64,000 nucleotides of DNA, from the NCBI GenBank assembly GCA_016222905.1, contig JACRPZ010000049.1, positions 1 through 64,000 of the forward strand. The letters are read 5' to 3'. The DNA comes from Nitrospirota bacterium. GTDB taxonomy: Bacteria > Nitrospirota > Thermodesulfovibrionia > UBA6902. Of this stretch, positions 1 through 64,000 are shown piece after piece (within the stretch, counting starts at the first letter, position 1; the number at the start of each line of letters is the position of its first letter). A program made the position numbers and the translations under genes. A model generated the notes under the pieces. That model saw only the letters and a program-made list of their open reading frames with translations, did not search any database and was not told the DNA's origin.

Positions 1-114
1 AAAAAATCGTAACAAGGCAAGAAAGTTTAAGTAAAAACAGGAAATAACGATAGACTTATAAAAACAGAAGACGGATTTTAAAAAATCCGGCATGGAAAAA
101 CTGAAAATCTCTAA

Positions 115-501
115 ATGACTTTTTCAGGAGTCTCAATTTATCGAGAAACGATTGGGTTGAACTGCTATACCATTCTCACCCAAGGCTACAACGAATATTA
201 CGATGATGACTTGTTACATATATCCGATACTAGAAATCATATTTCACTAAACAGTTTAGGTGTCCCATTCGCTCAACTCTTATCAATCGACAAATCAACT
301 CGTGAAGCGATAAAGAACGGCGTTCACCCTCCTTCTGAACTCTATCTCGATGAGACGTTCTATCATTCACTAAAATTTCGATTTGAATACAACAAGAATG
401 AACGAGCTAAGTCAGCGTACAAACCAATCATGTCTGCGAAACCGTCACACTATTTTTACGCTGATGTGAAGACGATTCTTGATAATCTTGAGAAAGAATA
501 A
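115..501 (+). CDS. Hypothetical protein, 128 aa
   Basis: I do not recognise this protein. It is soluble, rich in Tyr, Asn and Leu, with no signal peptide, membrane segment or metal-binding motif. The ATG at 115 has no Shine-Dalgarno sequence. It overlaps the stop of an eight-codon frame starting at ATG 92 (ATGA overlap), so either translational coupling or a lost N-terminus through frameshift is possible. A short A/T-rich hairpin (72-89) lies just upstream. The protein begins abruptly in what looks like the middle of a domain, so it may be a 5'-truncated remnant. Confidence 0.45.
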   Translation: MTFSGVSIYRETIGLNCYTILTQGYNEYYDDDLLHISDTRNHISLNSLGVPFAQLLSIDKSTREAIKNGVHPPSELYLDETFYHSLKFRFEYNKNERAKSAYKPIMSAKPSHYFYADVKTILDNLEKE

Positions 502-763
502 AAACCATAAATAGAAAAAATAGGGATGCTCTCCGGGACACGAATTGACCATAGATATTTAAACCTCAACCTCTTTTCTCCCCATCACAAAAAAGGGGCA
601 TGGTTGGATGTGAAGACCTGCTGGTCTCTCAGTTTTTGAGAGTGAGAGTTAATGTGAGTGTGTCCTTTTTTCTGTTAAAATTAGGGAAAGAGGTAAATAA
701 AACAAGAAGGGAGCTTAATAAGCTTCAATTAGTAATTACCAGCTAAAAGTATAACCGGGAACT
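502..763. other. Intergenic region without a recognisable gene
   Basis: This stretch lies between the 3' ends of the hypothetical gene and of the convergent cytochrome gene. Two short inverted repeats are visible around 617-650, but neither is followed by a convincing T-tract in either direction. I see no RNA gene. Confidence 0.4.
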
Positions 764-1966
764 CTAATCCCCCACAGAAACTTTCTGGACAACCTTTCCA
801 ATGGAGAAGATTTCATCACGCGTGTAAAGGTATTTAACTTCCGCTTCTACTGATACGTATGTTGTATCGGCTTTAAGAGGAACAACAAAGGTGCTGGTTG
901 CGGGTTCATCAGGTTTCAGGCCTAAATCAAAATGCTCTGTTGCCGTAACATCCCACTCGGCCATTGCCACCTGCTTACCGCCCTTGAAGTAGAGGTCGCC
1001 TACGGAATACTCTTTATGATTGGAGAAAACTTCCTTGCCGTCCTGATCTGTTACACGAACCTCGGAAATGATTTTAGGCATCATTGCGCAGCCGTGAGGT
1101 ATCACATGTCCAGCCTTGTTCGTCAATGCAACTTTTATAAATAGAGCCTGCATCTTCCGGTCTTCGTACATATCAATATATCGTGCTGCTCTTGCGCTTA
1201 AAAATATGTCAACTGAAGACCTCAGGAAGTCAAGGTCCTTCGGCCCTAAAAACTTATGGACTGCTTCACTCCCCTTCATGTGGCAGTCCTGACAGGTTTC
1301 CTTGCGCCCTTTATGTAGAAAATCTTCCACATAAGTAGTGTAAAGTGTAGGGCAGTCCTTCCAAGGAACATCAGGAGGGCAGTGATGGCATTGAGCGCAC
1401 ATTTCAGAGGTCGGCAGCAGATCAGATTTCTTTGTGCGGAAACCAATAGCTGCATGCGGATCATCTTTTATTTCATCAGGCCCGTAAATAACCTTCTCTT
1501 CCGGGGTCACTTTAAAACCGGTCGCCTTTAGATTATGACATCCGAGGCAGTTAAGGTTAAGTTTTGACAGTTCTTTCTTCGCGGCCTCTTTCTTTTCCTC
1601 ATCCTTATCTTCTACCGCAGTAAGTATGAGATCGCCGATGTGAATGATTAGTTCAGGGGCAGCGTCTTTTATCTGCGGGATATGACAGTTCAGACATATG
1701 GTAAGGTCTTTCCTCGTCAACGTCTTTTCTTCATCGAGAGCTAATCTGATGAAAGACCTCATGCCTCTGAGCACACGAGGGTCAATAACTGAATTTCCCA
1801 TTGTCGAGGTCTTCCAGTCTTCGTATTTATCGGGATGGCATTCCGCGCAGCGCTTTATATCGTACATCTCAGCAAGTTCGTCAATGGTTGCTGCCTGTTT
1901 AGAAAACGCGGAATGGTGAATAAGAACTGTTGATAATATAAGAATAATGGCAAGTAATGCCTTCAA
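764..1966 (-). CDS. Exported multiheme cytochrome c (five CxxCH sites)
   Basis: A 400-residue periplasmic electron carrier. It has an N-terminal hydrophobic signal peptide (about residues 1-22) and five heme-binding CxxCH motifs near residues 40, 91, 140, 190 and 225, namely CAECH, CLNCH, CLGCH, CAQCH and CQDCH. A CHHC/CP segment follows the fourth. The C-terminal 150 residues have no heme motif and look beta-rich. The TTG start is supported by GGAGGG five bases upstream. It is divergent from resB-ccsA, which encode the machinery that attaches heme to such proteins. It resembles the broad cytochrome c554/multiheme family. The specific electron donor and acceptor cannot be told from sequence. 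Confidence 0.85.
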   Translation of the reverse strand: MKALLAIILILSTVLIHHSAFSKQAATIDELAEMYDIKRCAECHPDKYEDWKTSTMGNSVIDPRVLRGMRSFIRLALDEEKTLTRKDLTICLNCHIPQIKDAAPELIIHIGDLILTAVEDKDEEKKEAAKKELSKLNLNCLGCHNLKATGFKVTPEEKVIYGPDEIKDDPHAAIGFRTKKSDLLPTSEMCAQCHHCPPDVPWKDCPTLYTTYVEDFLHKGRKETCQDCHMKGSEAVHKFLGPKDLDFLRSSVDIFLSARAARYIDMYEDRKMQALFIKVALTNKAGHVIPHGCAMMPKIISEVRVTDQDGKEVFSNHKEYSVGDLYFKGGKQVAMAEWDVTATEHFDLGLKPDEPATSTFVVPLKADTTYVSVEAEVKYLYTRDEIFSIGKVVQKVSVGD

Positions 1967-2114
1967 GTGGTCCCTCCGAATAAAAGTTTATCACATTTTT
2001 CAGTAAAATAACGAATAACATTGTCATGCGCCTTATTAGATATATAATCGGCGGTATCGTTATTGACTTAAGCACAATTTAAATGCTAATTTAAAAATCA
2101 CGTGGAGGTAATTT

Positions 2115-3557
2115 TTGGAAAATAAAGAACAGGTAAATATATTTGATGGAATATGGGGTTTCTTTGCTTCTGTTAAGCTCGCAATTGTTCTCCTCTTTTT
2201 GTTAGCTGTCACATCAATTATAGGGACTGTTGTCCCGCAGGAGTCCCCAAAGGCAATTCAGTTTCTCGGGAAGATTTTCGGGGATAATACAGCGCCCGCA
2301 GTTTACAATGCATTCTTGAAGCTCGACTTCATGGATATGTACCATTCATGGTGGTTTGTTTTGCTCCTGGTTCTCTTCTGCGTCAATCTTACGGTCTGTT
2401 CTCTTGAAAAGATCCCAAGGACCTGGAAGCTCGTCAAAACACCTGTCAAGCCTATGGCCAAGAATGTTTTAGAGACACTTCCAGTCAAGAAGGAAGTTAC
2501 GCTGAAAGTAAGTCTGGATACTGCCAGGGATGAATTTTTGAATGCGTTCAGGACGTCAAAATATGATGTTAAAGAGGCTGTTCAAGAAGACGGAGTTCAG
2601 CTTTATTCGGAGAAGGGGGCTTATTCACGTCTTGGCGTATATGTGGTGCACTTGAGCATTCTCCTCATATTTGTCGGGGCTATTATCGGAGCCAGGTTCG
2701 GGTTCGACGGATCTTTAAACCTCCCTGAAGGGAGTTCCTCAGATGTTGTTTATTCACGCACCGGCGAGCAGGTACCTTTAGATTTTTCAATAGCCTGCAA
2801 CTGGTATAAGACGGACTATTACAAAGGGGCGGACGCTCCGCAGGAGTTCTCCAGCGAACTTGTAATATTAGAGAACGGCAAAGAGGTTTTGAAGAAGGTT
2901 ATAGAAGTCAACAACCCTCTTACATACAAAGGCATCACCTTCTATCAATCAAGTTACGGCATAGTGCCGGACGCAGTCGGTATCTTTGTTCTGAAGGTCT
3001 CAAATGATCGCGGACTTGAAGAAACACTGCGTCTTAAGCAAGGTGAATCATTTGAGATTCCGGGACAGAAAATAAAGGGGACTATCATGGACTTTTCACC
3101 GGCTCTCGGCAGAGACCCGCAGTCAGGCGCGCTAACCACTTATTCTGATTCGTTGATTAATCCGGCCGTATCTATAAGGTTTGATATGGAAGGCTCGGAT
3201 GGTTTTACGGGATGGATTCTCAAGCGCTACCCTGAAACAGGGATTATAAAAGATGCGGGTCTTAAGGTTGAATTTCTGGATTACTGGGGTGTTGAATATA
3301 CAGGACTTCAGGTTTCAAAGGATCCCGGTGTCATTATCATATATATAGCCTCTATTGTTATGGTGCTCGGCCTTTATGCTGCCTTCTTTTTGAGCCATAA
3401 GAAGATATGGATAAGGATTGCTCCTGTTGGAAAAGGCTCTGTAAAGGTTAATATCGGAGGCTCTGCAAGCAAAAACAGGCTGGCTCTTGAGAGACAGGTA
3501 GAGCATATGTTATCCAGAGCAACCGCGGCTATAGAGGGAAGGCTTAAAAAAAATTGA
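2115..3557 (+). CDS. resB: Cytochrome c biogenesis protein ResB (System II)
   Basis: A 480-residue integral membrane component of the System II (Ccs) heme export and ligation complex, working with CcsA/ResC encoded immediately downstream. Visible features are a hydrophobic helix near residues 20-40, a second near 75-95, a third near 170-195, a large periplasmic domain (about 200-410) and a last helix near 415-435, the usual ResB plan. The start is TTG at 2115, supported by GGAGGT at 2104-2109. The stop is TGA, which shows that UGA is an ordinary stop in this genome. That matters for reading the hydrogenase gene below. It is 26 bp from ccsA and clearly co-transcribed with it. Confidence 0.9.
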   Translation: MENKEQVNIFDGIWGFFASVKLAIVLLFLLAVTSIIGTVVPQESPKAIQFLGKIFGDNTAPAVYNAFLKLDFMDMYHSWWFVLLLVLFCVNLTVCSLEKIPRTWKLVKTPVKPMAKNVLETLPVKKEVTLKVSLDTARDEFLNAFRTSKYDVKEAVQEDGVQLYSEKGAYSRLGVYVVHLSILLIFVGAIIGARFGFDGSLNLPEGSSSDVVYSRTGEQVPLDFSIACNWYKTDYYKGADAPQEFSSELVILENGKEVLKKVIEVNNPLTYKGITFYQSSYGIVPDAVGIFVLKVSNDRGLEETLRLKQGESFEIPGQKIKGTIMDFSPALGRDPQSGALTTYSDSLINPAVSIRFDMEGSDGFTGWILKRYPETGIIKDAGLKVEFLDYWGVEYTGLQVSKDPGVIIIYIASIVMVLGLYAAFFLSHKKIWIRIAPVGKGSVKVNIGGSASKNRLALERQVEHMLSRATAAIEGRLKKN

Positions 3558-3583
3558 ACAGTTAGATATAAGGAGTAAAAAAA

Positions 3584-4690
3584 ATGGACAGTTCAACTCT
3601 ATTCGGCATATCAACATTCGCATATTTTATAGCAATGGCGGTTTATGTCAGCTATATAGCTTTCAGAAATAATGCTGTTGCGGTAACAGCCACATCAATA
3701 ACGGTATTCGGTTTTCTGTGCCAGACAGGGGCGTTGCTTTTAAGGTGGGTTGATTCTTTTAATATATGGGTTGCGTCTGCGCCTTCCACAACATTTATTG
3801 AGTCGGTTTTAAGGGGCGCGCCTCTCAGGAACATGTATGAGTCCATGATATTCTTTGTCTGGTGCCTCGTGCTTATTTATCTGATAATGGAGTTTAAGTA
3901 TAAAAACCGTTCGTTAGGCGCTTTTGCCATGCCTGTGGCAGCCCTTGCGCTTGCATTCATTGATGTATCAGGCATGTCAACGGATATTGAGCCGCTTATC
4001 CCTGCGCTTCAGTCAAACTGGCTGCTTTTTCACGTATTCCTGAGTTTTATCGGATATGCGGCTTTTGCCGTTTCCTTTGCGGCGGCAGTGGCATATATTG
4101 CTATGGCCTCTGAATCAAGAAGTGAAAAGGCGTATATCTTCTGGAGCATTGCCGTAGGCGTTTTTCTTATAGTCCTTATCGCGATGGGCATTGACTATCT
4201 GAACATGTCAACATCTGCACAGGGAGATTTTATCCGCAGCTATTTTCTTAAAGCCACTTTTAGAAGCTCATCAGGCGTTATTGCTGTATTTAGCTGGATC
4301 ATATCAGCGGTATTCATTCTCGCTCTTTGGCGGTATGGGCATGGACTAAGGAAGATTTTAGAAGGTCTCTCAATTACAAAGATTATGCTTGAAGAGATAG
4401 AGTATAAAAGTATCGCCATAGGTTTTCCTCTCTTTACAATTGGGGGTCTCCTAATGGGCGCAATATGGGCCAACAGCGCATGGGGAACATACTGGAGCTG
4501 GGACCCGAAAGAGACATGGTCGCTTATAACATGGTTCATTTACGCCGGTTATCTTCATGCACGTTTTGTGGGCGGTTGGAGAGGTAAAAAAGTATCGGTG
4601 CTCGCACTTATAGGCTTTATAGGCGTGGTCTTTACTTATCTCGGGGTAAACCTCTTTCTCTCAGGACTCCATTCATACGGCGGACGATAA
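3584..4690 (+). CDS. ccsA: Cytochrome c biogenesis protein CcsA/ResC
   Basis: A 368-residue polytopic membrane protein that channels heme to the outside for ligation to apocytochromes. It has about eight hydrophobic helices and the family's tryptophan-rich WWD-type heme-handling segment near residues 300-330 (WGTYWSWDPKETWSL), followed by conserved His residues in the following helices. An AAGGAG ribosome site precedes the ATG. It forms a two-gene unit with resB, and the adjacent cytochrome c gene is a plausible client, as are other exported cytochromes of the cell. Confidence 0.92.
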   Translation: MDSSTLFGISTFAYFIAMAVYVSYIAFRNNAVAVTATSITVFGFLCQTGALLLRWVDSFNIWVASAPSTTFIESVLRGAPLRNMYESMIFFVWCLVLIYLIMEFKYKNRSLGAFAMPVAALALAFIDVSGMSTDIEPLIPALQSNWLLFHVFLSFIGYAAFAVSFAAAVAYIAMASESRSEKAYIFWSIAVGVFLIVLIAMGIDYLNMSTSAQGDFIRSYFLKATFRSSSGVIAVFSWIISAVFILALWRYGHGLRKILEGLSITKIMLEEIEYKSIAIGFPLFTIGGLLMGAIWANSAWGTYWSWDPKETWSLITWFIYAGYLHARFVGGWRGKKVSVLALIGFIGVVFTYLGVNLFLSGLHSYGGR

Positions 4691-4759
4691 ATACAGGCTT
4701 TGCAATCATCAAGCCCTAAAGGCCGTTTGACTATCAGCGGTTGAGATTTATATATCAAT

Positions 4760-6457
4760 ATGCTCCGTGAGCTCCATATCAGAAACCTCGCCATAATAGA
4801 TGATGCTTCAATAGAGTTCGGTAAAGGGTTTAATGTTCTGACAGGCGAGACAGGCGCCGGCAAGTCCATAATAGTAAATGCTTTAGCACTTGCCCTTGGA
4901 GAAAGGGCAGCAGGCGAGCTTATCAGAAGCGGTGAAAAAGAGGCGGTTGTTGAGGCGCTCTTCGATCCCCCTCCCAAACTTTCAAATCAGTCAATATACG
5001 GACCTTTGCATGATGCCGGGATTGAGATTGAAGACGGTATCATTATGAAGAGACTCGTCTCATCTCAGGGCAAGAGCAGGGCGTATATAAACGGTTCAAT
5101 GGTGAACATCCAGACACTCTCCGATGTAAGCAGGAGTATCATAGATGTTCATGGACAGTATGAGCACCAGTCGCTCCTTTCTCAAGATATTCAGCTTGCA
5201 ATGCTGGATGAGTACGGCGGACTTCTTCCTGAGAGAGAGGAGGTAAAGAGCGTTTATGAGAAGCTGAAGAATTTAAAACGCCGGATTGCTGAGCTTGACA
5301 TGAAAGAGAAGGAACGAGCCCAGAGACTTGACATGCTCAAGTTTCAGATAAATGAGATAAATGCGGCTGACCTTCAGAACGGTGAAGAAGAGAGCCTCAC
5401 GGATGAGCTTAAGGTATTAAGCAATTCTGTCCGCCTTACAGAGCTTGCCAATCACTCTTATGATTCCCTTTACTCTTCGGAATCATCATGCATCGCAAAT
5501 CTATCAAGAATACTCGGCAGCCTCAAGTCAATCTCAGATATTGACCCTAAGGCTAACGATTCTGTTAAATCGCTGGAAGAAGCTATTCCTCTGCTGGAGG
5601 AGACCGCATACTTTCTAAGGGATTATAAGGATAGCCTGAACTTCAGCCCGGAGAGGCTTGATGCAGTTCATGACAGGCTTGAACTAATTAAGGGATTCAA
5701 GAGGAAATACGGCGAAAATATCAAGGCTATCCTTGATTTCAAAGATGAGGCTGAAAAAGAATTTAATGAACTGGAGCGCTCTGAAGAGATGTTAGGCGGT
5801 CTGAAGGAGGAGCTTGCCGGGCTTAAAGAGGCGTTAACTGAAAAGGCATCACGGCTTTCAAAAAAGAGGGAGCAGGTTGCAAAGAAGATAGAACCGATGA
5901 TCGTAGCCGAACTCTCAAAGCTCTCAATGCCCGATACAAAATTCTCAATTATTTTCTCACGGGAAACGGGAGATGATACAACAGACGGACTTAAGGCAAC
6001 GCAAAACGGCGTTGACAGCATTGAATTTCTCATATCCCCTAATATCGGTGAAGAACTTAAGCCCTTGTCAAAGATAGCATCAGGCGGCGAACTTTCAAGG
6101 GTAATGCTCGCTCTTAAGGGGACTCTCTCCAAAGGAGACAGAATCCCTGTCCTTGTCTTTGACGAGATAGACGCGGGCATCGGCGGCATAGCTGCCGAGG
6201 CTGTGGGACAGAGGCTGAAGAATCTCTCGGCAAGCCATCAAGTCATATGCATAACTCACCTGCCGCAAATTGCATCCTATGCTGACAGGCATTTAAAGAT
6301 CGAAAAGACGGTTAAGGGCAAGAGGACAGTGGTTGAGATAAGAGAGATAGAGAAAGAGGAGAGGACCGAAGAGATCGCCCGGATGCTGAGCGGCAATATC
6401 TCAGATGCTTCAATGAAGCATGCGAAAGCGATGCTTAAATCAAAATCGAAGCAATAG
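4760..6457 (+). CDS. recN: DNA repair protein RecN
   Basis: A 565-residue SMC-like ATPase acting early in double-strand-break repair. The N-terminal head has Walker A GETGAGKS at residues 29-36 and the RecN-typical [11 protein letters not shown] segment near 130-140. A central coiled coil spans roughly 150-380. The C-terminal head has the ABC signature ASGGELSR and Walker [14 protein letters not shown]. Full length for the family. It overlaps no neighbour, and the gap to cysK is 31 bp. Confidence 0.95.
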
Positions 6458-6473
6458 TAATCCTGTTTGCTTG

Positions 6474-6482
6474 TGCTATAAT
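6474..6482 (+). promoter_or_regulatory. Extended -10 promoter for a leaderless cysK transcript
   Basis: A perfect TATAAT at 6477-6482 is preceded by TGC, giving an extended -10 (TGnTATAAT), and the cysK ATG begins six bases further on. No Shine-Dalgarno sequence precedes that ATG. The spacing would place the transcription start at or very near the A of the start codon, implying a leaderless mRNA. No good -35 is visible, as expected for extended -10 promoters. Confidence 0.45.
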
Positions 6483-6488
6483 TCACGC

Positions 6489-7415
6489 ATGAATCCTTAC
6501 AAAAACATCCTTGATCTTATTGGCAACACGCCGGTTCTTAGACTGAATCATATACCTGATAATGATTCAGCGGAGATATGGGCGAAGCTTGAAGGCTGTA
6601 ATCCCGGAGGCTCTGTCAAGGACAGGATTGCACTTTCCATGATTGAAGACGCGGAGAGGGACGGGAGATTAAAACCCGGAGGGACAGTTATAGAGCCGAC
6701 AAGCGGAAATACCGGAATAGGGCTTGCTATGGTGGCGGCGGTTAAAGGGTACAGGCTTATCCTGACGATGTCCGAGACGATGTCGCTTGAGAGGCGGCAG
6801 ATATTTCAGGCCTACGGAGCCGAAGTTGTTCTGACCCCAGGATCAAAGGGGATGTTAGGAGCGGTTGAAGAAGCGGAGATAATATACAGAGAGAACCCTG
6901 AATATTTTATGCCGATGCAGTTTGAAAACCCTGCTAATCCTGAGATTCACAGGAAGACAACAGCCGTCGAGATATTGAATGTTTTTAAATCCGGCGTTGA
7001 CGGCTTCGTTGCAGGTGTCGGCACCGGAGGGACGATTACAGGGGTTGGAGAAGTCTTGAAATCTGAAAAGGGCGATACATGGATATCCGCTGTTGAGCCG
7101 GCAGGCTCTGCTGTGCTTTCAGGAGACAAGCCGGGTCCGCATAAGATAGCGGGCATAGGTGCCGGGTTTTATCCCGGGGTTTTGAATACTAAAATCTATG
7201 ATGAAGTTATAACTGTAAGCGATTATGATGCAGCGGAAATGTCAAGACGGATTGCAAAGGAAGAGGGGATACTTGCCGGAATTTCTTCGGGCGCTGCTAT
7301 GTGGGCAGCCTTGAAGGTAGCAGGAAGACTCGGCAAAGGCAAAAAAGTTGTTGTTATATTCCCTGACCGCGGGGACAGGTATTTAAGCACAGGGCTTTTT
7401 GGGGATAAATCATAG
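6489..7415 (+). CDS. cysK: Cysteine synthase (O-acetylserine sulfhydrylase)
   Basis: A PLP-dependent beta-replacement enzyme that makes cysteine from O-acetylserine and sulfide (309 residues). The PLP lysine lies in NPGGSVKDR (Lys44), the substrate loop is [10 protein letters not shown], and the phosphate-binding glycine loop is [10 protein letters not shown]. The conserved [12 protein letters not shown] segment near residue 140 is typical. I chose ATG 6489 over an upstream in-frame ATG at 6420 because [15 protein letters not shown] matches the usual family N-terminus and the longer form would overlap recN. CysK versus CysM assignment is not fully certain. Confidence 0.9.
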
Positions 7416-7441
7416 AGAACACAACTGGTGTATTCTGAATT

Positions 7442-7774
7442 TCAGTGGGCCTCTTTTAAGGAAGTCTCTTGTTTTACAAAATCTTCATACATCTGCGGTA
7501 TATTCTTGAGTTTAACTCCCATACCGTTTTTGAAATCTATAAGACCGGTTTTAAGGGACCATGCAACTTCGCCTTCAAGATTTATTTTTTGGTCTTTGTC
7601 TAATTCCAGAACAATCTTCAGAAGTGTTCCGGGACTAAAGGCCTTTTTTGTTCTTATGAATAGACCGGTCAATGAGAGATTGGAGGTGGTGCCGATGAAC
7701 TCCGACTCACCGCTTGAAAAGACAACCGGCAGCCTTTTGGTATGACGTTTACTTATCTGACGCTTGTTCGCCAT
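7442..7774 (-). CDS. PilZ-domain protein (predicted c-di-GMP binder)
   Basis: A 110-residue single-domain protein. It has an Arg/Lys-rich N-terminal stretch (KRHTKRLPV) and the NLSLTGLFI segment that corresponds to the (D/N)xSxxG half of the PilZ c-di-GMP site. The RxxxR half is imperfectly placed, so binding is likely but not certain. Such stand-alone PilZ proteins usually relay c-di-GMP to motility or secretion machines. The EAL protein gene at 10290 is a nearby c-di-GMP gene. It is convergent with cysK, with a 26-bp gap. Confidence 0.8.
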   Translation of the reverse strand: MANKRQISKRHTKRLPVVFSSGESEFIGTTSNLSLTGLFIRTKKAFSPGTLLKIVLELDKDQKINLEGEVAWSLKTGLIDFKNGMGVKLKNIPQMYEDFVKQETSLKEAH

Positions 7775-7800
7775 CTGTCTTAACTATATCAGAAATATGG

Positions 7801-7875
7801 CGGGGTGGACGGGACTCGAACCCGCGACCTCCTGCGTGACAGGCAGGCGTTCTAACCGGACTGAACTACCACCCC
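7801..7875 (-). tRNA. tRNA-Asp (anticodon GTC)
   Basis: Read on the minus strand this folds into a full cloverleaf. The acceptor GGGGTGG pairs with CCACCCC, followed by discriminator G. There is a D arm, an anticodon stem CTGCC/GGCAG-type around loop bases containing GTC, a short variable loop and a T arm with GGTTCGAGTCC. CCA is not encoded. It is 83 bp from a second tRNA on the same strand and probably co-transcribed with it. Confidence 0.95.
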
Positions 7876-7958
7876 ATAAAAATGATAAACGGTAAGTAAG
7901 AAGTAAAAAATGAGAAACCCAGAAATATTTTCCTGCTTCTTACTCGTTAATTTGTAAA

Positions 7959-8034
7959 TGGTAGGCGGAACAGGGATCGAACCTGTGACATCAGCCTTGT
8001 AAGGGCTGCGCTCTCCCAGCTGAGCTATCCGCCC
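7959..8034 (-). tRNA. tRNA-Val (anticodon TAC)
   Basis: On the minus strand it begins GGGCGGATAGCTCAGCTGGG and ends with an encoded CCA (76 nt). The anticodon stem CAGCC/GGCTG encloses CTTACAA, giving anticodon TAC, and the T loop is GGTTCGATCCC. The first acceptor pair is a G-U wobble. It lies upstream of tRNA-Asp on the same strand. Confidence 0.95.
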
Positions 8035-8162
8035 GGGATTATTTAACGAGTAATACTATAACAAATCATCATACTAAATTTAAAGTAGATTTTTAGACTG
8101 TTTGATTTAGGTTATATCTTTGAGCTACAATTAACAACAAAATTACGGAATAAAGGGGACAA

Positions 8163-8951
8163 ATGCCGGAAAAACAACAATACAATAATATTCTCAAACA
8201 GCTTCTCGCTTCTCTTTTTGTCATGGTTTTTTTCTTTGCCTGTTCTTCTAAAAAGGCAGTGATAAAAGATACGTCGCTCTATGATGCCGGAGCGCGTTTT
8301 GAAGAGGTCAATGAAAAGATAAAGAAGAAGGACTACGAAAAAGCAAGGGAGATACTTGCGGATGTTAAAGCGCGGGACACATCAAAAGAGTATGCAGCCC
8401 TTGCCCAGATACGAATTGGCGATACGTACTTTGAAGAAGGAGAATATGAGGAAGCAGTAGGCCAGTATGAAGCATTTCTGGATCTTCATACATATCACAA
8501 GTATGCCCCTTATGCTCAGTATCAGGTTGCAATGAGTTATTACAAAAGAATAAGCGGCGCTGACACAAGCTATTCGCTGGCAAAACTCGCATTAACTGAA
8601 TTTGAAAAACTTCAGAAGCAGTATCCGAGAAATCCATATATGGAGATTACCGATAAGCGGATAAAAATATGCAAAGACACACTTGCAGAATATGAATTAT
8701 ATGTAGGGAAATTTTATTTACAGAAAGGCTCATATACAGCGGCTGTGGAACGTTTTATCAACCTGCTGAAGCTTTATCCTGATTCAAGCACTGAATCGGA
8801 AGCGCTTTATTCCCTCGGCCTTGCCTATAAGGAAACAGGAGATAAAGAGAAAGCGATTGATGCCTTAACCACACTTAATGAGAAATTTCCCACTATTAAA
8901 CTCTCCCAGCAAGCAAGAGAACTTCTTGTTTCCTTAAAGGAAAAGAAGTAG
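8163..8951 (+). CDS. bamD: BamD-type outer membrane assembly lipoprotein
   Basis: A 262-residue lipoprotein of the BAM complex that inserts beta-barrel proteins. The N-terminus has a hydrophobic signal ending in a lipobox (FFFAC, Cys27) followed by Ser-Ser. The rest is a series of tetratricopeptide-like repeats with the YxxA pattern expected of BamD/ComL, and the length matches the family. A generic TPR lipoprotein is the alternative. AAAGGGG lies 3-9 bases before the ATG. It stands alone between the tRNAs and the next gene. Confidence 0.82.
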   Translation: MPEKQQYNNILKQLLASLFVMVFFFACSSKKAVIKDTSLYDAGARFEEVNEKIKKKDYEKAREILADVKARDTSKEYAALAQIRIGDTYFEEGEYEEAVGQYEAFLDLHTYHKYAPYAQYQVAMSYYKRISGADTSYSLAKLALTEFEKLQKQYPRNPYMEITDKRIKICKDTLAEYELYVGKFYLQKGSYTAAVERFINLLKLYPDSSTESEALYSLGLAYKETGDKEKAIDALTTLNEKFPTIKLSQQARELLVSLKEKK

Positions 8952-8990
8952 ATACAGGACGTTTTCCGCAAGAGCCAGTCTGAATTTCAT

Positions 8991-9653
8991 ATGATGAAAC
9001 AGATGAAATATTATCCTGTCTTTCTTAATCTGAAAGGGGTAAAGGCCGTTGTAGTTGGGGGCGGCAGAGTTGCAGAGCGAAAAGCCATTGCTCTTTTAAA
9101 GGCAGGGGCTTTGGTAAAGATTATAAGCCCTGCTATAACAAAGACGCTTGAAAAGTATAAGAAGCTGGGATTGGCCACTCACATAAAAAGAGAGTACAGG
9201 CAAGGCGACGTTAGAGATGCCTTTATTGTTATAGCAGCCACTTCATCCAGGCAGACAAACAACCGAGTAGAGGCTGATTCGAAAGATTTGCCGCGGCTTA
9301 TTAATGTGGTTGATACACCGTCAATGGGTAACTTTATCCTACCATCTATTGTAAATCGCGGACATTTAACTATTGCCATATCCACGGAGGGCTGCAGCCC
9401 GGCGCTCTCAAAAGCCATCCGCAAAGAGCTTGAGGAAATCTACGGTTCTGAGTTTTCAGATTATCTTAAGTTTGTTGAAAGCATTCGCAAACAGGCAATG
9501 AATAAGATAAAAAACAGCGTGGATCGGGAGAAATTTCTCAAATCACTTGCATCTGAAGATCTATTCAGAACTCTGAGAAAAAAGGGAGTCAAAGCAGCTG
9601 TTAAAAAAATTAAGTCGCGGATGTCAGACTTGTCGGTTGTTACAGATTTTTAA
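8991..9653 (+). CDS. Precorrin-2 dehydrogenase / sirohydrochlorin ferrochelatase
   Basis: A CysG N-terminal-domain (Met8p-type) enzyme of about 220 residues. It oxidises precorrin-2 with NAD+ and may insert iron to give siroheme. The N-terminus has the beta strand and glycine-rich NAD loop VVGGGRVAERKA (about residues 21-32), and the DTPSMGNFILPSIVNRG and STEGCSPALSKAIRKELE segments are typical of the family. Two in-frame ATGs (8991, 9003) are possible starts and neither has a strong ribosome site. Siroheme feeds sulfite and nitrite reductases, or heme in organisms using the siroheme-dependent route. Confidence 0.88.
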   Translation: MMKQMKYYPVFLNLKGVKAVVVGGGRVAERKAIALLKAGALVKIISPAITKTLEKYKKLGLATHIKREYRQGDVRDAFIVIAATSSRQTNNRVEADSKDLPRLINVVDTPSMGNFILPSIVNRGHLTIAISTEGCSPALSKAIRKELEEIYGSEFSDYLKFVESIRKQAMNKIKNSVDREKFLKSLASEDLFRTLRKKGVKAAVKKIKSRMSDLSVVTDF

Positions 9654-9663
9654 TATCGAATAC

Positions 9664-10059
9664 CTACAATCCTGCCTCTGAAGCAATTGCATTATGAATT
9701 CTTTCGGCTGACTTGCGATCGCCCAATATGCCGGCTCTGACTGAAATAGACGTAACATTCTGACCTTTATCCTTCAAATTCAGAACAACCTTTGCTCCGT
9801 CTTTTTGCACTGCTTCTATCGTCCCTTTTGTCCCGTTATTGAGACTGTTTGTTACGCCTATCTTAAGGTTTGCCAGCGCAGTATTTGACGCATCCCATGC
9901 CTTTGTGTATGCAACGGGATATTCTCTGCTCAAGTTGCCCTCCACATATTTATAAGCCCCTATTCCAACTCCGGCGCCTACTCCCAGCAACACGGCTGCG
10001 CAGCCGTAAAAGAAGATTAGAGATGATAACAGAAGCGCCAACATTGTTCTTTTTTTCAT
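9664..10059 (-). CDS. DUF3568-family lipoprotein
   Basis: A 131-residue small lipoprotein. The signal MKKRTMLALLLSSLIFFYGC ends in a lipobox Cys (residue 20) followed by Ala-Ala and a glycine-rich helix. The body alternates strands and helices and resembles DUF3568 proteins, whose function is unknown. I placed the start at ATG 10059 because GGGAGG lies just upstream. A longer in-frame start at 10104 would put residues before the signal peptide. Confidence 0.8.
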   Translation of the reverse strand: MKKRTMLALLLSSLIFFYGCAAVLLGVGAGVGIGAYKYVEGNLSREYPVAYTKAWDASNTALANLKIGVTNSLNNGTKGTIEAVQKDGAKVVLNLKDKGQNVTSISVRAGILGDRKSAERIHNAIASEAGL

Positions 10060-10289
10060 AATACCTCCCGTATTATTCGTGATATTCTGATTTTTAAATT
10101 CCATTTTTCAAGAAATGATAACAAAAATATGATAATCTCTGCAATGCTCTGCTATTTTTTTAAATCAATGCAACATGAGAAATTTGAACCGGGCTATGAA
10201 ATTGTTCAGCCAACAATAAATTCATTAGCGATAAAATTATTTAGATTTTGTATAATCTCATATCCGTTTTCTACAATTCAGGAGGAATT

Positions 10290-11603
10290 ATGGCATCCAA
10301 GGTTATAAATAAACAATCAAAGGTCTCTGTCTCCATTTATGAAAATTTTTACTTCAACAAGAGCCTGTCTCTGCCCACTGTGATTAAAGAGTATGAAAAG
10401 ATCGAAGGTCAGCTTCTGAAATCACGTTACTTAGCCTGTATCACAGTCAAATTTGAGGATATTGTTAAGATCGAACATCTTTACGGAAGCAATGTTTATA
10501 TTGATATCCTTACCCGTATCACCCAGAAGCTTAAGGCTATCAAAAAGAAAGAACTGAGAGGGAAGGATGTTTTTGTGCTGGATCTTTATGATATTGATAC
10601 TTTTGTCATATTTTTGTCATCCCCGCGCGAAAAGACCACACAGCTTCTGTATCATTTAGAAAGGATTGCTGAAAGAATCAGGATTAAGCTGGAAGATGAG
10701 GTCTTTAATCTGCTTTATCCTTATCTGAAAGGATATTCAAGGGCAACTATAGGATATGCTCTTGAACTTATGAACCCGATGGTCAGCAATATGCGCCTTA
10801 TAACACAATTGATAAGCAATGCCAAAAAAATGGGCGAGTTCTCTATTGTTAAACGGCATTTTATTAGCAGGTATTTTCTGCAAAAGATTATCATTGAGAA
10901 GAATGTGAGCACTTTCTTTCAACCTATTGTTAATTTGAAAGATCTGACAATTATAGGTTATGAAGCATTATCCAGAGGGCCTAAAGAGACGGAATTTTTC
11001 AATCCTCTTCTGCTCTTCCTCGCGGCTTCCGAATGCGGTCTCTCTTTTGAATTAGACAGGCTCTGCAGGCATAAGGCGCTTGAAAGTTCACGCAAGATTA
11101 AAACGAACAAAAAGATCTTTATTAACACGCTTAGCATGACAATCCATGATACAGAGTTCCGGGGTATATATCTGAAAGAACTGCTGAAAGACCTTAAGCT
11201 TAAGCCGGAGAACGTTGTCTTTGAGATAAGCGAAAAACTTGCTATTGACAACTACTCCCTATTCAGAAAATCTCTGAAGGATTATACCGACCTCGGCATT
11301 GTACATGCCGGGGATGATTTGGGTACCGGTCATTCCGGTCTTGAGAGGATAATGGAACTACATCCCGGCTATTTGAAGATTGATATGTCTTTTACGCGTG
11401 ATATTGATAAAAGCTTCATGAAACAGGAGATAGTGAAGGCGCTGGTAAACCTTGCGGCGAGCATTGGTTCGGAGGTTGTTGCCGAGGGCATTGAGACCAA
11501 AAAAGAGTACGAAAAACTGAAAGAGCTTAATGTAAAATATGGCCAGGGTTTTTTGTTTGGGAAGCCTTCAGAAAAACTCTCCCGAATAAATAAAGATTTT
11601 TAA
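10290..11603 (+). CDS. EAL-domain protein with degenerate GGDEF-like N-terminus
   Basis: A 437-residue cytoplasmic protein. The N-terminal half resembles a GGDEF fold but lacks the GGDEF signature, so it is probably regulatory. The C-terminal EAL domain carries the motif YEALSRG (E225-A226-L227), Asn in the NTLSM position, EISEK, DDLGTGHSGLERI, KIDMSF and VAEGIET. These are the metal and general-base positions of active c-di-GMP phosphodiesterases, so hydrolysis of c-di-GMP is likely. ATG 10290 is chosen because AGGAGGAA precedes it. Monocistronic, lying between a lipoprotein gene and the hydrogenase operon. Confidence 0.88.
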   Translation: MASKVINKQSKVSVSIYENFYFNKSLSLPTVIKEYEKIEGQLLKSRYLACITVKFEDIVKIEHLYGSNVYIDILTRITQKLKAIKKKELRGKDVFVLDLYDIDTFVIFLSSPREKTTQLLYHLERIAERIRIKLEDEVFNLLYPYLKGYSRATIGYALELMNPMVSNMRLITQLISNAKKMGEFSIVKRHFISRYFLQKIIIEKNVSTFFQPIVNLKDLTIIGYEALSRGPKETEFFNPLLLFLAASECGLSFELDRLCRHKALESSRKIKTNKKIFINTLSMTIHDTEFRGIYLKELLKDLKLKPENVVFEISEKLAIDNYSLFRKSLKDYTDLGIVHAGDDLGTGHSGLERIMELHPGYLKIDMSFTRDIDKSFMKQEIVKALVNLAASIGSEVVAEGIETKKEYEKLKELNVKYGQGFLFGKPSEKLSRINKDF

Positions 11604-11644
11604 AAGTCCGCCTGGCACTATACAATTGCTGACTATACATTTGC

Positions 11645-11671
11645 TTGACATATACGGCCAATTGTGATAAT
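11645..11671 (+). promoter_or_regulatory. Possible sigma70 promoter of the hydrogenase operon
   Basis: A perfect TTGACA (11645-11650) is followed after 15 bp by GATAAT (11666-11671), about 57 bp before the small-subunit ATG. The spacer is short, so this is only a candidate. A TAATTT at 17-bp spacing overlaps it. Confidence 0.35.
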
Positions 11672-11728
11672 TTTGATTTAATATATTTGTTAAGTGATTA
11701 AAGAAAAGACATAAATAAAGGGGGCATT

Positions 11729-12829
11729 ATGGGATTATTTGATGAAAACATCCTGCCTGAGATGTCTGAAAAGCTTGACGAGTTAGCCCGCAAAGGAGTA
11801 TCCCGCCGTGACTTTATGAAGTTCTGCACCGGAATGGCCGCGCTTCTGTCTCTGCCTGCATCATTCATTCCAAAGATAGCCGAGGCTGTAACCGGCAAAA
11901 AACCGATTATCGTCTGGCTTGAATACCAGGACTGCGCGGGAGATACCGAAGCGCTGTTAAGGGCAACAAGTCCAACTGTGGGGCAGATCGTCTTGGATAT
12001 CTTTTCAGTTGATTATCATGAAACTATCATGTCTCCTTCCGGATTTCAGGCGGAGAAGTCGCTCATGGATGTGGTGAAGAACAATAAAGGGAATTATTTT
12101 GTTGTTGTGGAGGGATCAATCCCCCTTAAAGATGACGGTGTTTACTGCTGTGTTGGCGGCAGGACTGCTGTTGATATCGCCAGAGAGGTCTGCGGCAACG
12201 CGCTTGCGACAATAGCCGTGGGCACATGCGCTACTTACGGAGGCATACCGGCGGCAAAGCCTAATCCCACGGGAGCGGTAGGCGTTAAAGAGGCTGTGCC
12301 TAACGCCACAGTTATAAATCTCCCCGGATGCCCTGTCAATGCCGAAAATATAACGGCAACTCTTGTACACTACCTTACATTCGGTGCACTCCCAAATATG
12401 GATAAGCTTGGAAGGCCGTATTTTGCATTCGGCAAGAGGATACACGACAACTGTGAGAGAAGGTCGCATTTCGATGCGGGACAGTTTGTAAGGCAGTGGG
12501 GAGATGAAGGGGCAAGGCAAGGATGGTGCCTATATGAGATGGGTTGTAAAGGGCCTGAAACATTCCATAACTGTCCTACTGTCAAATACAATGAAGGAAC
12601 AAGCTGGCCTGTGCAAGGCGGCCATGGCTGCCTGGGATGTTCCGAGCCGCATTTCTGGGATACGATGACGCCTTTCTACAAGAGGCTTCCGAATGTCCCC
12701 GGTTTTGGCATTGAGAGTACCGCGGACAAGATCGGCGCAGGGCTTGCTGTTGCAACGGCTGCCGGTATAGCAGCCCATGGAATTGCAAGGGCAATATCTC
12801 CAAAAAAGAAAGAAGAAGAAGATAAATAA
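11729..12829 (+). CDS. [NiFe] hydrogenase small subunit, Tat-exported, proximal-cluster Cys-to-Asp
   Basis: A 366-residue electron-transfer subunit. The twin-arginine signal SRRDFMKF (residues 25-32) precedes a hydrophobic stretch. Proximal-cluster ligands are Cys69, Cys167 and Cys201, but the usual second Cys of the CxxC is Asp72 (CAGD, codon GAT at 11942). The distal cluster has His239, Cys242, Cys267 and Cys273. The medial cluster has Cys282, Cys301 and Cys304, with Pro in the SWPVQ position that predicts a [3Fe-4S] centre. A C-terminal alanine-rich hydrophobic helix (about 330-352) probably anchors it in the membrane beside the cytochrome b subunit. It is 24 bp upstream of the large-subunit gene and follows a GGGGG ribosome site. 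An Asp ligand is known in actinobacterial-type group 1h enzymes. Its presence in this otherwise different enzyme is notable. Confidence 0.93.
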   Translation: MGLFDENILPEMSEKLDELARKGVSRRDFMKFCTGMAALLSLPASFIPKIAEAVTGKKPIIVWLEYQDCAGDTEALLRATSPTVGQIVLDIFSVDYHETIMSPSGFQAEKSLMDVVKNNKGNYFVVVEGSIPLKDDGVYCCVGGRTAVDIAREVCGNALATIAVGTCATYGGIPAAKPNPTGAVGVKEAVPNATVINLPGCPVNAENITATLVHYLTFGALPNMDKLGRPYFAFGKRIHDNCERRSHFDAGQFVRQWGDEGARQGWCLYEMGCKGPETFHNCPTVKYNEGTSWPVQGGHGCLGCSEPHFWDTMTPFYKRLPNVPGFGIESTADKIGAGLAVATAAGIAAHGIARAISPKKKEEEDK

Positions 12830-12853
12830 TATATAAGAAGGGGGTGACTGGCA

Positions 12854-14569
12854 TTGGCTAAGAAAATAGTTGTTGACCCGATAACAAGGATAGAAGGACA
12901 CCTCAGGATAGAAGCACAGGTAGAGAACGGAAAGGTCGTTGATGCCTGGAGTTCAAGCACGATGTTCAGGGGGATAGAACTCATACTTAATGGCAGAGAC
13001 CCGAGGGAGGCTTGGGCGTTTACGCAGCGAATATGAGGCGTCTGAACTACGGTTCACGCAACCGCCTCGGTGAGAGCGGTCGAAGATGCCCTTGGCATCA
13101 CAATTCCTGACAACGCAAGAATTATAAGAAACCTTATATCAGGCATTCAGTATGTACAGGACCATGTAATCCATTTTTACCACCTTCATGCCCTTGACTG
13201 GGTTGATATCGTAAGCGCGTTAAGCGCCGACCCGGCAAAGACTTCAGCGCTGGCCCAGTCTATCTCTGATTGGGACAAATCAAGCACTGATTATTTTACT
13301 GGCATCAAGAACAAGCTGAAGGCCTTTGTTGAGAACGGCCAGCTCGGCCCGTTTGCCAATGGTTACTGGGGGCATCCAGCGTATAAGCTTCCGGCTGAAG
13401 CCAACCTAATGGCTGTTGCCCATTATCTTGAGGCGCTTGACTGGCAGAGGGACGTCATCAGGATGCAGGCACTGCTTGGAGCTAAGAACCCGCATGCTCA
13501 GACTTATATTGTAGGCGGAATGTCCATCCCCGTAGACCCGAACAGCCAGAACGCGTTGAACGCGGGGAGCATCGCCTTTATGCAAGGCATTGCCCAGAAG
13601 GCAAAGGATTTTGTAGAGAAGGTCTATATTCCTGACATACTTGCTGTCGCGCCATTCTACCTCGACTGGGCAGGCCACGGTGCCGGCGTGGGAAACTTTC
13701 TATCCTATGGAGAGTTCCCGAATGATACAGTTACAAATTCTGCAAACCTCTGGCTGCCGCGCGGGATCATTCTCAACAAGGATCTTTCTAAAGTTCTCCC
13801 TGTTGACCACAAGAAGGTAACAGAATATGTAACTCATTCATGGTATGAGTATTCCGGCGGAGACGGCACAGCTAAACATCCGTGGGACGGCGAGACGAAC
13901 TATAAATACTCCGGGCCCAAGCCCCCGTATCAGGAGCTTGATACTGACAAAAAATATACCTGGCTTAAGGCTCCGCGCTATGATGATAAGGCGATGGAGG
14001 TCGGGCCGCTTGCAAGGATGCTCGTCGCTTATGCCTCAGGCCATGAGCGGGTGCAGGCTGTTGTCAATCTTGTCCTTAAGACGCTCGGGAACCTTCCTGC
14101 TACTGTTCTCTTCTCAACTCTCGGCAGGATAGCCGCAAGGGGCGTAGAGACGCTTGTGACTGCTGAGCAGTTGCCCGTATGGATCAACCAGCTTGCAGCG
14201 AATATGAAGAAAGGCGATGTCAAGATTCACAGCGGCGAGAAGTGGGACCCGTCTGAATGGCCGGCAGAGGCCCAGGGGTACGGCCTGCATGAGGCTCCGA
14301 GGGGCGCGCTCGGTCATTGGGTAAAGATAAAGGACAAGAAGATCGAGAATTACCAGTGTGTTGTGCCAGGCACATGGAACGGCTCGCCGAGGGACGCGAA
14401 GGGTCAGAGAGGTCCCTTTGAGGAGGCGCTGATAGGGACACCTGTGGCGAACATTGAGCAGCCTGTAGAGATACTCAGGACCATACATTCATTTGACCCG
14501 TGCATGGCCTGCGCTGTCCATGTTGTAGATGCCGAAGGCAAAGAGGTAACAAGGATAAAGGTGATATAG
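12854..14569 (+). CDS. [NiFe] hydrogenase large subunit with two in-frame TGA codons (predicted double selenocysteine)
   Basis: The catalytic subunit, 571 residues if both TGAs are read through. It starts at TTG 12854 after AAGGGGG. The N-terminal motif should read RxCGxC. Here codons 61 and 64 (TGA at 13034-13036 and 13043-13045) flank Gly-Val, giving R-I-U-G-V-U-T-T-V-H. The frame then runs intact to the end. The C-terminal motif has normal cysteines, SFDPCMAC (Cys550, Cys553), followed by Ala-Val-His556 and a 15-residue tail expected to be removed by the maturation protease. The rest aligns with the family in order and length, so decay is unlikely. UGA is a true stop elsewhere (for example resB), so selective recoding as selenocysteine is the best reading. 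Known [NiFeSe] hydrogenases have Sec in the C-terminal motif, not here. A conventional gene finder would call 12854-13036 and 13070-14569 as two fragments. Confidence 0.88.
13034..13080 (+). promoter_or_regulatory. Candidate SECIS-like hairpins downstream of the two TGA codons
   Basis: Hand folding finds an eight-pair hairpin at 13061-13080. ACCGC pairs with GCGGT and CTC pairs with GAG, with one bulged A (13075) and a GGT apical loop (13069-13071). The loop starts 23 nt after the second TGA and 32 nt after the first, both within the range usual for bacterial SECIS elements, and a G-G-U loop with a bulge below a three-pair upper stem recalls the E. coli fdhF element. A competing structure pairs 13035-13040 with 13063-13068 and encloses a TGAAC/GTTCA stem with a TACG tetraloop, so each TGA sits at the foot of a stem. 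No folding program was run. Confidence 0.45.
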
Positions 14570-14578
14570 GGGGATATT

Positions 14579-15238
14579 ATGATTGAGAGAAAGAGAACAT
14601 ATATATGGGAAGTCCCGATTAGGCTTACCCACTGGCTCTTTGTTCTTAGCCTTGCAGCGTTCACTGTTACGGGCTTGTACATAGGCAACCCTTATTTATA
14701 CGCCGTATCCTCAAAAGAGTATATTATGGGCTGGATGAGGTTCGTTCATTTTGTGTCTGCCTATGTCTTCCTTATGAGCTTCATTATCAGGATGTACTGG
14801 GCTTTAATGGGCAACAAGTATGCCTGCTTCTCAGTATGGTTTCCTTTTACATCCCAAAAGATGAAGGACTTCATAGGTGCTCTTAAGTTCTACCTTCTCC
14901 TCAGCAAGAAGCCGCCTTATGCCACTGGTCATACGGCTCTTGCCGGATTCACTTATCTGATAGTTTTTCTACTCTTTCTCTTTGAGATATTTTCAGGGTT
15001 CGCCCTTTATTCCGTAAATCATTCAGGCGCTCTCTGGACTGCTTTGGGAGGATGGATGCTCGGATTCATGTATCTGCCGCTAATCAGACTCTACCATCAC
15101 CTTGTGATGTATGTACTGATGGCATTTACGATTATTCATGTTTATGCTGTTATCTTTTCCGATTCCAGGGAGAAAAACGGGCTGCTCCTCTCGATCTTCA
15201 ACGGATATAAGTTTGTGACCGGAAAAGAGTGGGAGTAA
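14579..15238 (+). CDS. Hydrogenase b-type cytochrome subunit
   Basis: A 219-residue integral membrane diheme cytochrome b that anchors the hydrogenase and passes electrons from the small subunit to the quinone pool. Four hydrophobic helices are visible (near residues 18-40, 52-78, 120-145 and 165-195). Conserved histidines occur in the first (RLTHW), in the FVHFVSAYVF helix and in the last helix (RLYHHLVMYVL and IIHVYAV). It starts nine bases after the large-subunit stop behind GGGGGA, so it is tightly coupled to it. HyaC/HupC-like by family and position. Confidence 0.92.
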   Translation: MIERKRTYIWEVPIRLTHWLFVLSLAAFTVTGLYIGNPYLYAVSSKEYIMGWMRFVHFVSAYVFLMSFIIRMYWALMGNKYACFSVWFPFTSQKMKDFIGALKFYLLLSKKPPYATGHTALAGFTYLIVFLLFLFEIFSGFALYSVNHSGALWTALGGWMLGFMYLPLIRLYHHLVMYVLMAFTIIHVYAVIFSDSREKNGLLLSIFNGYKFVTGKEWE

Positions 15239-15338
15239 AATAATATTTAAATAGAAACTTTGCACTGGGAACTGAGATTTAAGGTGTTATGCCCCCGGAA
15301 GTCATTTAGGATTCCGGGGTTGATTTTTGGAGTCAATA

Positions 15339-15821
15339 TTGAAAACAGTAGTATTAGGCATAGGAAACACTCTAATAAGCGATGATGGTGTCGGAGTTCA
15401 AATTGTTAATAAACTTAAGCAGGAATATACGTTCCCTGACAACGTCACTTTGATAGACGGCGGCACAAAGGGGCTGGACCTTCTGCCTTTTATCGAAGGC
15501 AGCGACAGGCTTCTGATAATTGACGCCGCAAACTTTAAAAAAGAACCTGGTACTATCGATACCGTCATTGGCGACAAGATCCCGGCTTTCCTGAGTCAAA
15601 AATTGTCCGTGCACCAGATAGGGCTTCCTGATATGCTCTTTGCCGCAAAGCTAATGGACATAAGCCCGCCTGAGATGTGCCTTATCGGAATCCAGCCGAA
15701 GTCCATGGAGACAAGCACTGAAATGTCGGAAGAGATAAAGGCAAGGTTTAATGATCTTTATGCCAAGGTTTTAGATAAATTGAAGGAATGGGGAGTTAGT
15801 CCGGTTAAGGTTAAGAAATAA
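15339..15821 (+). CDS. Hydrogenase maturation endopeptidase (HyaD/HybD family)
   Basis: A 160-residue nickel-dependent protease that removes the C-terminal tail of the large subunit after the active site is assembled. It shows VVLGIGNTLISDDGVGV at the N-terminus with the nickel-binding acidic residue in DDGVG, IDGGTKGLDLL, a second acidic site in LIIDAANF, and the conserved His of SVHQIGLPD. I favour the TTG at 15339, which follows GGAG at 15329-15332 by six bases, over an in-frame TTG at 15327 that overlaps that site. It is the last gene of the structural operon and its substrate would be the 15-residue tail of the subunit encoded at 12854. Confidence 0.9.
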   Translation: MKTVVLGIGNTLISDDGVGVQIVNKLKQEYTFPDNVTLIDGGTKGLDLLPFIEGSDRLLIIDAANFKKEPGTIDTVIGDKIPAFLSQKLSVHQIGLPDMLFAAKLMDISPPEMCLIGIQPKSMETSTEMSEEIKARFNDLYAKVLDKLKEWGVSPVKVKK

Positions 15822-15905
15822 CCGCCGGGAGCGAAGCGAGTGGGGAATGAGGCAGTTGAGCAGCCCTCGGAGGGGTGTCCTTCTCGTGTGCCTTGTTAAG
15901 TCTCA

Positions 15906-16601
15906 TCATGTTTCCAAGTCATCGTAGTAATCCTGCCAGTACCCGTAGTAAGCGTCATATTGATATTGAAATTTTCCGTTTGCATCCCCTAATTCCCAAT
16001 GTTGCAGTAAATTGCTGTGTGATGAAAATAAATCATCAATCGAGTAGGTACATATCTTTGAGTTTCTCATTTTTCTCAATCCATTATAACCCCACATGTA
16101 TTCTGTCGGTAAAAAGTTGATCCACTGGAAAGATATATTTCTTCTGTTATAGTTGTAATCAAGCTTATAGTTACTCAATATTTTCCTTGAGCTGTTTTCC
16201 ATGTTACATAGTAATTCTTTATTCTTCCAATCCCCTGTCACTATAACTAGTCCAATGAGAGCTGTTATTTTTACAATATAATCATATTCGTATGCTAAGT
16301 AGATCATTATAGATGTATCAATCCCCACCACCCAATTGCCTAAACAACCTTTGTCAGCCTTCCCTTTTCCTATCACAAAAAGCAATGCATCTTCTTTTTC
16401 TTCATCAAGGGTAATATACTGCTTAAACCATGCTTCGACAACATCAGAATCAATATCACAAAAAGTACATCGATCCGGTAAATTAAATTTGTAGCATTTA
16501 CTTAAGTACGTTAGCATCTCATGAAACATAGATTTATATTTCGCAAGAAGCATCCCTGTATAATATGACTCAGATTTAATGTGAATTCTTAGTTTCGACA
16601 T
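15906..16601 (-). CDS. Hypothetical protein, 231 aa, inserted between hydrogenase and hyp genes
   Basis: I do not recognise the family. The protein is rich in Tyr, Asp and aromatic residues, with four cysteines in the N-terminal half (CTFC pair) and a hydrophobic segment near residues 85-125 that is not a clear transmembrane helix. It is markedly more A/T-rich than the genes on both sides and lies on the opposite strand to the hydrogenase operon, which suggests later acquisition. There is no evidence that it belongs to the hydrogenase system. Confidence 0.6.
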   Translation of the reverse strand: MSKLRIHIKSESYYTGMLLAKYKSMFHEMLTYLSKCYKFNLPDRCTFCDIDSDVVEAWFKQYITLDEEKEDALLFVIGKGKADKGCLGNWVVGIDTSIMIYLAYEYDYIVKITALIGLVIVTGDWKNKELLCNMENSSRKILSNYKLDYNYNRRNISFQWINFLPTEYMWGYNGLRKMRNSKICTYSIDDLFSSHSNLLQHWELGDANGKFQYQYDAYYGYWQDYYDDLET

Positions 16602-16923
16602 CTGCTTAATTTATTTATCTTAGACTTAACATTCATTTTTTTCTGTATTTTAGTGAAGTTTATCTCTATACTTTGTCGCATGTCAAGATAATTGCAGGCA
16701 ATATGAGGAAAACGTGAGTTTTGTATTGCAAGGAGGGCAACAATTCTATAGACTGATAAATACTTATTAATATACGGAAGCGAGATAAGTTATAAAGAGC
16801 GATAATTTCTCGGCTTTTAGCGCCTACCTTATTACAAAATCTGCCGTAACGAATATTATTGTTAATCGCTGCTAATCTCGGTAAAATATTAAGAACCTGA
16901 AAGATAAAAGGATAAAATATATT
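16602..16923. other. Intergenic region upstream of hypC
   Basis: 322 A/T-rich bases between the divergent hypothetical gene and hypC. It must contain the hyp-operon promoter, but I see no convincing -35/-10 pair, sigma54 site or structured RNA. AAAGGATAAAATAT before the hypC ATG gives a weak ribosome site. Confidence 0.4.
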
Positions 16924-17169
16924 ATGTGCGTAGGCGTACCAATGCAGGTCGTAGAGATAAATTACCCTTCAGGAGTTGCCGAGGCAAGGGGAGTGAAGCG
17001 CAATATCGGGCTTCAGCTTCTACCGGAAGGTGATGTGAATATAGGCGACCATGTCATTGTCCATGTAGGATTTGCTATTGAAAAGGTGGATGAAAAGATG
17101 GCAGATGAGATATGGAAGGGTTTTGATGAGATATTCAGGCTGATGGACGAGGAGGATGAGGGTGCATGA
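16924..17169 (+). CDS. hypC: Hydrogenase maturation chaperone HypC
   Basis: An 81-residue chaperone that carries the Fe(CN)2CO unit with HypD and binds the large-subunit precursor. It begins MCVGVPMQV, with the essential N-terminal Cys2, and has the compact OB-like beta fold and GDHVIVHVGFAIEKVD segment of the family, plus an acidic tail. Its last codons overlap the hypA start (GTGCATGA). Confidence 0.95.
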   Translation: MCVGVPMQVVEINYPSGVAEARGVKRNIGLQLLPEGDVNIGDHVIVHVGFAIEKVDEKMADEIWKGFDEIFRLMDEEDEGA

Positions 17170-17512
17170 GGTCTCAATAGCTCTGAGCATGGTGAATGAG
17201 CTTGCGAGGATAGCTAAAGAGAACAACGCAAAATATATCAGTGCCGTCAATTTAAGGATAGGACGATCAAGCGGCATTGTCATAGATTCACTAAAGTTTG
17301 CTTTTGACGCGATCAAATTGGAGAACCCTCTCATCTCATCAGCAGAGATAGTGATCGAGGAAGTTCCATTAAGATATGAATGCAATGACTGCAAGATCAG
17401 TTTTGAGACAGACTATATCCACTTCCCTTCATGTCCTGACTGCAAGTCTTACAGCCTGAAACTCTTATCAGGCGATGAGATGGATATAGTGAATATGGAA
17501 TTGGAAGTGTAA
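17162..17512 (+). CDS. hypA: Hydrogenase nickel incorporation protein HypA
   Basis: A 116-residue nickel metallochaperone. The N-terminus must be Met-His-Glu because His2 binds nickel. The GTG at 17162 gives exactly MHEVSIALSM and sits six bases after GGAGG (17151-17155), whereas the in-frame ATG at 17156 abuts the ribosome site and would displace His2. The zinc site is CNDC near residue 72 and CPDC near 91. It overlaps hypC by eight bases. Confidence 0.94.
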   Translation: MHEVSIALSMVNELARIAKENNAKYISAVNLRIGRSSGIVIDSLKFAFDAIKLENPLISSAEIVIEEVPLRYECNDCKISFETDYIHFPSCPDCKSYSLKLLSGDEMDIVNMELEV

Positions 17513-17520
17513 GGAGAGCT

Positions 17521-18276
17521 ATGTGTGACACATGCGGATGCGAAAATAGTCACGAACACCCCCTTCATTCCCCCCTTACTAAGGGGGAAGTAAAGACCGT
17601 TGAGATAAACCAGAGCCTCCTGAAGGCGAATGAAGATGCCGCCTCGCATAACAGGGAGCATTTTGACAGCAACGGTATTTTCACATTGAACCTTATAAGT
17701 TCCCCAGGCTCCGGAAAGACAACACTGCTTGAAAAGACGGCTGAGGCGCTTAAGGATGAATTCAGCCTCGGAGTTCTTGAGGGCGACATAGAGACTGATC
17801 TTGATGCCGAGAGGATAAGGAAGAAGGGCGTGCCCGCTGTTCAGCTCACAACAGGAGGGGCCTGCCATCTCGATTCAGTGCTTATACATAAAGGCATGCA
17901 TGAACTTGAGCACCAGCTTAACGGGAAGAAGATGGATATACTCTTCATTGAAAATGTCGGCAACCTTGTATGCCCCTCATTCTTTAATCTGGGCGAACAT
18001 GTGAGGGTTGTCCTCGTATCAGTGCCTGAGGGGCCTGATAAGCCTATCAAATATCCAAAGGCATTTAAGACATCGCATGTTTTTATCATCACCAAATCCG
18101 ATCTTCTGCCGTATTTTGATTTTGATATCGAGAAGGTGAAGAAAGATGCACTGTCTCTCAATCCTGACTTAAAGATATTTGTCATATCTGCAACAACAGG
18201 TGATGGGATGGGTGAATGGTTCACGTTTCTTCGCAATAAGCTGAAATCTCCTCCTCCCTTGAGGGGAGGGGATTAA
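17521..18276 (+). CDS. hypB: Hydrogenase nickel incorporation GTPase HypB
   Basis: A 251-residue GTPase that loads nickel with HypA. The N-terminus has the nickel-binding MCDTCGC motif and some His. Walker A is SSPGSGKTTLLEK (near residues 60-72), with EGDIETDLDAERI, IENVGNLVCP and ITKSDLLP as further G-domain motifs. Two segments look foreign. Residues about 12-24 (HPLHSPLTKGEVK) and the last ten residues (KSPPPLRGGD) are encoded by a G/C-rich palindromic repeat also found elsewhere in the window. The second supplies the stop codon, so the repeat has become part of the protein. Confidence 0.94.
   Translation: MCDTCGCENSHEHPLHSPLTKGEVKTVEINQSLLKANEDAASHNREHFDSNGIFTLNLISSPGSGKTTLLEKTAEALKDEFSLGVLEGDIETDLDAERIRKKGVPAVQLTTGGACHLDSVLIHKGMHELEHQLNGKKMDILFIENVGNLVCPSFFNLGEHVRVVLVSVPEGPDKPIKYPKAFKTSHVFIITKSDLLPYFDFDIEKVKKDALSLNPDLKIFVISATTGDGMGEWFTFLRNKLKSPPPLRGGD
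17556..17590. repeat. Palindromic repeat within hypB coding sequence
   Basis: A run of Cs, TTACTA, then a run of Gs forms an inverted repeat inside hypB, read in frame as Pro-Leu-Thr-Lys-Gly-Glu. Related C/G-run palindromes occur at 18248-18341, 21471-21506, 35137-35170 and 44275-44321. Confidence 0.6.
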
Positions 18277-18341
18277 GGGGAGGGTGAAAATTTCGTTAAA
18301 TACCCCTCACCCTAACCCTCTCCCCTCAAGGGGCGAGGAGA
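18248..18341. repeat. Paired inverted copies of the dispersed C/G-run repeat
   Basis: Two oppositely oriented copies of a CTCCCTTGAGGGGAGGG-type element, each followed or preceded by AGGGTGAAAATTT or its complement, lie between hypB and hypE. The first copy encodes the HypB C-terminus and stop. The pair could form a long hairpin in the hyp transcript. Confidence 0.7.
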
Positions 18342-18369
18342 TAACCAGACAAGGCAATACAGCATTAAA

Positions 18370-19362
18370 ATGAAAAAGATCGAGATCGGACACGGCAGCG
18401 GTGGCAGGCTCACGAGGGACCTGATAGAGAAGCTCTTTCTTAAATATCTTGATTCAAATGAACTTAAGCCCCTTGAGGATGCAGCATATCTCAGGTTTGA
18501 AAATCCAAACATAGCCATCACAACCGATTCTTATGTCGTGCGTCCTCTATTCTTTCCGGGCGGTGATATCGGAAAGCTCGCTGTATGCGGAGCGGTGAAT
18601 GATATCGCCGTAAGCGGCGCAATTCCAAAGTATCTCTCGCTAAGCTTCATAATTGAAGAAGGCTTTCTCATCAAACATCTTGAAGACGTGCTGAAGAGTA
18701 TAAAGATGACATCAGAAGCCGCTGGCGTGAAGATTGTGACCGGCGATACAAAGGTGGTTGAGAGGAATAAATGCGACGGCCTATATATCAACACTACTGC
18801 CGTCGGTGAGATTGTAACACCGCTTGTTATTGAGAATATCTCAGATGGCGATGCGGTCATTGTCACAGGCACACTTGGAGACCACGGCACTGCTGTTGCA
18901 ATCGCAAGGAATGAGTTTGACATAGACGCATCAGTTGAGAGTGACTGCGCCGCTCTCAGTGGTTTACTCACGCCTCTTTTTGATATTGACGGATTGAAGT
19001 GGATGAGGGATCCGACGCGTGGAGGCGTTGCCACCGTTCTTGTCGAGGTTGCGGAGAAAACAAGCCTCGGCATTGAAATTTACGAAGACAAGATTCCGGT
19101 GAGAGATGACGTCAGGTTCATCTCTGATATGCTCGGTTATGATCCACTATATCTCGCCAATGAGGGGAAGGCGGTTGTAATAACTTCACATGAGGCGGCA
19201 GATGAGATTCTGAATAAACTTAGACTGCATTCATTGGGGAAAAATGCGGCTCTCATCGGCAGAATAACGACAAAGCATAAAGGCGTGAGGCTCAGGACAA
19301 AGATAGGCGGAGAGCGGGTTCTTGATATGCTTGAGGATGACATGCTTCCAAGGATTTGTTAG
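18370..19362 (+). CDS. hypE: Hydrogenase maturation protein HypE
   Basis: A 330-residue enzyme of the AIR-synthase/SelD superfamily. It dehydrates a thiocarboxamide on its C-terminal cysteine to the cyanide ligand of the active-site iron. It begins IEIGHGSGGRLTRDLIEKLF and has the ATP-binding TDSYVVRPLFFPGGDIG and DPTRGGVATVLVE segments. It ends in the obligatory PRIC with Cys330 last. It should not be mistaken for SelD despite the shared fold. It lies 93 bp after hypB, separated by palindromic repeats. Confidence 0.95.
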   Translation: MKKIEIGHGSGGRLTRDLIEKLFLKYLDSNELKPLEDAAYLRFENPNIAITTDSYVVRPLFFPGGDIGKLAVCGAVNDIAVSGAIPKYLSLSFIIEEGFLIKHLEDVLKSIKMTSEAAGVKIVTGDTKVVERNKCDGLYINTTAVGEIVTPLVIENISDGDAVIVTGTLGDHGTAVAIARNEFDIDASVESDCAALSGLLTPLFDIDGLKWMRDPTRGGVATVLVEVAEKTSLGIEIYEDKIPVRDDVRFISDMLGYDPLYLANEGKAVVITSHEAADEILNKLRLHSLGKNAALIGRITTKHKGVRLRTKIGGERVLDMLEDDMLPRIC

Positions 19363-19377
19363 AAAAGTTATCAGCAG

Positions 19378-20430
19378 ATGACAAAAAATATGAATAAATC
19401 GGAAAACCTCATAAAACACATCCACTCACTCGTTCCCAAAGACCGCAAGGTGAAGATAATGAATGTCTGCGGCTCGCATGAGCACACCATCGCATTTTCA
19501 GGCATGAGGAGCCTGATGCCTCAAAACCTTGAACTCATTCCAGGACCCGGCTGTCCGGTCTGCGTCTGCCCTGAGAGCGACATAATCAACGCTATAAAAC
19601 TTTCAAAAAGAGATGATGTAATTCTCGTGACATACGGCGATATGCTGAGAGTGCCGACACAGCAGGGTTCTATCAGAGCAGAGGGAAAGAACTTCCGCAT
19701 GATCACTTCGCCTTTTGAAGCGATCGCTATAGCGAAGAATCATAGTGATAAGAAAATCATCTTCTTCTCAATAGGCTTTGAGACGACGACCGCGCCCACC
19801 GCGGCCATACTTGAAATGGGCATCCCGGATAACCTTTATATCTTAAGCTCTCACAGGCTGACCCCTGCGATAATGGAGATACTTGTCAAGGACGCGGATA
19901 TCGGCATAGACGGTTTCATTGCGCCGGGTCATGTTTCGGCAATAGTCGGCTCAAACGCATGGAATGTATTCTCTGAAAAATACGGCATCCCGACGGTCGT
20001 CGCTGGCTTTGAGGCAGAGAACCTTCTCCTCGGCATTGTTGATATATTGAGGCAGATCAAAGAGGGCATTGCAGAGACAACAAATGTCTATAGTAATGTC
20101 GTAAGACCAGAAGGCAATACGCAGGCGCAGAGGATAATGCATAAATATTTTGAGGTTTCAAATGTGAACTGGAGGGGCATAGGTTATATCCCTGATTCAG
20201 GACTTGAGCTGAAGAGCGAGTATTCAGCAAGAGATGCGCGAAAGGTTTTTGAACTTAAAGAGGTTAAGGAAGAAAAGATCCCCGGCTGTATCTGCGGTGA
20301 GGTGATACTCGGCAAGGCATATCCATCCAAATGCAAATTATTTAAAAAGGCATGCACTCCTCAAAGTCCCACAGGCCCGTGCATGGTTTCTCAGGAAGGT
20401 TCATGCAATATTTGGTATAAGACTAATTAA
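19378..20430 (+). CDS. hypD: Hydrogenase maturation protein HypD
   Basis: A 350-residue [4Fe-4S] protein that, with HypC, assembles Fe(CN)2CO. The conserved active-site segments are NVCGSHEHTIAFSGMR, PGPGCPVCVCPESDI and FSIGFETTTAP. The C-terminal cluster cysteines lie in CICGEVILGKAYPSKC, ACTP and GPCMVSQEGSC. It follows hypE by 15 bp. Its 3' end overlaps the convergent threonyl-editing-domain gene by four bases. Confidence 0.95.
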   Translation: MTKNMNKSENLIKHIHSLVPKDRKVKIMNVCGSHEHTIAFSGMRSLMPQNLELIPGPGCPVCVCPESDIINAIKLSKRDDVILVTYGDMLRVPTQQGSIRAEGKNFRMITSPFEAIAIAKNHSDKKIIFFSIGFETTTAPTAAILEMGIPDNLYILSSHRLTPAIMEILVKDADIGIDGFIAPGHVSAIVGSNAWNVFSEKYGIPTVVAGFEAENLLLGIVDILRQIKEGIAETTNVYSNVVRPEGNTQAQRIMHKYFEVSNVNWRGIGYIPDSGLELKSEYSARDARKVFELKEVKEEKIPGCICGEVILGKAYPSKCKLFKKACTPQSPTGPCMVSQEGSCNIWYKTN

Positions 20431-20837
20431 AACTCCTTAAAAACCTTTGCCAAAGATTCACCTGCCACATGCATCTTCCATTCATTCAGATATCCGAAAG
20501 GCGTTTCAGTGATTGCGTAGCCTGTTCTTGAGAGTCGTTCCTTAACATCCGTGATTATCTCATCCGTCAATTTCGGCGAGGCCTTTGACATCGAGAGGTG
20601 GCTGAAGGAGTGGAGAACTATTCTTTTTGTATTGAACTTCCCTGCAACCCACTTAACGTTCTTTACAAATTTACTGATAACGCTGCTCTTCTTCTCACTG
20701 TCTTCTTCCTCAGCCTGGTAAAAGACGACAACCGCATTCTCAACCGTCTCTTCCATCTCAGAGTCAGGAACTTCGTCAAGGATCTTTTTGTATGTCTTGA
20801 ACCAGAATGACGGCGCATAATAAAGAATAAGTCTCAT
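20427..20837 (-). CDS. Threonyl-tRNA synthetase editing-domain protein (free-standing)
   Basis: A 136-residue protein that, by my reading, matches the N-terminal editing domain of archaeal-type threonyl-tRNA synthetases (tRNA-Thr_ED family, a DTD-like fold that removes mis-attached serine). Visible correspondences are MRLILYYAPSFWFKTYKK at the start, ENAVVVFYQAEEED, IVLHSFSHLSMSKASP with the conserved His pair, and ETPFGYLNEWKMHVAGESLA at the end. It has no synthetase catalytic or anticodon domain. It sits on the opposite strand within the hyp cluster. Whether it edits tRNA or has another role here is not known. Confidence 0.75.
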   Translation of the reverse strand: MRLILYYAPSFWFKTYKKILDEVPDSEMEETVENAVVVFYQAEEEDSEKKSSVISKFVKNVKWVAGKFNTKRIVLHSFSHLSMSKASPKLTDEIITDVKERLSRTGYAITETPFGYLNEWKMHVAGESLAKVFKEF

Positions 20838-20906
20838 TTGCAGGTTAACCTTTTATCATTATTTGTCATTGGTAATTATATAATATATTGCGTGGAGCAA
20901 GTTTTT

Positions 20907-23177
20907 ATGAGACTGAAAATTAGCATAACCGGTGTTGTTCAGGGCGTTGGCTTCAGGCCGTTCATCTACAGGCTTGCCAAAGATATCGGGTTGAAGGGAT
21001 ATGTTCAGAACGATACGGGGGGAGTTACTATCGAAGCTGAAGGTGCGGAGTCTCTGCTCACAGATTTTCTTTTCCGCATTGAGAAGGAGAAACCGGCTCT
21101 CTCACAGATATTCAGTCTCAGGCACTCTTTTCTGCATGATAAGGGATTTAAGGAGTTTGTCATTAAAGAGAGTGATAAGGAAGGTGAAATCAGAGTCTCT
21201 GTTCTCCCTGACATAGAGACCTGTGACGAATGCTTATATGATATTTCTACTAAAGGCAATAGAAGGTTCAATTATCCCTTCACCAACTGCACTAACTGCG
21301 GCCCGCGTTTTACCATCATAGAAGATCTCCCTTATGACAGGAAGAATACATCCATGAAGTATTTCAGGATGTGCGCTGATTGTGAGAGGGAATACAACGA
21401 CCCTTCAGACCGAAGGTTTCATGCCCAGCCTGACGCATGTCCTGTCTGTGGGCCTTTCATTACTTTAATAAACCCCACTTTAGAAAATGGGGGCATGGGG
21501 GGATTTAAATATCAGAAAGATGATGCCATTAATAAGTGCGTTGAACTTATAAAAGAAGGCAATATCATCGCCATAAAGGGATTAGGCGGTTATCACCTTG
21601 TATGTGACGCAATGAATGAAACTTCTGTCAGAATTTTGAGAGAGAGAAAGCAAAGGGAAGAGAGGCCGGTTGCGGTCATGTTTGCTGATATTGAATCAGT
21701 AGAGGCGGAGGCGCATGTAAGCATGCTTGAAGAGCGTGCATTGTGCTCAGTCGAGCGGCCTATCGTCATTCTTAGAAAGAAGAAAGGGACGAGGCTTCCT
21801 GATTCAATCTCTCCCGGCAATGACACCATAGGTGCATTCCTGCCGTACACACCACTTCACCATATAATATTGCAGAGACTGAAGAGGCCTGTTGTGGCAA
21901 CGAGCGCTAATATTTCAGACGAACCGATTGCAAAAGATGAGGATGACGCATTTAAGAGGCTTTCAGGCATAGCCGATTATTTTCTGACGAACAATAGAAA
22001 GATAGTCAGGAGGTGCGATGACTCAGTGGTTAGGATAGTTGCTGAAAGACAGATACCTATAAGGCGTTCAAGAGGCTTCGTTCCCCTGCCCGTGATACTT
22101 CCTTTCAGACTTGAAAAGCCGGTGCTTGCGCTCGGCCCCTATATGAATAATACGATAGCTGTCGGGATTGATGATAAGGTTTATCTCTCCCAGCATGTAG
22201 GTGATCTTGAGACGCCTCTTGCAATGGAGTTCTATGAAGAGACGGTCAATGACTTTTTGAGGCTTTTCAATATCAAACCTGAGGTGGTTGTATCTGATAT
22301 GCATCCGGGTTACTACAGCACGATCTTCGGAGAGATGCATTATAAAGATAAGCTTGTAAAGGTCCAGCACCACTTCTCGCATATACTTTCCTGCATGGCT
22401 GAGAATGACATTCAGAATGATGAAGAGGTGATAGGCTTTGCATTTGACGGGACCGGCTACGGAACTGATAAGACGGTATGGGGCAGCGAGGTGATGACAG
22501 CGTCATATTCCGGTTTCAAAAGATTATATCATCTCCGCCCTTACAGACTTCCCGGTGGGGAGAAGGCAGTTAAAGAACCTTTCAGAATAGCTTTGTCTTT
22601 ATTGTATGAAACATTCGGAGATGCATCAGAGTTTGATCTTCTCTCTTTATCTGGAAAAGAGAGACGCTTTTATACGGACATGATAAAAAAGGGCGTTAAC
22701 TCGCCTCTGACAACGAGCATGGGAAGGCTCTTTGACGGCGTTGCTTCCATTATCGGCTTAAAGCACCATGTGTCGTATCATGCCCAGGCCCCGGTCATGC
22801 TTGAGCAGGCAGCTCAAAGGTCAGACGAAGAGGTAAAGTATGAATTCAGAATAGAAGAGAGTTTGATTGACTTCAGGCCTATTATCCAGGAGATTGTAAG
22901 GGACAAGCGGTCAGAAGTTCCGATTGAGGTCATATCAAAAAAATTTCACAACACCATTATTGAGATCATCCTATCTCTTTCAGAGTCATTAAGAAAGAGC
23001 GCCGGCATTACAAAAGTCGCGCTTTCAGGCGGGGTATTTCAGAACGCGATACTTCTTACCGGGGTATTTAATAAATTGAATGAGAGGGGTTTTACTCCTT
23101 TGATCCATCAGCTTGTTCCGCCCAATGACGGGGGTATATCACTGGGGCAGATCGTGGCTGGTAATTTTCAACGTTGA
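20907..23177 (+). CDS. hypF: Carbamoyltransferase HypF
   Basis: A 756-residue enzyme that makes the thiocarboxamide precursor of the cyanide ligands from carbamoyl phosphate, acting with HypE. Domain order: acylphosphatase (RLKISITGVVQGVGFRPFIYR, residues 1-90), two zinc fingers (CDEC/CTNC and CADC/CPVC, about 105-180), a YrdC-like domain (KGLGGYHLVCDA onward) and a Kae1-like C-terminal domain (HHFSHILSCMAEN, FDGTGYGTD, LSGGVFQN). ATG 20907 is chosen because the acylphosphatase domain starts there and GGAG lies nine bases upstream. An in-frame extension to 20838 lacks support. A dispersed palindromic repeat is inserted between the second zinc finger and the YrdC domain. Confidence 0.95.
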   Translation: MRLKISITGVVQGVGFRPFIYRLAKDIGLKGYVQNDTGGVTIEAEGAESLLTDFLFRIEKEKPALSQIFSLRHSFLHDKGFKEFVIKESDKEGEIRVSVLPDIETCDECLYDISTKGNRRFNYPFTNCTNCGPRFTIIEDLPYDRKNTSMKYFRMCADCEREYNDPSDRRFHAQPDACPVCGPFITLINPTLENGGMGGFKYQKDDAINKCVELIKEGNIIAIKGLGGYHLVCDAMNETSVRILRERKQREERPVAVMFADIESVEAEAHVSMLEERALCSVERPIVILRKKKGTRLPDSISPGNDTIGAFLPYTPLHHIILQRLKRPVVATSANISDEPIAKDEDDAFKRLSGIADYFLTNNRKIVRRCDDSVVRIVAERQIPIRRSRGFVPLPVILPFRLEKPVLALGPYMNNTIAVGIDDKVYLSQHVGDLETPLAMEFYEETVNDFLRLFNIKPEVVVSDMHPGYYSTIFGEMHYKDKLVKVQHHFSHILSCMAENDIQNDEEVIGFAFDGTGYGTDKTVWGSEVMTASYSGFKRLYHLRPYRLPGGEKAVKEPFRIALSLLYETFGDASEFDLLSLSGKERRFYTDMIKKGVNSPLTTSMGRLFDGVASIIGLKHHVSYHAQAPVMLEQAAQRSDEEVKYEFRIEESLIDFRPIIQEIVRDKRSEVPIEVISKKFHNTIIEIILSLSESLRKSAGITKVALSGGVFQNAILLTGVFNKLNERGFTPLIHQLVPPNDGGISLGQIVAGNFQR
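21471..21506. repeat. Dispersed palindromic repeat inserted in hypF
   Basis: A C-run/TTTAGAAAATGGGGG/G-run element is read in frame as Asn-Pro-Thr-Leu-Glu-Asn-Gly-Gly-Met-Gly-Gly-Phe. It falls at a domain boundary, where an insertion would be tolerated. It is related in design to the copies in hypB. Confidence 0.55.
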
Positions 23178-23278
23178 TTAGACAGACCTGCCTACACCAA
23201 CAAGCTGACACAAACTATGTTGTAGATAACATTATTTCACTTCACTGTCCGGTTAGGTTGTCATTAACTGATAGTCAA

Positions 23279-24346
23279 TTATAACCATCTTAGACTTTTC
23301 AATAATAGCAATATGAGAAAGCCGGAAATAAAACCGCCTATATGGGCATACCATGCTACTCCGCATGAACCTAAGGCTGCATTCAGCCATTGCTGACCAA
23401 AAAACCAGACCCCTAAATAAAGCCAGGCCGGAGAAGTAAATCTGATGCTTCGAAAATAAACTAAAGAAAATGCAGAAATGCGAGCCTTTGGATATAAAAG
23501 CAAATAACCTCCCAATATGCCAGAGATAGCGCCGCTGGCCCCCAATGTCGGGAGATCGGGCCTGTCTGTGACTAATGCATGAGTAAAATCTGCAATAACT
23601 CCACAAAATAAATATACAGATAAGTATTTGATCGGCCCAAGGCGGTCTTCGACATTGTCGCCAAAAACCCAAAGATAGTACATATTCCCAATAAGGTGAA
23701 ATATATTGGCATGCATAAACATCGAAGTAAAAACAGTATGTATATTCGTTAGCGGAGAAGAAAGAAGCGATGCCGGGACCATAAGCAAAAAAGTATTATC
23801 CTTCAAATAAAGACAATATATGAAGATAAGAGTATTAATGATTATTAATGACGCAGTAGTATATGGGAAGCTTCTTGTAGGATTATCGTCTTTAATTAGG
23901 CCTAATAATGAGGCTCCAAGCGGAGCATCTTCTTCAATTTCCCATGTGTCAGCCTGATCATCATAATCCTTTAGTTGTAATTTTTGGGATGGCGTAGCCG
24001 TAATATACCATTGTGTCAAGGGTTGAAGGTGACATCGTCTGATCCAAACTCCCATACAGCCAACACACTTCAATATCTTTATCTTAAGATCGGGTATGCT
24101 GATCTGTTCTACAGCTTGATTACACTTTGGACAAAAACCACCGCCGTTAAAACCAAAATCATTATTAGTCTTTAGTTGTTTTTCATTCAGTAAAACATTA
24201 TGCCAGTCACTGTCTGCTTTATTACTTAAATATTGAGGAAGCTCATTCCTATCGAACCATGCCCCATCACATTCTGAACACGATTCAATTTCAATACCAT
24301 GAGTATTTATAGTAACCAAGCTTTTGTTACAGACTGGGCATTGCAT
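23279..24346 (-). CDS. Rhomboid intramembrane protease with N-terminal zinc ribbons
   Basis: A 355-residue protein. Residues 1-110 carry two zinc-ribbon-like modules (CPVC...CSEC and CPKC...CVGC) of the zf-TFIIB type. Residues about 170-350 form a rhomboid domain of six or more helices. The family motifs are GNMYYLWVFGDNVEDRLG, the catalytic serine in GASGAISG and the catalytic histidine in the later HIGGFISG helix. It probably cleaves membrane proteins within the bilayer. The substrate is unknown. It is the gene downstream of truA on the same strand, separated by 147 bp that contain an attC-like sequence. Confidence 0.88.
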   Translation of the reverse strand: MQCPVCNKSLVTINTHGIEIESCSECDGAWFDRNELPQYLSNKADSDWHNVLLNEKQLKTNNDFGFNGGGFCPKCNQAVEQISIPDLKIKILKCVGCMGVWIRRCHLQPLTQWYITATPSQKLQLKDYDDQADTWEIEEDAPLGASLLGLIKDDNPTRSFPYTTASLIIINTLIFIYCLYLKDNTFLLMVPASLLSSPLTNIHTVFTSMFMHANIFHLIGNMYYLWVFGDNVEDRLGPIKYLSVYLFCGVIADFTHALVTDRPDLPTLGASGAISGILGGYLLLYPKARISAFSLVYFRSIRFTSPAWLYLGVWFFGQQWLNAALGSCGVAWYAHIGGFISGFLILLLLKSLRWL

Positions 24347-24415
24347 AATTTATTAACGGTTGAACTCAGTAGCAAGCGTGGGCGACTGTCACGCTGGAGC
24401 GTTTTGTTATGTGTT
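24347..24415 (-). repeat. attC-like (integron recombination-site-like) sequence
   Basis: On the minus strand the sequence runs ACATAACAAAACGCTCCAGCG, then TGACAGTCGC, CCACGCTTGC, and ends CAACCGTTAATAA just before the rhomboid ATG. The order TAAC...GCTCCAGC...GTTAA resembles a degenerate attC site, but the core sites deviate from RYYYAAC/GTTRRRY. Confidence 0.3.
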
Positions 24416-24493
24416 TATTAATGTTTACCAAGAGATTTATAGCTACATAGATTCTTGTTCTCCGGCAAATCGCGTATTTTAATCCAGTATTCT

Positions 24494-25234
24494 TCAATAA
24501 ATGACCTTAACCAGGAACAAGGCATGAGGAGGGGCCGTAAAGCCGGCCTCTGAACGTTTTTCTTTTTCAAACATCTCTTTAACTTCTGAAACAGAAAGCT
24601 CCCCTAAACCAACCTGAATAATTGTCCCCGTAATCACTCTGACCATTTTATGAAGAAAACCATCTCCTGAAAAATTGAGAGTTATCTCACTCTCTTTTTT
24701 AAGAATCTCGATCTTTGAGATAGTCCTCACGGTCGATTTGTTCTTGGACTTCAAGGCTGTAAAACTCCGGAAGTCTTTGGTCCCGATAAACAACTCCGCA
24801 GCCTGTTTCATCTTTTCAATATTCAGAGGTTTTTTTATGTGTAAATAATAGTCCCTGTTGAAGATATTCTTTTTAGAAGGATGGTTCCATATCCGGTACA
24901 AGTACTCTTTCCCTTTTGCATTCAGCCTTGAATGGAAACGTTCAGGCACTTCCCGGATCTCCAGGAGATTAATATCATCCGGAAGGTATTTATGAAGATA
25001 CTCCTCTATTTCTGAAAGTCCCTTTTGACTTTTAGTATGAAAATTTGCAACTTGACCCAGCGCATGGACTCCTGTGTCTGTACGGCCTGCTCCATGAAGC
25101 TCAATTTTTTCTTCAGTCATCAGTTGCAGCACATGCTCAATTCTTCCCTGGACCGTGCTTTTAATAGCCGTCTGGCGCTGCCATCCTTTATAACGGCGGC
25201 CATCATATTCCAAAACAAGTTTAATGTTACGCAT
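24494..25234 (-). CDS. truA: tRNA pseudouridine synthase A (TruA)
   Basis: A 246-residue enzyme that modifies uridines 38-40 of the tRNA anticodon stem. It begins RNIKLVLEYDGRRYKGWQRQ and has the catalytic aspartate in GAGRTDTGVHALGQVANF (about residues 50-66). Conserved HSRLNAKGKEYLYRIWN, DFRSFTA and GDGFLHKMVR segments follow. Full length for the family. Confidence 0.94.
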   Translation of the reverse strand: MRNIKLVLEYDGRRYKGWQRQTAIKSTVQGRIEHVLQLMTEEKIELHGAGRTDTGVHALGQVANFHTKSQKGLSEIEEYLHKYLPDDINLLEIREVPERFHSRLNAKGKEYLYRIWNHPSKKNIFNRDYYLHIKKPLNIEKMKQAAELFIGTKDFRSFTALKSKNKSTVRTISKIEILKKESEITLNFSGDGFLHKMVRVITGTIIQVGLGELSVSEVKEMFEKEKRSEAGFTAPPHALFLVKVIY

Positions 25235-25255
25235 AAATTTCTTCCAATGTGCAAG

Positions 25256-25957
25256 CTAACCGGTGCGGGCGGTTTTATCTAACTCGTCCGTGTCGAGCGG
25301 TCGGTTAAGCCAAGATGTTACTTTTGATGCCTGATGAAGCATTACTGCTGGGTTGTGCATGTAGGTAAGCAACTGTGTATAGAAGGTGACGAGATTACGG
25401 AGCGGCTCAGAGAACTCGGCTCCCAAGCGGTACACTTCAATTGCTTTTAGATCAGAAAGTATGTCCAGTTGCGTTGATGCGTTGTGGTCTCTATGAGCGC
25501 CAACGTAATTGCGAACCTTTTTAAGAAAGCGTGAGTTATTTTTCTGAAACTGGCTCAACTTGGCGTTAATTTCATTTAGTGCCGTAATCCAATTATCGTC
25601 AAGTTCCAAGACGTTCAACCAGTTTCTGTATTGCTTCCCAAGCAACTGTGATACGTCCTCCGCCCCCTCGTGTAGCAATACCGCAAGACCTCGTGCGAAG
25701 AATTGGCGTTTCCACTCAGACTTGGCGAAGAAGATGCTTTCGCTATAGGCACTAATATCCTGCTCAAGCAGTGCGATAAAAAGCCCAACATTGTAAACGC
25801 CAAGATATGCAGGAACATTGGCGCGAGTGGCCTCATCGCATCTTTGCTTTAACACCACAATCAGGCCTTCAGTGACCTTTCTCCGGTTGCGATTCCGCCA
25901 ACGAAAACGCATTCGCTTCGGAATCAGTAGTAGTTGCAGAAGCCATTCCATAGTCAA
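25256..25957 (-). CDS. Hypothetical helical protein, 233 aa, cassette-like context
   Basis: I do not recognise this family. The protein is mostly alpha-helical, basic at the N-terminus, with a segment RNYVGAHRDH (about residues 168-177) that fits the Rx4-6H pattern of HEPN-type proteins, though that alone is weak. The start lies a few bases after GTTAGGC on the minus strand (25959-25965), the consensus right half of an integron core site, and the base composition is richer in G/C than nearby intergenic DNA. It may be a captured gene cassette. No integrase is nearby. Confidence 0.55.
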   Translation of the reverse strand: MTMEWLLQLLLIPKRMRFRWRNRNRRKVTEGLIVVLKQRCDEATRANVPAYLGVYNVGLFIALLEQDISAYSESIFFAKSEWKRQFFARGLAVLLHEGAEDVSQLLGKQYRNWLNVLELDDNWITALNEINAKLSQFQKNNSRFLKKVRNYVGAHRDHNASTQLDILSDLKAIEVYRLGAEFSEPLRNLVTFYTQLLTYMHNPAVMLHQASKVTSWLNRPLDTDELDKTARTG

Positions 25958-26116
25958 AGCCTAACAATTATTTTTACACTTGTTCTATTTTTTGATAAAT
26001 TATATCCCTGCTAATGTAAATAATCAATCATTTTTATGAAAAGTGTAATTCGCTCAATTGACAAGCAATCTCCAGAGTGTTATTCTCATAAAAAACTTAT
26101 TCAAAGGAGAAGAAAT

Positions 26117-26761
26117 ATGAATAGACTTAAAGGAATCGTGACCGCATTAGTTGTTGCCATTATTTTTGCCGTGACCGCATGGGCTTCAGACAAGACATTT
26201 CAGGAAACAGATATTGAATATTCCGCAGACGAGCAGATGGAGACAGAAGATATGGCTATGCAAGCCAAAGTCTACCACGCGCCGGGCAAAGAGCGAAGAG
26301 AACAGGACATGAGCGGAATGCAGCAGATCATGATTATGCGAAGGGATAAAAGCGTTGTCTGGATGTTAATGCCGGATCAGAAGATGTATATGGAGATGAA
26401 GATGGGGCAGGGTAAAGAAGATACCGCAGATCTCAAAGACTATACGATTGAATATTCTGTTGTAGGAGAAGAAGTTATAAACGGAATCAATACAACAAAG
26501 AACAAGGTCATCGTAACAGACAAGAAAGGGAACAAGTTCGGCGGATTTATGTGGGTCTCAAAGGAAGGGATTATGGTCAAGATGGATACTGTTTCAAAGG
26601 TTGAAGGCTCAAAGATGCGCGTAAAGATGGAACGCAAGAACATTAAAATTGAAAACCAGAATCCGAAACTCTTTGAGATCCCTTCCGGCTACAACAAGAT
26701 GTCAATGCCGGGCATGGGCGGCGGCTTTAACATGCAGGACATGATGAAGGGCATGGAGTAA
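26117..26761 (+). CDS. Exported DUF4412-like protein
   Basis: A 214-residue secreted protein with signal peptide MNRLKGIVTALVVAIIFAVTA followed by Trp-Ala-Ser. The mature part is rich in Met and Lys, has alternating strands resembling the LolA/DUF4412 outer-membrane-lipoprotein-sorting-like fold, and ends in a methionine- and glycine-rich tail. ATG 26117 is preceded by AAAGGAG. An in-frame extension to 26036 is unsupported. It precedes another exported protein gene by six bases, so the two form an operon. Specific function unknown. Confidence 0.72.
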   Translation: MNRLKGIVTALVVAIIFAVTAWASDKTFQETDIEYSADEQMETEDMAMQAKVYHAPGKERREQDMSGMQQIMIMRRDKSVVWMLMPDQKMYMEMKMGQGKEDTADLKDYTIEYSVVGEEVINGINTTKNKVIVTDKKGNKFGGFMWVSKEGIMVKMDTVSKVEGSKMRVKMERKNIKIENQNPKLFEIPSGYNKMSMPGMGGGFNMQDMMKGME

Positions 26762-26767
26762 GAAAAG

Positions 26768-27805
26768 ATGAGACAGGGATATTTTAAATTATTATTGCTG
26801 TTAGCCTGTGTTGCCTTCCTATGCATGACACATACCGCTTATGGAGACTGCGTAGGTTATTTCAATAAGGAAATGAGAGTATTTTTTGATAAGGCTGTCT
26901 CCGCTGAAAAGAGAGGGGAGCTTACAGAGGCTTTTGAAGATTATGCAAAGGCACGGGATGAGTCCGGATGCGACGGCAAAAACCCCGTTTCAGGCGATGC
27001 AAAGGCCGGATGCATGAGAATCGCCAAAAAGATGAGCGATGAAGAGGAGAAGAAGGGTAATCTTTACAAATCCGTTGAACTCGATAAAGGCGCTGGTGCT
27101 TTTCAGTGGCTTGAGGCAGGATGGAATTTTGCCGACGCAGACCGTATGATGATGAAGATGATAAAGAGAAAACCGGAAGATGTTGAGGTATTCAAGATCG
27201 CTGTCGGGCATTTCCGGGGAAGAGAGGAGAGGAGCGAAGACTTACAGAAATCATACGGTTTCAAAGTTGATTTAAGTTATCTCAGGGAGCTTGAAGTCAC
27301 GGCGTCAAACAACGGCGATAACGTACTTAACAAAGAAGAGAAGGAGTTCGCAAAGAATGTGATAGATCTCGGGGGCTCGAATGTCGACAGATCACTCAGG
27401 CAGCTCTCAAATGCCCGCCAGTGGTTCGCATTTTTTAAGGATGCAAAGGAAAAAAAGGTTATTGAACGAGCTGAAAAGAGGGGCGACAATTTTTACGCGG
27501 ATGATAATCAGCCTCAATCCCTTGAAGAGGCGATAAGGTATTATGAGGCTGCCAATGATCAGGGGAAGATAAAAAAGGTGAAAGAGAAGGCCGTTAGGCT
27601 GGCGGAGGCGGCTGTAAAAGAGGGGATACTCTTAAGGGCTGTGCATTATTACAACATTGCAGGCAACCACGATAAAGCGGAAAAGCTTGAAAATAGCGTG
27701 CAGGAACGCAGTATGAAGCAAGAGAAAGAGATGCTCAAAGACGAGAGTCAGAAGAAGAAGTTCAGAAAAGAGCAGGATGATCTGGAAAAAGAACTCGGGA
27801 TGTGA
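26768..27805 (+). CDS. Exported helical repeat protein of unknown function
   Basis: A 345-residue protein with a signal peptide (residues 1-26, ending TAYG) and three or four Cys early in the mature part. The rest is charged and helical with TPR-like or Sel1-like alternation (EEAIRYYEAANDQGKIKKVKEKA, RAVHYYNIAGNHDKAEKL). The C-terminus is a lysine/glutamate-rich coiled coil. No enzyme motif is visible. It is coupled to the DUF4412-like gene. Its 3' end is seven bases from the left repeat of the TA island. Confidence 0.65.
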   Translation: MRQGYFKLLLLLACVAFLCMTHTAYGDCVGYFNKEMRVFFDKAVSAEKRGELTEAFEDYAKARDESGCDGKNPVSGDAKAGCMRIAKKMSDEEEKKGNLYKSVELDKGAGAFQWLEAGWNFADADRMMMKMIKRKPEDVEVFKIAVGHFRGREERSEDLQKSYGFKVDLSYLRELEVTASNNGDNVLNKEEKEFAKNVIDLGGSNVDRSLRQLSNARQWFAFFKDAKEKKVIERAEKRGDNFYADDNQPQSLEEAIRYYEAANDQGKIKKVKEKAVRLAEAAVKEGILLRAVHYYNIAGNHDKAEKLENSVQERSMKQEKEMLKDESQKKKFRKEQDDLEKELGM

Positions 27806-27811
27806 AGTTAT

Positions 27812-27834
27812 GAATTCTCAGCGCTCGGCCTTAT
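27812..27834. repeat. Left 23-bp direct repeat of the TA island (copy of recJ 3' end)
   Basis: An exact 23-base copy of 30351-30373, which is the last coding part of recJ. Here it is orphaned, outside any gene. The arrangement resembles an attachment-site duplication left by integration at a gene 3' end. Confidence 0.75.
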
Positions 27835-28120
27835 TTTCAATAGTCAGTATTTGCTGTGACCCCTCTTGTAAACGGAATTACTGACTTGCATTTTCATGTT
27901 AAGGTCTCGTCCCCAGCTTGTGGGCTGGCCCGAAAAGTACACCTACTTATCAACAATCTCAGGTGGTGGGAAAACTAATAATTTTTGATTGAAACATTCA
28001 CAGTTCTAAAGCCCTACTTACTGACGCGTGCCACTGTAAGAAATGAGAAAAGAAAAAGACATTTTGCAGACAAAAAATATATTCAAACAGAACAAATATG
28101 CTCTCAAGTGACGATGTTTG
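27835..28120. other. Non-coding left end of the TA island
   Basis: No open frame of note. The sequence includes short repeats such as GCTTGTGGGCTGGCC but nothing I can assign. It lies downstream of the SecB-like gene. Confidence 0.4.
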
Positions 28121-28576
28121 TTAGGTAAGATTTTTTACGTTCTTTTTTTTAACTTTTTTATCTTTTTGCCGTTGTAAAGACCAAGGTAAAGTGAGAGGAA
28201 TTTCCATGGAATTTAAAATATTTGTTAAAAAAGCTCTAATTACAGGGAACAATTGATTTCCCAACAATTCAGTAACTTTTTTAAAATCTTTAGGGTCACT
28301 ATTGTCGCTATCGATAATCAAATAATCTCCCCTAAACTTGGAGATTATTTGAAAATATTCATTCTTATCATTATCAATAGCTTTTAATTCTGTATTAAGA
28401 CTAAGATAAAAGTCGTACTTATTCTCTTTGGGGTGAACATCAAATTTTACGGAATGCTTCATAGTGATGCCCAATGTTATTGACTGCTCAATATCCGGTT
28501 TGATAAATTTACTGGAACATTCAAGCAATCTTAATTTACCTAATTTACAAGTGTCAATGTAGGTTCTTTTTTCCAT
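28121..28576 (-). CDS. SecB-like chaperone of a toxin-antitoxin-chaperone system
   Basis: A 151-residue protein with the SecB layout: beta-rich N-terminal two thirds (VKFDVHPKENKYDFYLSLNTEL), then a long helix ELLGNQLFPVIRAFLTNILN and the terminal LTLPW segment. The C-terminal part matches SecB's LFPxxR helix and PPLxL end in order and spacing. The lysine-rich tail is unusual. ATG 28576 follows AAAGGG by seven bases, and the gene overlaps hicB by 37 bases, so the three are translated together. In known TAC systems the SecB-like protein protects an aggregation-prone antitoxin through the antitoxin's C-terminal tail. The call is by pattern, not by search. Confidence 0.72.
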   Translation of the reverse strand: MEKRTYIDTCKLGKLRLLECSSKFIKPDIEQSITLGITMKHSVKFDVHPKENKYDFYLSLNTELKAIDNDKNEYFQIISKFRGDYLIIDSDNSDPKDFKKVTELLGNQLFPVIRAFLTNILNSMEIPLTLPWSLQRQKDKKVKKKNVKNLT

Positions 28577-29001
28577 TGCATATCCCTTTCAGTAACTTCT
28601 ACTAATGTTTGTTCATATTTAACAGTAACTGTATGCTTATGATTATGAACAATCTCTTTTTGTTCTGTCTTGTTAAGATATTGTATTAAAGCCTTTTTTA
28701 CAACGTCATTAATTGAAGTTTCATTTGTAGTAGCATAGTGCGCCAAAGTCTGATGCAATTCACTTCCTATCCTAACGTTAAAGGTACCGCTAAATGGTTT
28801 AAGTGGTTCTCTGCCAAGTTTTCTACATGTGTCTAAATAATCATCAACAGCATCTTTAAATTCAACTTCTATTTGTGCTGGAGATTCAGCTTCATATGTC
28901 ACCAAATCGTCAATAAATAGAAGTTTGCCATGAATACACTTGTTATCATTGCTGATTTCTTTTGAACCTAAAAAACCTTTATAACGTAATACGTTTTTCA
29001 T
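28540..29001 (-). CDS. hicB: HicB-type antitoxin with C-terminal extension
   Basis: A 153-residue antitoxin. The N-terminal two thirds have the partially degraded RNase-H-like HicB fold (YKGFLGSKEIS, IHGKLLFIDDLVTYEAES, EFKDAVDDYLDTCRKLGREPLKPFSG). A ribbon-helix-helix DNA-binding domain follows (FNVRIGSELHQTLAHYATTN, SINDVVKKALIQYL). About 40 residues extend past the usual end, with Trp in RDMQWKKEP. That position suits a chaperone-addiction tail recognised by the SecB-like partner encoded next. It overlaps hicA by four bases (ATGA), with GAAAGGA upstream. Confidence 0.85.
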   Translation of the reverse strand: MKNVLRYKGFLGSKEISNDNKCIHGKLLFIDDLVTYEAESPAQIEVEFKDAVDDYLDTCRKLGREPLKPFSGTFNVRIGSELHQTLAHYATTNETSINDVVKKALIQYLNKTEQKEIVHNHKHTVTVKYEQTLVEVTERDMQWKKEPTLTLVN

Positions 29002-29249
29002 GGATGAATTCCTTTCTCTTCCAACTGAGTTGTTACGTCATTTACCATGTATGATTTTAGAATATTACTGGGGTGAGGTTTGTGTAAATTAATCAAACTA
29101 TTCGATTCAGCATTGTAGAATTTAATTCTCGATCCTCTCCCCCTGATTTCTTTGTAACCAAAACCAGACAAAAGGGTCTTTAGCTCTTCCCAAGTGAAAT
29201 CCGTTGGCTTTGAAAAAAGCCGCTCTAATAACTTAGCCTTCTTCGACAT
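28998..29249 (-). CDS. hicA: HicA-type mRNA interferase toxin
   Basis: An 83-residue toxin of the HicA (YcfA) family, a small double-stranded-RNA-binding-fold ribonuclease that cleaves mRNA. The core reads LLSGFGYKEIRGRGSRIKF, with the GSR variant of the usual GSH, and INLHKPHPSNILKSYMVNDV, which carries the LHxPHP signature. It is the first gene of the three-gene unit. A consensus promoter lies so close upstream (-10 ends two bases before the ATG) that the transcript would start at or just after the annotated start, so initiation here needs care. Confidence 0.88.
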   Translation of the reverse strand: MSKKAKLLERLFSKPTDFTWEELKTLLSGFGYKEIRGRGSRIKFYNAESNSLINLHKPHPSNILKSYMVNDVTTQLEEKGIHP

Positions 29250-29251
29250 TA

Positions 29252-29280
29252 ATTATATAACCATATATTTTATTTTGCAA
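29252..29280 (-). promoter_or_regulatory. Sigma70-type promoter of the hicA-hicB-secB-like unit
   Basis: On the minus strand TTGCAA (29275-29280) and a perfect TATAAT (29252-29257) are separated by 17 bp. The -10 lies only two bases before the hicA ATG, an unusually tight arrangement. Confidence 0.6.
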
Positions 29281-29596
29281 CTATTTAATAGGTGCAATTT
29301 TTTATTAATCTGGATAGGGGGAGAAAGTTGTTATCTGAAAAACTAAGTGAGAGTAGCATAAATTTTAACGTGTGGTCAATGAAAAAAATGGCTTGACGTA
29401 TCTGATGAATTTGTTTCACTTCCTATGGATATTGATTAACATCAAAAACCTTATGTTTAGGGGCATGATTAAATAACAAGATAACAGGAAGGAAGTGTGA
29501 TTTTGCATCTGTCTCTTTTAAGTATAGACAAATAACATCAATCGAGAGTGAATGATCTGGCAAAAGAACTCGGACAGCATTGTCTTTAATAGAATT
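29281..29596. other. Non-coding stretch inside the TA island
   Basis: An A/T-rich interval upstream of the hicA promoter. I see no gene, tRNA or clear hairpin. A plus-strand frame beginning near 29549 is short and unsupported. Confidence 0.35.
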
Positions 29597-29701
29597 TCAC
29601 TTCTTGTGTTTTCTATTGATAATCTCTTTGTAGAGTTCTCTGGCAGTCTTGTTGCCAAAAAGCCTCTTCTTGATTTCAAGGTAGTCTGTCTTTTGAGACA
29701 T
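29597..29701 (-). CDS. Small open frame, 34 aa, basic
   Basis: An ATG-initiated frame encoding MSQKTDYLEIKKRLFGNKTA and a further 14 basic residues, ending in TGA. AGGGAA lies seven bases upstream. It is strongly basic and helical. I cannot tell whether it is a real small protein, such as an ancillary antitoxin or a leader, or the remnant of a larger gene. Confidence 0.35.
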   Translation of the reverse strand: MSQKTDYLEIKKRLFGNKTARELYKEIINRKHKK

Positions 29702-29798
29702 TGGTTTCCCTAAAGAAAAAAGCGGATTTTGTAATTCCTAAATTTTTCACAATGACATTGACAACTTCACTTTTTAAAACTTTTGTATCCGGCAGCAA

Positions 29799-30017
29799 TC
29801 ATTTCTTCAACCATTCATCATTACTTATGCCAGCCTGTCGCAAAAGTCTCTTCAAGAAACCTACCCCTATGTCAGCCTCATGCGGGTTAGGAATAATAAG
29901 CGTCAAATCTCCCCTTCGCATTTTCGGATGTTTGCCTCCAATATATGGGCCTTCAAATCCAAGCTCCTTCAATCTTGCAACAAAGTACTTCCATGTAACC
30001 GGATTGAGAGGCTCCAC
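29799..30017 (-). CDS. hicA: Second HicA-type toxin
   Basis: A 72-residue HicA-family toxin: LKELGFEGPYIGGKHPKMRR carries the GGKHPKM form of the catalytic-His loop, and TLIIPNPHEADIGVGFLKRLLRQAG is the usual C-terminal part. The GTG start overlaps the hicB stop by one base. The gene order is hicB then hicA, opposite to the other module, and the protein belongs to a different HicA subgroup, so the two modules are not a recent duplication. Confidence 0.88.
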   Translation of the reverse strand: MEPLNPVTWKYFVARLKELGFEGPYIGGKHPKMRRGDLTLIIPNPHEADIGVGFLKRLLRQAGISNDEWLKK

Positions 30018-30262
30018 TATGCTGCCTGTTCGACAACATTTAAATCAATCCCGTCGACAACCGGCAAGGCAAGCTTATTTCTTAAACGGTAGATGATCCA
30101 ATCCTCCAGGGCCTCTTTGAGTTCATATCGGCACTTTTCAAGGGTTTCAGCCTTGCCCCATACCCCCTGGAAGCCGGGTAATTCACCCCAATAAGATTTT
30201 TCATCCTCTATGATTTCGTAATGGGCTGCTTCCATTGTCTTTTGAATATATTCACTCAGCAT
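30017..30262 (-). CDS. hicB: Second HicB-type antitoxin
   Basis: An 81-residue HicB-family antitoxin with the typical YEIIEDEKSYWGELPGFQGVWG strand pair and ETLEKCRYELKEALEDWI helix, lacking a separate DNA-binding domain at the C-terminus. ATG 30262 is preceded by AAAGGAGG. The in-frame start at 30289 lies upstream of that ribosome site. It forms a tight pair with the downstream hicA. Confidence 0.88.
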   Translation of the reverse strand: MLSEYIQKTMEAAHYEIIEDEKSYWGELPGFQGVWGKAETLEKCRYELKEALEDWIIYRLRNKLALPVVDGIDLNVVEQAA

Positions 30263-30346
30263 AACGCCTCCTTTGAAACTGTTGTTCATCTGCAGAAATT
30301 ATATCATGATTTGAAAGATATTGTGAAAAAATTACAGCATTGATAT

Positions 30347-32050
30347 TTACGAATTCTCAGCGCTCGGCCTTATCGCCTTAAGGTTCAACTGGAGACTCTT
30401 TATGCCGTTCCATTCGTTCATACAAGGGACAAAAGCTATATCCGCCGCTGCTGTCATAGATATCTTCTTCATTATATCGCCTTTGCCAAAACCGATAGTA
30501 TCTATACCGGAATTATTCTGCAAAGCCCTCATCTTGAGATGCCCGTTGCCGACAACTCTGTAATCCATCATCTTTACGCTCTTTGCGCCGAGAAGTGGTT
30601 CTCTGTTCGCCTCACCATAGGGCTCAAGAAGGCTCAGCTCCTTAACGAGATCAATCTTTATATCCGAAAGCTCTACGCTTGCATCTATATTGAGCACAGG
30701 GGTTATCTCATCGCCGCTTAAACTCTTTTCCGCGATCAGGCTTATCCGCTCTCTGAAGACAGGCAGGTTCTCCGACAGGATCTTAATGCCTGCCGCCTGA
30801 CCGTGACCGCCGAATGCGATAAGTATATCCGCGCATTCTGCAACGCCGTTATAAAGGTGAAACGGGGGGATGCTCCGTGCTGAGCCTTTGGCCATAGAAT
30901 CTTTTACTGAAAAGAGAAATACCGGCCTGTAAAAGAGCTCCACAAGACGTGATGCGACAATGCCTATCACTCCGGGATGCCACTCGGCAGATGAGAGGAC
31001 GATGGCATTCCCCGGATTATCAGGATCTACCATATTAAGGGCTGACCTGAAAACCTTTTCGCCTATCTTCTGCCTCTCCCTGTTCTGTTCTTCAAGGATG
31101 TCAGCTATCCTTTTTGCCTCACCGTTGTCCTGTGTCAGAAGAAGCTCAACAACCACTCCGGCATCATCCACCCTGCCTGCTGCGTTGATTCTGGGGATCA
31201 ATGTGTAAGAGAGCTGCCCTGCCCTGAGTTCCCCCTCTATGTTGGCAGAATCCCTCAAAGCCTTTATTCCAGCCCTGCATTTTTCGCTGTTGATCTCTTT
31301 CAGCCCGTAAGCCGCAAGTATCCTGTTCTCCCCTGTAAGCGCAACAGAGTCAGCAACAGTCCCTAATGCGACCAGATCAAGATATTCATTTAAGTCTGCT
31401 TTCTCTCCTCTCTGTTCCATGCTTTGGAAAAGCGCCTGCACTAACTTAAAAGCAACGCCGACTCCCGCTAAACATTTAAAGGGATACTCTGAATCCGCCC
31501 TGCGGGGATTTATAACTGCCGTTGCCTCAGGAAGTTGCTCAGGCGGTTCATGATGGTCAGTAACAATAACATCAATGCCTATGGAACGGGCTGAAGCAAT
31601 CTCCACGCCTGAACTTATACCGCAGTCAACAGTAATAATAAGGCCTGCTCCGCACAATCTTGCCTTCCCTATCCCTTTACTGCTGACGCCATAGCCTTCT
31701 GTGAACCTGTTGGGGATGTGATAAAAGGTCTTTAAACCGAGACGCCTTAATGCGGAGACAAGAAGCGCTGTTGATGTAACGCCGTCGGCATCATAATCCC
31801 CGTGCACAAAAACGGTCTCGCTTCTGTTAATGGCGGTTTTTATCCTCTCAACAGCATCCTTCATATCAGGCATAAGCAGAGGATCGCAGAGATTATTCAG
31901 TGAAGGATACAGAAAATCTTTTATTGAATCCGGCTCTTTGATGCCGCGATTTACCAGTATCTGCGCAACTGTTGCGGATATGGATAATTTATCTGAAAGG
32001 TATTTGAGAAATTCAGGATTGGTCCTCTTCACCAACCAGTGACGATTCAT
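30347..32050 (-). CDS. recJ: Single-stranded-DNA exonuclease RecJ
   Basis: A 567-residue DHH-family 5'-3' exonuclease for repair and recombination. Motif I is VFVHGDYDADGVTSTALL, the DHH motif lies in VIVTDHHEPPEQ, and the DHHA1 domain has AFGGHGQAAGI. The OB-like C-terminal domain follows. Full length for the family. Its last seven codons form the right-hand 23-bp repeat of the adjacent TA island, so insertion there rebuilt the gene end without changing the protein. Confidence 0.94.
   Translation of the reverse strand: MNRHWLVKRTNPEFLKYLSDKLSISATVAQILVNRGIKEPDSIKDFLYPSLNNLCDPLLMPDMKDAVERIKTAINRSETVFVHGDYDADGVTSTALLVSALRRLGLKTFYHIPNRFTEGYGVSSKGIGKARLCGAGLIITVDCGISSGVEIASARSIGIDVIVTDHHEPPEQLPEATAVINPRRADSEYPFKCLAGVGVAFKLVQALFQSMEQRGEKADLNEYLDLVALGTVADSVALTGENRILAAYGLKEINSEKCRAGIKALRDSANIEGELRAGQLSYTLIPRINAAGRVDDAGVVVELLLTQDNGEAKRIADILEEQNRERQKIGEKVFRSALNMVDPDNPGNAIVLSSAEWHPGVIGIVASRLVELFYRPVFLFSVKDSMAKGSARSIPPFHLYNGVAECADILIAFGGHGQAAGIKILSENLPVFRERISLIAEKSLSGDEITPVLNIDASVELSDIKIDLVKELSLLEPYGEANREPLLGAKSVKMMDYRVVGNGHLKMRALQNNSGIDTIGFGKGDIMKKISMTAAADIAFVPCMNEWNGIKSLQLNLKAIRPSAENS
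30351..30373. repeat. Right 23-bp direct repeat of the TA island (within recJ)
   Basis: An identical sequence to 27812-27834. Here it encodes the C-terminus of RecJ just before the stop codon. It is the presumed attachment site retained in the gene. Confidence 0.75.
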
Positions 32051-32098
32051 AGGATTAAATGAGCGTTGTTTAATGAAGGGCTATACAGAGTCAACCGG

Positions 32099-33013
32099 CT
32101 ACTTCTTCCTGCTGAGGGTCTTCTCTTTCCCCAGCATCAGCACAACCGGGCTTGCAACGAAGATTGAGGAATAAGTGCCGACTATTACGCCAATTATCAT
32201 CGCCAGCGAGAAGTCATGTATCACTTCTCCGCCGAAAAGAAAGAGGGCAACCGACGTAAGAAAGACGGTGAGCGATGTAACAATGGTCCTCGATAACACT
32301 TCATTTACGCTTTCGTTAACAATTTCAGGCGCGGATTTTTTAAGCCTGGCTCTAAGATTCTCTCTTATCCTGTCGAAAACTACGACTGTATCCGTAAGCG
32401 AATATCCCGCAATCGTCAGAAGAGCTGTGACAAGCAGCAGATTGATCTCCCTGCCCATGATGTAAAATATGCCTAATACTGCCATCACATCATGAAAGGT
32501 GGCGATGGTTGCTCCAACGCCAAACCGGAATTGGAACCTGAAAGCCACATATATCAGAATGCCTAACGTGGCAACGAGTATCGCTACAAGGGCGTCCCGG
32601 CGCAGTTTGCCGCCGACCTTGGGGCCTATTTCGGTAGTTGAATCCACTACCACGTTCTTATGGGAAAATTTCTGAGACAGAATGGTTATTATCTTCCTGG
32701 AGAGATCGCCGAGATTCCCCTCGCTCTTTTTTATACTGATAAGCACCTTGTTCTCAGATGGCAGATCCTGGAGTTCAGCATCCCTGATCCCTCCCTCTTC
32801 CAGCGCCTTTCTTACATCATGCAGATTGGTGGGAGAGTTGAATTTAATCTGGACTGATGTGCCGCCCGCGAAATCAATGCCGAGATTGGCTGTGCCTCTG
32901 GCAACCTGAAAAGCGGCAACGAAGCCGAGGATTGTCAGGACCGCTGAAACACCGAGGGCTATAAACCGCTTGCTCATGAAATCTATTTTTGTGTTCTTTA
33001 TAATTTCAATCAT
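32099..33013 (-). CDS. secF: Protein translocase subunit SecF
   Basis: A 304-residue inner-membrane protein of the SecDF complex that uses the proton gradient to help pull exported proteins across. It has a first helix near residue 20, a periplasmic domain with GIDFAGGTSVQIKF, then five helices with the family segments VATLGILIYVAFRF, GYSLTDTVVVFDRIREN and RTIVTSLTVFLTS. It overlaps secD by four bases (ATGA), indicating translational coupling. Confidence 0.95.
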   Translation of the reverse strand: MIEIIKNTKIDFMSKRFIALGVSAVLTILGFVAAFQVARGTANLGIDFAGGTSVQIKFNSPTNLHDVRKALEEGGIRDAELQDLPSENKVLISIKKSEGNLGDLSRKIITILSQKFSHKNVVVDSTTEIGPKVGGKLRRDALVAILVATLGILIYVAFRFQFRFGVGATIATFHDVMAVLGIFYIMGREINLLLVTALLTIAGYSLTDTVVVFDRIRENLRARLKKSAPEIVNESVNEVLSRTIVTSLTVFLTSVALFLFGGEVIHDFSLAMIIGVIVGTYSSIFVASPVVLMLGKEKTLSRKK

Positions 33014-34635
33014 ATGCTCAGTTTCTTGACCTCTCGATTGGCAGTAATTAAATCAAATACAGTTTTAGTCCCTATAAGCGCCGTGAAAAGATTAATAAAG
33101 ACAGCAACGCCAAGCGTTACGGCAAAACCTTTTATAGGGCCGGTTCCGAACTCGTACAAAACCACAGCGGTTATCAATGTTGTGACGTGCGAATCAAAGA
33201 TGGTCCAAAAGGCTTTGTCATAACCGGAATCAATGGCAGCCCTCGGGGTCTTTCCGAGCCTCAATTCATCACGCATCCTTTCAAACATGAGCACGTTGCT
33301 GTCAACAGCCATACCGATCGCTAATATTATTCCGGCAATGCCCGGCATTGTGAGCGTTGCCTGAAAAGCCGATAAGGCGCCGACAAGAAAAACGATATTA
33401 AGAACAAGCGCAAAATCCGCTATAAGTCCTGACAGCTTGTAATAGAAGATCATGAAGACAATAACCAGAAGGGCGCCTATAATGCCTGCCTTTATTCCTG
33501 CATTTATTGAATCCTCTCCGAGAGAAGGGCCGACGGTTACATTCTGGAGCATTTTAAGAGGCGCGGGAAGCGAACCGGACCTCAGTACAATGGCCAGGTC
33601 CTTGGCTTCATCCATAGTAAAAGAGCCTGTTATCTGTGCATCGCCGCCTGAGATCTTGTCCTGTATCATCGGGGCTGAATGAACATTATTATCAAGGATA
33701 ATAGCAAGGCGCTTCTTTACATTATTGCCTGTTATCTGCTCAAAAAGCTTCGCGCCAGTTGAATTAAAACGTATTCCGACATACGGCTCATTGTATCTTT
33801 GATCTATGTTTACCCTGGCCTCTGTCAGGAACTCGCCTGTCATTAGGGTCTGCTTCTTCAGCAGATAAACCCTCTTTTTTACATATCCGGTGTCCTTATC
33901 AGTAACATTTTCAAAGAGTATCTCATCGTCCTGGGGTATTTTATCCGCATACTGCGCTAACAGTTTATCTGCCTCACCCGCATCAATAGATCCCGGAAGC
34001 TCTGCCGCAAGAGCGTTTTCGTCGTCAAGAAGTTTGAATTCAAGGATCGCCGTCTTGCCGACCAGATCAATCGCCCGCTTCGCATCCTTAACACCGGGTA
34101 GCTGCACAACAATCTCATTAGAAGCCTGCCTGTGGATTGTAGGCTCTGAGACTCCGAACTGGTCTATCCTGTTCCTTATCGTCTCCAGCGCCTGATCCGC
34201 GGCAAGGTCTTTAATCCTGCCGATCTCTTTGTCGCTAAGTTTATAAGAGAGCTTCCCTCCGGATTTAGACACAAATTCAAGGCTTGGATAATTATCCTCA
34301 ACAATACCCTTAATTTTATCGTCGGAAGAATTTATCACAATTCCCATCTGCTCTTTTTCAGCCCTGGCATCAACCTTTTTTTCGCGAAATATATTTGTCA
34401 GGCTTCCAGCTATACGCTCTGTGGTTATATCCGCCGCCTTCTCGCCGTCAACTTCATAAACAATATGTACCCCTCCCTGGAGGTCAAGGCCGAGCGTTAT
34501 GCCTTTGTCAGGCAGAGAACTTTTCAACCATTCAGGCATGGAGGAATACATTGATGTTGAAGGGATGAAAAATATGATAGACAACAGCATAGCCGAAGCG
34601 ATTAACGTTATACGCCAGAAAAATTTCTTCTTCAC
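33010..34635 (-). CDS. secD: Protein translocase subunit SecD
   Basis: A 541-residue partner of SecF. An N-terminal helix is followed by GLDLQGGVHIVYEV, a large periplasmic P1 region with the motif TIRNRIDQFGVSEP and a second domain, then five helices containing the conserved GMAVDSNVLMFERMRDELR. It lies seven bases after yajC. The yajC-secD-secF order is common among bacteria. Confidence 0.96.
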   Translation of the reverse strand: MKKKFFWRITLIASAMLLSIIFFIPSTSMYSSMPEWLKSSLPDKGITLGLDLQGGVHIVYEVDGEKAADITTERIAGSLTNIFREKKVDARAEKEQMGIVINSSDDKIKGIVEDNYPSLEFVSKSGGKLSYKLSDKEIGRIKDLAADQALETIRNRIDQFGVSEPTIHRQASNEIVVQLPGVKDAKRAIDLVGKTAILEFKLLDDENALAAELPGSIDAGEADKLLAQYADKIPQDDEILFENVTDKDTGYVKKRVYLLKKQTLMTGEFLTEARVNIDQRYNEPYVGIRFNSTGAKLFEQITGNNVKKRLAIILDNNVHSAPMIQDKISGGDAQITGSFTMDEAKDLAIVLRSGSLPAPLKMLQNVTVGPSLGEDSINAGIKAGIIGALLVIVFMIFYYKLSGLIADFALVLNIVFLVGALSAFQATLTMPGIAGIILAIGMAVDSNVLMFERMRDELRLGKTPRAAIDSGYDKAFWTIFDSHVTTLITAVVLYEFGTGPIKGFAVTLGVAVFINLFTALIGTKTVFDLITANREVKKLSI

Positions 34636-34642
34636 CGAAGCT

Positions 34643-34978
34643 CTACTCCTCTTTTCTCAAACCCGCTATGTGACCGCGGTCTATTTTTATCTTCACTTCA
34701 TCCTTTACGCCGATCTTCAGCGTTATAACGTTGCCGTTAAGCTCCTCAACAAGACCGTGTATCCCTCCGGTTGTTATAACCTTGTCGCCCTTCTTGATGT
34801 TATCAAGAAGCTCCTTGTGTTCCTTTGCTTTCTTGGATTGAGGCCTTATAAGAAGGAAGTAAAATATAACAAATATCAGTATCAGCGGAGCGAAACTTGT
34901 TAACATCCCGGTTGCACCTCCTGCCGGAGTCCCGCCGCCCGCCGGCCCGCCCATTGCATAGGCTGATTCTGTGAACAT
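34643..34978 (-). CDS. yajC: Preprotein translocase subunit YajC
   Basis: A 111-residue small membrane protein that associates with SecDF. It has a glycine-rich periplasmic N-terminus, one transmembrane helix (about residues 28-46) followed by the signature FLLIRPQSKKAKEHKELL, then DKVITTGGIHG and a C-terminal beta region. GGAGG lies eight bases upstream of the ATG. It is the first gene of the yajC-secD-secF operon. Confidence 0.95.
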   Translation of the reverse strand: MFTESAYAMGGPAGGGTPAGGATGMLTSFAPLILIFVIFYFLLIRPQSKKAKEHKELLDNIKKGDKVITTGGIHGLVEELNGNVITLKIGVKDEVKIKIDRGHIAGLRKEE

Positions 34979-35111
34979 AGTTAAACCTCCGATATTTTTA
35001 AGTTAGTGTTATAAATTAAAAGTTTGATAATATAACCTGTAAGCGGTTATTTAATCAAGTGAAAAATATTGTAAAAATCTGGCGGGAATATCTTTGTCAA
35101 GCCAAATGAAC

Positions 35112-35170
35112 TACCCTGTGGAAGTGACAGCAGGGTATCTCCCCGTCCTTGAGGGGGAGGGTGAAAATTC
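35112..35170. repeat. Hairpin and dispersed C/G-run repeat upstream of yajC
   Basis: TACCCTG and CAGGGTA form a hairpin (35112-35137). They are followed by CCTTGAGGGGGAGGGTGAAAA, the same element as near 18260. It lies between the stop of the giant surface-protein gene and yajC. It could end transcription of the former, but no T-tract is visible. Confidence 0.5.
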
Positions 35171-35227
35171 AGGACTTATGTAAGAGCTTCAATATATAAC
35201 AAAATAACAAAAATGATTAGTGTCCGG

Positions 35228-38200
35228 TTAAGGGCTGCACCCCGCGTTTATGACCTCCGTCACCCTTGCCTGAAACTCCAGTGAGTTCACAAACTCAGTA
35301 AGAAGTGTCGGTCTTGTATACACGCCTCCGTTAAGCTCTCCAAGCCAGTACAGATACCCCGCAAGATCCGCGCCTCTCCTCATTATGCCGTTATACAGGT
35401 CTTCCATATACTCGCTGTTGCTTGTATTCCTGTCAGCGTACTCCTGACTGTTAAGGAAGCCTAACGCCGTCTGTGATGTAAGGTCTCTTATTGCCTGCGC
35501 GTTTCCGTTGCACTGGGCATCCTGCATCTGCACAAGCCAGGAGTTGAATCCAACGTCATCAGGCAGTCTGCTCAGAAATCCCCTGTACAGGTCATTTACA
35601 AGGTTATACTCCGGCCTTACTGATGTGTCTCCGAATATGCCGTCCATATACAACTTGAACTCTGCGCTGAATATGAAGTAGTTCAATAAGAGGTTCCTTG
35701 TTAATCCGCCTGAAAGCTCTCCTGCCCAGTAGTCCGCCTCTCCCTGTGATGGTGTCCTGCCAAGGAATGTCTCATACAGGTCTATCACATATGCATTATC
35801 TGTTGTGTTCATGCTCAGATACTCTCCTGAGTTGAAGAAGAGCTTGCCAAGGGCTATGAATCCCTCTTTTATGTCTATGCCGAGCGAGACAACTCGTTCT
35901 ATCTCTAACGTCCAGTAAAATACTCCTCCGGGCTCCGGCGCCCTGTTCAGGATGCTGTTGTAGTAGTAGATTACGAGATTAGCTATTGGGCCATTGAGTT
36001 CCTTAATCTCCACATCATCAATATACCAGCCGTCTCCTGTTGCACCATCCCCGTCTGCAAGCAATCTGAACCTTATCAGTACTGACGGTGTTTTGTAACT
36101 GCTCAGGTCTAACAGATCATTTATCCATGTGGGATTATTTACACAATCGTAACTCTTCAGAATATCCCAGGATAATCCTCCATCGTCAGAGGCTTCCACA
36201 ATAGGACTATCAGGACCATTAGGACTGCAATCTGTATTACCCTTGTACCAGAAGGACACCACGGGATATACAAAGCCGGTTAAATCTATCGGATGCGCAA
36301 GAGTCAGTGAGGCATTTGTATTGTCAAGATAATCCCCGTTAGGACTGTCTGTTGCTGAATGGGTAGTACTGCGAGCATCAGATGTCGTTAAATCCCAGTC
36401 ATACCCGCTGACTTCCCAATTGCTAAGCCCGATCTCAAAGTTGTCAAAGAATGGGAAAGGTGTTGTTGACGGGTCCTTTTCCTTAATCGTCACGTCATCA
36501 ATATACCAGCCATCGCCTGTTGCACCATCCCCGTCTGCAATTAATCTGAACCGTATTAGCACTTCAGATGTCTTATAACCGCTTAAGTCCAACAACTCTC
36601 CTGCCCAGGTGGGATTATTTACACAATCGTAATTCTTCAGAATATCCCAGGATAATCCTCCATTGTCAGAGGCTTCCACAATAGGACTATCAGGACCATT
36701 AGGACTACAATCTGTATTACCCTTGTACCAGAAGGACACCACGGGAGATACCGTCCCAGTTAAGTCTATCGGATGTGCAAGAGTCAATGAGGCATTTGTA
36801 TTGTCAAGATAATCCCCGTTAGGACTGTCTGTTGCTGAATGGGTAGTACTGCGAGCGTCAGATGTTGTTAAATCCCAGTCATACCCGCTTACTGTCCAGT
36901 TACCAAAACCATTCTCAAAATTGTCGGAGAATGGATAAGACAGTCTTACAGTGTCCTTTTCCTTAATCTCCACATCATCAATATACCAGCCGTCTCCTGT
37001 TGCACCATCCCCGTCTGCAAGTAATCTGAACCGTATTAGCACTTCAGATGTCTTATAACCGCTTAAGTCCAACAACTCTCGTGCCCAGGTGGGATTATTT
37101 ACACAACCATAATATCTTGGAACATCCCACGATAACCCTCCATTTTGAGAAACTTCTACACGAGGATCATCAGGCCCATTAGGGCTGCAATCTGTTTGAC
37201 CCTTATACCAGAAGGACACCACGGGAGATACCGTCCCAGTTAAGTCTATCGGATGCGCAAGAGTCAGTGAGGCATCTGTATTGTCAAGATAATCCCCACC
37301 AGGACTGTCTGTTGCTGAATGAGTGACACTGCGAGCGTCAGATGTTGTTAAGCCCCAGTCATCTATCCAGTTGCAAAGTCCGCTTTCAAAATCATCATAG
37401 AATGGAAAAGACAATGTTGTCCCGCCGCATCCTTCGTCTATTTGTCCATTGCAGTTATTGTCAATGCCGTCGCCGGGGACTTCTGTCATGCCGGGATTTA
37501 TTGCTGCGTCGCTGTCATTACAGTCAGTTCCAGGTGTTGTCTGACACCCGGCTGGAACCTGTGGAAGTGTCCCATCAATTGATGAATCAAAATACGTATC
37601 GCCGTCACTATCGCAATAATAATCAAATGATTGAACTCCGCCCCGAACGCACCGGACGTAGCTGCTATCGTACTTACTGTAGTAGCTGACGTAGCCATCG
37701 TAGAAGAGCACGCCCCACGCGTAGTTCGTATAGTTCGCGTGGGTAGTAGACGACCAGTAGAAGTTCCAAATGGCTCCAATCTGGAAGAATGTGGTATCTA
37801 TCGCCGGATCGTATCTCGTATCATCAGTTATGGACTCAAGCTCCTTGATATTCGGTAAGCGCCAGTCTGTCTGTCCGCTTCCTGGGGGCAGTGCAAGGTT
37901 CTCGCAATAGTTGAGCGCATCAGACCACGTCATTTCTCCCGGCTCTGCCTGCTGCCACATGAGACCTGTCGAAGTATCGCTTATGGTGCCGTCATGATTG
38001 TCAATAAAATTACCAAAGTCCAACTCACCGCCCCGAACGCACCGCACGTCATAGAAATTGTACTTACCGTAGCTGAGGACGTAGCCATTGCCGAAGTACA
38101 CGTGCCACGCGTAGTCCGGATAGCTTGCGAAGGTAGTAGACGACCAGTAGTAGGACGCATTGGCATTCGGGAAATATGTTGTGTTAATTGTCGGGACAGG

Positions 38201-41200
38201 GGAAGGGATAGAATAATCAACAATGCTCATCAGTTCCTTCTTTGTCGGCAGACGCCAGTCCGTGTAACCACCGGTAGTCAACTCACCGCATACATCCTGT
38301 GACAACGGATTATAAGTCGCATCATATGTTCCTGAAGCCTGATACCAGTTGTAGGTCGTTGGGTTTTCGTCCTGCTGCCACATCAGTCCTGTGTTGTTAT
38401 CCGTAACCGTGCCGTCACCATTGTCAGTGTAGGACATCGGGTTGATGTTGTAAGCCCCGTCCTGCCCTGTTCCTGCGCATGGAATTTCATCATAGGGATC
38501 AATACCTCTATAGCACTTCGTCTGGCCGGTGTCGGGAAGTTTAAAGGCAGTTGGCCCGCCGCAGCCCTCATCTATCTGACCGTCACAGTTATTGTCTATT
38601 CCATCGCATATCTCAGTTGCTCCGGGATGAATCTGATCATTGCCGTCGTCACAGTCAGTGTTGTCCACCACATATCCGGCAGGCTGTGAACATGCGTTTA
38701 TTAATATCCCTGCGTCTCCATATGTGTCACTGTCCGCATCACGGTAGTAGGTTGCTGTTGGTAGACCTTCATCTATCCCCCCTTCGCAGTCATTGTCCAC
38801 GCCATCGCATATCTCAGTTGCTCCGGGGTTGATGGCTGCGTTGCCATCATTACAGTCGCCTGACGTTGCTGTTAATTCTGTTGACGCCTTATAACCGGCA
38901 GGTCTTAAGCATTGTACGGTCATATCCCCGCTTGAATACAGATCATTATCTGTATCTTGATACCAGGTCTGATTTGGGTGTTCTAACGGGTCGCTGTCGT
39001 CACAGTCATCTCCCGGTGTTGTATGGCATCCCGGAGGTTCGCATCCAATGCCTACGCAGGTCCCATCACTTGATGAATCTATGTAGGTATCAGCGTCATT
39101 ATCACAATAATAGTCAAATGACCCAGCCTGTTCTGTTATCTTTACTACAAAGACATCACTACTGCCTGCATTTGACCCCTGAAACGGGTCCTGTGTTGGA
39201 AAGTTGGTTGAGTCTGTTCCACCTGTGACATAGGCATTGCCTGAGCCATCCACTGCTATGCCACGGCCTGCATCTTCATTTCCACCGCCAAGGTATGTGG
39301 AGTAGACACGGGCGGTGCCCCCTGCATTTATCTTTGCTACAAAGGCATCACTACTGCCTGCATTTGACCCCTGAAATGGGTCCTGTGTTGGAAAGTTGGT
39401 TGAGGCTGTTCCACCTGTGACATAGGCATTGCCCGAGCTATCCACTGCTATGCCACGGCCTGCATCATCATTTCCACCGCCAAGGTATGTGGAGTAGACA
39501 AAAGGGGAAGTGCCTGAAGAATTTATCTTTGTGACAAAGGCATCTCCATTGCCTGCATTTGTCCCCTGAATCGGGCCCTGTGTTGGAAAGTTGGTTGAGT
39601 CTGTTCCACCTGTCACATAGGCATTGCCTGAGCCATCCAATGCTATGGCACGGCCATAATCACCACCACTCCCGCCAAGGTATGTGGAGTAAACAAGGGG
39701 GAGAGAGCCTGAAGAATTTATCTTTGTGACAAAGGCATCAGAAGCGCCTCCTCCATTTGTCCCCTGAATCGGGCCCTGTGTTGAAAAGTTGGTTGAGGCT
39801 GTTCCACCTGTCACATAGGCATTGCCTGAGCCATCCACTGCTATGCCATAACCATAATCACCACTACTCCCGCCAAGGTATGTAGAGTAGACAAGGGGAA
39901 GAGTGCCTGAAGAATTTATCTTTGTGACAAAGGCATCATAACCGCCTCCTCCATTTGTCCCCTGAATCGGGCCCTGCATTGGAAAGTTGGTTGACTGCGT
40001 AACTCCTGTCACATAGGCATTGCCTGAGCCATCCACTGCCATGCCATGGCCCTCATCCATACCATCGCTCCCGCCAAGGTACGTGGAGTAGACAAGGGCA
40101 GAGCCGAATGAATTTATCTTTGTGACAAAGACATCTCCATTGCCTGCATTTGTCCCCTGAATCGGGCCCTGCATTGGAAAGTTGGTTGATTGCGTAACTC
40201 CTGTCACATAGGCATTGCCTGAGCCATCCAATGCTATCCCATAGCCAACATCTTCATCTCCACCGCCAAGGTATGTGGAGTAGACACGGGCAGTGCCTGC
40301 TGCATTTATCTTTGTGACAAAGGCATCACTACTGCCTGCATTTGACCCCTGAAATGGGTCCTGTGTTGGAAAGTTGGTTGACAATGTCTGTCCTGTCACA
40401 TAGGCATTGCCTGAGCCATCCAATGCTATGCCAAAGCCAGAATCATAATCACCACCGCCAAGGTATGTGGAGTAGGAAAGCACGGGGTCTATGATGAGTG
40501 GATATTTTTTATTATAAGAGGCAACCTCAAAACCGAATACGGGTTGTGAGCCTTTAATTCTGAACTTTGAACCATGAACTATGAACTGTCCCTTAACCTC
40601 TACCTTTTTGCCGTCTATCTCCTGATAGATGATGGGCTTTTTCTGAGTGATGCTGCCTTCTTTAAGGGTTATCTCAAGGTCTCCTGCCTCTGTAACTTTT
40701 AACCCTTTTATGCCTTCATATTTCAGCCTTACCTGTGACGGGTCCGCGCCAGGTTTTATTAGGATGTCATACTCAAGCTGGCGGTTGTTTCCATAAAACT
40801 TTATATCTATTCCCTTATAGAGGTCTTTATAAACCACTTCCCTGTAGGTTGGTATATTGGTCTTCCACTTTTCAGGGTCATTGCCGATAAAGTAGTTGAC
40901 CTTGCCTTCCTGTGGCCCTTCTGCAATTATCTTGGGAGAAGGATTGGCGCCACGGGGGATGAGCTTTACAAGCTCTGATTTTACTCTCTTCTTATCTGCT
41001 GAGAGTTTATCTTTCTTATGACCCCTAACCTCTGACCCCTGACCTGTGACTAATTGCAGATAAACCCCTTCTTCTGTAAAGTAGGTGCTATGTCCTGAAC
41101 CTCTTTCATAGAACTTGACCTTCTTGTCTGTCTGACCGTCGTTTTGTATGAATGAAAGCGGAAGTTTCCCATAAGCCACTGCTATCTTTGCCTCACTGTT

Positions 41201-41308
41201 CTCTTTCCCGGTCATTGAGATAGCAGCATTCCCTGTAAAAAGAAGGCTGGAGAGCATCGCCGCAATAAAAAATACCGTCATGACAAACCTTCTCTTAACT
41301 TTAACCAT
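35228..41308 (-). CDS. Giant modular surface protein with SBBP, MopE-type, DUF1566 and DUF4214 domains
   Basis: A 2,026-residue secreted protein, probably an adhesin or cell-surface structural protein. Order from the N-terminus: signal peptide; a domain of about 240 residues common before SBBP repeats; seven SBBP beta-propeller repeats (YSTYLGG...GNAYVTG..., about 277-730); Asp/Asn-rich MopE-type metal-binding repeats (ATEICDGxDNDCxGxIDEG, about 735-935); two DUF1566 domains (about 937-1225) that carry putative hypervariable segments; another MopE-type repeat; three near-identical 160-residue jelly-roll-like repeats (about 1297-1776); and DUF4214-type repeats at the C-terminus. The start is the fourth codon of the longest frame, since the first ATG abuts the ribosome site GAGG. 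A consensus promoter and a leader hairpin lie upstream. No membrane anchor or sorting motif is evident. An exact ligand cannot be inferred. Confidence 0.85.
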   Translation of the reverse strand: MVKVKRRFVMTVFFIAAMLSSLLFTGNAAISMTGKENSEAKIAVAYGKLPLSFIQNDGQTDKKVKFYERGSGHSTYFTEEGVYLQLVTGQGSEVRGHKKDKLSADKKRVKSELVKLIPRGANPSPKIIAEGPQEGKVNYFIGNDPEKWKTNIPTYREVVYKDLYKGIDIKFYGNNRQLEYDILIKPGADPSQVRLKYEGIKGLKVTEAGDLEITLKEGSITQKKPIIYQEIDGKKVEVKGQFIVHGSKFRIKGSQPVFGFEVASYNKKYPLIIDPVLSYSTYLGGGDYDSGFGIALDGSGNAYVTGQTLSTNFPTQDPFQGSNAGSSDAFVTKINAAGTARVYSTYLGGGDEDVGYGIALDGSGNAYVTGVTQSTNFPMQGPIQGTNAGNGDVFVTKINSFGSALVYSTYLGGSDGMDEGHGMAVDGSGNAYVTGVTQSTNFPMQGPIQGTNGGGGYDAFVTKINSSGTLPLVYSTYLGGSSGDYGYGIAVDGSGNAYVTGGTASTNFSTQGPIQGTNGGGASDAFVTKINSSGSLPLVYSTYLGGSGGDYGRAIALDGSGNAYVTGGTDSTNFPTQGPIQGTNAGNGDAFVTKINSSGTSPFVYSTYLGGGNDDAGRGIAVDSSGNAYVTGGTASTNFPTQDPFQGSNAGSSDAFVAKINAGGTARVYSTYLGGGNEDAGRGIAVDGSGNAYVTGGTDSTNFPTQDPFQGSNAGSSDVFVVKITEQAGSFDYYCDNDADTYIDSSSDGTCVGIGCEPPGCHTTPGDDCDDSDPLEHPNQTWYQDTDNDLYSSGDMTVQCLRPAGYKASTELTATSGDCNDGNAAINPGATEICDGVDNDCEGGIDEGLPTATYYRDADSDTYGDAGILINACSQPAGYVVDNTDCDDGNDQIHPGATEICDGIDNNCDGQIDEGCGGPTAFKLPDTGQTKCYRGIDPYDEIPCAGTGQDGAYNINPMSYTDNGDGTVTDNNTGLMWQQDENPTTYNWYQASGTYDATYNPLSQDVCGELTTGGYTDWRLPTKKELMSIVDYSIPSPVPTINTTYFPNANASYYWSSTTFASYPDYAWHVYFGNGYVLSYGKYNFYDVRCVRGGELDFGNFIDNHDGTISDTSTGLMWQQAEPGEMTWSDALNYCENLALPPGSGQTDWRLPNIKELESITDDTRYDPAIDTTFFQIGAIWNFYWSSTTHANYTNYAWGVLFYDGYVSYYSKYDSSYVRCVRGGVQSFDYYCDSDGDTYFDSSIDGTLPQVPAGCQTTPGTDCNDSDAAINPGMTEVPGDGIDNNCNGQIDEGCGGTTLSFPFYDDFESGLCNWIDDWGLTTSDARSVTHSATDSPGGDYLDNTDASLTLAHPIDLTGTVSPVVSFWYKGQTDCSPNGPDDPRVEVSQNGGLSWDVPRYYGCVNNPTWARELLDLSGYKTSEVLIRFRLLADGDGATGDGWYIDDVEIKEKDTVRLSYPFSDNFENGFGNWTVSGYDWDLTTSDARSTTHSATDSPNGDYLDNTNASLTLAHPIDLTGTVSPVVSFWYKGNTDCSPNGPDSPIVEASDNGGLSWDILKNYDCVNNPTWAGELLDLSGYKTSEVLIRFRLIADGDGATGDGWYIDDVTIKEKDPSTTPFPFFDNFEIGLSNWEVSGYDWDLTTSDARSTTHSATDSPNGDYLDNTNASLTLAHPIDLTGFVYPVVSFWYKGNTDCSPNGPDSPIVEASDDGGLSWDILKSYDCVNNPTWINDLLDLSSYKTPSVLIRFRLLADGDGATGDGWYIDDVEIKELNGPIANLVIYYYNSILNRAPEPGGVFYWTLEIERVVSLGIDIKEGFIALGKLFFNSGEYLSMNTTDNAYVIDLYETFLGRTPSQGEADYWAGELSGGLTRNLLLNYFIFSAEFKLYMDGIFGDTSVRPEYNLVNDLYRGFLSRLPDDVGFNSWLVQMQDAQCNGNAQAIRDLTSQTALGFLNSQEYADRNTSNSEYMEDLYNGIMRRGADLAGYLYWLGELNGGVYTRPTLLTEFVNSLEFQARVTEVINAGCSP
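35996..37420 (-). repeat. Three near-identical 480-bp tandem repeats
   Basis: Corresponding bases fall at 36001, 36481 and 36961, an exact 480-bp period (160 residues). Long stretches are identical at DNA level while a few patches differ together, which suggests recent duplication with gene conversion. Each unit encodes SDARSxTHSATDSPxGDYLD, FWYKG and GDGWYIDDV segments. Confidence 0.85.
37638..37767 (-). other. Putative DGR variable region 2 in DUF1566 domain
   Basis: This is the end of the second DUF1566 domain, from YWSSTTHANYTNYAWGV to SSYVRCVRGG. Compared with 38029-38157, nearly all differences are at codon positions 1 and 2 of codons ending in C or T, while flanking and interspersed codons (TACTGGTCG, GCGTGG, TGCGTTCGGGGCGG) are unchanged. 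This is the pattern produced by adenine-directed mutagenic retrohoming into AAC/AAT codons. Confidence 0.6.
38029..38157 (-). other. Putative DGR variable region 1 in DUF1566 domain
   Basis: The end of the first DUF1566 domain, from YWSSTTFASYPDYAWHV to FYDVRCVRGG. It has the same invariant frame as the second copy and the same G/C-rich TGCGTTCGGGGCGG segment at its 3' end, where an IMH-type initiation sequence would lie. Codons such as TTC/CAC, CAC/GGC, GGC/TAC and CTC/AGC all reduce to AAC if adenines were randomised. Confidence 0.6.
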
Positions 41309-41332
41309 ATGCGCCATCCTCAGAAAACAAAG

Positions 41333-41366
41333 TAGGCATGGGGCCCTTTTTCAGACCCCATGCCTA
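41333..41366 (-). promoter_or_regulatory. Stable hairpin in the leader of the giant surface-protein gene
   Basis: An 11-bp perfect stem (TAGGCATGGGG with CCCCATGCCTA) with a 12-nt loop lies about 25 bases before the start codon. On the transcript it is followed by ACTTTGTTTT, so it might act as an attenuator or protect the mRNA end. Confidence 0.5.
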
Positions 41367-41495
41367 TATACAGTGATATATTATTTTTGGCAATGGAAAA
41401 GCTGTTTGACTGAGCAAAGTTGGACATCATCTGTTTATTCCGTGCTGAATTTTATTAAAAAATTTTGCAGCTACGAAAAAAAGGATTAAAGGGAT

Positions 41496-41523
41496 AATAT
41501 AGCCGTACTATGTATATTGTCAA
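41496..41523 (-). promoter_or_regulatory. Sigma70 promoter of the giant surface-protein gene
   Basis: On the minus strand a perfect TTGACA (41518-41523) and TATATT (41496-41501) are 16 bp apart. This gives a leader of about 180 nt, which contains the hairpin at 41333-41366. Confidence 0.65.
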
Positions 41524-41572
41524 GAAAAAAAGCTATCAGCAAAAATGCGGCCATAAACCCTCCGATGCTTCA

Positions 41573-42298
41573 TCATTCCTCATATATCCTTTTCATTTCA
41601 GCGGTATATTCCCCGTCTTCTTCATAAATACAGAGAGGAGGCTCAACTGTAAGCCATGCGCCTGAGTTCTTTAACGCCTCTATAAGCACCATCTTCGCCT
41701 CTTCCCCTGCCTTTGAATGAACAAACTGTATCCTCTTTGGCTCAAGATGCTTACTCTGTAGCAATGCAATCAACTCTATTAACCTGAATGGATGGTATAT
41801 CATATAGAATTTTCCGGCATTCTTAAGCAGATATGAGGCTGTATTAACGAGGTCAGGTAGTTTTATATTTATTTCATGCCTTGCGGCTGCGCGCTCGCTG
41901 TCATTGCTTATCAATCCTGTTCTCGTCTTTCTGAACGGAGGATTTGAAAATACGAAATCAAATTTGTTCGCTGGAAAAACCTTTTTTAAACTCAGGATAT
42001 CGGCCTCTAATATCGCAATCCTGTCATCAAGATTATTCAAACTGATATTTCTCCTTGCATTCTCTGCAAGGGACTTTTGAATCTCAACGCCGGTTATCTT
42101 TGTCTTTTTGATTCGTTTTGCAAGCAGGATTGATATTATTCCCGAACCTGTCCCAAGCTCAATGCCATTGGCAGATTGCCCTGCCTTTATGAAGTTCTCA
42201 AGCAGAACAGCATCCATACTGAAGCGATAGCCCCTCTTTGACTGAAAGAGTTTTACCCCTTTAATGGTGTCAAGGGTTTCATCAGGGTTTGGATTCAT
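41573..42298 (-). CDS. tRNA1(Val) adenine-N6-methyltransferase-like protein
   Basis: A 241-residue class I SAM-dependent methyltransferase. The SAM-binding loop is GIELGTGSGIISILLA (near residue 42-57), the acidic motif II lies in KITGVEIQ, and the adenine-N6 catalytic motif is FSNPPF (near residue 123-128). An N-terminal KGVKLFQSKRGYRFSMDAVLL matches the TrmN6/YfiC group, which methylates A37 of tRNA-Val. Five bases separate it from the cyclase gene. Confidence 0.82.
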   Translation of the reverse strand: MNPNPDETLDTIKGVKLFQSKRGYRFSMDAVLLENFIKAGQSANGIELGTGSGIISILLAKRIKKTKITGVEIQKSLAENARRNISLNNLDDRIAILEADILSLKKVFPANKFDFVFSNPPFRKTRTGLISNDSERAAARHEINIKLPDLVNTASYLLKNAGKFYMIYHPFRLIELIALLQSKHLEPKRIQFVHSKAGEEAKMVLIEALKNSGAWLTVEPPLCIYEEDGEYTAEMKRIYEE

Positions 42299-42303
42299 TT
42301 TAT

Positions 42304-44232
42304 TTACTTTACGCCCTTCAACTCAAAAATCTTCACCTCTTTTTCCTTGCCTTTCACCTTCGCGCATTCACGCCCTCTGAACTCTAAATGTCCAAACAAG
42401 CCCTTCGCTATCATAGGCTCGACATATTTAAAAGTATTTTCTGTAATAAGAATCCTCGTACCGTATTGCCTTGTCAATTTCTCAACCCTCGCAGCAAGAT
42501 TCACGTGATCACCTATTGCCGTATAATCCATCTTTTTCCCTGGCGCTCCGATATTACCTATTATCACCTCGCCTGTATTGATTCCTATACCCACATCCAG
42601 AATTTCGGATCCCTTGCCCTTCCAGATATTTTGAAGCTTGTCCAGCTTTGCCGACATATCGAGGGCACATCTCAGTGCGAGCTCTGCGTGGTCGGGTTGA
42701 TCTACTGGAGCGCCCCATATTGCCATGATCTCGTCGCCGACAAACTTGTCGAGGGTGCCATCCCATCTAAATATAATATCCGCCATCTCCTTGAGATACT
42801 CGTTGAGAAGAGTAACGACCTCCTCCGGCTGTCTCCTTTCTGATAGCGAAGTGAAGCCGATGACATCAGAGAAAAGTATGGTCACGACCCTGCGCTCTCC
42901 TCCAAGCCCCGCCTTGTCGGGATTTTCGATGAGTTCCTTCACGATCTTCGGAGATACATAGCTTGAAAACATCTGTCGTATCTCCTTCGACTTTTTTTCC
43001 TCGTGGAAAAACTTTGTGACAGTGATGATCGTAAAAATGCCGAACATGTTCGTGACGGGATAGAGGAGATTTGCCCAAAGGTTCTGGTAGATGAGGAGAT
43101 AGCAGCAGGCGGCAATGTAGAGCAGTATGAAACCCGCGGCAATGAATGCGCTGGCAACAGCCTTCAACTTAGGAAGGGTCAGTCCCAGAAAAATCCCGGT
43201 AAGGATTATCACCGCGAGTTCCATGACCCCTGGGCTTTTCCCTATGAAATTATTCAGAAGGACATTCTCCACAACATTGGCGTTTTTTTCGACGCCTGGC
43301 ATATTGGCTGAAAAAGGCGTCACCTTCTGATCATAGGTGGCAAGGGCCGAAGTTCCAACGAGGACTATTTTCCCCTTAAGCGTTTCGGCAGCGCCCCTGC
43401 CCCTGATAATGTCGGAAGCGGATATATAGGGGAAACTGTGCTCCTTCCCCTGGTAATTGATTCCCCCACGTCCCCAGAGATCGGTCCTAATGAATCCGGT
43501 GCCGAGACCTATGCCGACACCGCCGTAGAGGATCATATCTTTCACTGGGATGCCGAGAGCGATACGGGCGATCTGAAGAGCGAGCTGCGGGTAACAGTCT
43601 TCACCGTAAGAAAGAGAAAGTATCTCCCATCGCTGGGATCCATCCATATCAGGCATGGTATAGACATGGCCGAGAGTTGCAACAGTAGAGAATTCGGGCA
43701 AGGAAGCCTTAACCTTTTCCGCCCTCACTGCAAAGTCCTTCCATTTAATTCCTTTTTGGCTTCTTACCTCCATGAAGGCCGAATCCCAGAGAAAATCAGG
43801 AACATCTTTAGGAAGTGCGAGAACCTTTCTCCCCTGGGGAACATCAAAAGCTGTGGCCAGCACTACGTTCCCCGCCTTTCTTATTGCTTCTGCGAGCTTG
43901 TTATCGGTCTCCGGACTTTCCCTTTCCGTGAACAAAATATCGATCCCGATGACCTTTGGTGTTGCAGCGGAGATCTTATTGATCAGATCTGCCATAACAT
44001 CCCTTCCCCATGGCCATCTGCCTATATCCTCTATGCTTTTGTCGTCGATAGCGACGATTACGATGTCTTTGGCCGGAGGGGTCTGTCTCACAAAATTTTT
44101 CAAACGGAGTCTCAGATCGTACGTCTTGCTCTCAAGTTGTTCACGGATTATGACGGGATCAAAGAGCTGCAGAACAACGAATAACAGTGTCAACAGCGAG
44201 GGAATCAGATACATAAGGAGGTTTTTTTTCAT
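42304..44232 (-). CDS. CHASE2-domain adenylate cyclase
   Basis: A 642-residue membrane sensor. There is an N-terminal helix, an extracytoplasmic CHASE2 domain (about 35-310) with DIVIVAIDDKSIEDIGRWPW, and three transmembrane helices (about 320-395). A class III nucleotide cyclase domain follows (about 430-620). It has both metal-binding Asp positions (LFSDVIGFTSL and FVGDEIMAIWG), Lys in DKFVGDEI, Thr in MDYTAIGDHVNLAAR, and the conserved Asn/Arg of that helix. The Lys/Thr pair suggests ATP as substrate. The signal sensed is unknown. It lies in a unit with FecR, FN3 and outer-membrane genes. Confidence 0.9.
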   Translation of the reverse strand: MKKNLLMYLIPSLLTLLFVVLQLFDPVIIREQLESKTYDLRLRLKNFVRQTPPAKDIVIVAIDDKSIEDIGRWPWGRDVMADLINKISAATPKVIGIDILFTERESPETDNKLAEAIRKAGNVVLATAFDVPQGRKVLALPKDVPDFLWDSAFMEVRSQKGIKWKDFAVRAEKVKASLPEFSTVATLGHVYTMPDMDGSQRWEILSLSYGEDCYPQLALQIARIALGIPVKDMILYGGVGIGLGTGFIRTDLWGRGGINYQGKEHSFPYISASDIIRGRGAAETLKGKIVLVGTSALATYDQKVTPFSANMPGVEKNANVVENVLLNNFIGKSPGVMELAVIILTGIFLGLTLPKLKAVASAFIAAGFILLYIAACCYLLIYQNLWANLLYPVTNMFGIFTIITVTKFFHEEKKSKEIRQMFSSYVSPKIVKELIENPDKAGLGGERRVVTILFSDVIGFTSLSERRQPEEVVTLLNEYLKEMADIIFRWDGTLDKFVGDEIMAIWGAPVDQPDHAELALRCALDMSAKLDKLQNIWKGKGSEILDVGIGINTGEVIIGNIGAPGKKMDYTAIGDHVNLAARVEKLTRQYGTRILITENTFKYVEPMIAKGLFGHLEFRGRECAKVKGKEKEVKIFELKGVK

Positions 44233-44274
44233 TGATAAAATTATACAGGTTTAAGGCAAAATGGACAACAAGAA

Positions 44275-44321
44275 GTCCCTCCCCTTGCTTACGGGAGGGG
44301 ACAAAAGGGAGGGGTGGAGCC
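44275..44321. repeat. Dispersed C/G-run repeat
   Basis: CCCTCCCCTTGCTTACGGGAGGGG followed by AAAAGGGAGGGG forms an imperfect palindrome between the cyclase and FN3 lipoprotein genes. It is the same type as the elements in the hyp operon. Confidence 0.55.
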
Positions 44322-44335
44322 AGTCTCTAAATTTG

Positions 44336-45637
44336 TTAATTTGCCCATAAATAGAATACATCTGACGGGTGGTCACCCCAGATAGAAGACTGACTAAAGG
44401 TCGTATATCCCGCTGCCGTGATTGTAATGGTATATGGGGTGCAACAATAATTTGCAAGGGTATTTGTCTGAAGGAAAAAGTAACCATCCGCATCGGTTGT
44501 TGCTGTTTGAGAGTCCAGGGACGTGGAAACTACGGCTCCCTGTATAGCGTTAAGAGTGTATTGTTCATATACATGCCCTTCGATTGTTACATAATCCAGG
44601 GTTGTTGCTGACTTCTCAACTGTGTTGTTGTCGATATTGCCTGCCTCATCCTTTGCCCTTACTATGAAGTAATAAGTCGTTCCCTGATTTAACCCAGTCA
44701 CTGTGCCGTATGTAGTCCCAGTTCTCGTATAGCTCGGTATCGCAAGGTTCTGCCCGCCTGAGCTTGTTGCCATGTAAATGAGATATGTGATATCTGACAC
44801 TGATGTACGATCATCAGATGCAGGATTCCATGACAGGCTTATTGCTGTTTCTGATGACGCAATAGCTTCTACTATCCCTCCAAATCCCGGTGGTGTTACA
44901 TCAGGCGACATTAATGTCTTGGCAGATTTCTCCTCATTGTTAGCATCTGAATTTCCCATCTCATCCATCGCCCTCACCACAATGTAATATGCCGTATCCG
45001 GATTAAGACCTGTTATGTTATACGATGCGGCTCCTATGGCTGTAACAAAATTAGGGTTCGTAAAGTTCTGACCACCAGGCTTCATAGATATATAAATAAG
45101 ATACTGTATTCTCCCAGAAGGCGTTACGTTGTCTGTTGCTGGTGACCATGAAAGCACCATCGATGTTGTTGTCACTGAATCTATCACTGTCAGACCTGAA
45201 AATACAGGCGCTATATCCTCTACTGATATCATGGCTATAGTCAGGTCTGCTGATGCACCTGTCAGGTCTGCATACGTGCTTCCCTGAAATAATATGTTTC
45301 CATCTGAATCCAGCGCCTCTACTAAAAAAAGTCTGTTCGAACCCGTCGGGACTTCAAATGTCTCTGATATGCTTGTACTTCCGGAAACTGTAAGTACCCT
45401 TACCATGGTTGCCATATCAGGCGCCGATATGGTGAATTTGATGCTCGCTATTGCCGCAGGTATAGATGATGTGCGATTAAGTAAACCATTTGAGACTGTC
45501 TTTGTCTCACCAAGGTTTATTGTCACTTTTGTCTTGCCAGTTGTGCCTGTTGATGTACTGCCCCCGCCTCCACCTCCGCAACCCAGGAAGTTGGCTGTTA
45601 GTAATACGGAAAACAGTATCGTCAATAGCTTTTTCAT
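44336..45637 (-). CDS. Lipoprotein with two fibronectin-III domains and a carboxypeptidase-regulatory-like domain
   Basis: A 433-residue protein. The signal peptide ends in a lipobox (FLGC) followed by six glycines and a Ser/Thr linker. After an N-terminal domain of about 120 residues come two fibronectin type III modules (about 145-245 and 250-350), each ending TAYYIVVRAMDEMGN or TTYYFIVRAKDEAGN. A C-terminal carboxypeptidase-regulatory-like beta sandwich (IEGHVYEQYTLNAIQGAVVS) ends the protein. It is probably surface- or outer-membrane-attached. It lies 12 bp after the FecR gene and is likely co-transcribed. Confidence 0.82.
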   Translation of the reverse strand: MKKLLTILFSVLLTANFLGCGGGGGGSTSTGTTGKTKVTINLGETKTVSNGLLNRTSSIPAAIASIKFTISAPDMATMVRVLTVSGSTSISETFEVPTGSNRLFLVEALDSDGNILFQGSTYADLTGASADLTIAMISVEDIAPVFSGLTVIDSVTTTSMVLSWSPATDNVTPSGRIQYLIYISMKPGGQNFTNPNFVTAIGAASYNITGLNPDTAYYIVVRAMDEMGNSDANNEEKSAKTLMSPDVTPPGFGGIVEAIASSETAISLSWNPASDDRTSVSDITYLIYMATSSGGQNLAIPSYTRTGTTYGTVTGLNQGTTYYFIVRAKDEAGNIDNNTVEKSATTLDYVTIEGHVYEQYTLNAIQGAVVSTSLDSQTATTDADGYFFLQTNTLANYCCTPYTITITAAGYTTFSQSSIWGDHPSDVFYLWAN

Positions 45638-45649
45638 GCACGCCCCTTT

Positions 45650-46447
45650 TTATTGTGGAAATGTAAGGTTAATGTTTACAGGTACCGTCTTCAATGGCTG
45701 CTGAACTACAGGAGGTGTAAAGATTTGCACCCCCTCAATACCTATCTCTGCCCTGCCCGGCATCTCTGGCCCGTCTGGTCTCTCAACCCCGCCTGGATCG
45801 GGAATCCTGATTTCATACATGCTTATGTCTGTATCCCCCATCAGGCCTTCAATCTCTTCTTTAGTTGCTGGTTCTACTGAGGGAAAAGGTAGTCCCAAAA
45901 TAATGGTTATCTTTTGCCCTGCTTTGAGTTCTGTACTTCCCGGATTGGCCAGGTCAGTGCCTGTTATGAATCCGATGCCTTCACCGCATATGATTGTCAC
46001 AGTGATTTTACCATTCACAATATACACCCGGAAGAGCAGCAGAGTTCCCCTCGCTGCTGCCACTGCTGTTGGTGTGTGAACCTCGAAATTAGTCTTACCG
46101 ACAATTGCTCTCATCTTGCCGTCAATGAGGTTGAATATCGATTTCCCGCCTTTTTCCTTGCTGTACATGAATTCTTTTATAACTACCTTTGATTTCTCCC
46201 CCAAGGTCAGGACGCTGTCATCCATGAAGAGCAGTTTAGCCCTGGAAGTCTCTGCTGTTGATACGGTATCTTTCAACAGTATGCTGTCTTTTACCTTTGC
46301 CCCCGTCTCTTTTTTGTCCCTTTCTATGAACGCCTTACCGCGAACCGCTACCACTGTGCCGACATTATCCTTTGCCAGGCCAATATCTGACAGTCCGGAA
46401 ATGAGCAGAAGGGTCAAAGTTATTACTATCCATCTATATATTTTCAT
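45650..46447 (-). CDS. FecR-domain protein
   Basis: A 265-residue exported protein with a signal peptide (1-25) and a FecR domain (about 28-150) including GTVVAVRGKAFIERD, SRAKLLFMDDSVLTLGEKS and the FEVHTPTAVAAARGT segment. The C-terminal half is proline-rich. There is no anti-sigma N-terminal domain and no sigma factor beside it, so it is not a classical FecR-FecI pair. FecR proteins of this exported type often accompany CHASE2 cyclases, as here. The ATG follows the TPR gene's stop with no gap. Confidence 0.85.
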   Translation of the reverse strand: MKIYRWIVITLTLLLISGLSDIGLAKDNVGTVVAVRGKAFIERDKKETGAKVKDSILLKDTVSTAETSRAKLLFMDDSVLTLGEKSKVVIKEFMYSKEKGGKSIFNLIDGKMRAIVGKTNFEVHTPTAVAAARGTLLLFRVYIVNGKITVTIICGEGIGFITGTDLANPGSTELKAGQKITIILGLPFPSVEPATKEEIEGLMGDTDISMYEIRIPDPGGVERPDGPEMPGRAEIGIEGVQIFTPPVVQQPLKTVPVNINLTFPQ

Positions 46448-47704
46448 CTAAAACCTCGCATTCAGAAAAAGACTTGTTATTGAACGGTTATAATCATATT
46501 CAAAAATGTTCGATTTATTTCTGGTGTATGACTGGCCTACTGTTATGCTTAATCTGTCTGTAAGTGCTTTTGTAGCAGTCCCTGAGTATGTATGGACAAT
46601 ATCCTTTCGCTTCGAATTCGAGACAGGATTTACCCCCTCATACTCTTTATTGTAATATTCTCCATAAAGATCGAGAAAAACACTATGAGGCATTTTAACT
46701 CTTATGCCCATAAATGCCTTGTCCCCCTTGTAATCCCAGAAATCTTCCCGTGTTGAATCCTCATCATGGGAATAGCCAACCTTCGCAGAAATAAAATGAC
46801 TTACAGGTATATTCTGAGTTATCCCTATCAGGTTGTTTGAACCTGTCCTGTCTGAGTTATTGACAAAACGGTCAGAGTCCTTGAAATGTATATCCCTGTA
46901 TCTGTATTCGATTATTGTAGAGAAGCCTTTAGCTTCCGAGATGACAAGTGATGGCGTTACAGAATGTGCGTAATCATAATTATCGCCTCCTAAATTTACG
47001 TATTCAAAGGAATATGTCCCGCTGAGATTCAATGAAGGCGAGATATTGTATGCTGCCTTTAGTTCCAATAGGTGTTGAGTAACATTGAAATCAGAGAGTT
47101 TGCCATGAAGGCTCTGATAAAGGCTGTATCCGATTGAGCCTTCCAAATTTTCCTTTGTGACAATGTTGTACCTGCCTTTCAGGTAAAGTACGGCTCTCCA
47201 GTCCGATTCCCCTGATATCCCCTGTGGGAGAGGACTGTCAGACCCATTGAGGACTACATTGCTGTCATATTGAGTTCCCAGAGAGATATTTAACATCCAG
47301 GGCTTAGCGGTTCCTCCTGTCGCAGCGATACTGAGGTATTCTTTTGCCGCTTCTGATAGATCAGTGTCCGGTGCAGCGGCAATCGTTCTATTGAAATAAT
47401 CCTCTGCGAGATTATATTCGCCTTTGTTGAAATAGTAAATGCCCAGTTCAAGAGATGCGCGGGAATCTCCGGGTTTCATGGCGAGTGCTTTTTTCAATGT
47501 CGTCTCAGCCTCTCTGTCTCCGGCGCTGCTCCGGGCTATACCGAGATAGAGGGTTGCCGTGAAGTCCCCGGGAACGTCCTTCAGCGCGGATTCGAATTCA
47601 GCTATGGCAACTAAGTAATTTTTTGCTTCCATGTGCAGGACGCCTTTTGCAATATGCTGTTCATAGGTAGCTTCGGTGGCGTATGATAGAGACGACAGGA
47701 GCAC
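46448..47704 (-). CDS. TPR and outer-membrane beta-barrel protein
   Basis: About 418 residues from GTG 47704. TPR repeats occupy about 10-130 (YLVAIAEFESALKDVPGD and following). A beta-barrel-like C-terminal part of alternating strands ends in the aromatic RSITSLFLNARF, as expected for an outer-membrane protein. The GTG cuts the signal peptide in half. In-frame codons upstream encode RNYTAVIITVFFVLL, completing a normal signal, and the only codon at proper distance (five bases) from AAGGAGG is ATC at 47741-47743. The true start may therefore be the rare AUC, or a base was lost near 47746. First gene of the FecR-FN3-CHASE2 unit. Confidence 0.75.
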   Translation of the reverse strand: MLLSSLSYATEATYEQHIAKGVLHMEAKNYLVAIAEFESALKDVPGDFTATLYLGIARSSAGDREAETTLKKALAMKPGDSRASLELGIYYFNKGEYNLAEDYFNRTIAAAPDTDLSEAAKEYLSIAATGGTAKPWMLNISLGTQYDSNVVLNGSDSPLPQGISGESDWRAVLYLKGRYNIVTKENLEGSIGYSLYQSLHGKLSDFNVTQHLLELKAAYNISPSLNLSGTYSFEYVNLGGDNYDYAHSVTPSLVISEAKGFSTIIEYRYRDIHFKDSDRFVNNSDRTGSNNLIGITQNIPVSHFISAKVGYSHDEDSTREDFWDYKGDKAFMGIRVKMPHSVFLDLYGEYYNKEYEGVNPVSNSKRKDIVHTYSGTATKALTDRLSITVGQSYTRNKSNIFEYDYNRSITSLFLNARF

Positions 47705-47809
47705 AAAAAAAACAGTAATTATTACGGCAGTATAGTTTCTGATGACATCCTCCTTTTGAATGTAATTATTAGGAAAATTATATTGTTTGTCAAGGGAAAA
47801 TTTTCTTTA

Positions 47810-47913
47810 TGTAATCCCAACATGATAATGTCCTTTCTTGCCACCTTGCCTCCTCATCCAAAAAGAGGCAGTTTAGCATTTCTAATTTAGGACATTATCA
47901 TGTTGGGATTACA
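47810..47913. repeat. 25-bp perfect inverted repeat with 54-bp spacer
   Basis: The arms 47810-47834 and 47889-47913 are exact complements and contain CATGATAATGTCCT. The spacer has its own GCCTC/GAGGC pairing. It looks like paired ends of a small non-autonomous mobile element or a long hairpin between two surface-protein genes. No transposase is present. Confidence 0.75.
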
Positions 47914-47985
47914 GGTCGCAGATTGCGGGCAGAGTTTATGAATTCTTGCGGGATGCCAGGAAACCTGTTGTACGCAGCTTTTGTG

Positions 47986-48024
47986 AGAAAAAAATTGGAG
48001 ACGGGAAGATTCCCGTCTCCAATT
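47986..48024 (-). terminator. Rho-independent terminator of the surface-protein gene
   Basis: On the minus strand a 15-bp perfect stem (AATTGGAGACGGGAA with its complement) is followed by seven Ts. It lies 24 bases past the stop codon of the gene ending at 48048. Confidence 0.9.
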
Positions 48025-48047
48025 CTGATTCTAAGAAAAAACGATTT

Positions 48048-49076
48048 TTACCAGTCTACACGATTCTGGCTTGTCCATGCTGTGTTCAGAGCACCGGTAA
48101 GCGCGTTTGTGCTCTCTATCTTGGAAACAAGGATACCCTTGTCCACATCGCCAGGTCCAGGAGTTACCATCTGGATGGTTGCCCAGCCGCCGAGAACTGT
48201 AAAAGGAAGTCCGGCAGGGTCAACAAAGTCGGAGATGACAAGTTCATCAAAGCAATCTACAACAGGGGTTGAGTCGGTTGACTTCGGGTTCTCATTGATG
48301 TCATACCACGTCCCTGAGATACCATTGCTGTTAGCAAACGCAATCTCTACGGAAAGCGTATCAGCGGCTGCCGGATTGCCAATGTTGTCAAATGCCGTAT
48401 CTGTTGTCAAAACATTAACCCACCATGATGTAGCAACAGCGGCTGTCGGATGCCAGATGGCTGTCGGCGGAACGTCCGAACCCAATATGAAGAAAGGCGA
48501 AGCTCCGTAGCCCATGTCATCAATATTTCCCTCGTCTGTTCCAACAGGATCATTCGGTGCCTTAACTGACAGTACAAGGCCTGTTGAGAGGTTTGCAACC
48601 ACAGTCTCTGTCTTAAGCGTGTTTTCAGGAAGCTCTATATCAAAACCATTATCATAATCAAAGCCGCAATCGCCTGAATTGGCAGCGCTGAAATTATAGA
48701 GTGTGAAGAAACCCTGATAGCCCGCGCCGATATTGAAGGAATCTGATGTTGTGTCAAGAGCGCCTGGAATCGGATTTCCGCCGTTAACCGTATTGCTGAT
48801 GTCTACAGTGAACATGTCGTTCGGGGTTGTGGGAACTGCAGCATCAACATGAAAACACTCTTTTGCTGCTGTTGACGGGTCATCATAACGGTACATCCAG
48901 TGAATGCAAGGATCAGCGGCAGTAGACTTATTTACTACCGTGACCAGGGTGATGAAGTCCCCGCTTGTTTGAAAGACATTACCAAGAGTGACATCTGCAC
49001 TTGCATCTTGTACGCCTGCCAGTGCAAATACCAAAGTTAATACCATAAAAACTACCAAAGCTAAGTACTTTTTCAC
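48048..49076 (-). CDS. Secreted surface protein, unknown family
   Basis: A 342-residue protein with a clear signal peptide (VKKYLALVVFMVLTLVFALAG, cleavage after ASA). The mature part is acidic, rich in Thr, Asn and Asp, and beta-predicted, with six Cys. I do not recognise a domain. The GTG at 49076 is chosen because AAAGGGGG lies seven bases upstream. A TTG at 49094 would overlap that ribosome site. A near-consensus promoter, a strong ribosome site and a perfect terminator suggest high expression as a single gene, for example a structural surface protein. Confidence 0.78.
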   Translation of the reverse strand: MKKYLALVVFMVLTLVFALAGVQDASADVTLGNVFQTSGDFITLVTVVNKSTAADPCIHWMYRYDDPSTAAKECFHVDAAVPTTPNDMFTVDISNTVNGGNPIPGALDTTSDSFNIGAGYQGFFTLYNFSAANSGDCGFDYDNGFDIELPENTLKTETVVANLSTGLVLSVKAPNDPVGTDEGNIDDMGYGASPFFILGSDVPPTAIWHPTAAVATSWWVNVLTTDTAFDNIGNPAAADTLSVEIAFANSNGISGTWYDINENPKSTDSTPVVDCFDELVISDFVDPAGLPFTVLGGWATIQMVTPGPGDVDKGILVSKIESTNALTGALNTAWTSQNRVDW

Positions 49077-49249
49077 TTTGAAACCCCCTTTCAATTCTCT
49101 TAAATTTTCTTTAACATTTTTTTGTTTTTCTTAGTCAATGACTAAGAAATTCTCTCTACTACATTCCTCCCTTCCTTAATCACCTCCTTCTTTTATTTAA
49201 TAGTCAGCAGCAATGAAATAAATAATGATATAGCCTTAAAATTAGTTTA

Positions 49250-49278
49250 ATTATATTCAACCAATTAAGTTATGTCAA
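49250..49278 (-). promoter_or_regulatory. Near-perfect sigma70 promoter of the secreted surface protein
   Basis: TTGACA (49273-49278) and TATAAT (49250-49255) match consensus with the ideal 17-bp spacer. It implies a leader of about 165 nt, in which I see no known riboswitch. Confidence 0.8.
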
Positions 49279-49558
49279 GCTTTTTTTGCCCCTTTTATTT
49301 TCAGTATTCACCATTATATTTTAAAGAGGGGGCTTTGTCAATATTTATCTTAAAAGATATTAAAGCAATTGCCATGCCATATTAAGAGTTGTTGAAAATA
49401 AAGGCTTTTGTTTTGACACAATGTAATATATGTATCATTTTTTGTATCCCCTTGTGGATTTTTTGCAATAGTCAAAAGCATGGTAAGGCATAATTACAAA
49501 TCAAAGGTCTTAAAGTCTCTAATAATGCTATTTTAAGTTAGAGCGTAACACTACAAGA
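49279..49558. other. A/T-rich intergenic region
   Basis: Lies between the stop of the PIG-L gene and the promoter of the surface-protein gene. No gene or clear terminator is visible. Confidence 0.4.
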
Positions 49559-50563
49559 TTATGGACAATTCTTTAAAGCGCAGACAATCTTATCATAGAG
49601 CAATCTCCGCTGAGTGTCCTCGGGGAGCATCTTATCCTTCATCTTATGAAATTTCCTGGCAAGTCTCCAGAAAATAGTTGTTTCCATGAGATGTATCTGT
49701 TTGTGTAATTCAAAAATCGCCTCATCCTTTCTGCTCATCTCAGATGTTAGACGGTCAACCAGACTACTATTTTCTTTTGATTTTCCCTCAGCTATCCTCA
49801 TCAAATACAAGAGCGAGTCAGCAGCCCTGATGGAACTCAGCAGCCTATCTTCAGATGAGGGAGTAGAGACGCTATAAGTAAACCACTCGGTCATATCAGA
49901 GATGTTCGGAATTGCTTCAGAAAGCCAGAATGCCTCATAAAAGGAATCCCTGAGGGTAAAGAATGACCTGAACCTGTTCAGAGACAGCACCGAGGAGATA
50001 AAAATATCTTCTTTCTTCAGCATGCTGTAATGATATTTGGCGAGGGCATCCTTTTTTGTCTCTACCACTTTACCGATGTCAATAAGGGTATTAAATCGAA
50101 TCGGATTGTACACTTCATAGAAGGCAATTTTGACTGAAGGGAATCTTTCAATAAGCTCAATGCAGACAATTGCGGTCTCTCTATGGTCAGAATGAAGATC
50201 GAAAAGGGGGGGGGAGAAGACCATCTGCGGCTTTTTGAGTATGAATAGTTCCGAGAGTTTTCCCCTTATCTCATCTTTATGCTGCTGAAATTGTCCGTCA
50301 GGCACATGAAGAAAGATAATATCCCTGACACCTATTATTTTCATGGCATCTTTAAGCTCTTCCTTCCTCAGGTCAGCCTTATTGTCCTCGGCTATATCTA
50401 TAGCCTCTCCATCCGAAAGGACGATCACCGTAAAATCAACTCTCTCAGAATAAAGTGCGATGGTCCCGCCGCACCCGAGTGTCTCATCATCAGGGTGGGG
50501 CGAGAGAATAATCGCCCTCTCAATATCAGAAAATTCGTATCTGATGCCATTCAATTCAGACAT
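49559..50563 (-). CDS. PIG-L family deacetylase
   Basis: A 334-residue protein. The N-terminal 220 residues are a LmbE/PIG-L zinc-dependent N-acetylglucosamine deacetylase-like domain with SPHPDDETLGCGG (zinc-binding His and Asp pair), VLSDGEA, and the later FDLHSDHRETA histidines. A C-terminal coiled region of about 110 residues (SRKDEAIFELHKQIHLMETT) is similar to tails seen on glycosyltransferases in this area. It overlaps the upstream glycosyltransferase gene by 13 bases, so the two probably act on the same glycan. Confidence 0.87.
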   Translation of the reverse strand: MSELNGIRYEFSDIERAIILSPHPDDETLGCGGTIALYSERVDFTVIVLSDGEAIDIAEDNKADLRKEELKDAMKIIGVRDIIFLHVPDGQFQQHKDEIRGKLSELFILKKPQMVFSPPLFDLHSDHRETAIVCIELIERFPSVKIAFYEVYNPIRFNTLIDIGKVVETKKDALAKYHYSMLKKEDIFISSVLSLNRFRSFFTLRDSFYEAFWLSEAIPNISDMTEWFTYSVSTPSSEDRLLSSIRAADSLLYLMRIAEGKSKENSSLVDRLTSEMSRKDEAIFELHKQIHLMETTIFWRLARKFHKMKDKMLPEDTQRRLLYDKIVCALKNCP

Positions 50564-51642
50564 AATATGTTCTTCATCCTCTCCTGCCAGACAGTTATAT
50601 CGTAGTTATTTGCTATTATATCCCTGCCCTTTTCAGAAATCTCTTCATAGAAGTGTTCATCAGAAAAAAGTTTATGGATTGAGTCTTTGATTTTCGCAAT
50701 AATCTCATTTTTATCCGGCAAACCAATAGGGATAGACATGGTTGAGAAAGGCGTATTCAAATAAACCTCTTCAAGAAACCCGACAGAGGCTCCTATTACC
50801 GGAAGCCCTGATGCCATTGCCTCTGCAGCAGCCAATCCAAACCCCTCGTACCTTGACGGGAAGAGCATAAAATCGGACAGGCCGTAGATCTCTCTCATCT
50901 GTGTTCTGTTCAGCCCTGAAAGTGTGGTGATATTTTCACCCTCTGGAGGATCGGTCTCTCCACCTGTAGAAGTAACAATAACCCAAAACATATCATTAAG
51001 TTCCTTCATCAACCGTTCAGCAATATCTCTGCCCTTTGAGATTTCCCATCTGCCGACAAAAAGTCCAACTTTCCGATTCTTGGGAATTGCATATTTTTTC
51101 CTCAATTCTTCCTTATCATGAATCCTCAAGAAAAAGCCTGCGTCAACAGGATTTGGTATAAGCTCTACGTCTTCAATGCCATAATAGTTTCTTAGTTCTG
51201 ATCTCACCCGGTTGCTTACTGCAATTATCTTAGCCCCCGATGCGGAACTTTGTTCAAGCAACTCGCCAATGATATATCTTATTTCAAGATAGGCGCTTAA
51301 AGGAACGAGTCTTCTGAGCGCATCGGCATAACCGGCATGGGTTGAGTGGAAAACAGTAAATGTTTTCAGTTTTTTTGGAAAGTATCCTCCGCCATAATAC
51401 CCATTTGATAAAACGAACTCATAACTGTCTGAGGAAAACGGCAGCAGGCTCCTGCCGGAAGCATACACCTTTCCGATAAATTCACGATATAGGCTATAGG
51501 TATTGCTGAAATCCGAGGCACAGATCATTTCGGTTTTTATATCCGAAAGCTCTATTAAGCTGATTAAGGTTTTTGTGAATGTCTCTATCCCGCCTGTGCA
51601 GGCATCCGGGTTAAAACCTGTAAGTATCAGCGCCTTCTTCAC
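50551..51642 (-). CDS. Glycosyltransferase family 4
   Basis: A GT-B fold glycosyltransferase of about 363 residues. The N-terminus KKALILTGFNPDACTGGIETF is the usual acceptor-side loop. The C-terminal domain has VGLFVGRWEISKGRDI, FPSRYEGFGLAAAEAMASGLPVI with the catalytic E-x7-E pattern, and VGFLEEVY. The GTG at 51642 gives a normal family N-terminus. The frame stays open to 51792, but those extra 50 residues look unrelated. It is coupled to the PIG-L gene and would add a hexose to a surface polysaccharide. Donor and acceptor are unknown. Confidence 0.88.
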   Translation of the reverse strand: MKKALILTGFNPDACTGGIETFTKTLISLIELSDIKTEMICASDFSNTYSLYREFIGKVYASGRSLLPFSSDSYEFVLSNGYYGGGYFPKKLKTFTVFHSTHAGYADALRRLVPLSAYLEIRYIIGELLEQSSASGAKIIAVSNRVRSELRNYYGIEDVELIPNPVDAGFFLRIHDKEELRKKYAIPKNRKVGLFVGRWEISKGRDIAERLMKELNDMFWVIVTSTGGETDPPEGENITTLSGLNRTQMREIYGLSDFMLFPSRYEGFGLAAAEAMASGLPVIGASVGFLEEVYLNTPFSTMSIPIGLPDKNEIIAKIKDSIHKLFSDEHFYEEISEKGRDIIANNYDITVWQERMKNILCLN

Positions 51643-51880
51643 AGAATAATACCTTTCAAGAACAAATACTATGCTGTTCAAAAACTTGCAATGCCTAAAA
51701 AAATAAAAGCTTCCTAAAGACGCTAATTTTTTACCCGCCCCATCTGAGGGTTTCATCATACGGATGCAGGGCAAGAACGAGCACTCTTTCACCGTATGGC
51801 AGTGACTTATGGCAGGGGATTATCTGCTGCTCTTTCAGGTGGTTATTCACAAGACTCAAGATTTGCAGGCATACGGGCCG

Positions 51881-53845
51881 TCACTCTTTTGCGCCTGTTA
51901 CATTTTCAGCAGGAATCTCTTTGGCGGCTGACCTGGGTAAATCCTTTAACCCTTCCGTCCTGTTTATGAATTCATCTGTCATGGCCTTTGCCTCGCTTGC
52001 GGATTTCACCACCTTCGGGGTTATCATAACTACAAGCTCTGTTCTGTCCTTTGAGTGATTTGTATACCCGAAGAGATAACCTAACAATGGAATGTCCTTT
52101 AATATTGGAATACCTTCTCTGGACGTGCCTTTGTTCTCCTGAATCAATCCGCCTATTACGATTGTCTGTCCGTTCTGAATGACCACATTGGTCTCCGCTG
52201 TCCTGTTGGAGATGATTGGATTATCGCCGACACCAGACTCCGGATCCACGCTTGACACCTCCTGTGATATTTCAAGCGATACAAGGCCTCCTTCGTTTAT
52301 GTGAGGCTTAACTTTAAGGACAACACCGGTATCTCTGTACTGAATAGAGTAAACCGTCTCTCCTCCGGTGGTGACGCTTGTTGATGTCTGCACAGGCACC
52401 TGCTTGCCGACCTGTATCTTTGCCTCCCTGTTGTCTGATGCCATGATGTGCGGGGACGCAAGAACCTTCACTTTTGACTCTGAGGCAAGTGTTTGCAGAA
52501 GCCCCCTTATTAGCCCCGCCGAATCAATGGCCGCAAAGCTAAAGCCTGACATGGCAAGAGGAGCGGCAGGTTCAAAGGAGAGCGATTGAGAGCCGAATGA
52601 GGTCATACCGGAAAGCGGGGTGTCTTTAAAAGTGAAGCCGGACTTTAAAAACCACTCTATTCCGAACTTCAATTTATCAGTAAGGGTGACCTCTGCGACA
52701 AGGGCCTCTATCATAACCTGTCTCGGCACAATATCAATCTTGGTTATTGTCTTGGCTATAAGTTCATAGTCTTTCGGTGTAGCATATATTATTATGGTAT
52801 TTGCGATCTCGTCAGGGAATATTCTTGTTATATCCGACACCAGAGATTCACCGCCTGACAATACCGAAGAGGCCGGAGGCGCCGTGCTTGCAACAGCTGC
52901 AGGTTGTCCTGTTTCCTTGCTTTTTGATGATGCCTGCTGCGATTCCTTGACAGGTGTTCTTGACGACTCTTTTTTGCCTCCCAAAAATATCTGCTGGAGC
53001 ACCCCGGCAACATCCTTTGCATTGCTGTTCTGAACAGGATAGACAAAGACCTCGGGACGAGATCCTTCAAAGATGGCATCGAATGTCTCAACCCATTTTC
53101 TGACATAATCAAGCTGCTCTTTTGTGGATGCCACAACAAGGATTCCGTTAAGCCGCTCCACAGGAAGCAAACGTACCTTCGCTCCGTTAACAGATACGCC
53201 CGTTGCATTTTCTATATCTTTAAGGGAATCTTTTATGTTCAGGTTCTTGAACGTGAAGAGTTCCATAGCAACGCTGCCGGGCTCTTTGCCAATCTGGGAA
53301 TAGATCAATTCCCCTGAAACAACTTCAATAGGCACTATCCGGAAAAGTCCGTTTTCCTGCACAAACCCGACGCCATTGAGCCTTAGGATAGTCTCAATCA
53401 CGGGAAGAACTTCGCCTATTGGAATAGGCGTAACTGTTCTGAAGTTTACCCTCCCCTTAACACGCGAGTCTATAATATAATTCACCTTCAGCACCTCGCC
53501 AAAGACTGACTGTATGACTTCAAACATATCTACGTCATCAAAGAAGAAACTGACTTTGCCCTTGCTCACTGAAAGCTGTTTGGCAGAAGGGGCAGCCGGG
53601 GGGGACTCTTTGACTGACTGAGAAGCAGGGGCATGATCTTCCGGCTTTGCAATATCGCCGCTTGTCTGCTCCGTCTCAGCAGGCGGCGCGAGTGGTTTTT
53701 CCTCGGCGCCTGGCTGTGCGGCAGGGGCAGGAGCCCCTACCTTTACGGTATCGTTAAGCAACAGACCCTGTGCCTGACCCGTGTCAGGCGGCAATAAATT
53801 TATGATGCAAACAGCTATAAACAAGGTTATAAACCTTCTATACAT
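51881..53845 (-). CDS. gspD: Type II secretion/type IV pilus-like secretin (GspD)
   Basis: A 654-residue outer-membrane channel subunit. A signal peptide (1-25) and a Pro/Ala/Glu-rich linker precede an N0-like domain (KVSFFFDDVDMFEVIQSVFGEVLKVNYIID, about 95-185) and N1-N2 domains with a Ser/Gln-rich insert (about 290-340). The secretin core has VPRQVMIEALVAEVTL, VQTSTSVTTGGETVYSIQYRDTG, QNGQTIVIGGLIQENK and the terminal VPLLGYLF and TELVVMITPKVV segments. No other secretion genes are adjacent in the window, so it may be the last gene of a cluster lying elsewhere or an orphan. Confidence 0.9.
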   Translation of the reverse strand: MYRRFITLFIAVCIINLLPPDTGQAQGLLLNDTVKVGAPAPAAQPGAEEKPLAPPAETEQTSGDIAKPEDHAPASQSVKESPPAAPSAKQLSVSKGKVSFFFDDVDMFEVIQSVFGEVLKVNYIIDSRVKGRVNFRTVTPIPIGEVLPVIETILRLNGVGFVQENGLFRIVPIEVVSGELIYSQIGKEPGSVAMELFTFKNLNIKDSLKDIENATGVSVNGAKVRLLPVERLNGILVVASTKEQLDYVRKWVETFDAIFEGSRPEVFVYPVQNSNAKDVAGVLQQIFLGGKKESSRTPVKESQQASSKSKETGQPAAVASTAPPASSVLSGGESLVSDITRIFPDEIANTIIIYATPKDYELIAKTITKIDIVPRQVMIEALVAEVTLTDKLKFGIEWFLKSGFTFKDTPLSGMTSFGSQSLSFEPAAPLAMSGFSFAAIDSAGLIRGLLQTLASESKVKVLASPHIMASDNREAKIQVGKQVPVQTSTSVTTGGETVYSIQYRDTGVVLKVKPHINEGGLVSLEISQEVSSVDPESGVGDNPIISNRTAETNVVIQNGQTIVIGGLIQENKGTSREGIPILKDIPLLGYLFGYTNHSKDRTELVVMITPKVVKSASEAKAMTDEFINRTEGLKDLPRSAAKEIPAENVTGAKE

Positions 53846-54107
53846 AAATACCTCTCTTAGTAAACTGGGTTATTTAAGATAATTTATTTGCCTGCCTAAG
53901 GTCAAGGCATTAATGGACTTCTAATACCATATTTTCAAATATAGAGAAGCTTACAAAGCATTAAAAGAGCCTGAACAGAAATAGGACAAAGGGATTTATC
54001 AGTTGGCGACAGTTTGTAGTAATGTTAATTAGAATCTGCTCGTCAGAGACAATATTACATTATATTTTTCAGATAAAGAGCTTAGCCTGAAGTGGTTTTA
54101 AATTCCT

Positions 54108-55556
54108 TCATTGTTTTACAAGGGGAGGAAATGGAAAGTCCTGTTTTATGAAATCCTCGATGCCATAGCTGTAAAAAACCTCGACCCTGACTCCAGCTTT
54201 AGTTGATTCATGCAGCGCTTTTTTAAACACATCTTTGAGCTTTTCTTTCTCTATTAAAGTATGATGCTGCTCGTATACAAATTCTCTATATGTTTTAACA
54301 TTGTATGTTTCAAGCGCTTGGCACAGTACACTAACGGAAGGATATCGTAACCTTTTAAAGAACAATCCAGCAAATCGCACCAGTTTGGTAATGACAGGAT
54401 ATTGAAGTCCTTTCAGGAAATTTCCTGTTTTCCGTACCAATTTATTAAAATTAGGACAGCGTTTCCCATTCATGAGATTTCCTGCTAATTTTATCAGTTG
54501 AGGCAACTCATGGTAATTTTTTTTCATCAGCACGAAGGAAAAACTTATATAGAAGTCATGCTTTTTCTGTGATGCATAGGAAAGAAGGTACTTTATACTA
54601 TCTAAGAGCTTGTCGTAATTTACATTTATCCTGGTGGATTCCAGCGTTTCCTTTGTAGCACCATCCATGCTTATATTCAGTTTCAGAGGGATCTTTTTAT
54701 CAATTAAATAGCGTATATTGTGTGGTGATAAAAGAATTCCGTTAGTGGATAAAGAGAGCTTAATCCCGCTGTTTACAAGATAATCCGCAACCTTTTGCCA
54801 ATTCTTGTAGAATAGAAATTCTGTGCCATTCATGAAGAAATCAATAATATCATCTGTGCGGCTGAAAGCCTCTTTAAGATGTCTTTCGTCAAGCTCACAG
54901 CCGTTAACAATTGTACCGGCATATTTGCCAGGACACATTACACATCGTGCATTACACCGGTTTGTAAGTTCAACCTGCCTGAACGCTCCCACCACAGGAG
55001 GATGTAAATCACCTTGTATGAAAGCCTTTGCTATACTACCGATGACACGTAATTTATTTATTGCGTAAGAAACTGTAACAGGATATGAAACTTTTTTTCT
55101 TTCCATGTCATCTAATGCGGTAAAATACTTTTCAAGAACATCCCCCGTATTACTGCTGGCGGACTTAAGGTCAAATTGGGGCAATATGTCATATATAACA
55201 TTATTTTTATGTCCGAAATATTCATTAATTATTTGAGCGTTATAATGAAAAGCCGTAAACAGTTCTGTCTTTAAAGGACGTGAGGTCCCGTTGTAATAGC
55301 AGTTTTTACATTCTTCATTCGGAAAATTGCCGAGTACAATACTTTTTCGAAATTTCTGGAACTCCTCACTATGCCAACAATTTTCAAGTCCCTTTTCTTG
55401 CCAGTTACCAAATATCCTGCTGTTCCGGCAGCACGTCAACAAATGCCCGCTGTTATATAAAACAGCTTCTACCCATGGTGCAGCACAAAAACCCTTAAGG
55501 GCTATATTGTCTGATGCGCTCTCAACCTTTTTCTGTTCTGTCACCAGTGTAGTCAT
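54108..55556 (-). CDS. Radical SAM protein with N-terminal SPASM-like cysteines
   Basis: A 482-residue protein. The radical SAM core starts near residue 195 with ELTNRCNARCVMCPG (CxxxCxxC for the [4Fe-4S] cluster) and continues with FFMNGTEFLF, LSLSTNG and LKLNISMDGATKETLE. Unusually, a SPASM-like cysteine set (LTCCRNSRIFGNW and CKNCYYNG, about residues 35-90) is placed before the core instead of after it. It may modify a peptide or a sugar. Position next to methyltransferases and glycosyltransferases suggests the glycan region. AGGAG-type ribosome site not obvious. Confidence 0.78.
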   Translation of the reverse strand: MTTLVTEQKKVESASDNIALKGFCAAPWVEAVLYNSGHLLTCCRNSRIFGNWQEKGLENCWHSEEFQKFRKSIVLGNFPNEECKNCYYNGTSRPLKTELFTAFHYNAQIINEYFGHKNNVIYDILPQFDLKSASSNTGDVLEKYFTALDDMERKKVSYPVTVSYAINKLRVIGSIAKAFIQGDLHPPVVGAFRQVELTNRCNARCVMCPGKYAGTIVNGCELDERHLKEAFSRTDDIIDFFMNGTEFLFYKNWQKVADYLVNSGIKLSLSTNGILLSPHNIRYLIDKKIPLKLNISMDGATKETLESTRINVNYDKLLDSIKYLLSYASQKKHDFYISFSFVLMKKNYHELPQLIKLAGNLMNGKRCPNFNKLVRKTGNFLKGLQYPVITKLVRFAGLFFKRLRYPSVSVLCQALETYNVKTYREFVYEQHHTLIEKEKLKDVFKKALHESTKAGVRVEVFYSYGIEDFIKQDFPFPPLVKQ

Positions 55557-55598
55557 ATATAAAGAAATGTTATTTTTTTGTTAAATATATTAAGTAAA

Positions 55599-56411
55599 TT
55601 ACAGGGGTTTAATCGCTTCAAATATCAACCCATTATTGCCTATGATTCCATAACCAGGCTTATATATACAGTACATATTTGTTGAAAACCCTAAGTGTTT
55701 TAATTTACAGAGCATCTCCAGGGAAAAAATCTTATAAACCAATGCCCCCTCGTTCCTTAGTGGATCTTGATGATAAACAGGCTCTTTTAAATGTATTTCC
55801 TGCCCATCTTTAATAATACATCTATCTTCATCAAGATATCCTGTCTGGTAAAAAGGAACACTGAAAATATGCCGGCCCCCGGGTTTTAAAATTCTATAAA
55901 TTTCTCTATGGGCAAGGTATGGATCAGGCATATGTTCAAACACATCAGCAGAGATGGCAAGGTCAACGCTTTCATCTTGTAAAGATAGAGCCATTAAGTC
56001 CTGGTGTTCGACCTTTCCAATTATATCTCCACTCTTATGCATTGCTCCAAAATAACCACTGAATTTATAGTTTCGTGAATGTGATAAAATTTCATGTATA
56101 GCACCATTGGGTTCAGTATTGTAAATATAAATGTCGTTCAGTTTCGCAATTTCCCTTAAAGATCTCAACTTCTTATTCTTTATGCCGGATATGCTCTCAC
56201 ACACAATATATGCAAGCTGTCTTTTTCTGTTATTCGCCCTGCATCTTATGCAAAAACAGCTTTCTCTCGGGTTTTCTTTTAACACCATTAGAAATATGGT
56301 AACCTTACCGCATACAGGACAAAATCCTGCCCATGAATTCATAAATGTCATTATCCGTTCCTGCCATCTTGGAGGATGATATTTTATTGGATACATCAGA
56401 AAATCTGACAT
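55599..56411 (-). CDS. Zinc-finger SAM-dependent methyltransferase
   Basis: A 270-residue class I methyltransferase. The N-terminal CPVCGK and CFCIRC pairs (about 34-80) form a zinc ribbon. The SAM-binding core follows with EHQDLMALSLQDESVDLAISADVFEHMPDP and LKPGGRHIFSVPF, as in ubiE-type enzymes. It ends one base before the large glycosyltransferase gene's stop codon, in the same operon. A related zinc-ribbon methyltransferase lies at 59942. Substrate probably a sugar. Confidence 0.83.
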   Translation of the reverse strand: MSDFLMYPIKYHPPRWQERIMTFMNSWAGFCPVCGKVTIFLMVLKENPRESCFCIRCRANNRKRQLAYIVCESISGIKNKKLRSLREIAKLNDIYIYNTEPNGAIHEILSHSRNYKFSGYFGAMHKSGDIIGKVEHQDLMALSLQDESVDLAISADVFEHMPDPYLAHREIYRILKPGGRHIFSVPFYQTGYLDEDRCIIKDGQEIHLKEPVYHQDPLRNEGALVYKIFSLEMLCKLKHLGFSTNMYCIYKPGYGIIGNNGLIFEAIKPL

Positions 56412-58601
56412 TTATTCTCCTGCGATTATCCCTAACTCTGCAAACATCTTTTGTAATTTTTCATGTGCAATTTCTGCCGAAAAATTATTTTTCATAGATT
56501 CAGCAGAATTATCTGATATTTTTTTCCACCTATCCCCTGACCTGTAAAGTTCGACCACTTTATTGGCAAAATCAGATGGTTCATCTGCAATTAGCGCATC
56601 AAAACCATCTTTCAAGTCTAAACCTTCTGCGCCAATCGTGGTTGTTACAACCGGAAGCCCATAGCTCATGCTCTGTATTATCTTACCCTTGGCGCCGGCA
56701 CCAAATCTTAAGGGCGCTACAAAAATCCTGCTGTTTTGAAAAAAAAGAGATACATCCTCAACATATCCAATTCCCTTGATCCTTGCGGAAGACAGTTTAG
56801 CGATACTTTTGGGAAGATAACTTCCGAGAATGTTGAAATCAACATCGGGCAATTCCTTGTGAATCAAAGGCAATATCTCACGGACAAACCATAATACGGC
56901 ATCTTCATTAGGGGGATGAACAAATCCCCCTATATAGAGCAACCCCTTTGTTTCATAATATTGTTTGATCTTTAGGTTGGGGAGCGGGTAGACAAGGGGT
57001 ATGAGGTATACTTTGATATTTGGATTTTCCTTTAGTAGCAGATCCCTCTCAAATGAACTAAGCACTACCACTGCATCGCTAATAGAAGATAAATAGAGTT
57101 CGTCTTTTTTTGATTTTAAAGCGGCTTCCATAGCTGTTTTATTAGATTCTATTTCCGCTCTTCTCATCTCCCTGAGGTACGTAAGGTCATGGCAGTCGTA
57201 TATAACTTTCATGTGAGTTTTTGCTTTAATGGCATGAATATATTTAATAGCGATGTGAGGTCTTGATAGAAAGGCAATATCAAAATATTTTCCATATGTA
57301 TTTAAATAATCTTCGAATTTCTCATTCCCGTAAATAACCTCAACTCCCATTTGCTGAAGTTTGTAAGTGTAAGGCTCCATTTTTGTGAGGTTGTCCGGCC
57401 AAAAGGTTATATGAAACCCCATAGATACAAAAATCTTAAGATATTCATAAGTTCTTACTGACCCTGCATCCTTATCATAAGTCGGCACATAATGATCTAT
57501 AAAAAGCATCCTTTTCCTTATTTTGTGATCCCTATGCTTTGCAAGAAAAACATCCTTGCCTGGATGCAGATGTTCATTTGTCAAAATATCCTTTTGTTTT
57601 TCTTTAAATTTTTCCCTGTTTATTTCCTGATACATTTTCATTCCTTTAGTAACGTCTGTTCCTGCAGTTACCCCCTCAAAATGAATTACTTCCGCACATG
57701 GCTGATATATAGTTTTATAACCCTTTTTTCTTAAAGTAAAGGCAAGATCAGTATCCTCGTAATATGCGGGTGAATATCTATCATCAAATCCTCCAGCCTT
57801 TTTAAATAAACTTTTTCTAATAAGCATACAAGCCCCTGAACAATAATCTACTTCTCGTAAATAATTATATTCGTATTTCCCGGGATCGTCATATATCCCA
57901 TAGTTCCACGCCGTACCGTCAGCCCATACTATCCCTCCCGCTTCCTGAAGTCTCCCATCAGGATATAATAATTTGGGGCCGACAATGCCGACTGTGCTGC
58001 TGTTTTTTGCCACTTCCAATAGTTGCCTCAACCAGCCCGATGTAACTTTAGTATCATTGTTCAGAAAAACCAGGTATTCGCCTTTGGCAACTATCGCGCC
58101 AGCATTACATGCCGGGATAAAACCAAGATTTTCATCATTCTTTATAACTACTATATTTTGAATATTTTTTAAAACGTTATCTGTGTTGTCAGTAGAGGCA
58201 TTGTTGACTATTATTACCTCGTAAGAAGTCTCTTTAGTGTTTTCAAGGATTGATTCAAGACAGTTAAATGTATACATTGCTTTATTAAATACAGGAATGA
58301 TTATAGATACTTCCGGATTTTCATACCTTGGCAAGGAAAGGGCTTTTATATCGGTAGATATGGTACTTTTAAGTTTTGATGCACGAATCTCTGGGAGTTC
58401 TGAAGGGAGTTTTGCTTTTGCCCTGCGAAAAAATCTTCTCAGGCCTTCACTCCTGATTACATAAATACTTTTAAACATAAGGTCGTAGAATCTTCTTTGT
58501 CTGGATCCTTGAGGGAAAAATTTTACTTTTAATTGTCTGTATCTTGAAATCAGTTGCCACCCAAATGAATCATATATTTCTGAGAGTATAAAATCTCTCT
58601 C

Positions 58602-58790
58602 TGCAACAATTCTACGTATTTCAGTTTCTTTTACCGCGATTTCAGCCTCTTTTTCTGCAACAATTCTACGTATTTCAGTTTCTTTTACCGCGATTTCAGC
58701 CTCTTTTTCTGCAACAATTCTACGTATTTCAGTTTCTTTTGCCGCGATTTCAGCCTCTTTTTCTGTGATCATTCTACGTATTTCAGGTTC
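58602..58790 (-). repeat. 54-bp tandem repeats encoding a coiled coil
   Basis: Three and a half near-identical 54-base units encode EIRRIVAEKEAEIAVKET (18 residues each). The period keeps the frame, so copy-number change would alter only the length of the coiled-coil spacer between two glycosyltransferase domains. Confidence 0.85.
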
Positions 58791-59457
58791 TTTCCCTGAG
58801 ATTACAGCCTCTTTCTCTGAAATTATTTTATTTTTATTAGCAATTATCGTGTCTTTTTCCGATAAATTTTCCTTAAGACTCTCTCTCTCTCTAACGAGGA
58901 ACTGAATTGTTTTATGAGAAATTTTATCCCGATGCTTATAAAATATTTTTGAAAATGCTTCATCTGTTTGCCCTGAATATTTAGCTTTTTCAGTGATTTG
59001 GGAATCCCTGCTCCATAAATTATAAATTGCTGTAACTTTTCTTATGTGATGGAACTGATATCTTGCAGACAACCTTATCAACACATCCCAGTCCTCATAA
59101 AGATCAAAGGTTTCGTCTAAACCATGGATCTCTTTGAGAACTGCTTTTGGAAACAATAGGCACATGAAAGGAATGAAATTTTTTACTAAGAGCTCATCAA
59201 CAGAGAAATCATTAGAATATATAATCGTCTTCTTATTTCCTTCTGAGACATTATCATCGTAGGAATGTAGAATTTTACAATCTGCATAAGTGATTTTATT
59301 AGAGTTTTCAAGCAAGAACTCGGTTAAAGTAGCCACATGCTCCGGGTAATACTCATCGTCATCATCCAGAAACCCGATATAGTCGCCCTTTGCATTCTCA
59401 ATCCCGACATTTCCTGCGTGCGCCCTGCCGGTGTTCTTCTCCAGTCTTATGTAGTTC

Positions 59458-59497
59458 AGCGGAATATCTCCAAGCATAGCGGAATATCTCCAAGCAT
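59458..59497. repeat. Exact 20-bp tandem duplication causing a frameshift
   Basis: AGCGGAATATCTCCAAGCAT occurs twice in direct succession (59458-59477, 59478-59497). Its length is not a multiple of three, and the duplication splits the glycosyltransferase gene. Confidence 0.95.
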
Positions 59498-59662
59498 ATT
59501 CTTCAGCTCTTCGACATTTAGGTCGCAGCCCCCGTCATTGACAAGCACAACCTCAATCTGCCTGTAGGTCTGCTCCGCTATGCTCTTAATGGCATTCTTC
59601 AAGAGTTTTGGCCTGTCTTTTGTCCTTACGATTATTGAAACCAACGGTTTTTTCTCTTCCAA

Positions 59663-59804
59663 TGTTGTGATAACCCTCTTCTGCTCTTTATTTCAGTCAA
59701 GATATTATATTTAAATCTGCGCTTTAATTTCTATACAACCGGATATGATCATAAGAGACAACTTTATCGGAATTCGGAGAAGAAAGGAGTTAGGTGATAT
59801 CAGA
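59663..59804. other. Intergenic DNA between two glycan-gene remnants
   Basis: 142 bases with no gene. An upstream A-rich stretch precedes the 59662 start codon on the minus strand. Confidence 0.35.
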
Positions 59805-59946
59805 TTACCAGGCGCCTTCTTTTTTGATGACTATCTTTACTGTCTTTAACAGAATAACAATGTCAAGCCAGAGATTCCAGTTTCTTACATACCATGAATC
59901 AAGGGCGACCCTGTAAGCATAGCCGGTGCTGCTCCTGCCGCTCACC
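59805..59946 (-). pseudogene. 3' remnant of a polyprenyl sugar-phosphate transferase
   Basis: The minus strand encodes SGRSSTGYAYRVALDSWYV followed by RNWNLWLDIVILLKTVKIVI and a stop. This matches the C-terminal end of bacterial sugar transferases (WbaP/EpsL type, GRS...YVxNWSLWLDxxILLKT). The reading frame stops being recognisable at about 59945, exactly where the stop codon of the upstream methyltransferase lies, so the first 85-90 per cent of the gene is missing. This is a recombination scar. Confidence 0.85.
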
Positions 59947-60892
59947 AGGCTATTCCGTACTTCTCATCATTATCGCGGTAAATTCTCACGCCCCCGGCAA
60001 ATCCATTATCAGCGAGAACCTTCAAGAGCCCGGACTCCGAGAACATGCGCATTTCCAAGGTAAATCCACCTCCCCCGTGAAACACCAGATTGTTAAAAAT
60101 CTGCTCCACGCCATCGACCGTGCGGTTGTACAGGAAGGTTTTTTCTTTGGTAGTTATAAATTTGAAGTCATGAAGATCCGGATAGTATTCGTCGGTATCC
60201 CCGTCCGGTTTATACGGAACTGTTAATAACAAAAATCCGCCCGATTTCAATAATCTCGCCATGTTCGTGAACGCCTTCCCGAGATCCTTGTATGACACAT
60301 GCTCCATGACATCGCTGGAGATGACAAAATCGTATTTTCCAATTTCGTCATCCGGAATATTTGTTATATCAAGCCTCGGCACCTGATGATAGAACGTATT
60401 GATATAAGACAACTTATTTTTCAGGCGACTGGCATATCCTTCCCAATCACTTAGCCCTATCCCTCTAATATTCCTGGAAACCGGGAATGCCGGCAATTGA
60501 ATACTTTCGCCAAGAAGTTCGACAGACAAAGCGTTTATAACAGATCGCATCCGCAGACTTGAGTGACAGGTCCCGCATGATGCAGCCTCGCGATTACTTA
60601 CAATATCCATTGCAACTTCCGTATTAATGCTGCCGCATATATTGCAACAAAATGAAATACGCTGGTCATGTTTGTCAATCTGGTACGGAGAAGGCTCTAT
60701 CTCTTCGAGTTCAAAAATATACTTAGGTGCCTCCTGGATAACTCGAAGCTTGACTCGATGCGTCGTGCCAAGCTGTTTTACGTAGACCCTGGGAAGATAG
60801 AGCCTGCCGTTCTCGAATCTGCTTTGCCCCCGATCACAAAACTGACGGAGGACACGCTTCGCCATATTCAGGATCGTGTTTTCTTTGAACAT
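59942..60892 (-). CDS. Zinc-finger SAM-dependent methyltransferase
   Basis: A 316-residue protein. A zinc ribbon (CCNICGS and CGTCHSSLRMRS, about 88-125) is followed by a class I methyltransferase fold with RGIGLSDWEGYASRL, KYDFVISSDVMEHVSYKDLG and LLKSGGFLLLTVPY. It is similar in plan to the enzyme at 55599, but more G/C-rich, and belongs to the segment that replaced the sugar-transferase gene. GGGAG lies five bases upstream of ATG 60892. Confidence 0.83.
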   Translation of the reverse strand: MFKENTILNMAKRVLRQFCDRGQSRFENGRLYLPRVYVKQLGTTHRVKLRVIQEAPKYIFELEEIEPSPYQIDKHDQRISFCCNICGSINTEVAMDIVSNREAASCGTCHSSLRMRSVINALSVELLGESIQLPAFPVSRNIRGIGLSDWEGYASRLKNKLSYINTFYHQVPRLDITNIPDDEIGKYDFVISSDVMEHVSYKDLGKAFTNMARLLKSGGFLLLTVPYKPDGDTDEYYPDLHDFKFITTKEKTFLYNRTVDGVEQIFNNLVFHGGGGFTLEMRMFSESGLLKVLADNGFAGGVRIYRDNDEKYGIAW

Positions 60893-60945
60893 GCCGTCTC
60901 CCGAAAGTGACTGTCAAAAGACATCTTTATATAGTTTCTATTCAT

Positions 60946-63900
60946 CTATGACACCAACCTTACAATACCACGCCCGCAGTAGTGATCATCAAGAGCAAGC
61001 CCTGATATCGTCCCACGCTCCGATATCGACATACGCTCGACAAACTCCCCAAACAACATTTCGGGCAGATGCGACGGAAGCTTAAGGTCCGGATAAATGT
61101 TACGCTGAATCGCAAAGAAGTCATCTATGAAAGACGAGACGCCGAGACGGATATTGTTGCGTAAGTCCAAAGACCCCTGTTCCTCGAGGAAAGGCTCTTG
61201 GTGTATCGCTTTAAGTTGACCATCGTTGCACAGATCGTAGCAGATCACTTGGGGATCGTTGGAACTCAAGAATGTCTCCAGTTCAAAACTCCTTCTCCAC
61301 AGGGGAGATACGTTGAAATCGCCAACAATAAGCTGACTTCCGTAATAGCCTTGCGCGAAAACGTCGTGCCTCTGGCAAATTTCCCTTGACTTTGCGGAGG
61401 TCAGCATATAATAGCCGTGAATCGGTTTTTTTAGTAACCTGGATAACATCCCCTGAATGGTCCCGGAATAGCCCACGTCAACTACCGCTGCTGACGTGAC
61501 ATCATTCAGCCCGATGCTATTCAAATACGCTGTCAGACCAGGACGTTCTGCGCGGCTACCGGCAAAGATTTTCTCCGCGAGTTCTTTGAGCACCGGCATA
61601 AGGTGGCTGATATCGCCTCTTACTTCTACACTTTTTCCGGTCTGCCATAAGCCTTTCCGGCATAGTTCTTTAACGTCATCATCATCCAAAGTGACCCCAT
61701 AACGGTATCCGATGAATGCTTTCAGTTCGTTCGGAAAGTAATCGGAATCTCTGGCAATCCTGCAAATGTCGTCGAAAGACTCGATCATCGCGACAGTTAC
61801 AGTACGCCGGGATACTACAAGATACTCGGAGGGGATTGTGTCCTCTACATGCCTCGCTACCCGGTCATAGACCTCTTTCAGCAACTGTCCCTCACGGGCA
61901 AGGAAATACAGCTTTTCGATACCATCTGTTTTTGCCTGCTCCATCAACCATAAACAGAAACTTAGGACAACTGGACCCACCACGGCATAGCCGATATGCT
62001 CCGGTCCACCGGGAATTAGAATGTCAGGGTCGAATCTCTCATAAAAGACCGATTGGAAGAGTCTTGTTACCACTAACCCCAGCACCAGTTGTTCGTCCAG
62101 GCTGCCTTCCGTTTGAACCCATTCAAGCACCCGCTCAAAGCGATACAACCCCCGGGCTATTTCGACCGGTCGCAAAACGTGGCATACCTGAATCCCGAGA
62201 TCAAGAGGAATCTGAACATCAGAATGTTCGTTGTCACCGACCATCAGAAGTTCGGACGGAGAGATATTCTCCCGTTCCAATAAGAGGCGGTATAGTTCCC
62301 CTGTGTCCTTTCTTACCCCAATGTCCGATGAAAGAAAGAGTGCCTGGTAGCCCTCGATTCCATTCTCCGTAAGCATCCGCTCAACAACAGCCCGCGGCAG
62401 AAACATGTCGCTCACAAGAATGACGCGTTTGCCGCTGCGTATCGCGTGGTTGAACAGCTCTATTCCATCAGGGCGGGCGGCGACCAGTTTCAGTTCTATG
62501 TGCTCCTCCAGGGAGCGGAGATACTCCACCTCGCTGAGCTGTTTTCCGGTCAATGATGCGAACTCACAGTAGATGTCTTCAAGAGCCACGTCTCGTCCCA
62601 GACGCGTGCGCGCCAGTCCTTCGGCATTCGCCCGCAGACCAGCAAAGCCTGAGCCGCCACTTTCCTGGAGGCGGTGCTCAATGATCGTTTTTGTGGTTTC
62701 AGGATGTATCACTGGCCGAATAAGAAGCGTATCGAAAATATCGAAAGCAACCACTTTGATGTTACTTGCCTCCAGCGTCACCTTTTTAACATAATCACAC
62801 GTTCGTTCCATATAGCGGTCGAGCCGCCACTTGGACCAACTGGGACACAAAGGATCCCGCAAAATGAACGGCTTGTATCCTGCATTCCTGGCGATAAGTA
62901 CCAAAAGTCGCTCAACGCAGTGTGCCAGCGAACCGTCGGTCTGATGAGCTTCCACTGGAAAATCCGTTAGTTTGATACCTACTGAGAAAAGATCCTGAAT
63001 AGCCTTGCTCCTGGCCCAAAACATCGAACCTGCCGGGTAGTCAAAATAACCTTCCGGCACGTCTTTGATTCCCATCTGTCGGCATATTTGGTAACCTAAT
63101 ACTCTGTTAGAAAGCCATGTATTCCCCCAATAGGGAAGATGCTCGTAATTTTGAGGGTAAACAATTCCAGCATCCGGGTTGATGAGAAAAAGCGTAAAAA
63201 TGCGCCGTACCTGATCCTCGCTCCCCAGAAGTTGGCGAAAAAGATATTCCCGCCAGCCAGCCATACTTACTTGTGAATAGAGAGATTTTTTAGTATGTAT
63301 ATGACAGAAATAATCGTATTTTGCCAATTGAACGCCAAAATGACATACCATGGGCGCAATATCTCGGCCACGATTTTCGACGATATCCACGATGACCCGG
63401 CTAACATGCGGCAGCTTCGAAAATTCCTGATAACAGATATCTCTTGCCTCATCAGACGAGACAGATACGAAGAGGTCGAATATGAAAGGAATATTCTTTA
63501 GGTAAGACGCTAATTCCTTTGTCAAATCAGGATAGTACACATGCGCGTGGACGGCAATCCGGCCAGGGTTTCCGCCAGACACGGGTTGGACATCCACGAT
63601 GTCCAGCAATTCGGGTGAATAAAGAGAAGAACCCAGAGATTTGGAGTGGTAAACGCCAAAATACAATTCAGCTTTAATCCTCCGTATTGTCGCTTTCAGC
63701 CCCGATTTCCGGTAAAACCAATACGTTTTTGCAGTTGCAACCCGAAGCGAAGCAAGGCCAATCACAAATCTGCGTTTATTGAATAAAGAGCCGATGACTC
63801 GGCGAAGCCGCCGAAGCGGGGCTGTAAGTTTCCACGATTTCGACGAAAATACGGCATTCGCCAAAGCTTGATAACGAACCACCTCAGCATCAAGTTCTGC

Positions 63901-64000
63901 AACTTTGCTCTCCAGTGAATTCTCCCGGGCCTCTATCTCGGTAATCCGGGCATCGCGAAGCTGTATCACTTTTTCCTTCTCCAATATAAGTTCGTTGACT
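60946..64000 (-). CDS. Rhamnan-synthesis-F/HAD multidomain glycan protein (5' end beyond window)
   Basis: The frame is open to the window edge, so the N-terminus is missing. It contains a coiled coil (about the first 60 residues seen), a RgpF-like (rhamnan synthesis protein F) domain with HAHVYYPDLTKELASYLKN, ENRGRDIAPM, HIHTKKS and YPAGSMFWAR, then a HAD-type domain (VVAFDIFDTLLIRP, VSDMFLPRAVVERML, MVGDNEHSDV). The C-terminal region of about 400 residues (LYFLAREGQLLKEVYDRV) is commonly found with such HAD domains in polysaccharide clusters. It probably extends or modifies a rhamnose-containing glycan. It is more G/C-rich than the genes at 54-59 kb, supporting a separate origin. Confidence 0.82.
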   Translation of the reverse strand, partial: VNELILEKEKVIQLRDARITEIEARENSLESKVAELDAEVVRYQALANAVFSSKSWKLTAPLRRLRRVIGSLFNKRRFVIGLASLRVATAKTYWFYRKSGLKATIRRIKAELYFGVYHSKSLGSSLYSPELLDIVDVQPVSGGNPGRIAVHAHVYYPDLTKELASYLKNIPFIFDLFVSVSSDEARDICYQEFSKLPHVSRVIVDIVENRGRDIAPMVCHFGVQLAKYDYFCHIHTKKSLYSQVSMAGWREYLFRQLLGSEDQVRRIFTLFLINPDAGIVYPQNYEHLPYWGNTWLSNRVLGYQICRQMGIKDVPEGYFDYPAGSMFWARSKAIQDLFSVGIKLTDFPVEAHQTDGSLAHCVERLLVLIARNAGYKPFILRDPLCPSWSKWRLDRYMERTCDYVKKVTLEASNIKVVAFDIFDTLLIRPVIHPETTKTIIEHRLQESGGSGFAGLRANAEGLARTRLGRDVALEDIYCEFASLTGKQLSEVEYLRSLEEHIELKLVAARPDGIELFNHAIRSGKRVILVSDMFLPRAVVERMLTENGIEGYQALFLSSDIGVRKDTGELYRLLLERENISPSELLMVGDNEHSDVQIPLDLGIQVCHVLRPVEIARGLYRFERVLEWVQTEGSLDEQLVLGLVVTRLFQSVFYERFDPDILIPGGPEHIGYAVVGPVVLSFCLWLMEQAKTDGIEKLYFLAREGQLLKEVYDRVARHVEDTIPSEYLVVSRRTVTVAMIESFDDICRIARDSDYFPNELKAFIGYRYGVTLDDDDVKELCRKGLWQTGKSVEVRGDISHLMPVLKELAEKIFAGSRAERPGLTAYLNSIGLNDVTSAAVVDVGYSGTIQGMLSRLLKKPIHGYYMLTSAKSREICQRHDVFAQGYYGSQLIVGDFNVSPLWRRSFELETFLSSNDPQVICYDLCNDGQLKAIHQEPFLEEQGSLDLRNNIRLGVSSFIDDFFAIQRNIYPDLKLPSHLPEMLFGEFVERMSISERGTISGLALDDHYCGRGIVRLVS

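Follow-up and report, generated by a model that had tools for sequence, protein, structure and literature searches.

A probable tripartite hicA-hicB-secB-like toxin-antitoxin-chaperone operon with a divergent third protein in a Nitrospirota genome

Three overlapping minus-strand genes in the 64,000-nucleotide stretch analysed here (the window) probably form a tripartite toxin-antitoxin-chaperone (TAC) operon, hicA-hicB-secB-like, in which HicB would depend on the third protein as its chaperone. We put the probability of this reading at about 0.84. Toxin, antitoxin and a gene that is SecB-like by predicted fold and by profile lie together in one operon, and HicB carries a C-terminal extension missing from its two-component homologues. 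The predicted fold and the three-gene architecture are well supported. The toxicity of HicA, the binding of the tail by the chaperone, the instability of HicB without it and the trigger of the system we infer from precedent.

In the proposed mechanism, HicA would act as a ribonuclease that blocks translation, and HicB would both neutralise HicA and repress the operon through its ribbon-helix-helix (RHH) domain. The tail would prevent newly synthesised HicB from folding, or leave it open to proteolysis, until the third protein, a predicted SecB-fold chaperone (the solved examples are tetramers), binds it. Loss or diversion of the chaperone would then free HicA and lead to growth arrest.

The operon and its HicA-HicB pair

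The sequence-only reading of this DNA had proposed such a trio, and the three overlapping genes are indeed present where it placed them:

28998..29249, minus strand: hicA, predicted toxin, 83 aa (PF07927, E 2e-10)
28540..29001, minus strand: hicB, predicted antitoxin, 153 aa (PF05534, E 3.5e-16, and alignments)
28543..28680, minus strand: C-terminal tail of HicB, residues 108-153, putative chaperone-addiction (ChAD) region (missing from untailed HicBs; co-occurs with the third gene)
28121..28576, minus strand: predicted SecB-like chaperone ('HicC'), 151 aa (hhalign to SecB, AlphaFold2, Foldseek)

The gene order on the minus strand is hicA, hicB, third gene, with overlaps of 4 nt between hicA and hicB and of 37 nt between hicB and the third gene. 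The operon lies in a housekeeping region, flanked by a TPR gene on one side and by a second HicAB pair and recJ on the other. This second pair (29799-30289), on the same strand just upstream, is unrelated to the trio; its HicA matches PF07927, and its HicB is of the UPF0150 kind and has neither a tail nor a third gene. A promoter-like site (TTGCAA-17-TATAAT) occupies 29252-29280 on the minus strand; only 2 nt separate it from the hicA start codon downstream, a spacing too short for a normal leader. No convincing candidate for a HicB operator was found at the locus.

Assignment to HicAB is given by a HicA domain above its Pfam cut-off (PF07927, 41 bits against 27) and by an RHH-type HicB directly after hicA. 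HicA keeps the columns that are invariant among 98 HicAs of its subfamily, namely W20, GSRxKF and HxPHP (H56, P58, H59), and the LHxPHP signature noted earlier is present as LHKPHP. A GSxH-type histidine, to which a role in HicA is ascribed, is carried by many HicAs and is missing from those of the present subfamily; this absence counts against the TAC reading. HicB consists of an N-terminal HicB domain, an RHH/HicB domain at residues 55-105 (PF05534, 59 bits against a cut-off of 21) and a C-terminal tail, the last two as the sequence-only reading had described.

A SecB-like third protein

The third protein has no match in Pfam, NCBIfam or PADLOC, and its PHROG match is insignificant. A direct search with it returned only itself from bacterial genome contigs, viral contigs, plasmids and 296 genomes of the phylum, and its relatives were reached via HicB. 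Dozens of loci carry such a relative in the equivalent position, which identifies the open reading frame as a real gene. The closest relative (L096) shares 35% identity with it over 109 aa, with a pairwise E-value of 2e-16.

The protein is laid out as four strands followed by two helices, with an LFPVIR helix, corresponding to the SecB LFPxxR helix recognised earlier, and an IPLTLPW end. A profile of the window protein and seven divergent relatives was compared with SecB by hhalign, the E-values referring to single comparisons. The probability was 95.5% (E 1.4e-8) for 30 SecBs and 96.4% (E 1.2e-9) when only 13 of them, from the same phylum, were used. The match is colinear over about 115 columns, and E stays below 1e-5 when any one relative is left out. 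Controls failed, with 2.6% for the reversed profile and 0.1% for HicB. The window protein alone matches SecB weakly (9%), and the enterobacterial HicC set alone has no SecB profile match (0.8%). The link to SecB rests on the divergent group of the window and on the structural model that pools both groups.

Prediction of the fold from the single sequence by AlphaFold2 was uninformative (pLDDT 47; matches to CapZ and, weakly, to SecB), and relatives were therefore collected before modelling. With 37 of them, the monomer model reached a pLDDT of 86.9 and a pTM of 0.78 and showed the same order of four strands and two helices. In Foldseek, all 19 PDB chains matching at E < 1e-3 are SecB or SecB-TA. 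The best of them, 5MTW (E 2.4e-6), is the SecB-like TAC chaperone of M. tuberculosis with the HigA1 ChAD peptide. In a viral library, two of the four significant matches are annotated SecB. Lack of a SecB fold had been named beforehand as the outcome that would count against the sequence-only reading; the fold predicted here is that of SecB.

The protein is not filed under PF02556 because it has no match to that family. TAC chaperones outside PF02556 are already on record, 33 of them in one survey (PMC4257090). Many short, divergent SecB homologues were also seen within the host's phylum (L208-L233) and may represent further TAC chaperones.

The HicB tail and its association with the third gene

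A search with HicB identified 50 loci in bacterial genomes. Among them are loci of Kluyvera and Thiobacillus, in which the HicB has a long tail and the next gene is similar in size to the third gene. The set was widened with E. coli prophages, a Rahnella plasmid, lambdoid phages and IMG/VR contigs to 113 distinct HicBs of the subfamily, 112 of them with enough downstream sequence. A third gene was counted where an open reading frame of at least 85 aa starts between -45 and +20 nt from the HicB stop. By this definition it follows 45 of the 48 HicBs with tails of at least 40 aa, and 46 of 48 when L122, at an offset of -46, is added. Of these 46 genes, 42 are SecB-like and four belong to another small family. 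In the remaining two long-tailed HicBs, L050 and L188, the tails are unrelated and look like read-through or altered ends. Any such open reading frame follows only 7 of the 64 HicBs with shorter tails; these seven are unlike one another and unlike the third family, and were judged to be chance occurrences. In the family or order to which the host belongs, HicA relatives at 51-53% identity, including the closest ones, are partnered with untailed HicBs and have no third gene.

On a tree built from the HicB core alone, without the tail, the tail/third-gene trait needs two changes. One group holds 45 of the 46 tailed HicBs with a third gene (SH-aLRT 89, below the star threshold), the tree having few columns and L004 standing apart on a long branch. 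The tailed HicBs mostly form one clade, abundant in prophages.

This pattern bears on the possibility that the locus is an ordinary two-component HicAB system, next to which a SecB-fold third protein has a task of its own, such as general chaperoning or export. PF02556 recognises no SecB in the host genome, and those TAC chaperones that have been tested are able to substitute for the SecB of E. coli (PMC6377645), both of which would suit such a role. However, the genes overlap, the tail and the third gene are present together and absent together, and some relatives are found in genomes that also carry a normal SecB. An independent chaperone function and a TAC function are, moreover, not mutually exclusive. 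As an explanation that replaces the TAC operon, it is very unlikely.

In the window, about 46 residues of HicB lie beyond the recognised domain, which ends at residue 105, and include EIVHNHKH and RDMQWKKEP. The expectation that this extra tail sits where a ChAD-type region should lie agrees with the joint occurrence of tail and third gene across the subfamily. An HxH-type stretch opens many of the tails that accompany a SecB-like gene. The tail tryptophan (Trp143, within RDMQWKKEP) stands at position -11 from the HicB end. Of 38 non-redundant tails that are paired with a SecB-like gene, 35 contain a tryptophan, and -11 is its commonest position there as well. However, a tail tryptophan is missing from several near relatives (L096, L113, L114), the first of which is nearest to the window by its third gene. 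The third-gene ATG (28576-28574) overlaps the Trp143 codon (28575-28573), CAA TGG being read as ATG G at 28573-28576, so that conservation of the tryptophan may partly reflect the overlapping start codon. Several phage relatives have a candidate third-gene start at the same -37 offset. The ChAD of HigA1 depends on a tryptophan (W108), together with R110 and Y114 (PMC6377645). The window tail could not be aligned with any known ChAD. As a ChAD-like feature, the tail tryptophan is suggestive only.

Known TAC systems and phage-borne relatives

The sequence-only reading held that HicAB-based TACs had little experimental description. This does not stand: HicAB-type TACs have been listed, and in 2016 experiments in E. 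coli showed that the one from Methylomonas methanica depends on its SecB-TA and that its HicB tail (aa 119-159) can be transferred to another antitoxin (PMC5105189). The kind of system is therefore already known, and the present operon comes from a HicAB lineage other than the one tested. The MC09 locus (Metme_2813-2812 and SecB-TA), retrieved via a published primer sequence, shares with the window the gene order hicA, hicB, SecB-like third gene, a C-terminal HicB extension of about 41 aa that holds a tryptophan, and a third protein, validated in this case, without any Pfam match. However, its HicB is only about 22% identical overall to that of the window, with BLAST matches confined to the surroundings of the RHH domain, and its HicA bears a GGH motif. 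The two third proteins are not significantly similar: BLAST gives an E-value of 2.5, and a global alignment, when forced, 24% identity. With HigBA1-SecB-TA of M. tuberculosis (Rv1955-1957) the window shares the architecture, the ChAD complex 5MTW being the best structural match of its third protein and the known ChAD likewise relying on a tryptophan. The toxin and antitoxin families differ (HigBA), and the ChAD sequence cannot be aligned with the window tail.

The hicABC loci of lambdoid phages (mEp234, mEp506, HK106; also E. coli and Kluyvera prophages; PHROG 19522) belong to the same HicAB subfamily as the window, with a tailed HicB whose tryptophan is mostly at -11 and a third gene of the same extended family. 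Their third proteins are only about 10-20% identical to that of the window. They are phage-borne and lie beside cI, whereas the window copy is set among chromosomal housekeeping genes. MqsRAC (PMC9519451) and CmdTAC (PMC11618068) of E. coli follow the same TAC logic with a SecB-like chaperone but use other toxin and antitoxin families; anti-phage defence has been shown for those systems.

CmdTAC also illustrates a second alternative, in which the third protein is a SecB-fold co-antitoxin or sensor that binds HicA or a phage protein, and not the chaperone of HicB. The chaperone of CmdTAC is contested by a phage capsid protein (PMC11618068), and the position of the third gene beside cI in lambdoid phages fits a sensing role. 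However, sensing via the chaperone is TAC behaviour itself, the best structural match is a ChAD-bound chaperone, and the third gene tracks the HicB tail, HicA occurring with or without it. This alternative is very unlikely. That the locus is a decayed or inactive remnant, with a non-toxic HicA or a non-addictive tail, is highly improbable: it is a single copy and the other 295 sampled genomes of the phylum have no relative of its third gene, but each of the three reading frames is intact and well formed and HicA retains the subfamily's invariant columns.

As a TAC operon, the window would add a system whose chaperone is too divergent for family databases. It also leads to dozens of equivalent three-gene loci, in a tailed-HicB lineage that is common in prophages and largely unannotated; the third gene mostly bears the label 'hypothetical protein' or 'unknown'. 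Several of these loci adjoin cI in E. coli phages, and superinfection-exclusion genes are often located beside cI. If they work as TACs, they would provide ready test cases for the sensing of phage proteins by a HicAB TAC via its chaperone, as in CmdTAC. It is conceivable, though doubtful, that the tailed HicB lineage is a large prophage-borne TAC class (HicABC) that guards lysogens against other phages via a divergent SecB-like chaperone, replaced in places by an unrelated small protein, so that addiction would not be SecB-dependent.

Of greatest interest are how large the prophage-borne clade is and a group of loci where a different small gene seems to have taken the place of the SecB-like one. 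In this group a tailed HicB is followed by a non-SecB-like gene (L103:2239-2592, L003:3437-3778, L124:3449-3730, L146:3491-3775). The products, of 94-118 aa, share a conserved LVKHYGLxEGRYDLAVEFQIGxGAVGPD..LPGVIIGI stretch and have no significant Pfam match. The four loci are nested inside the tailed clade of the HicB tree, which suggests replacement of the chaperone gene.

No description of hicABC of the mEp234 type was found in the open literature, and two papers on HicA or HicAB are silent about chaperones. The GenBank record for mEp234 (PV340539) carries the depositor's names HicA toxin, HicB antitoxin and HicC chaperone. The hicABC-like trios adjoining cI lie at L069:3302-4432 in mEp234 and at L070:2092-3183 in HK639, where all three genes are annotated 'unknown'. 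Another such trio occupies the early region of an E. coli prophage (L066:4053-5189), near hokD.
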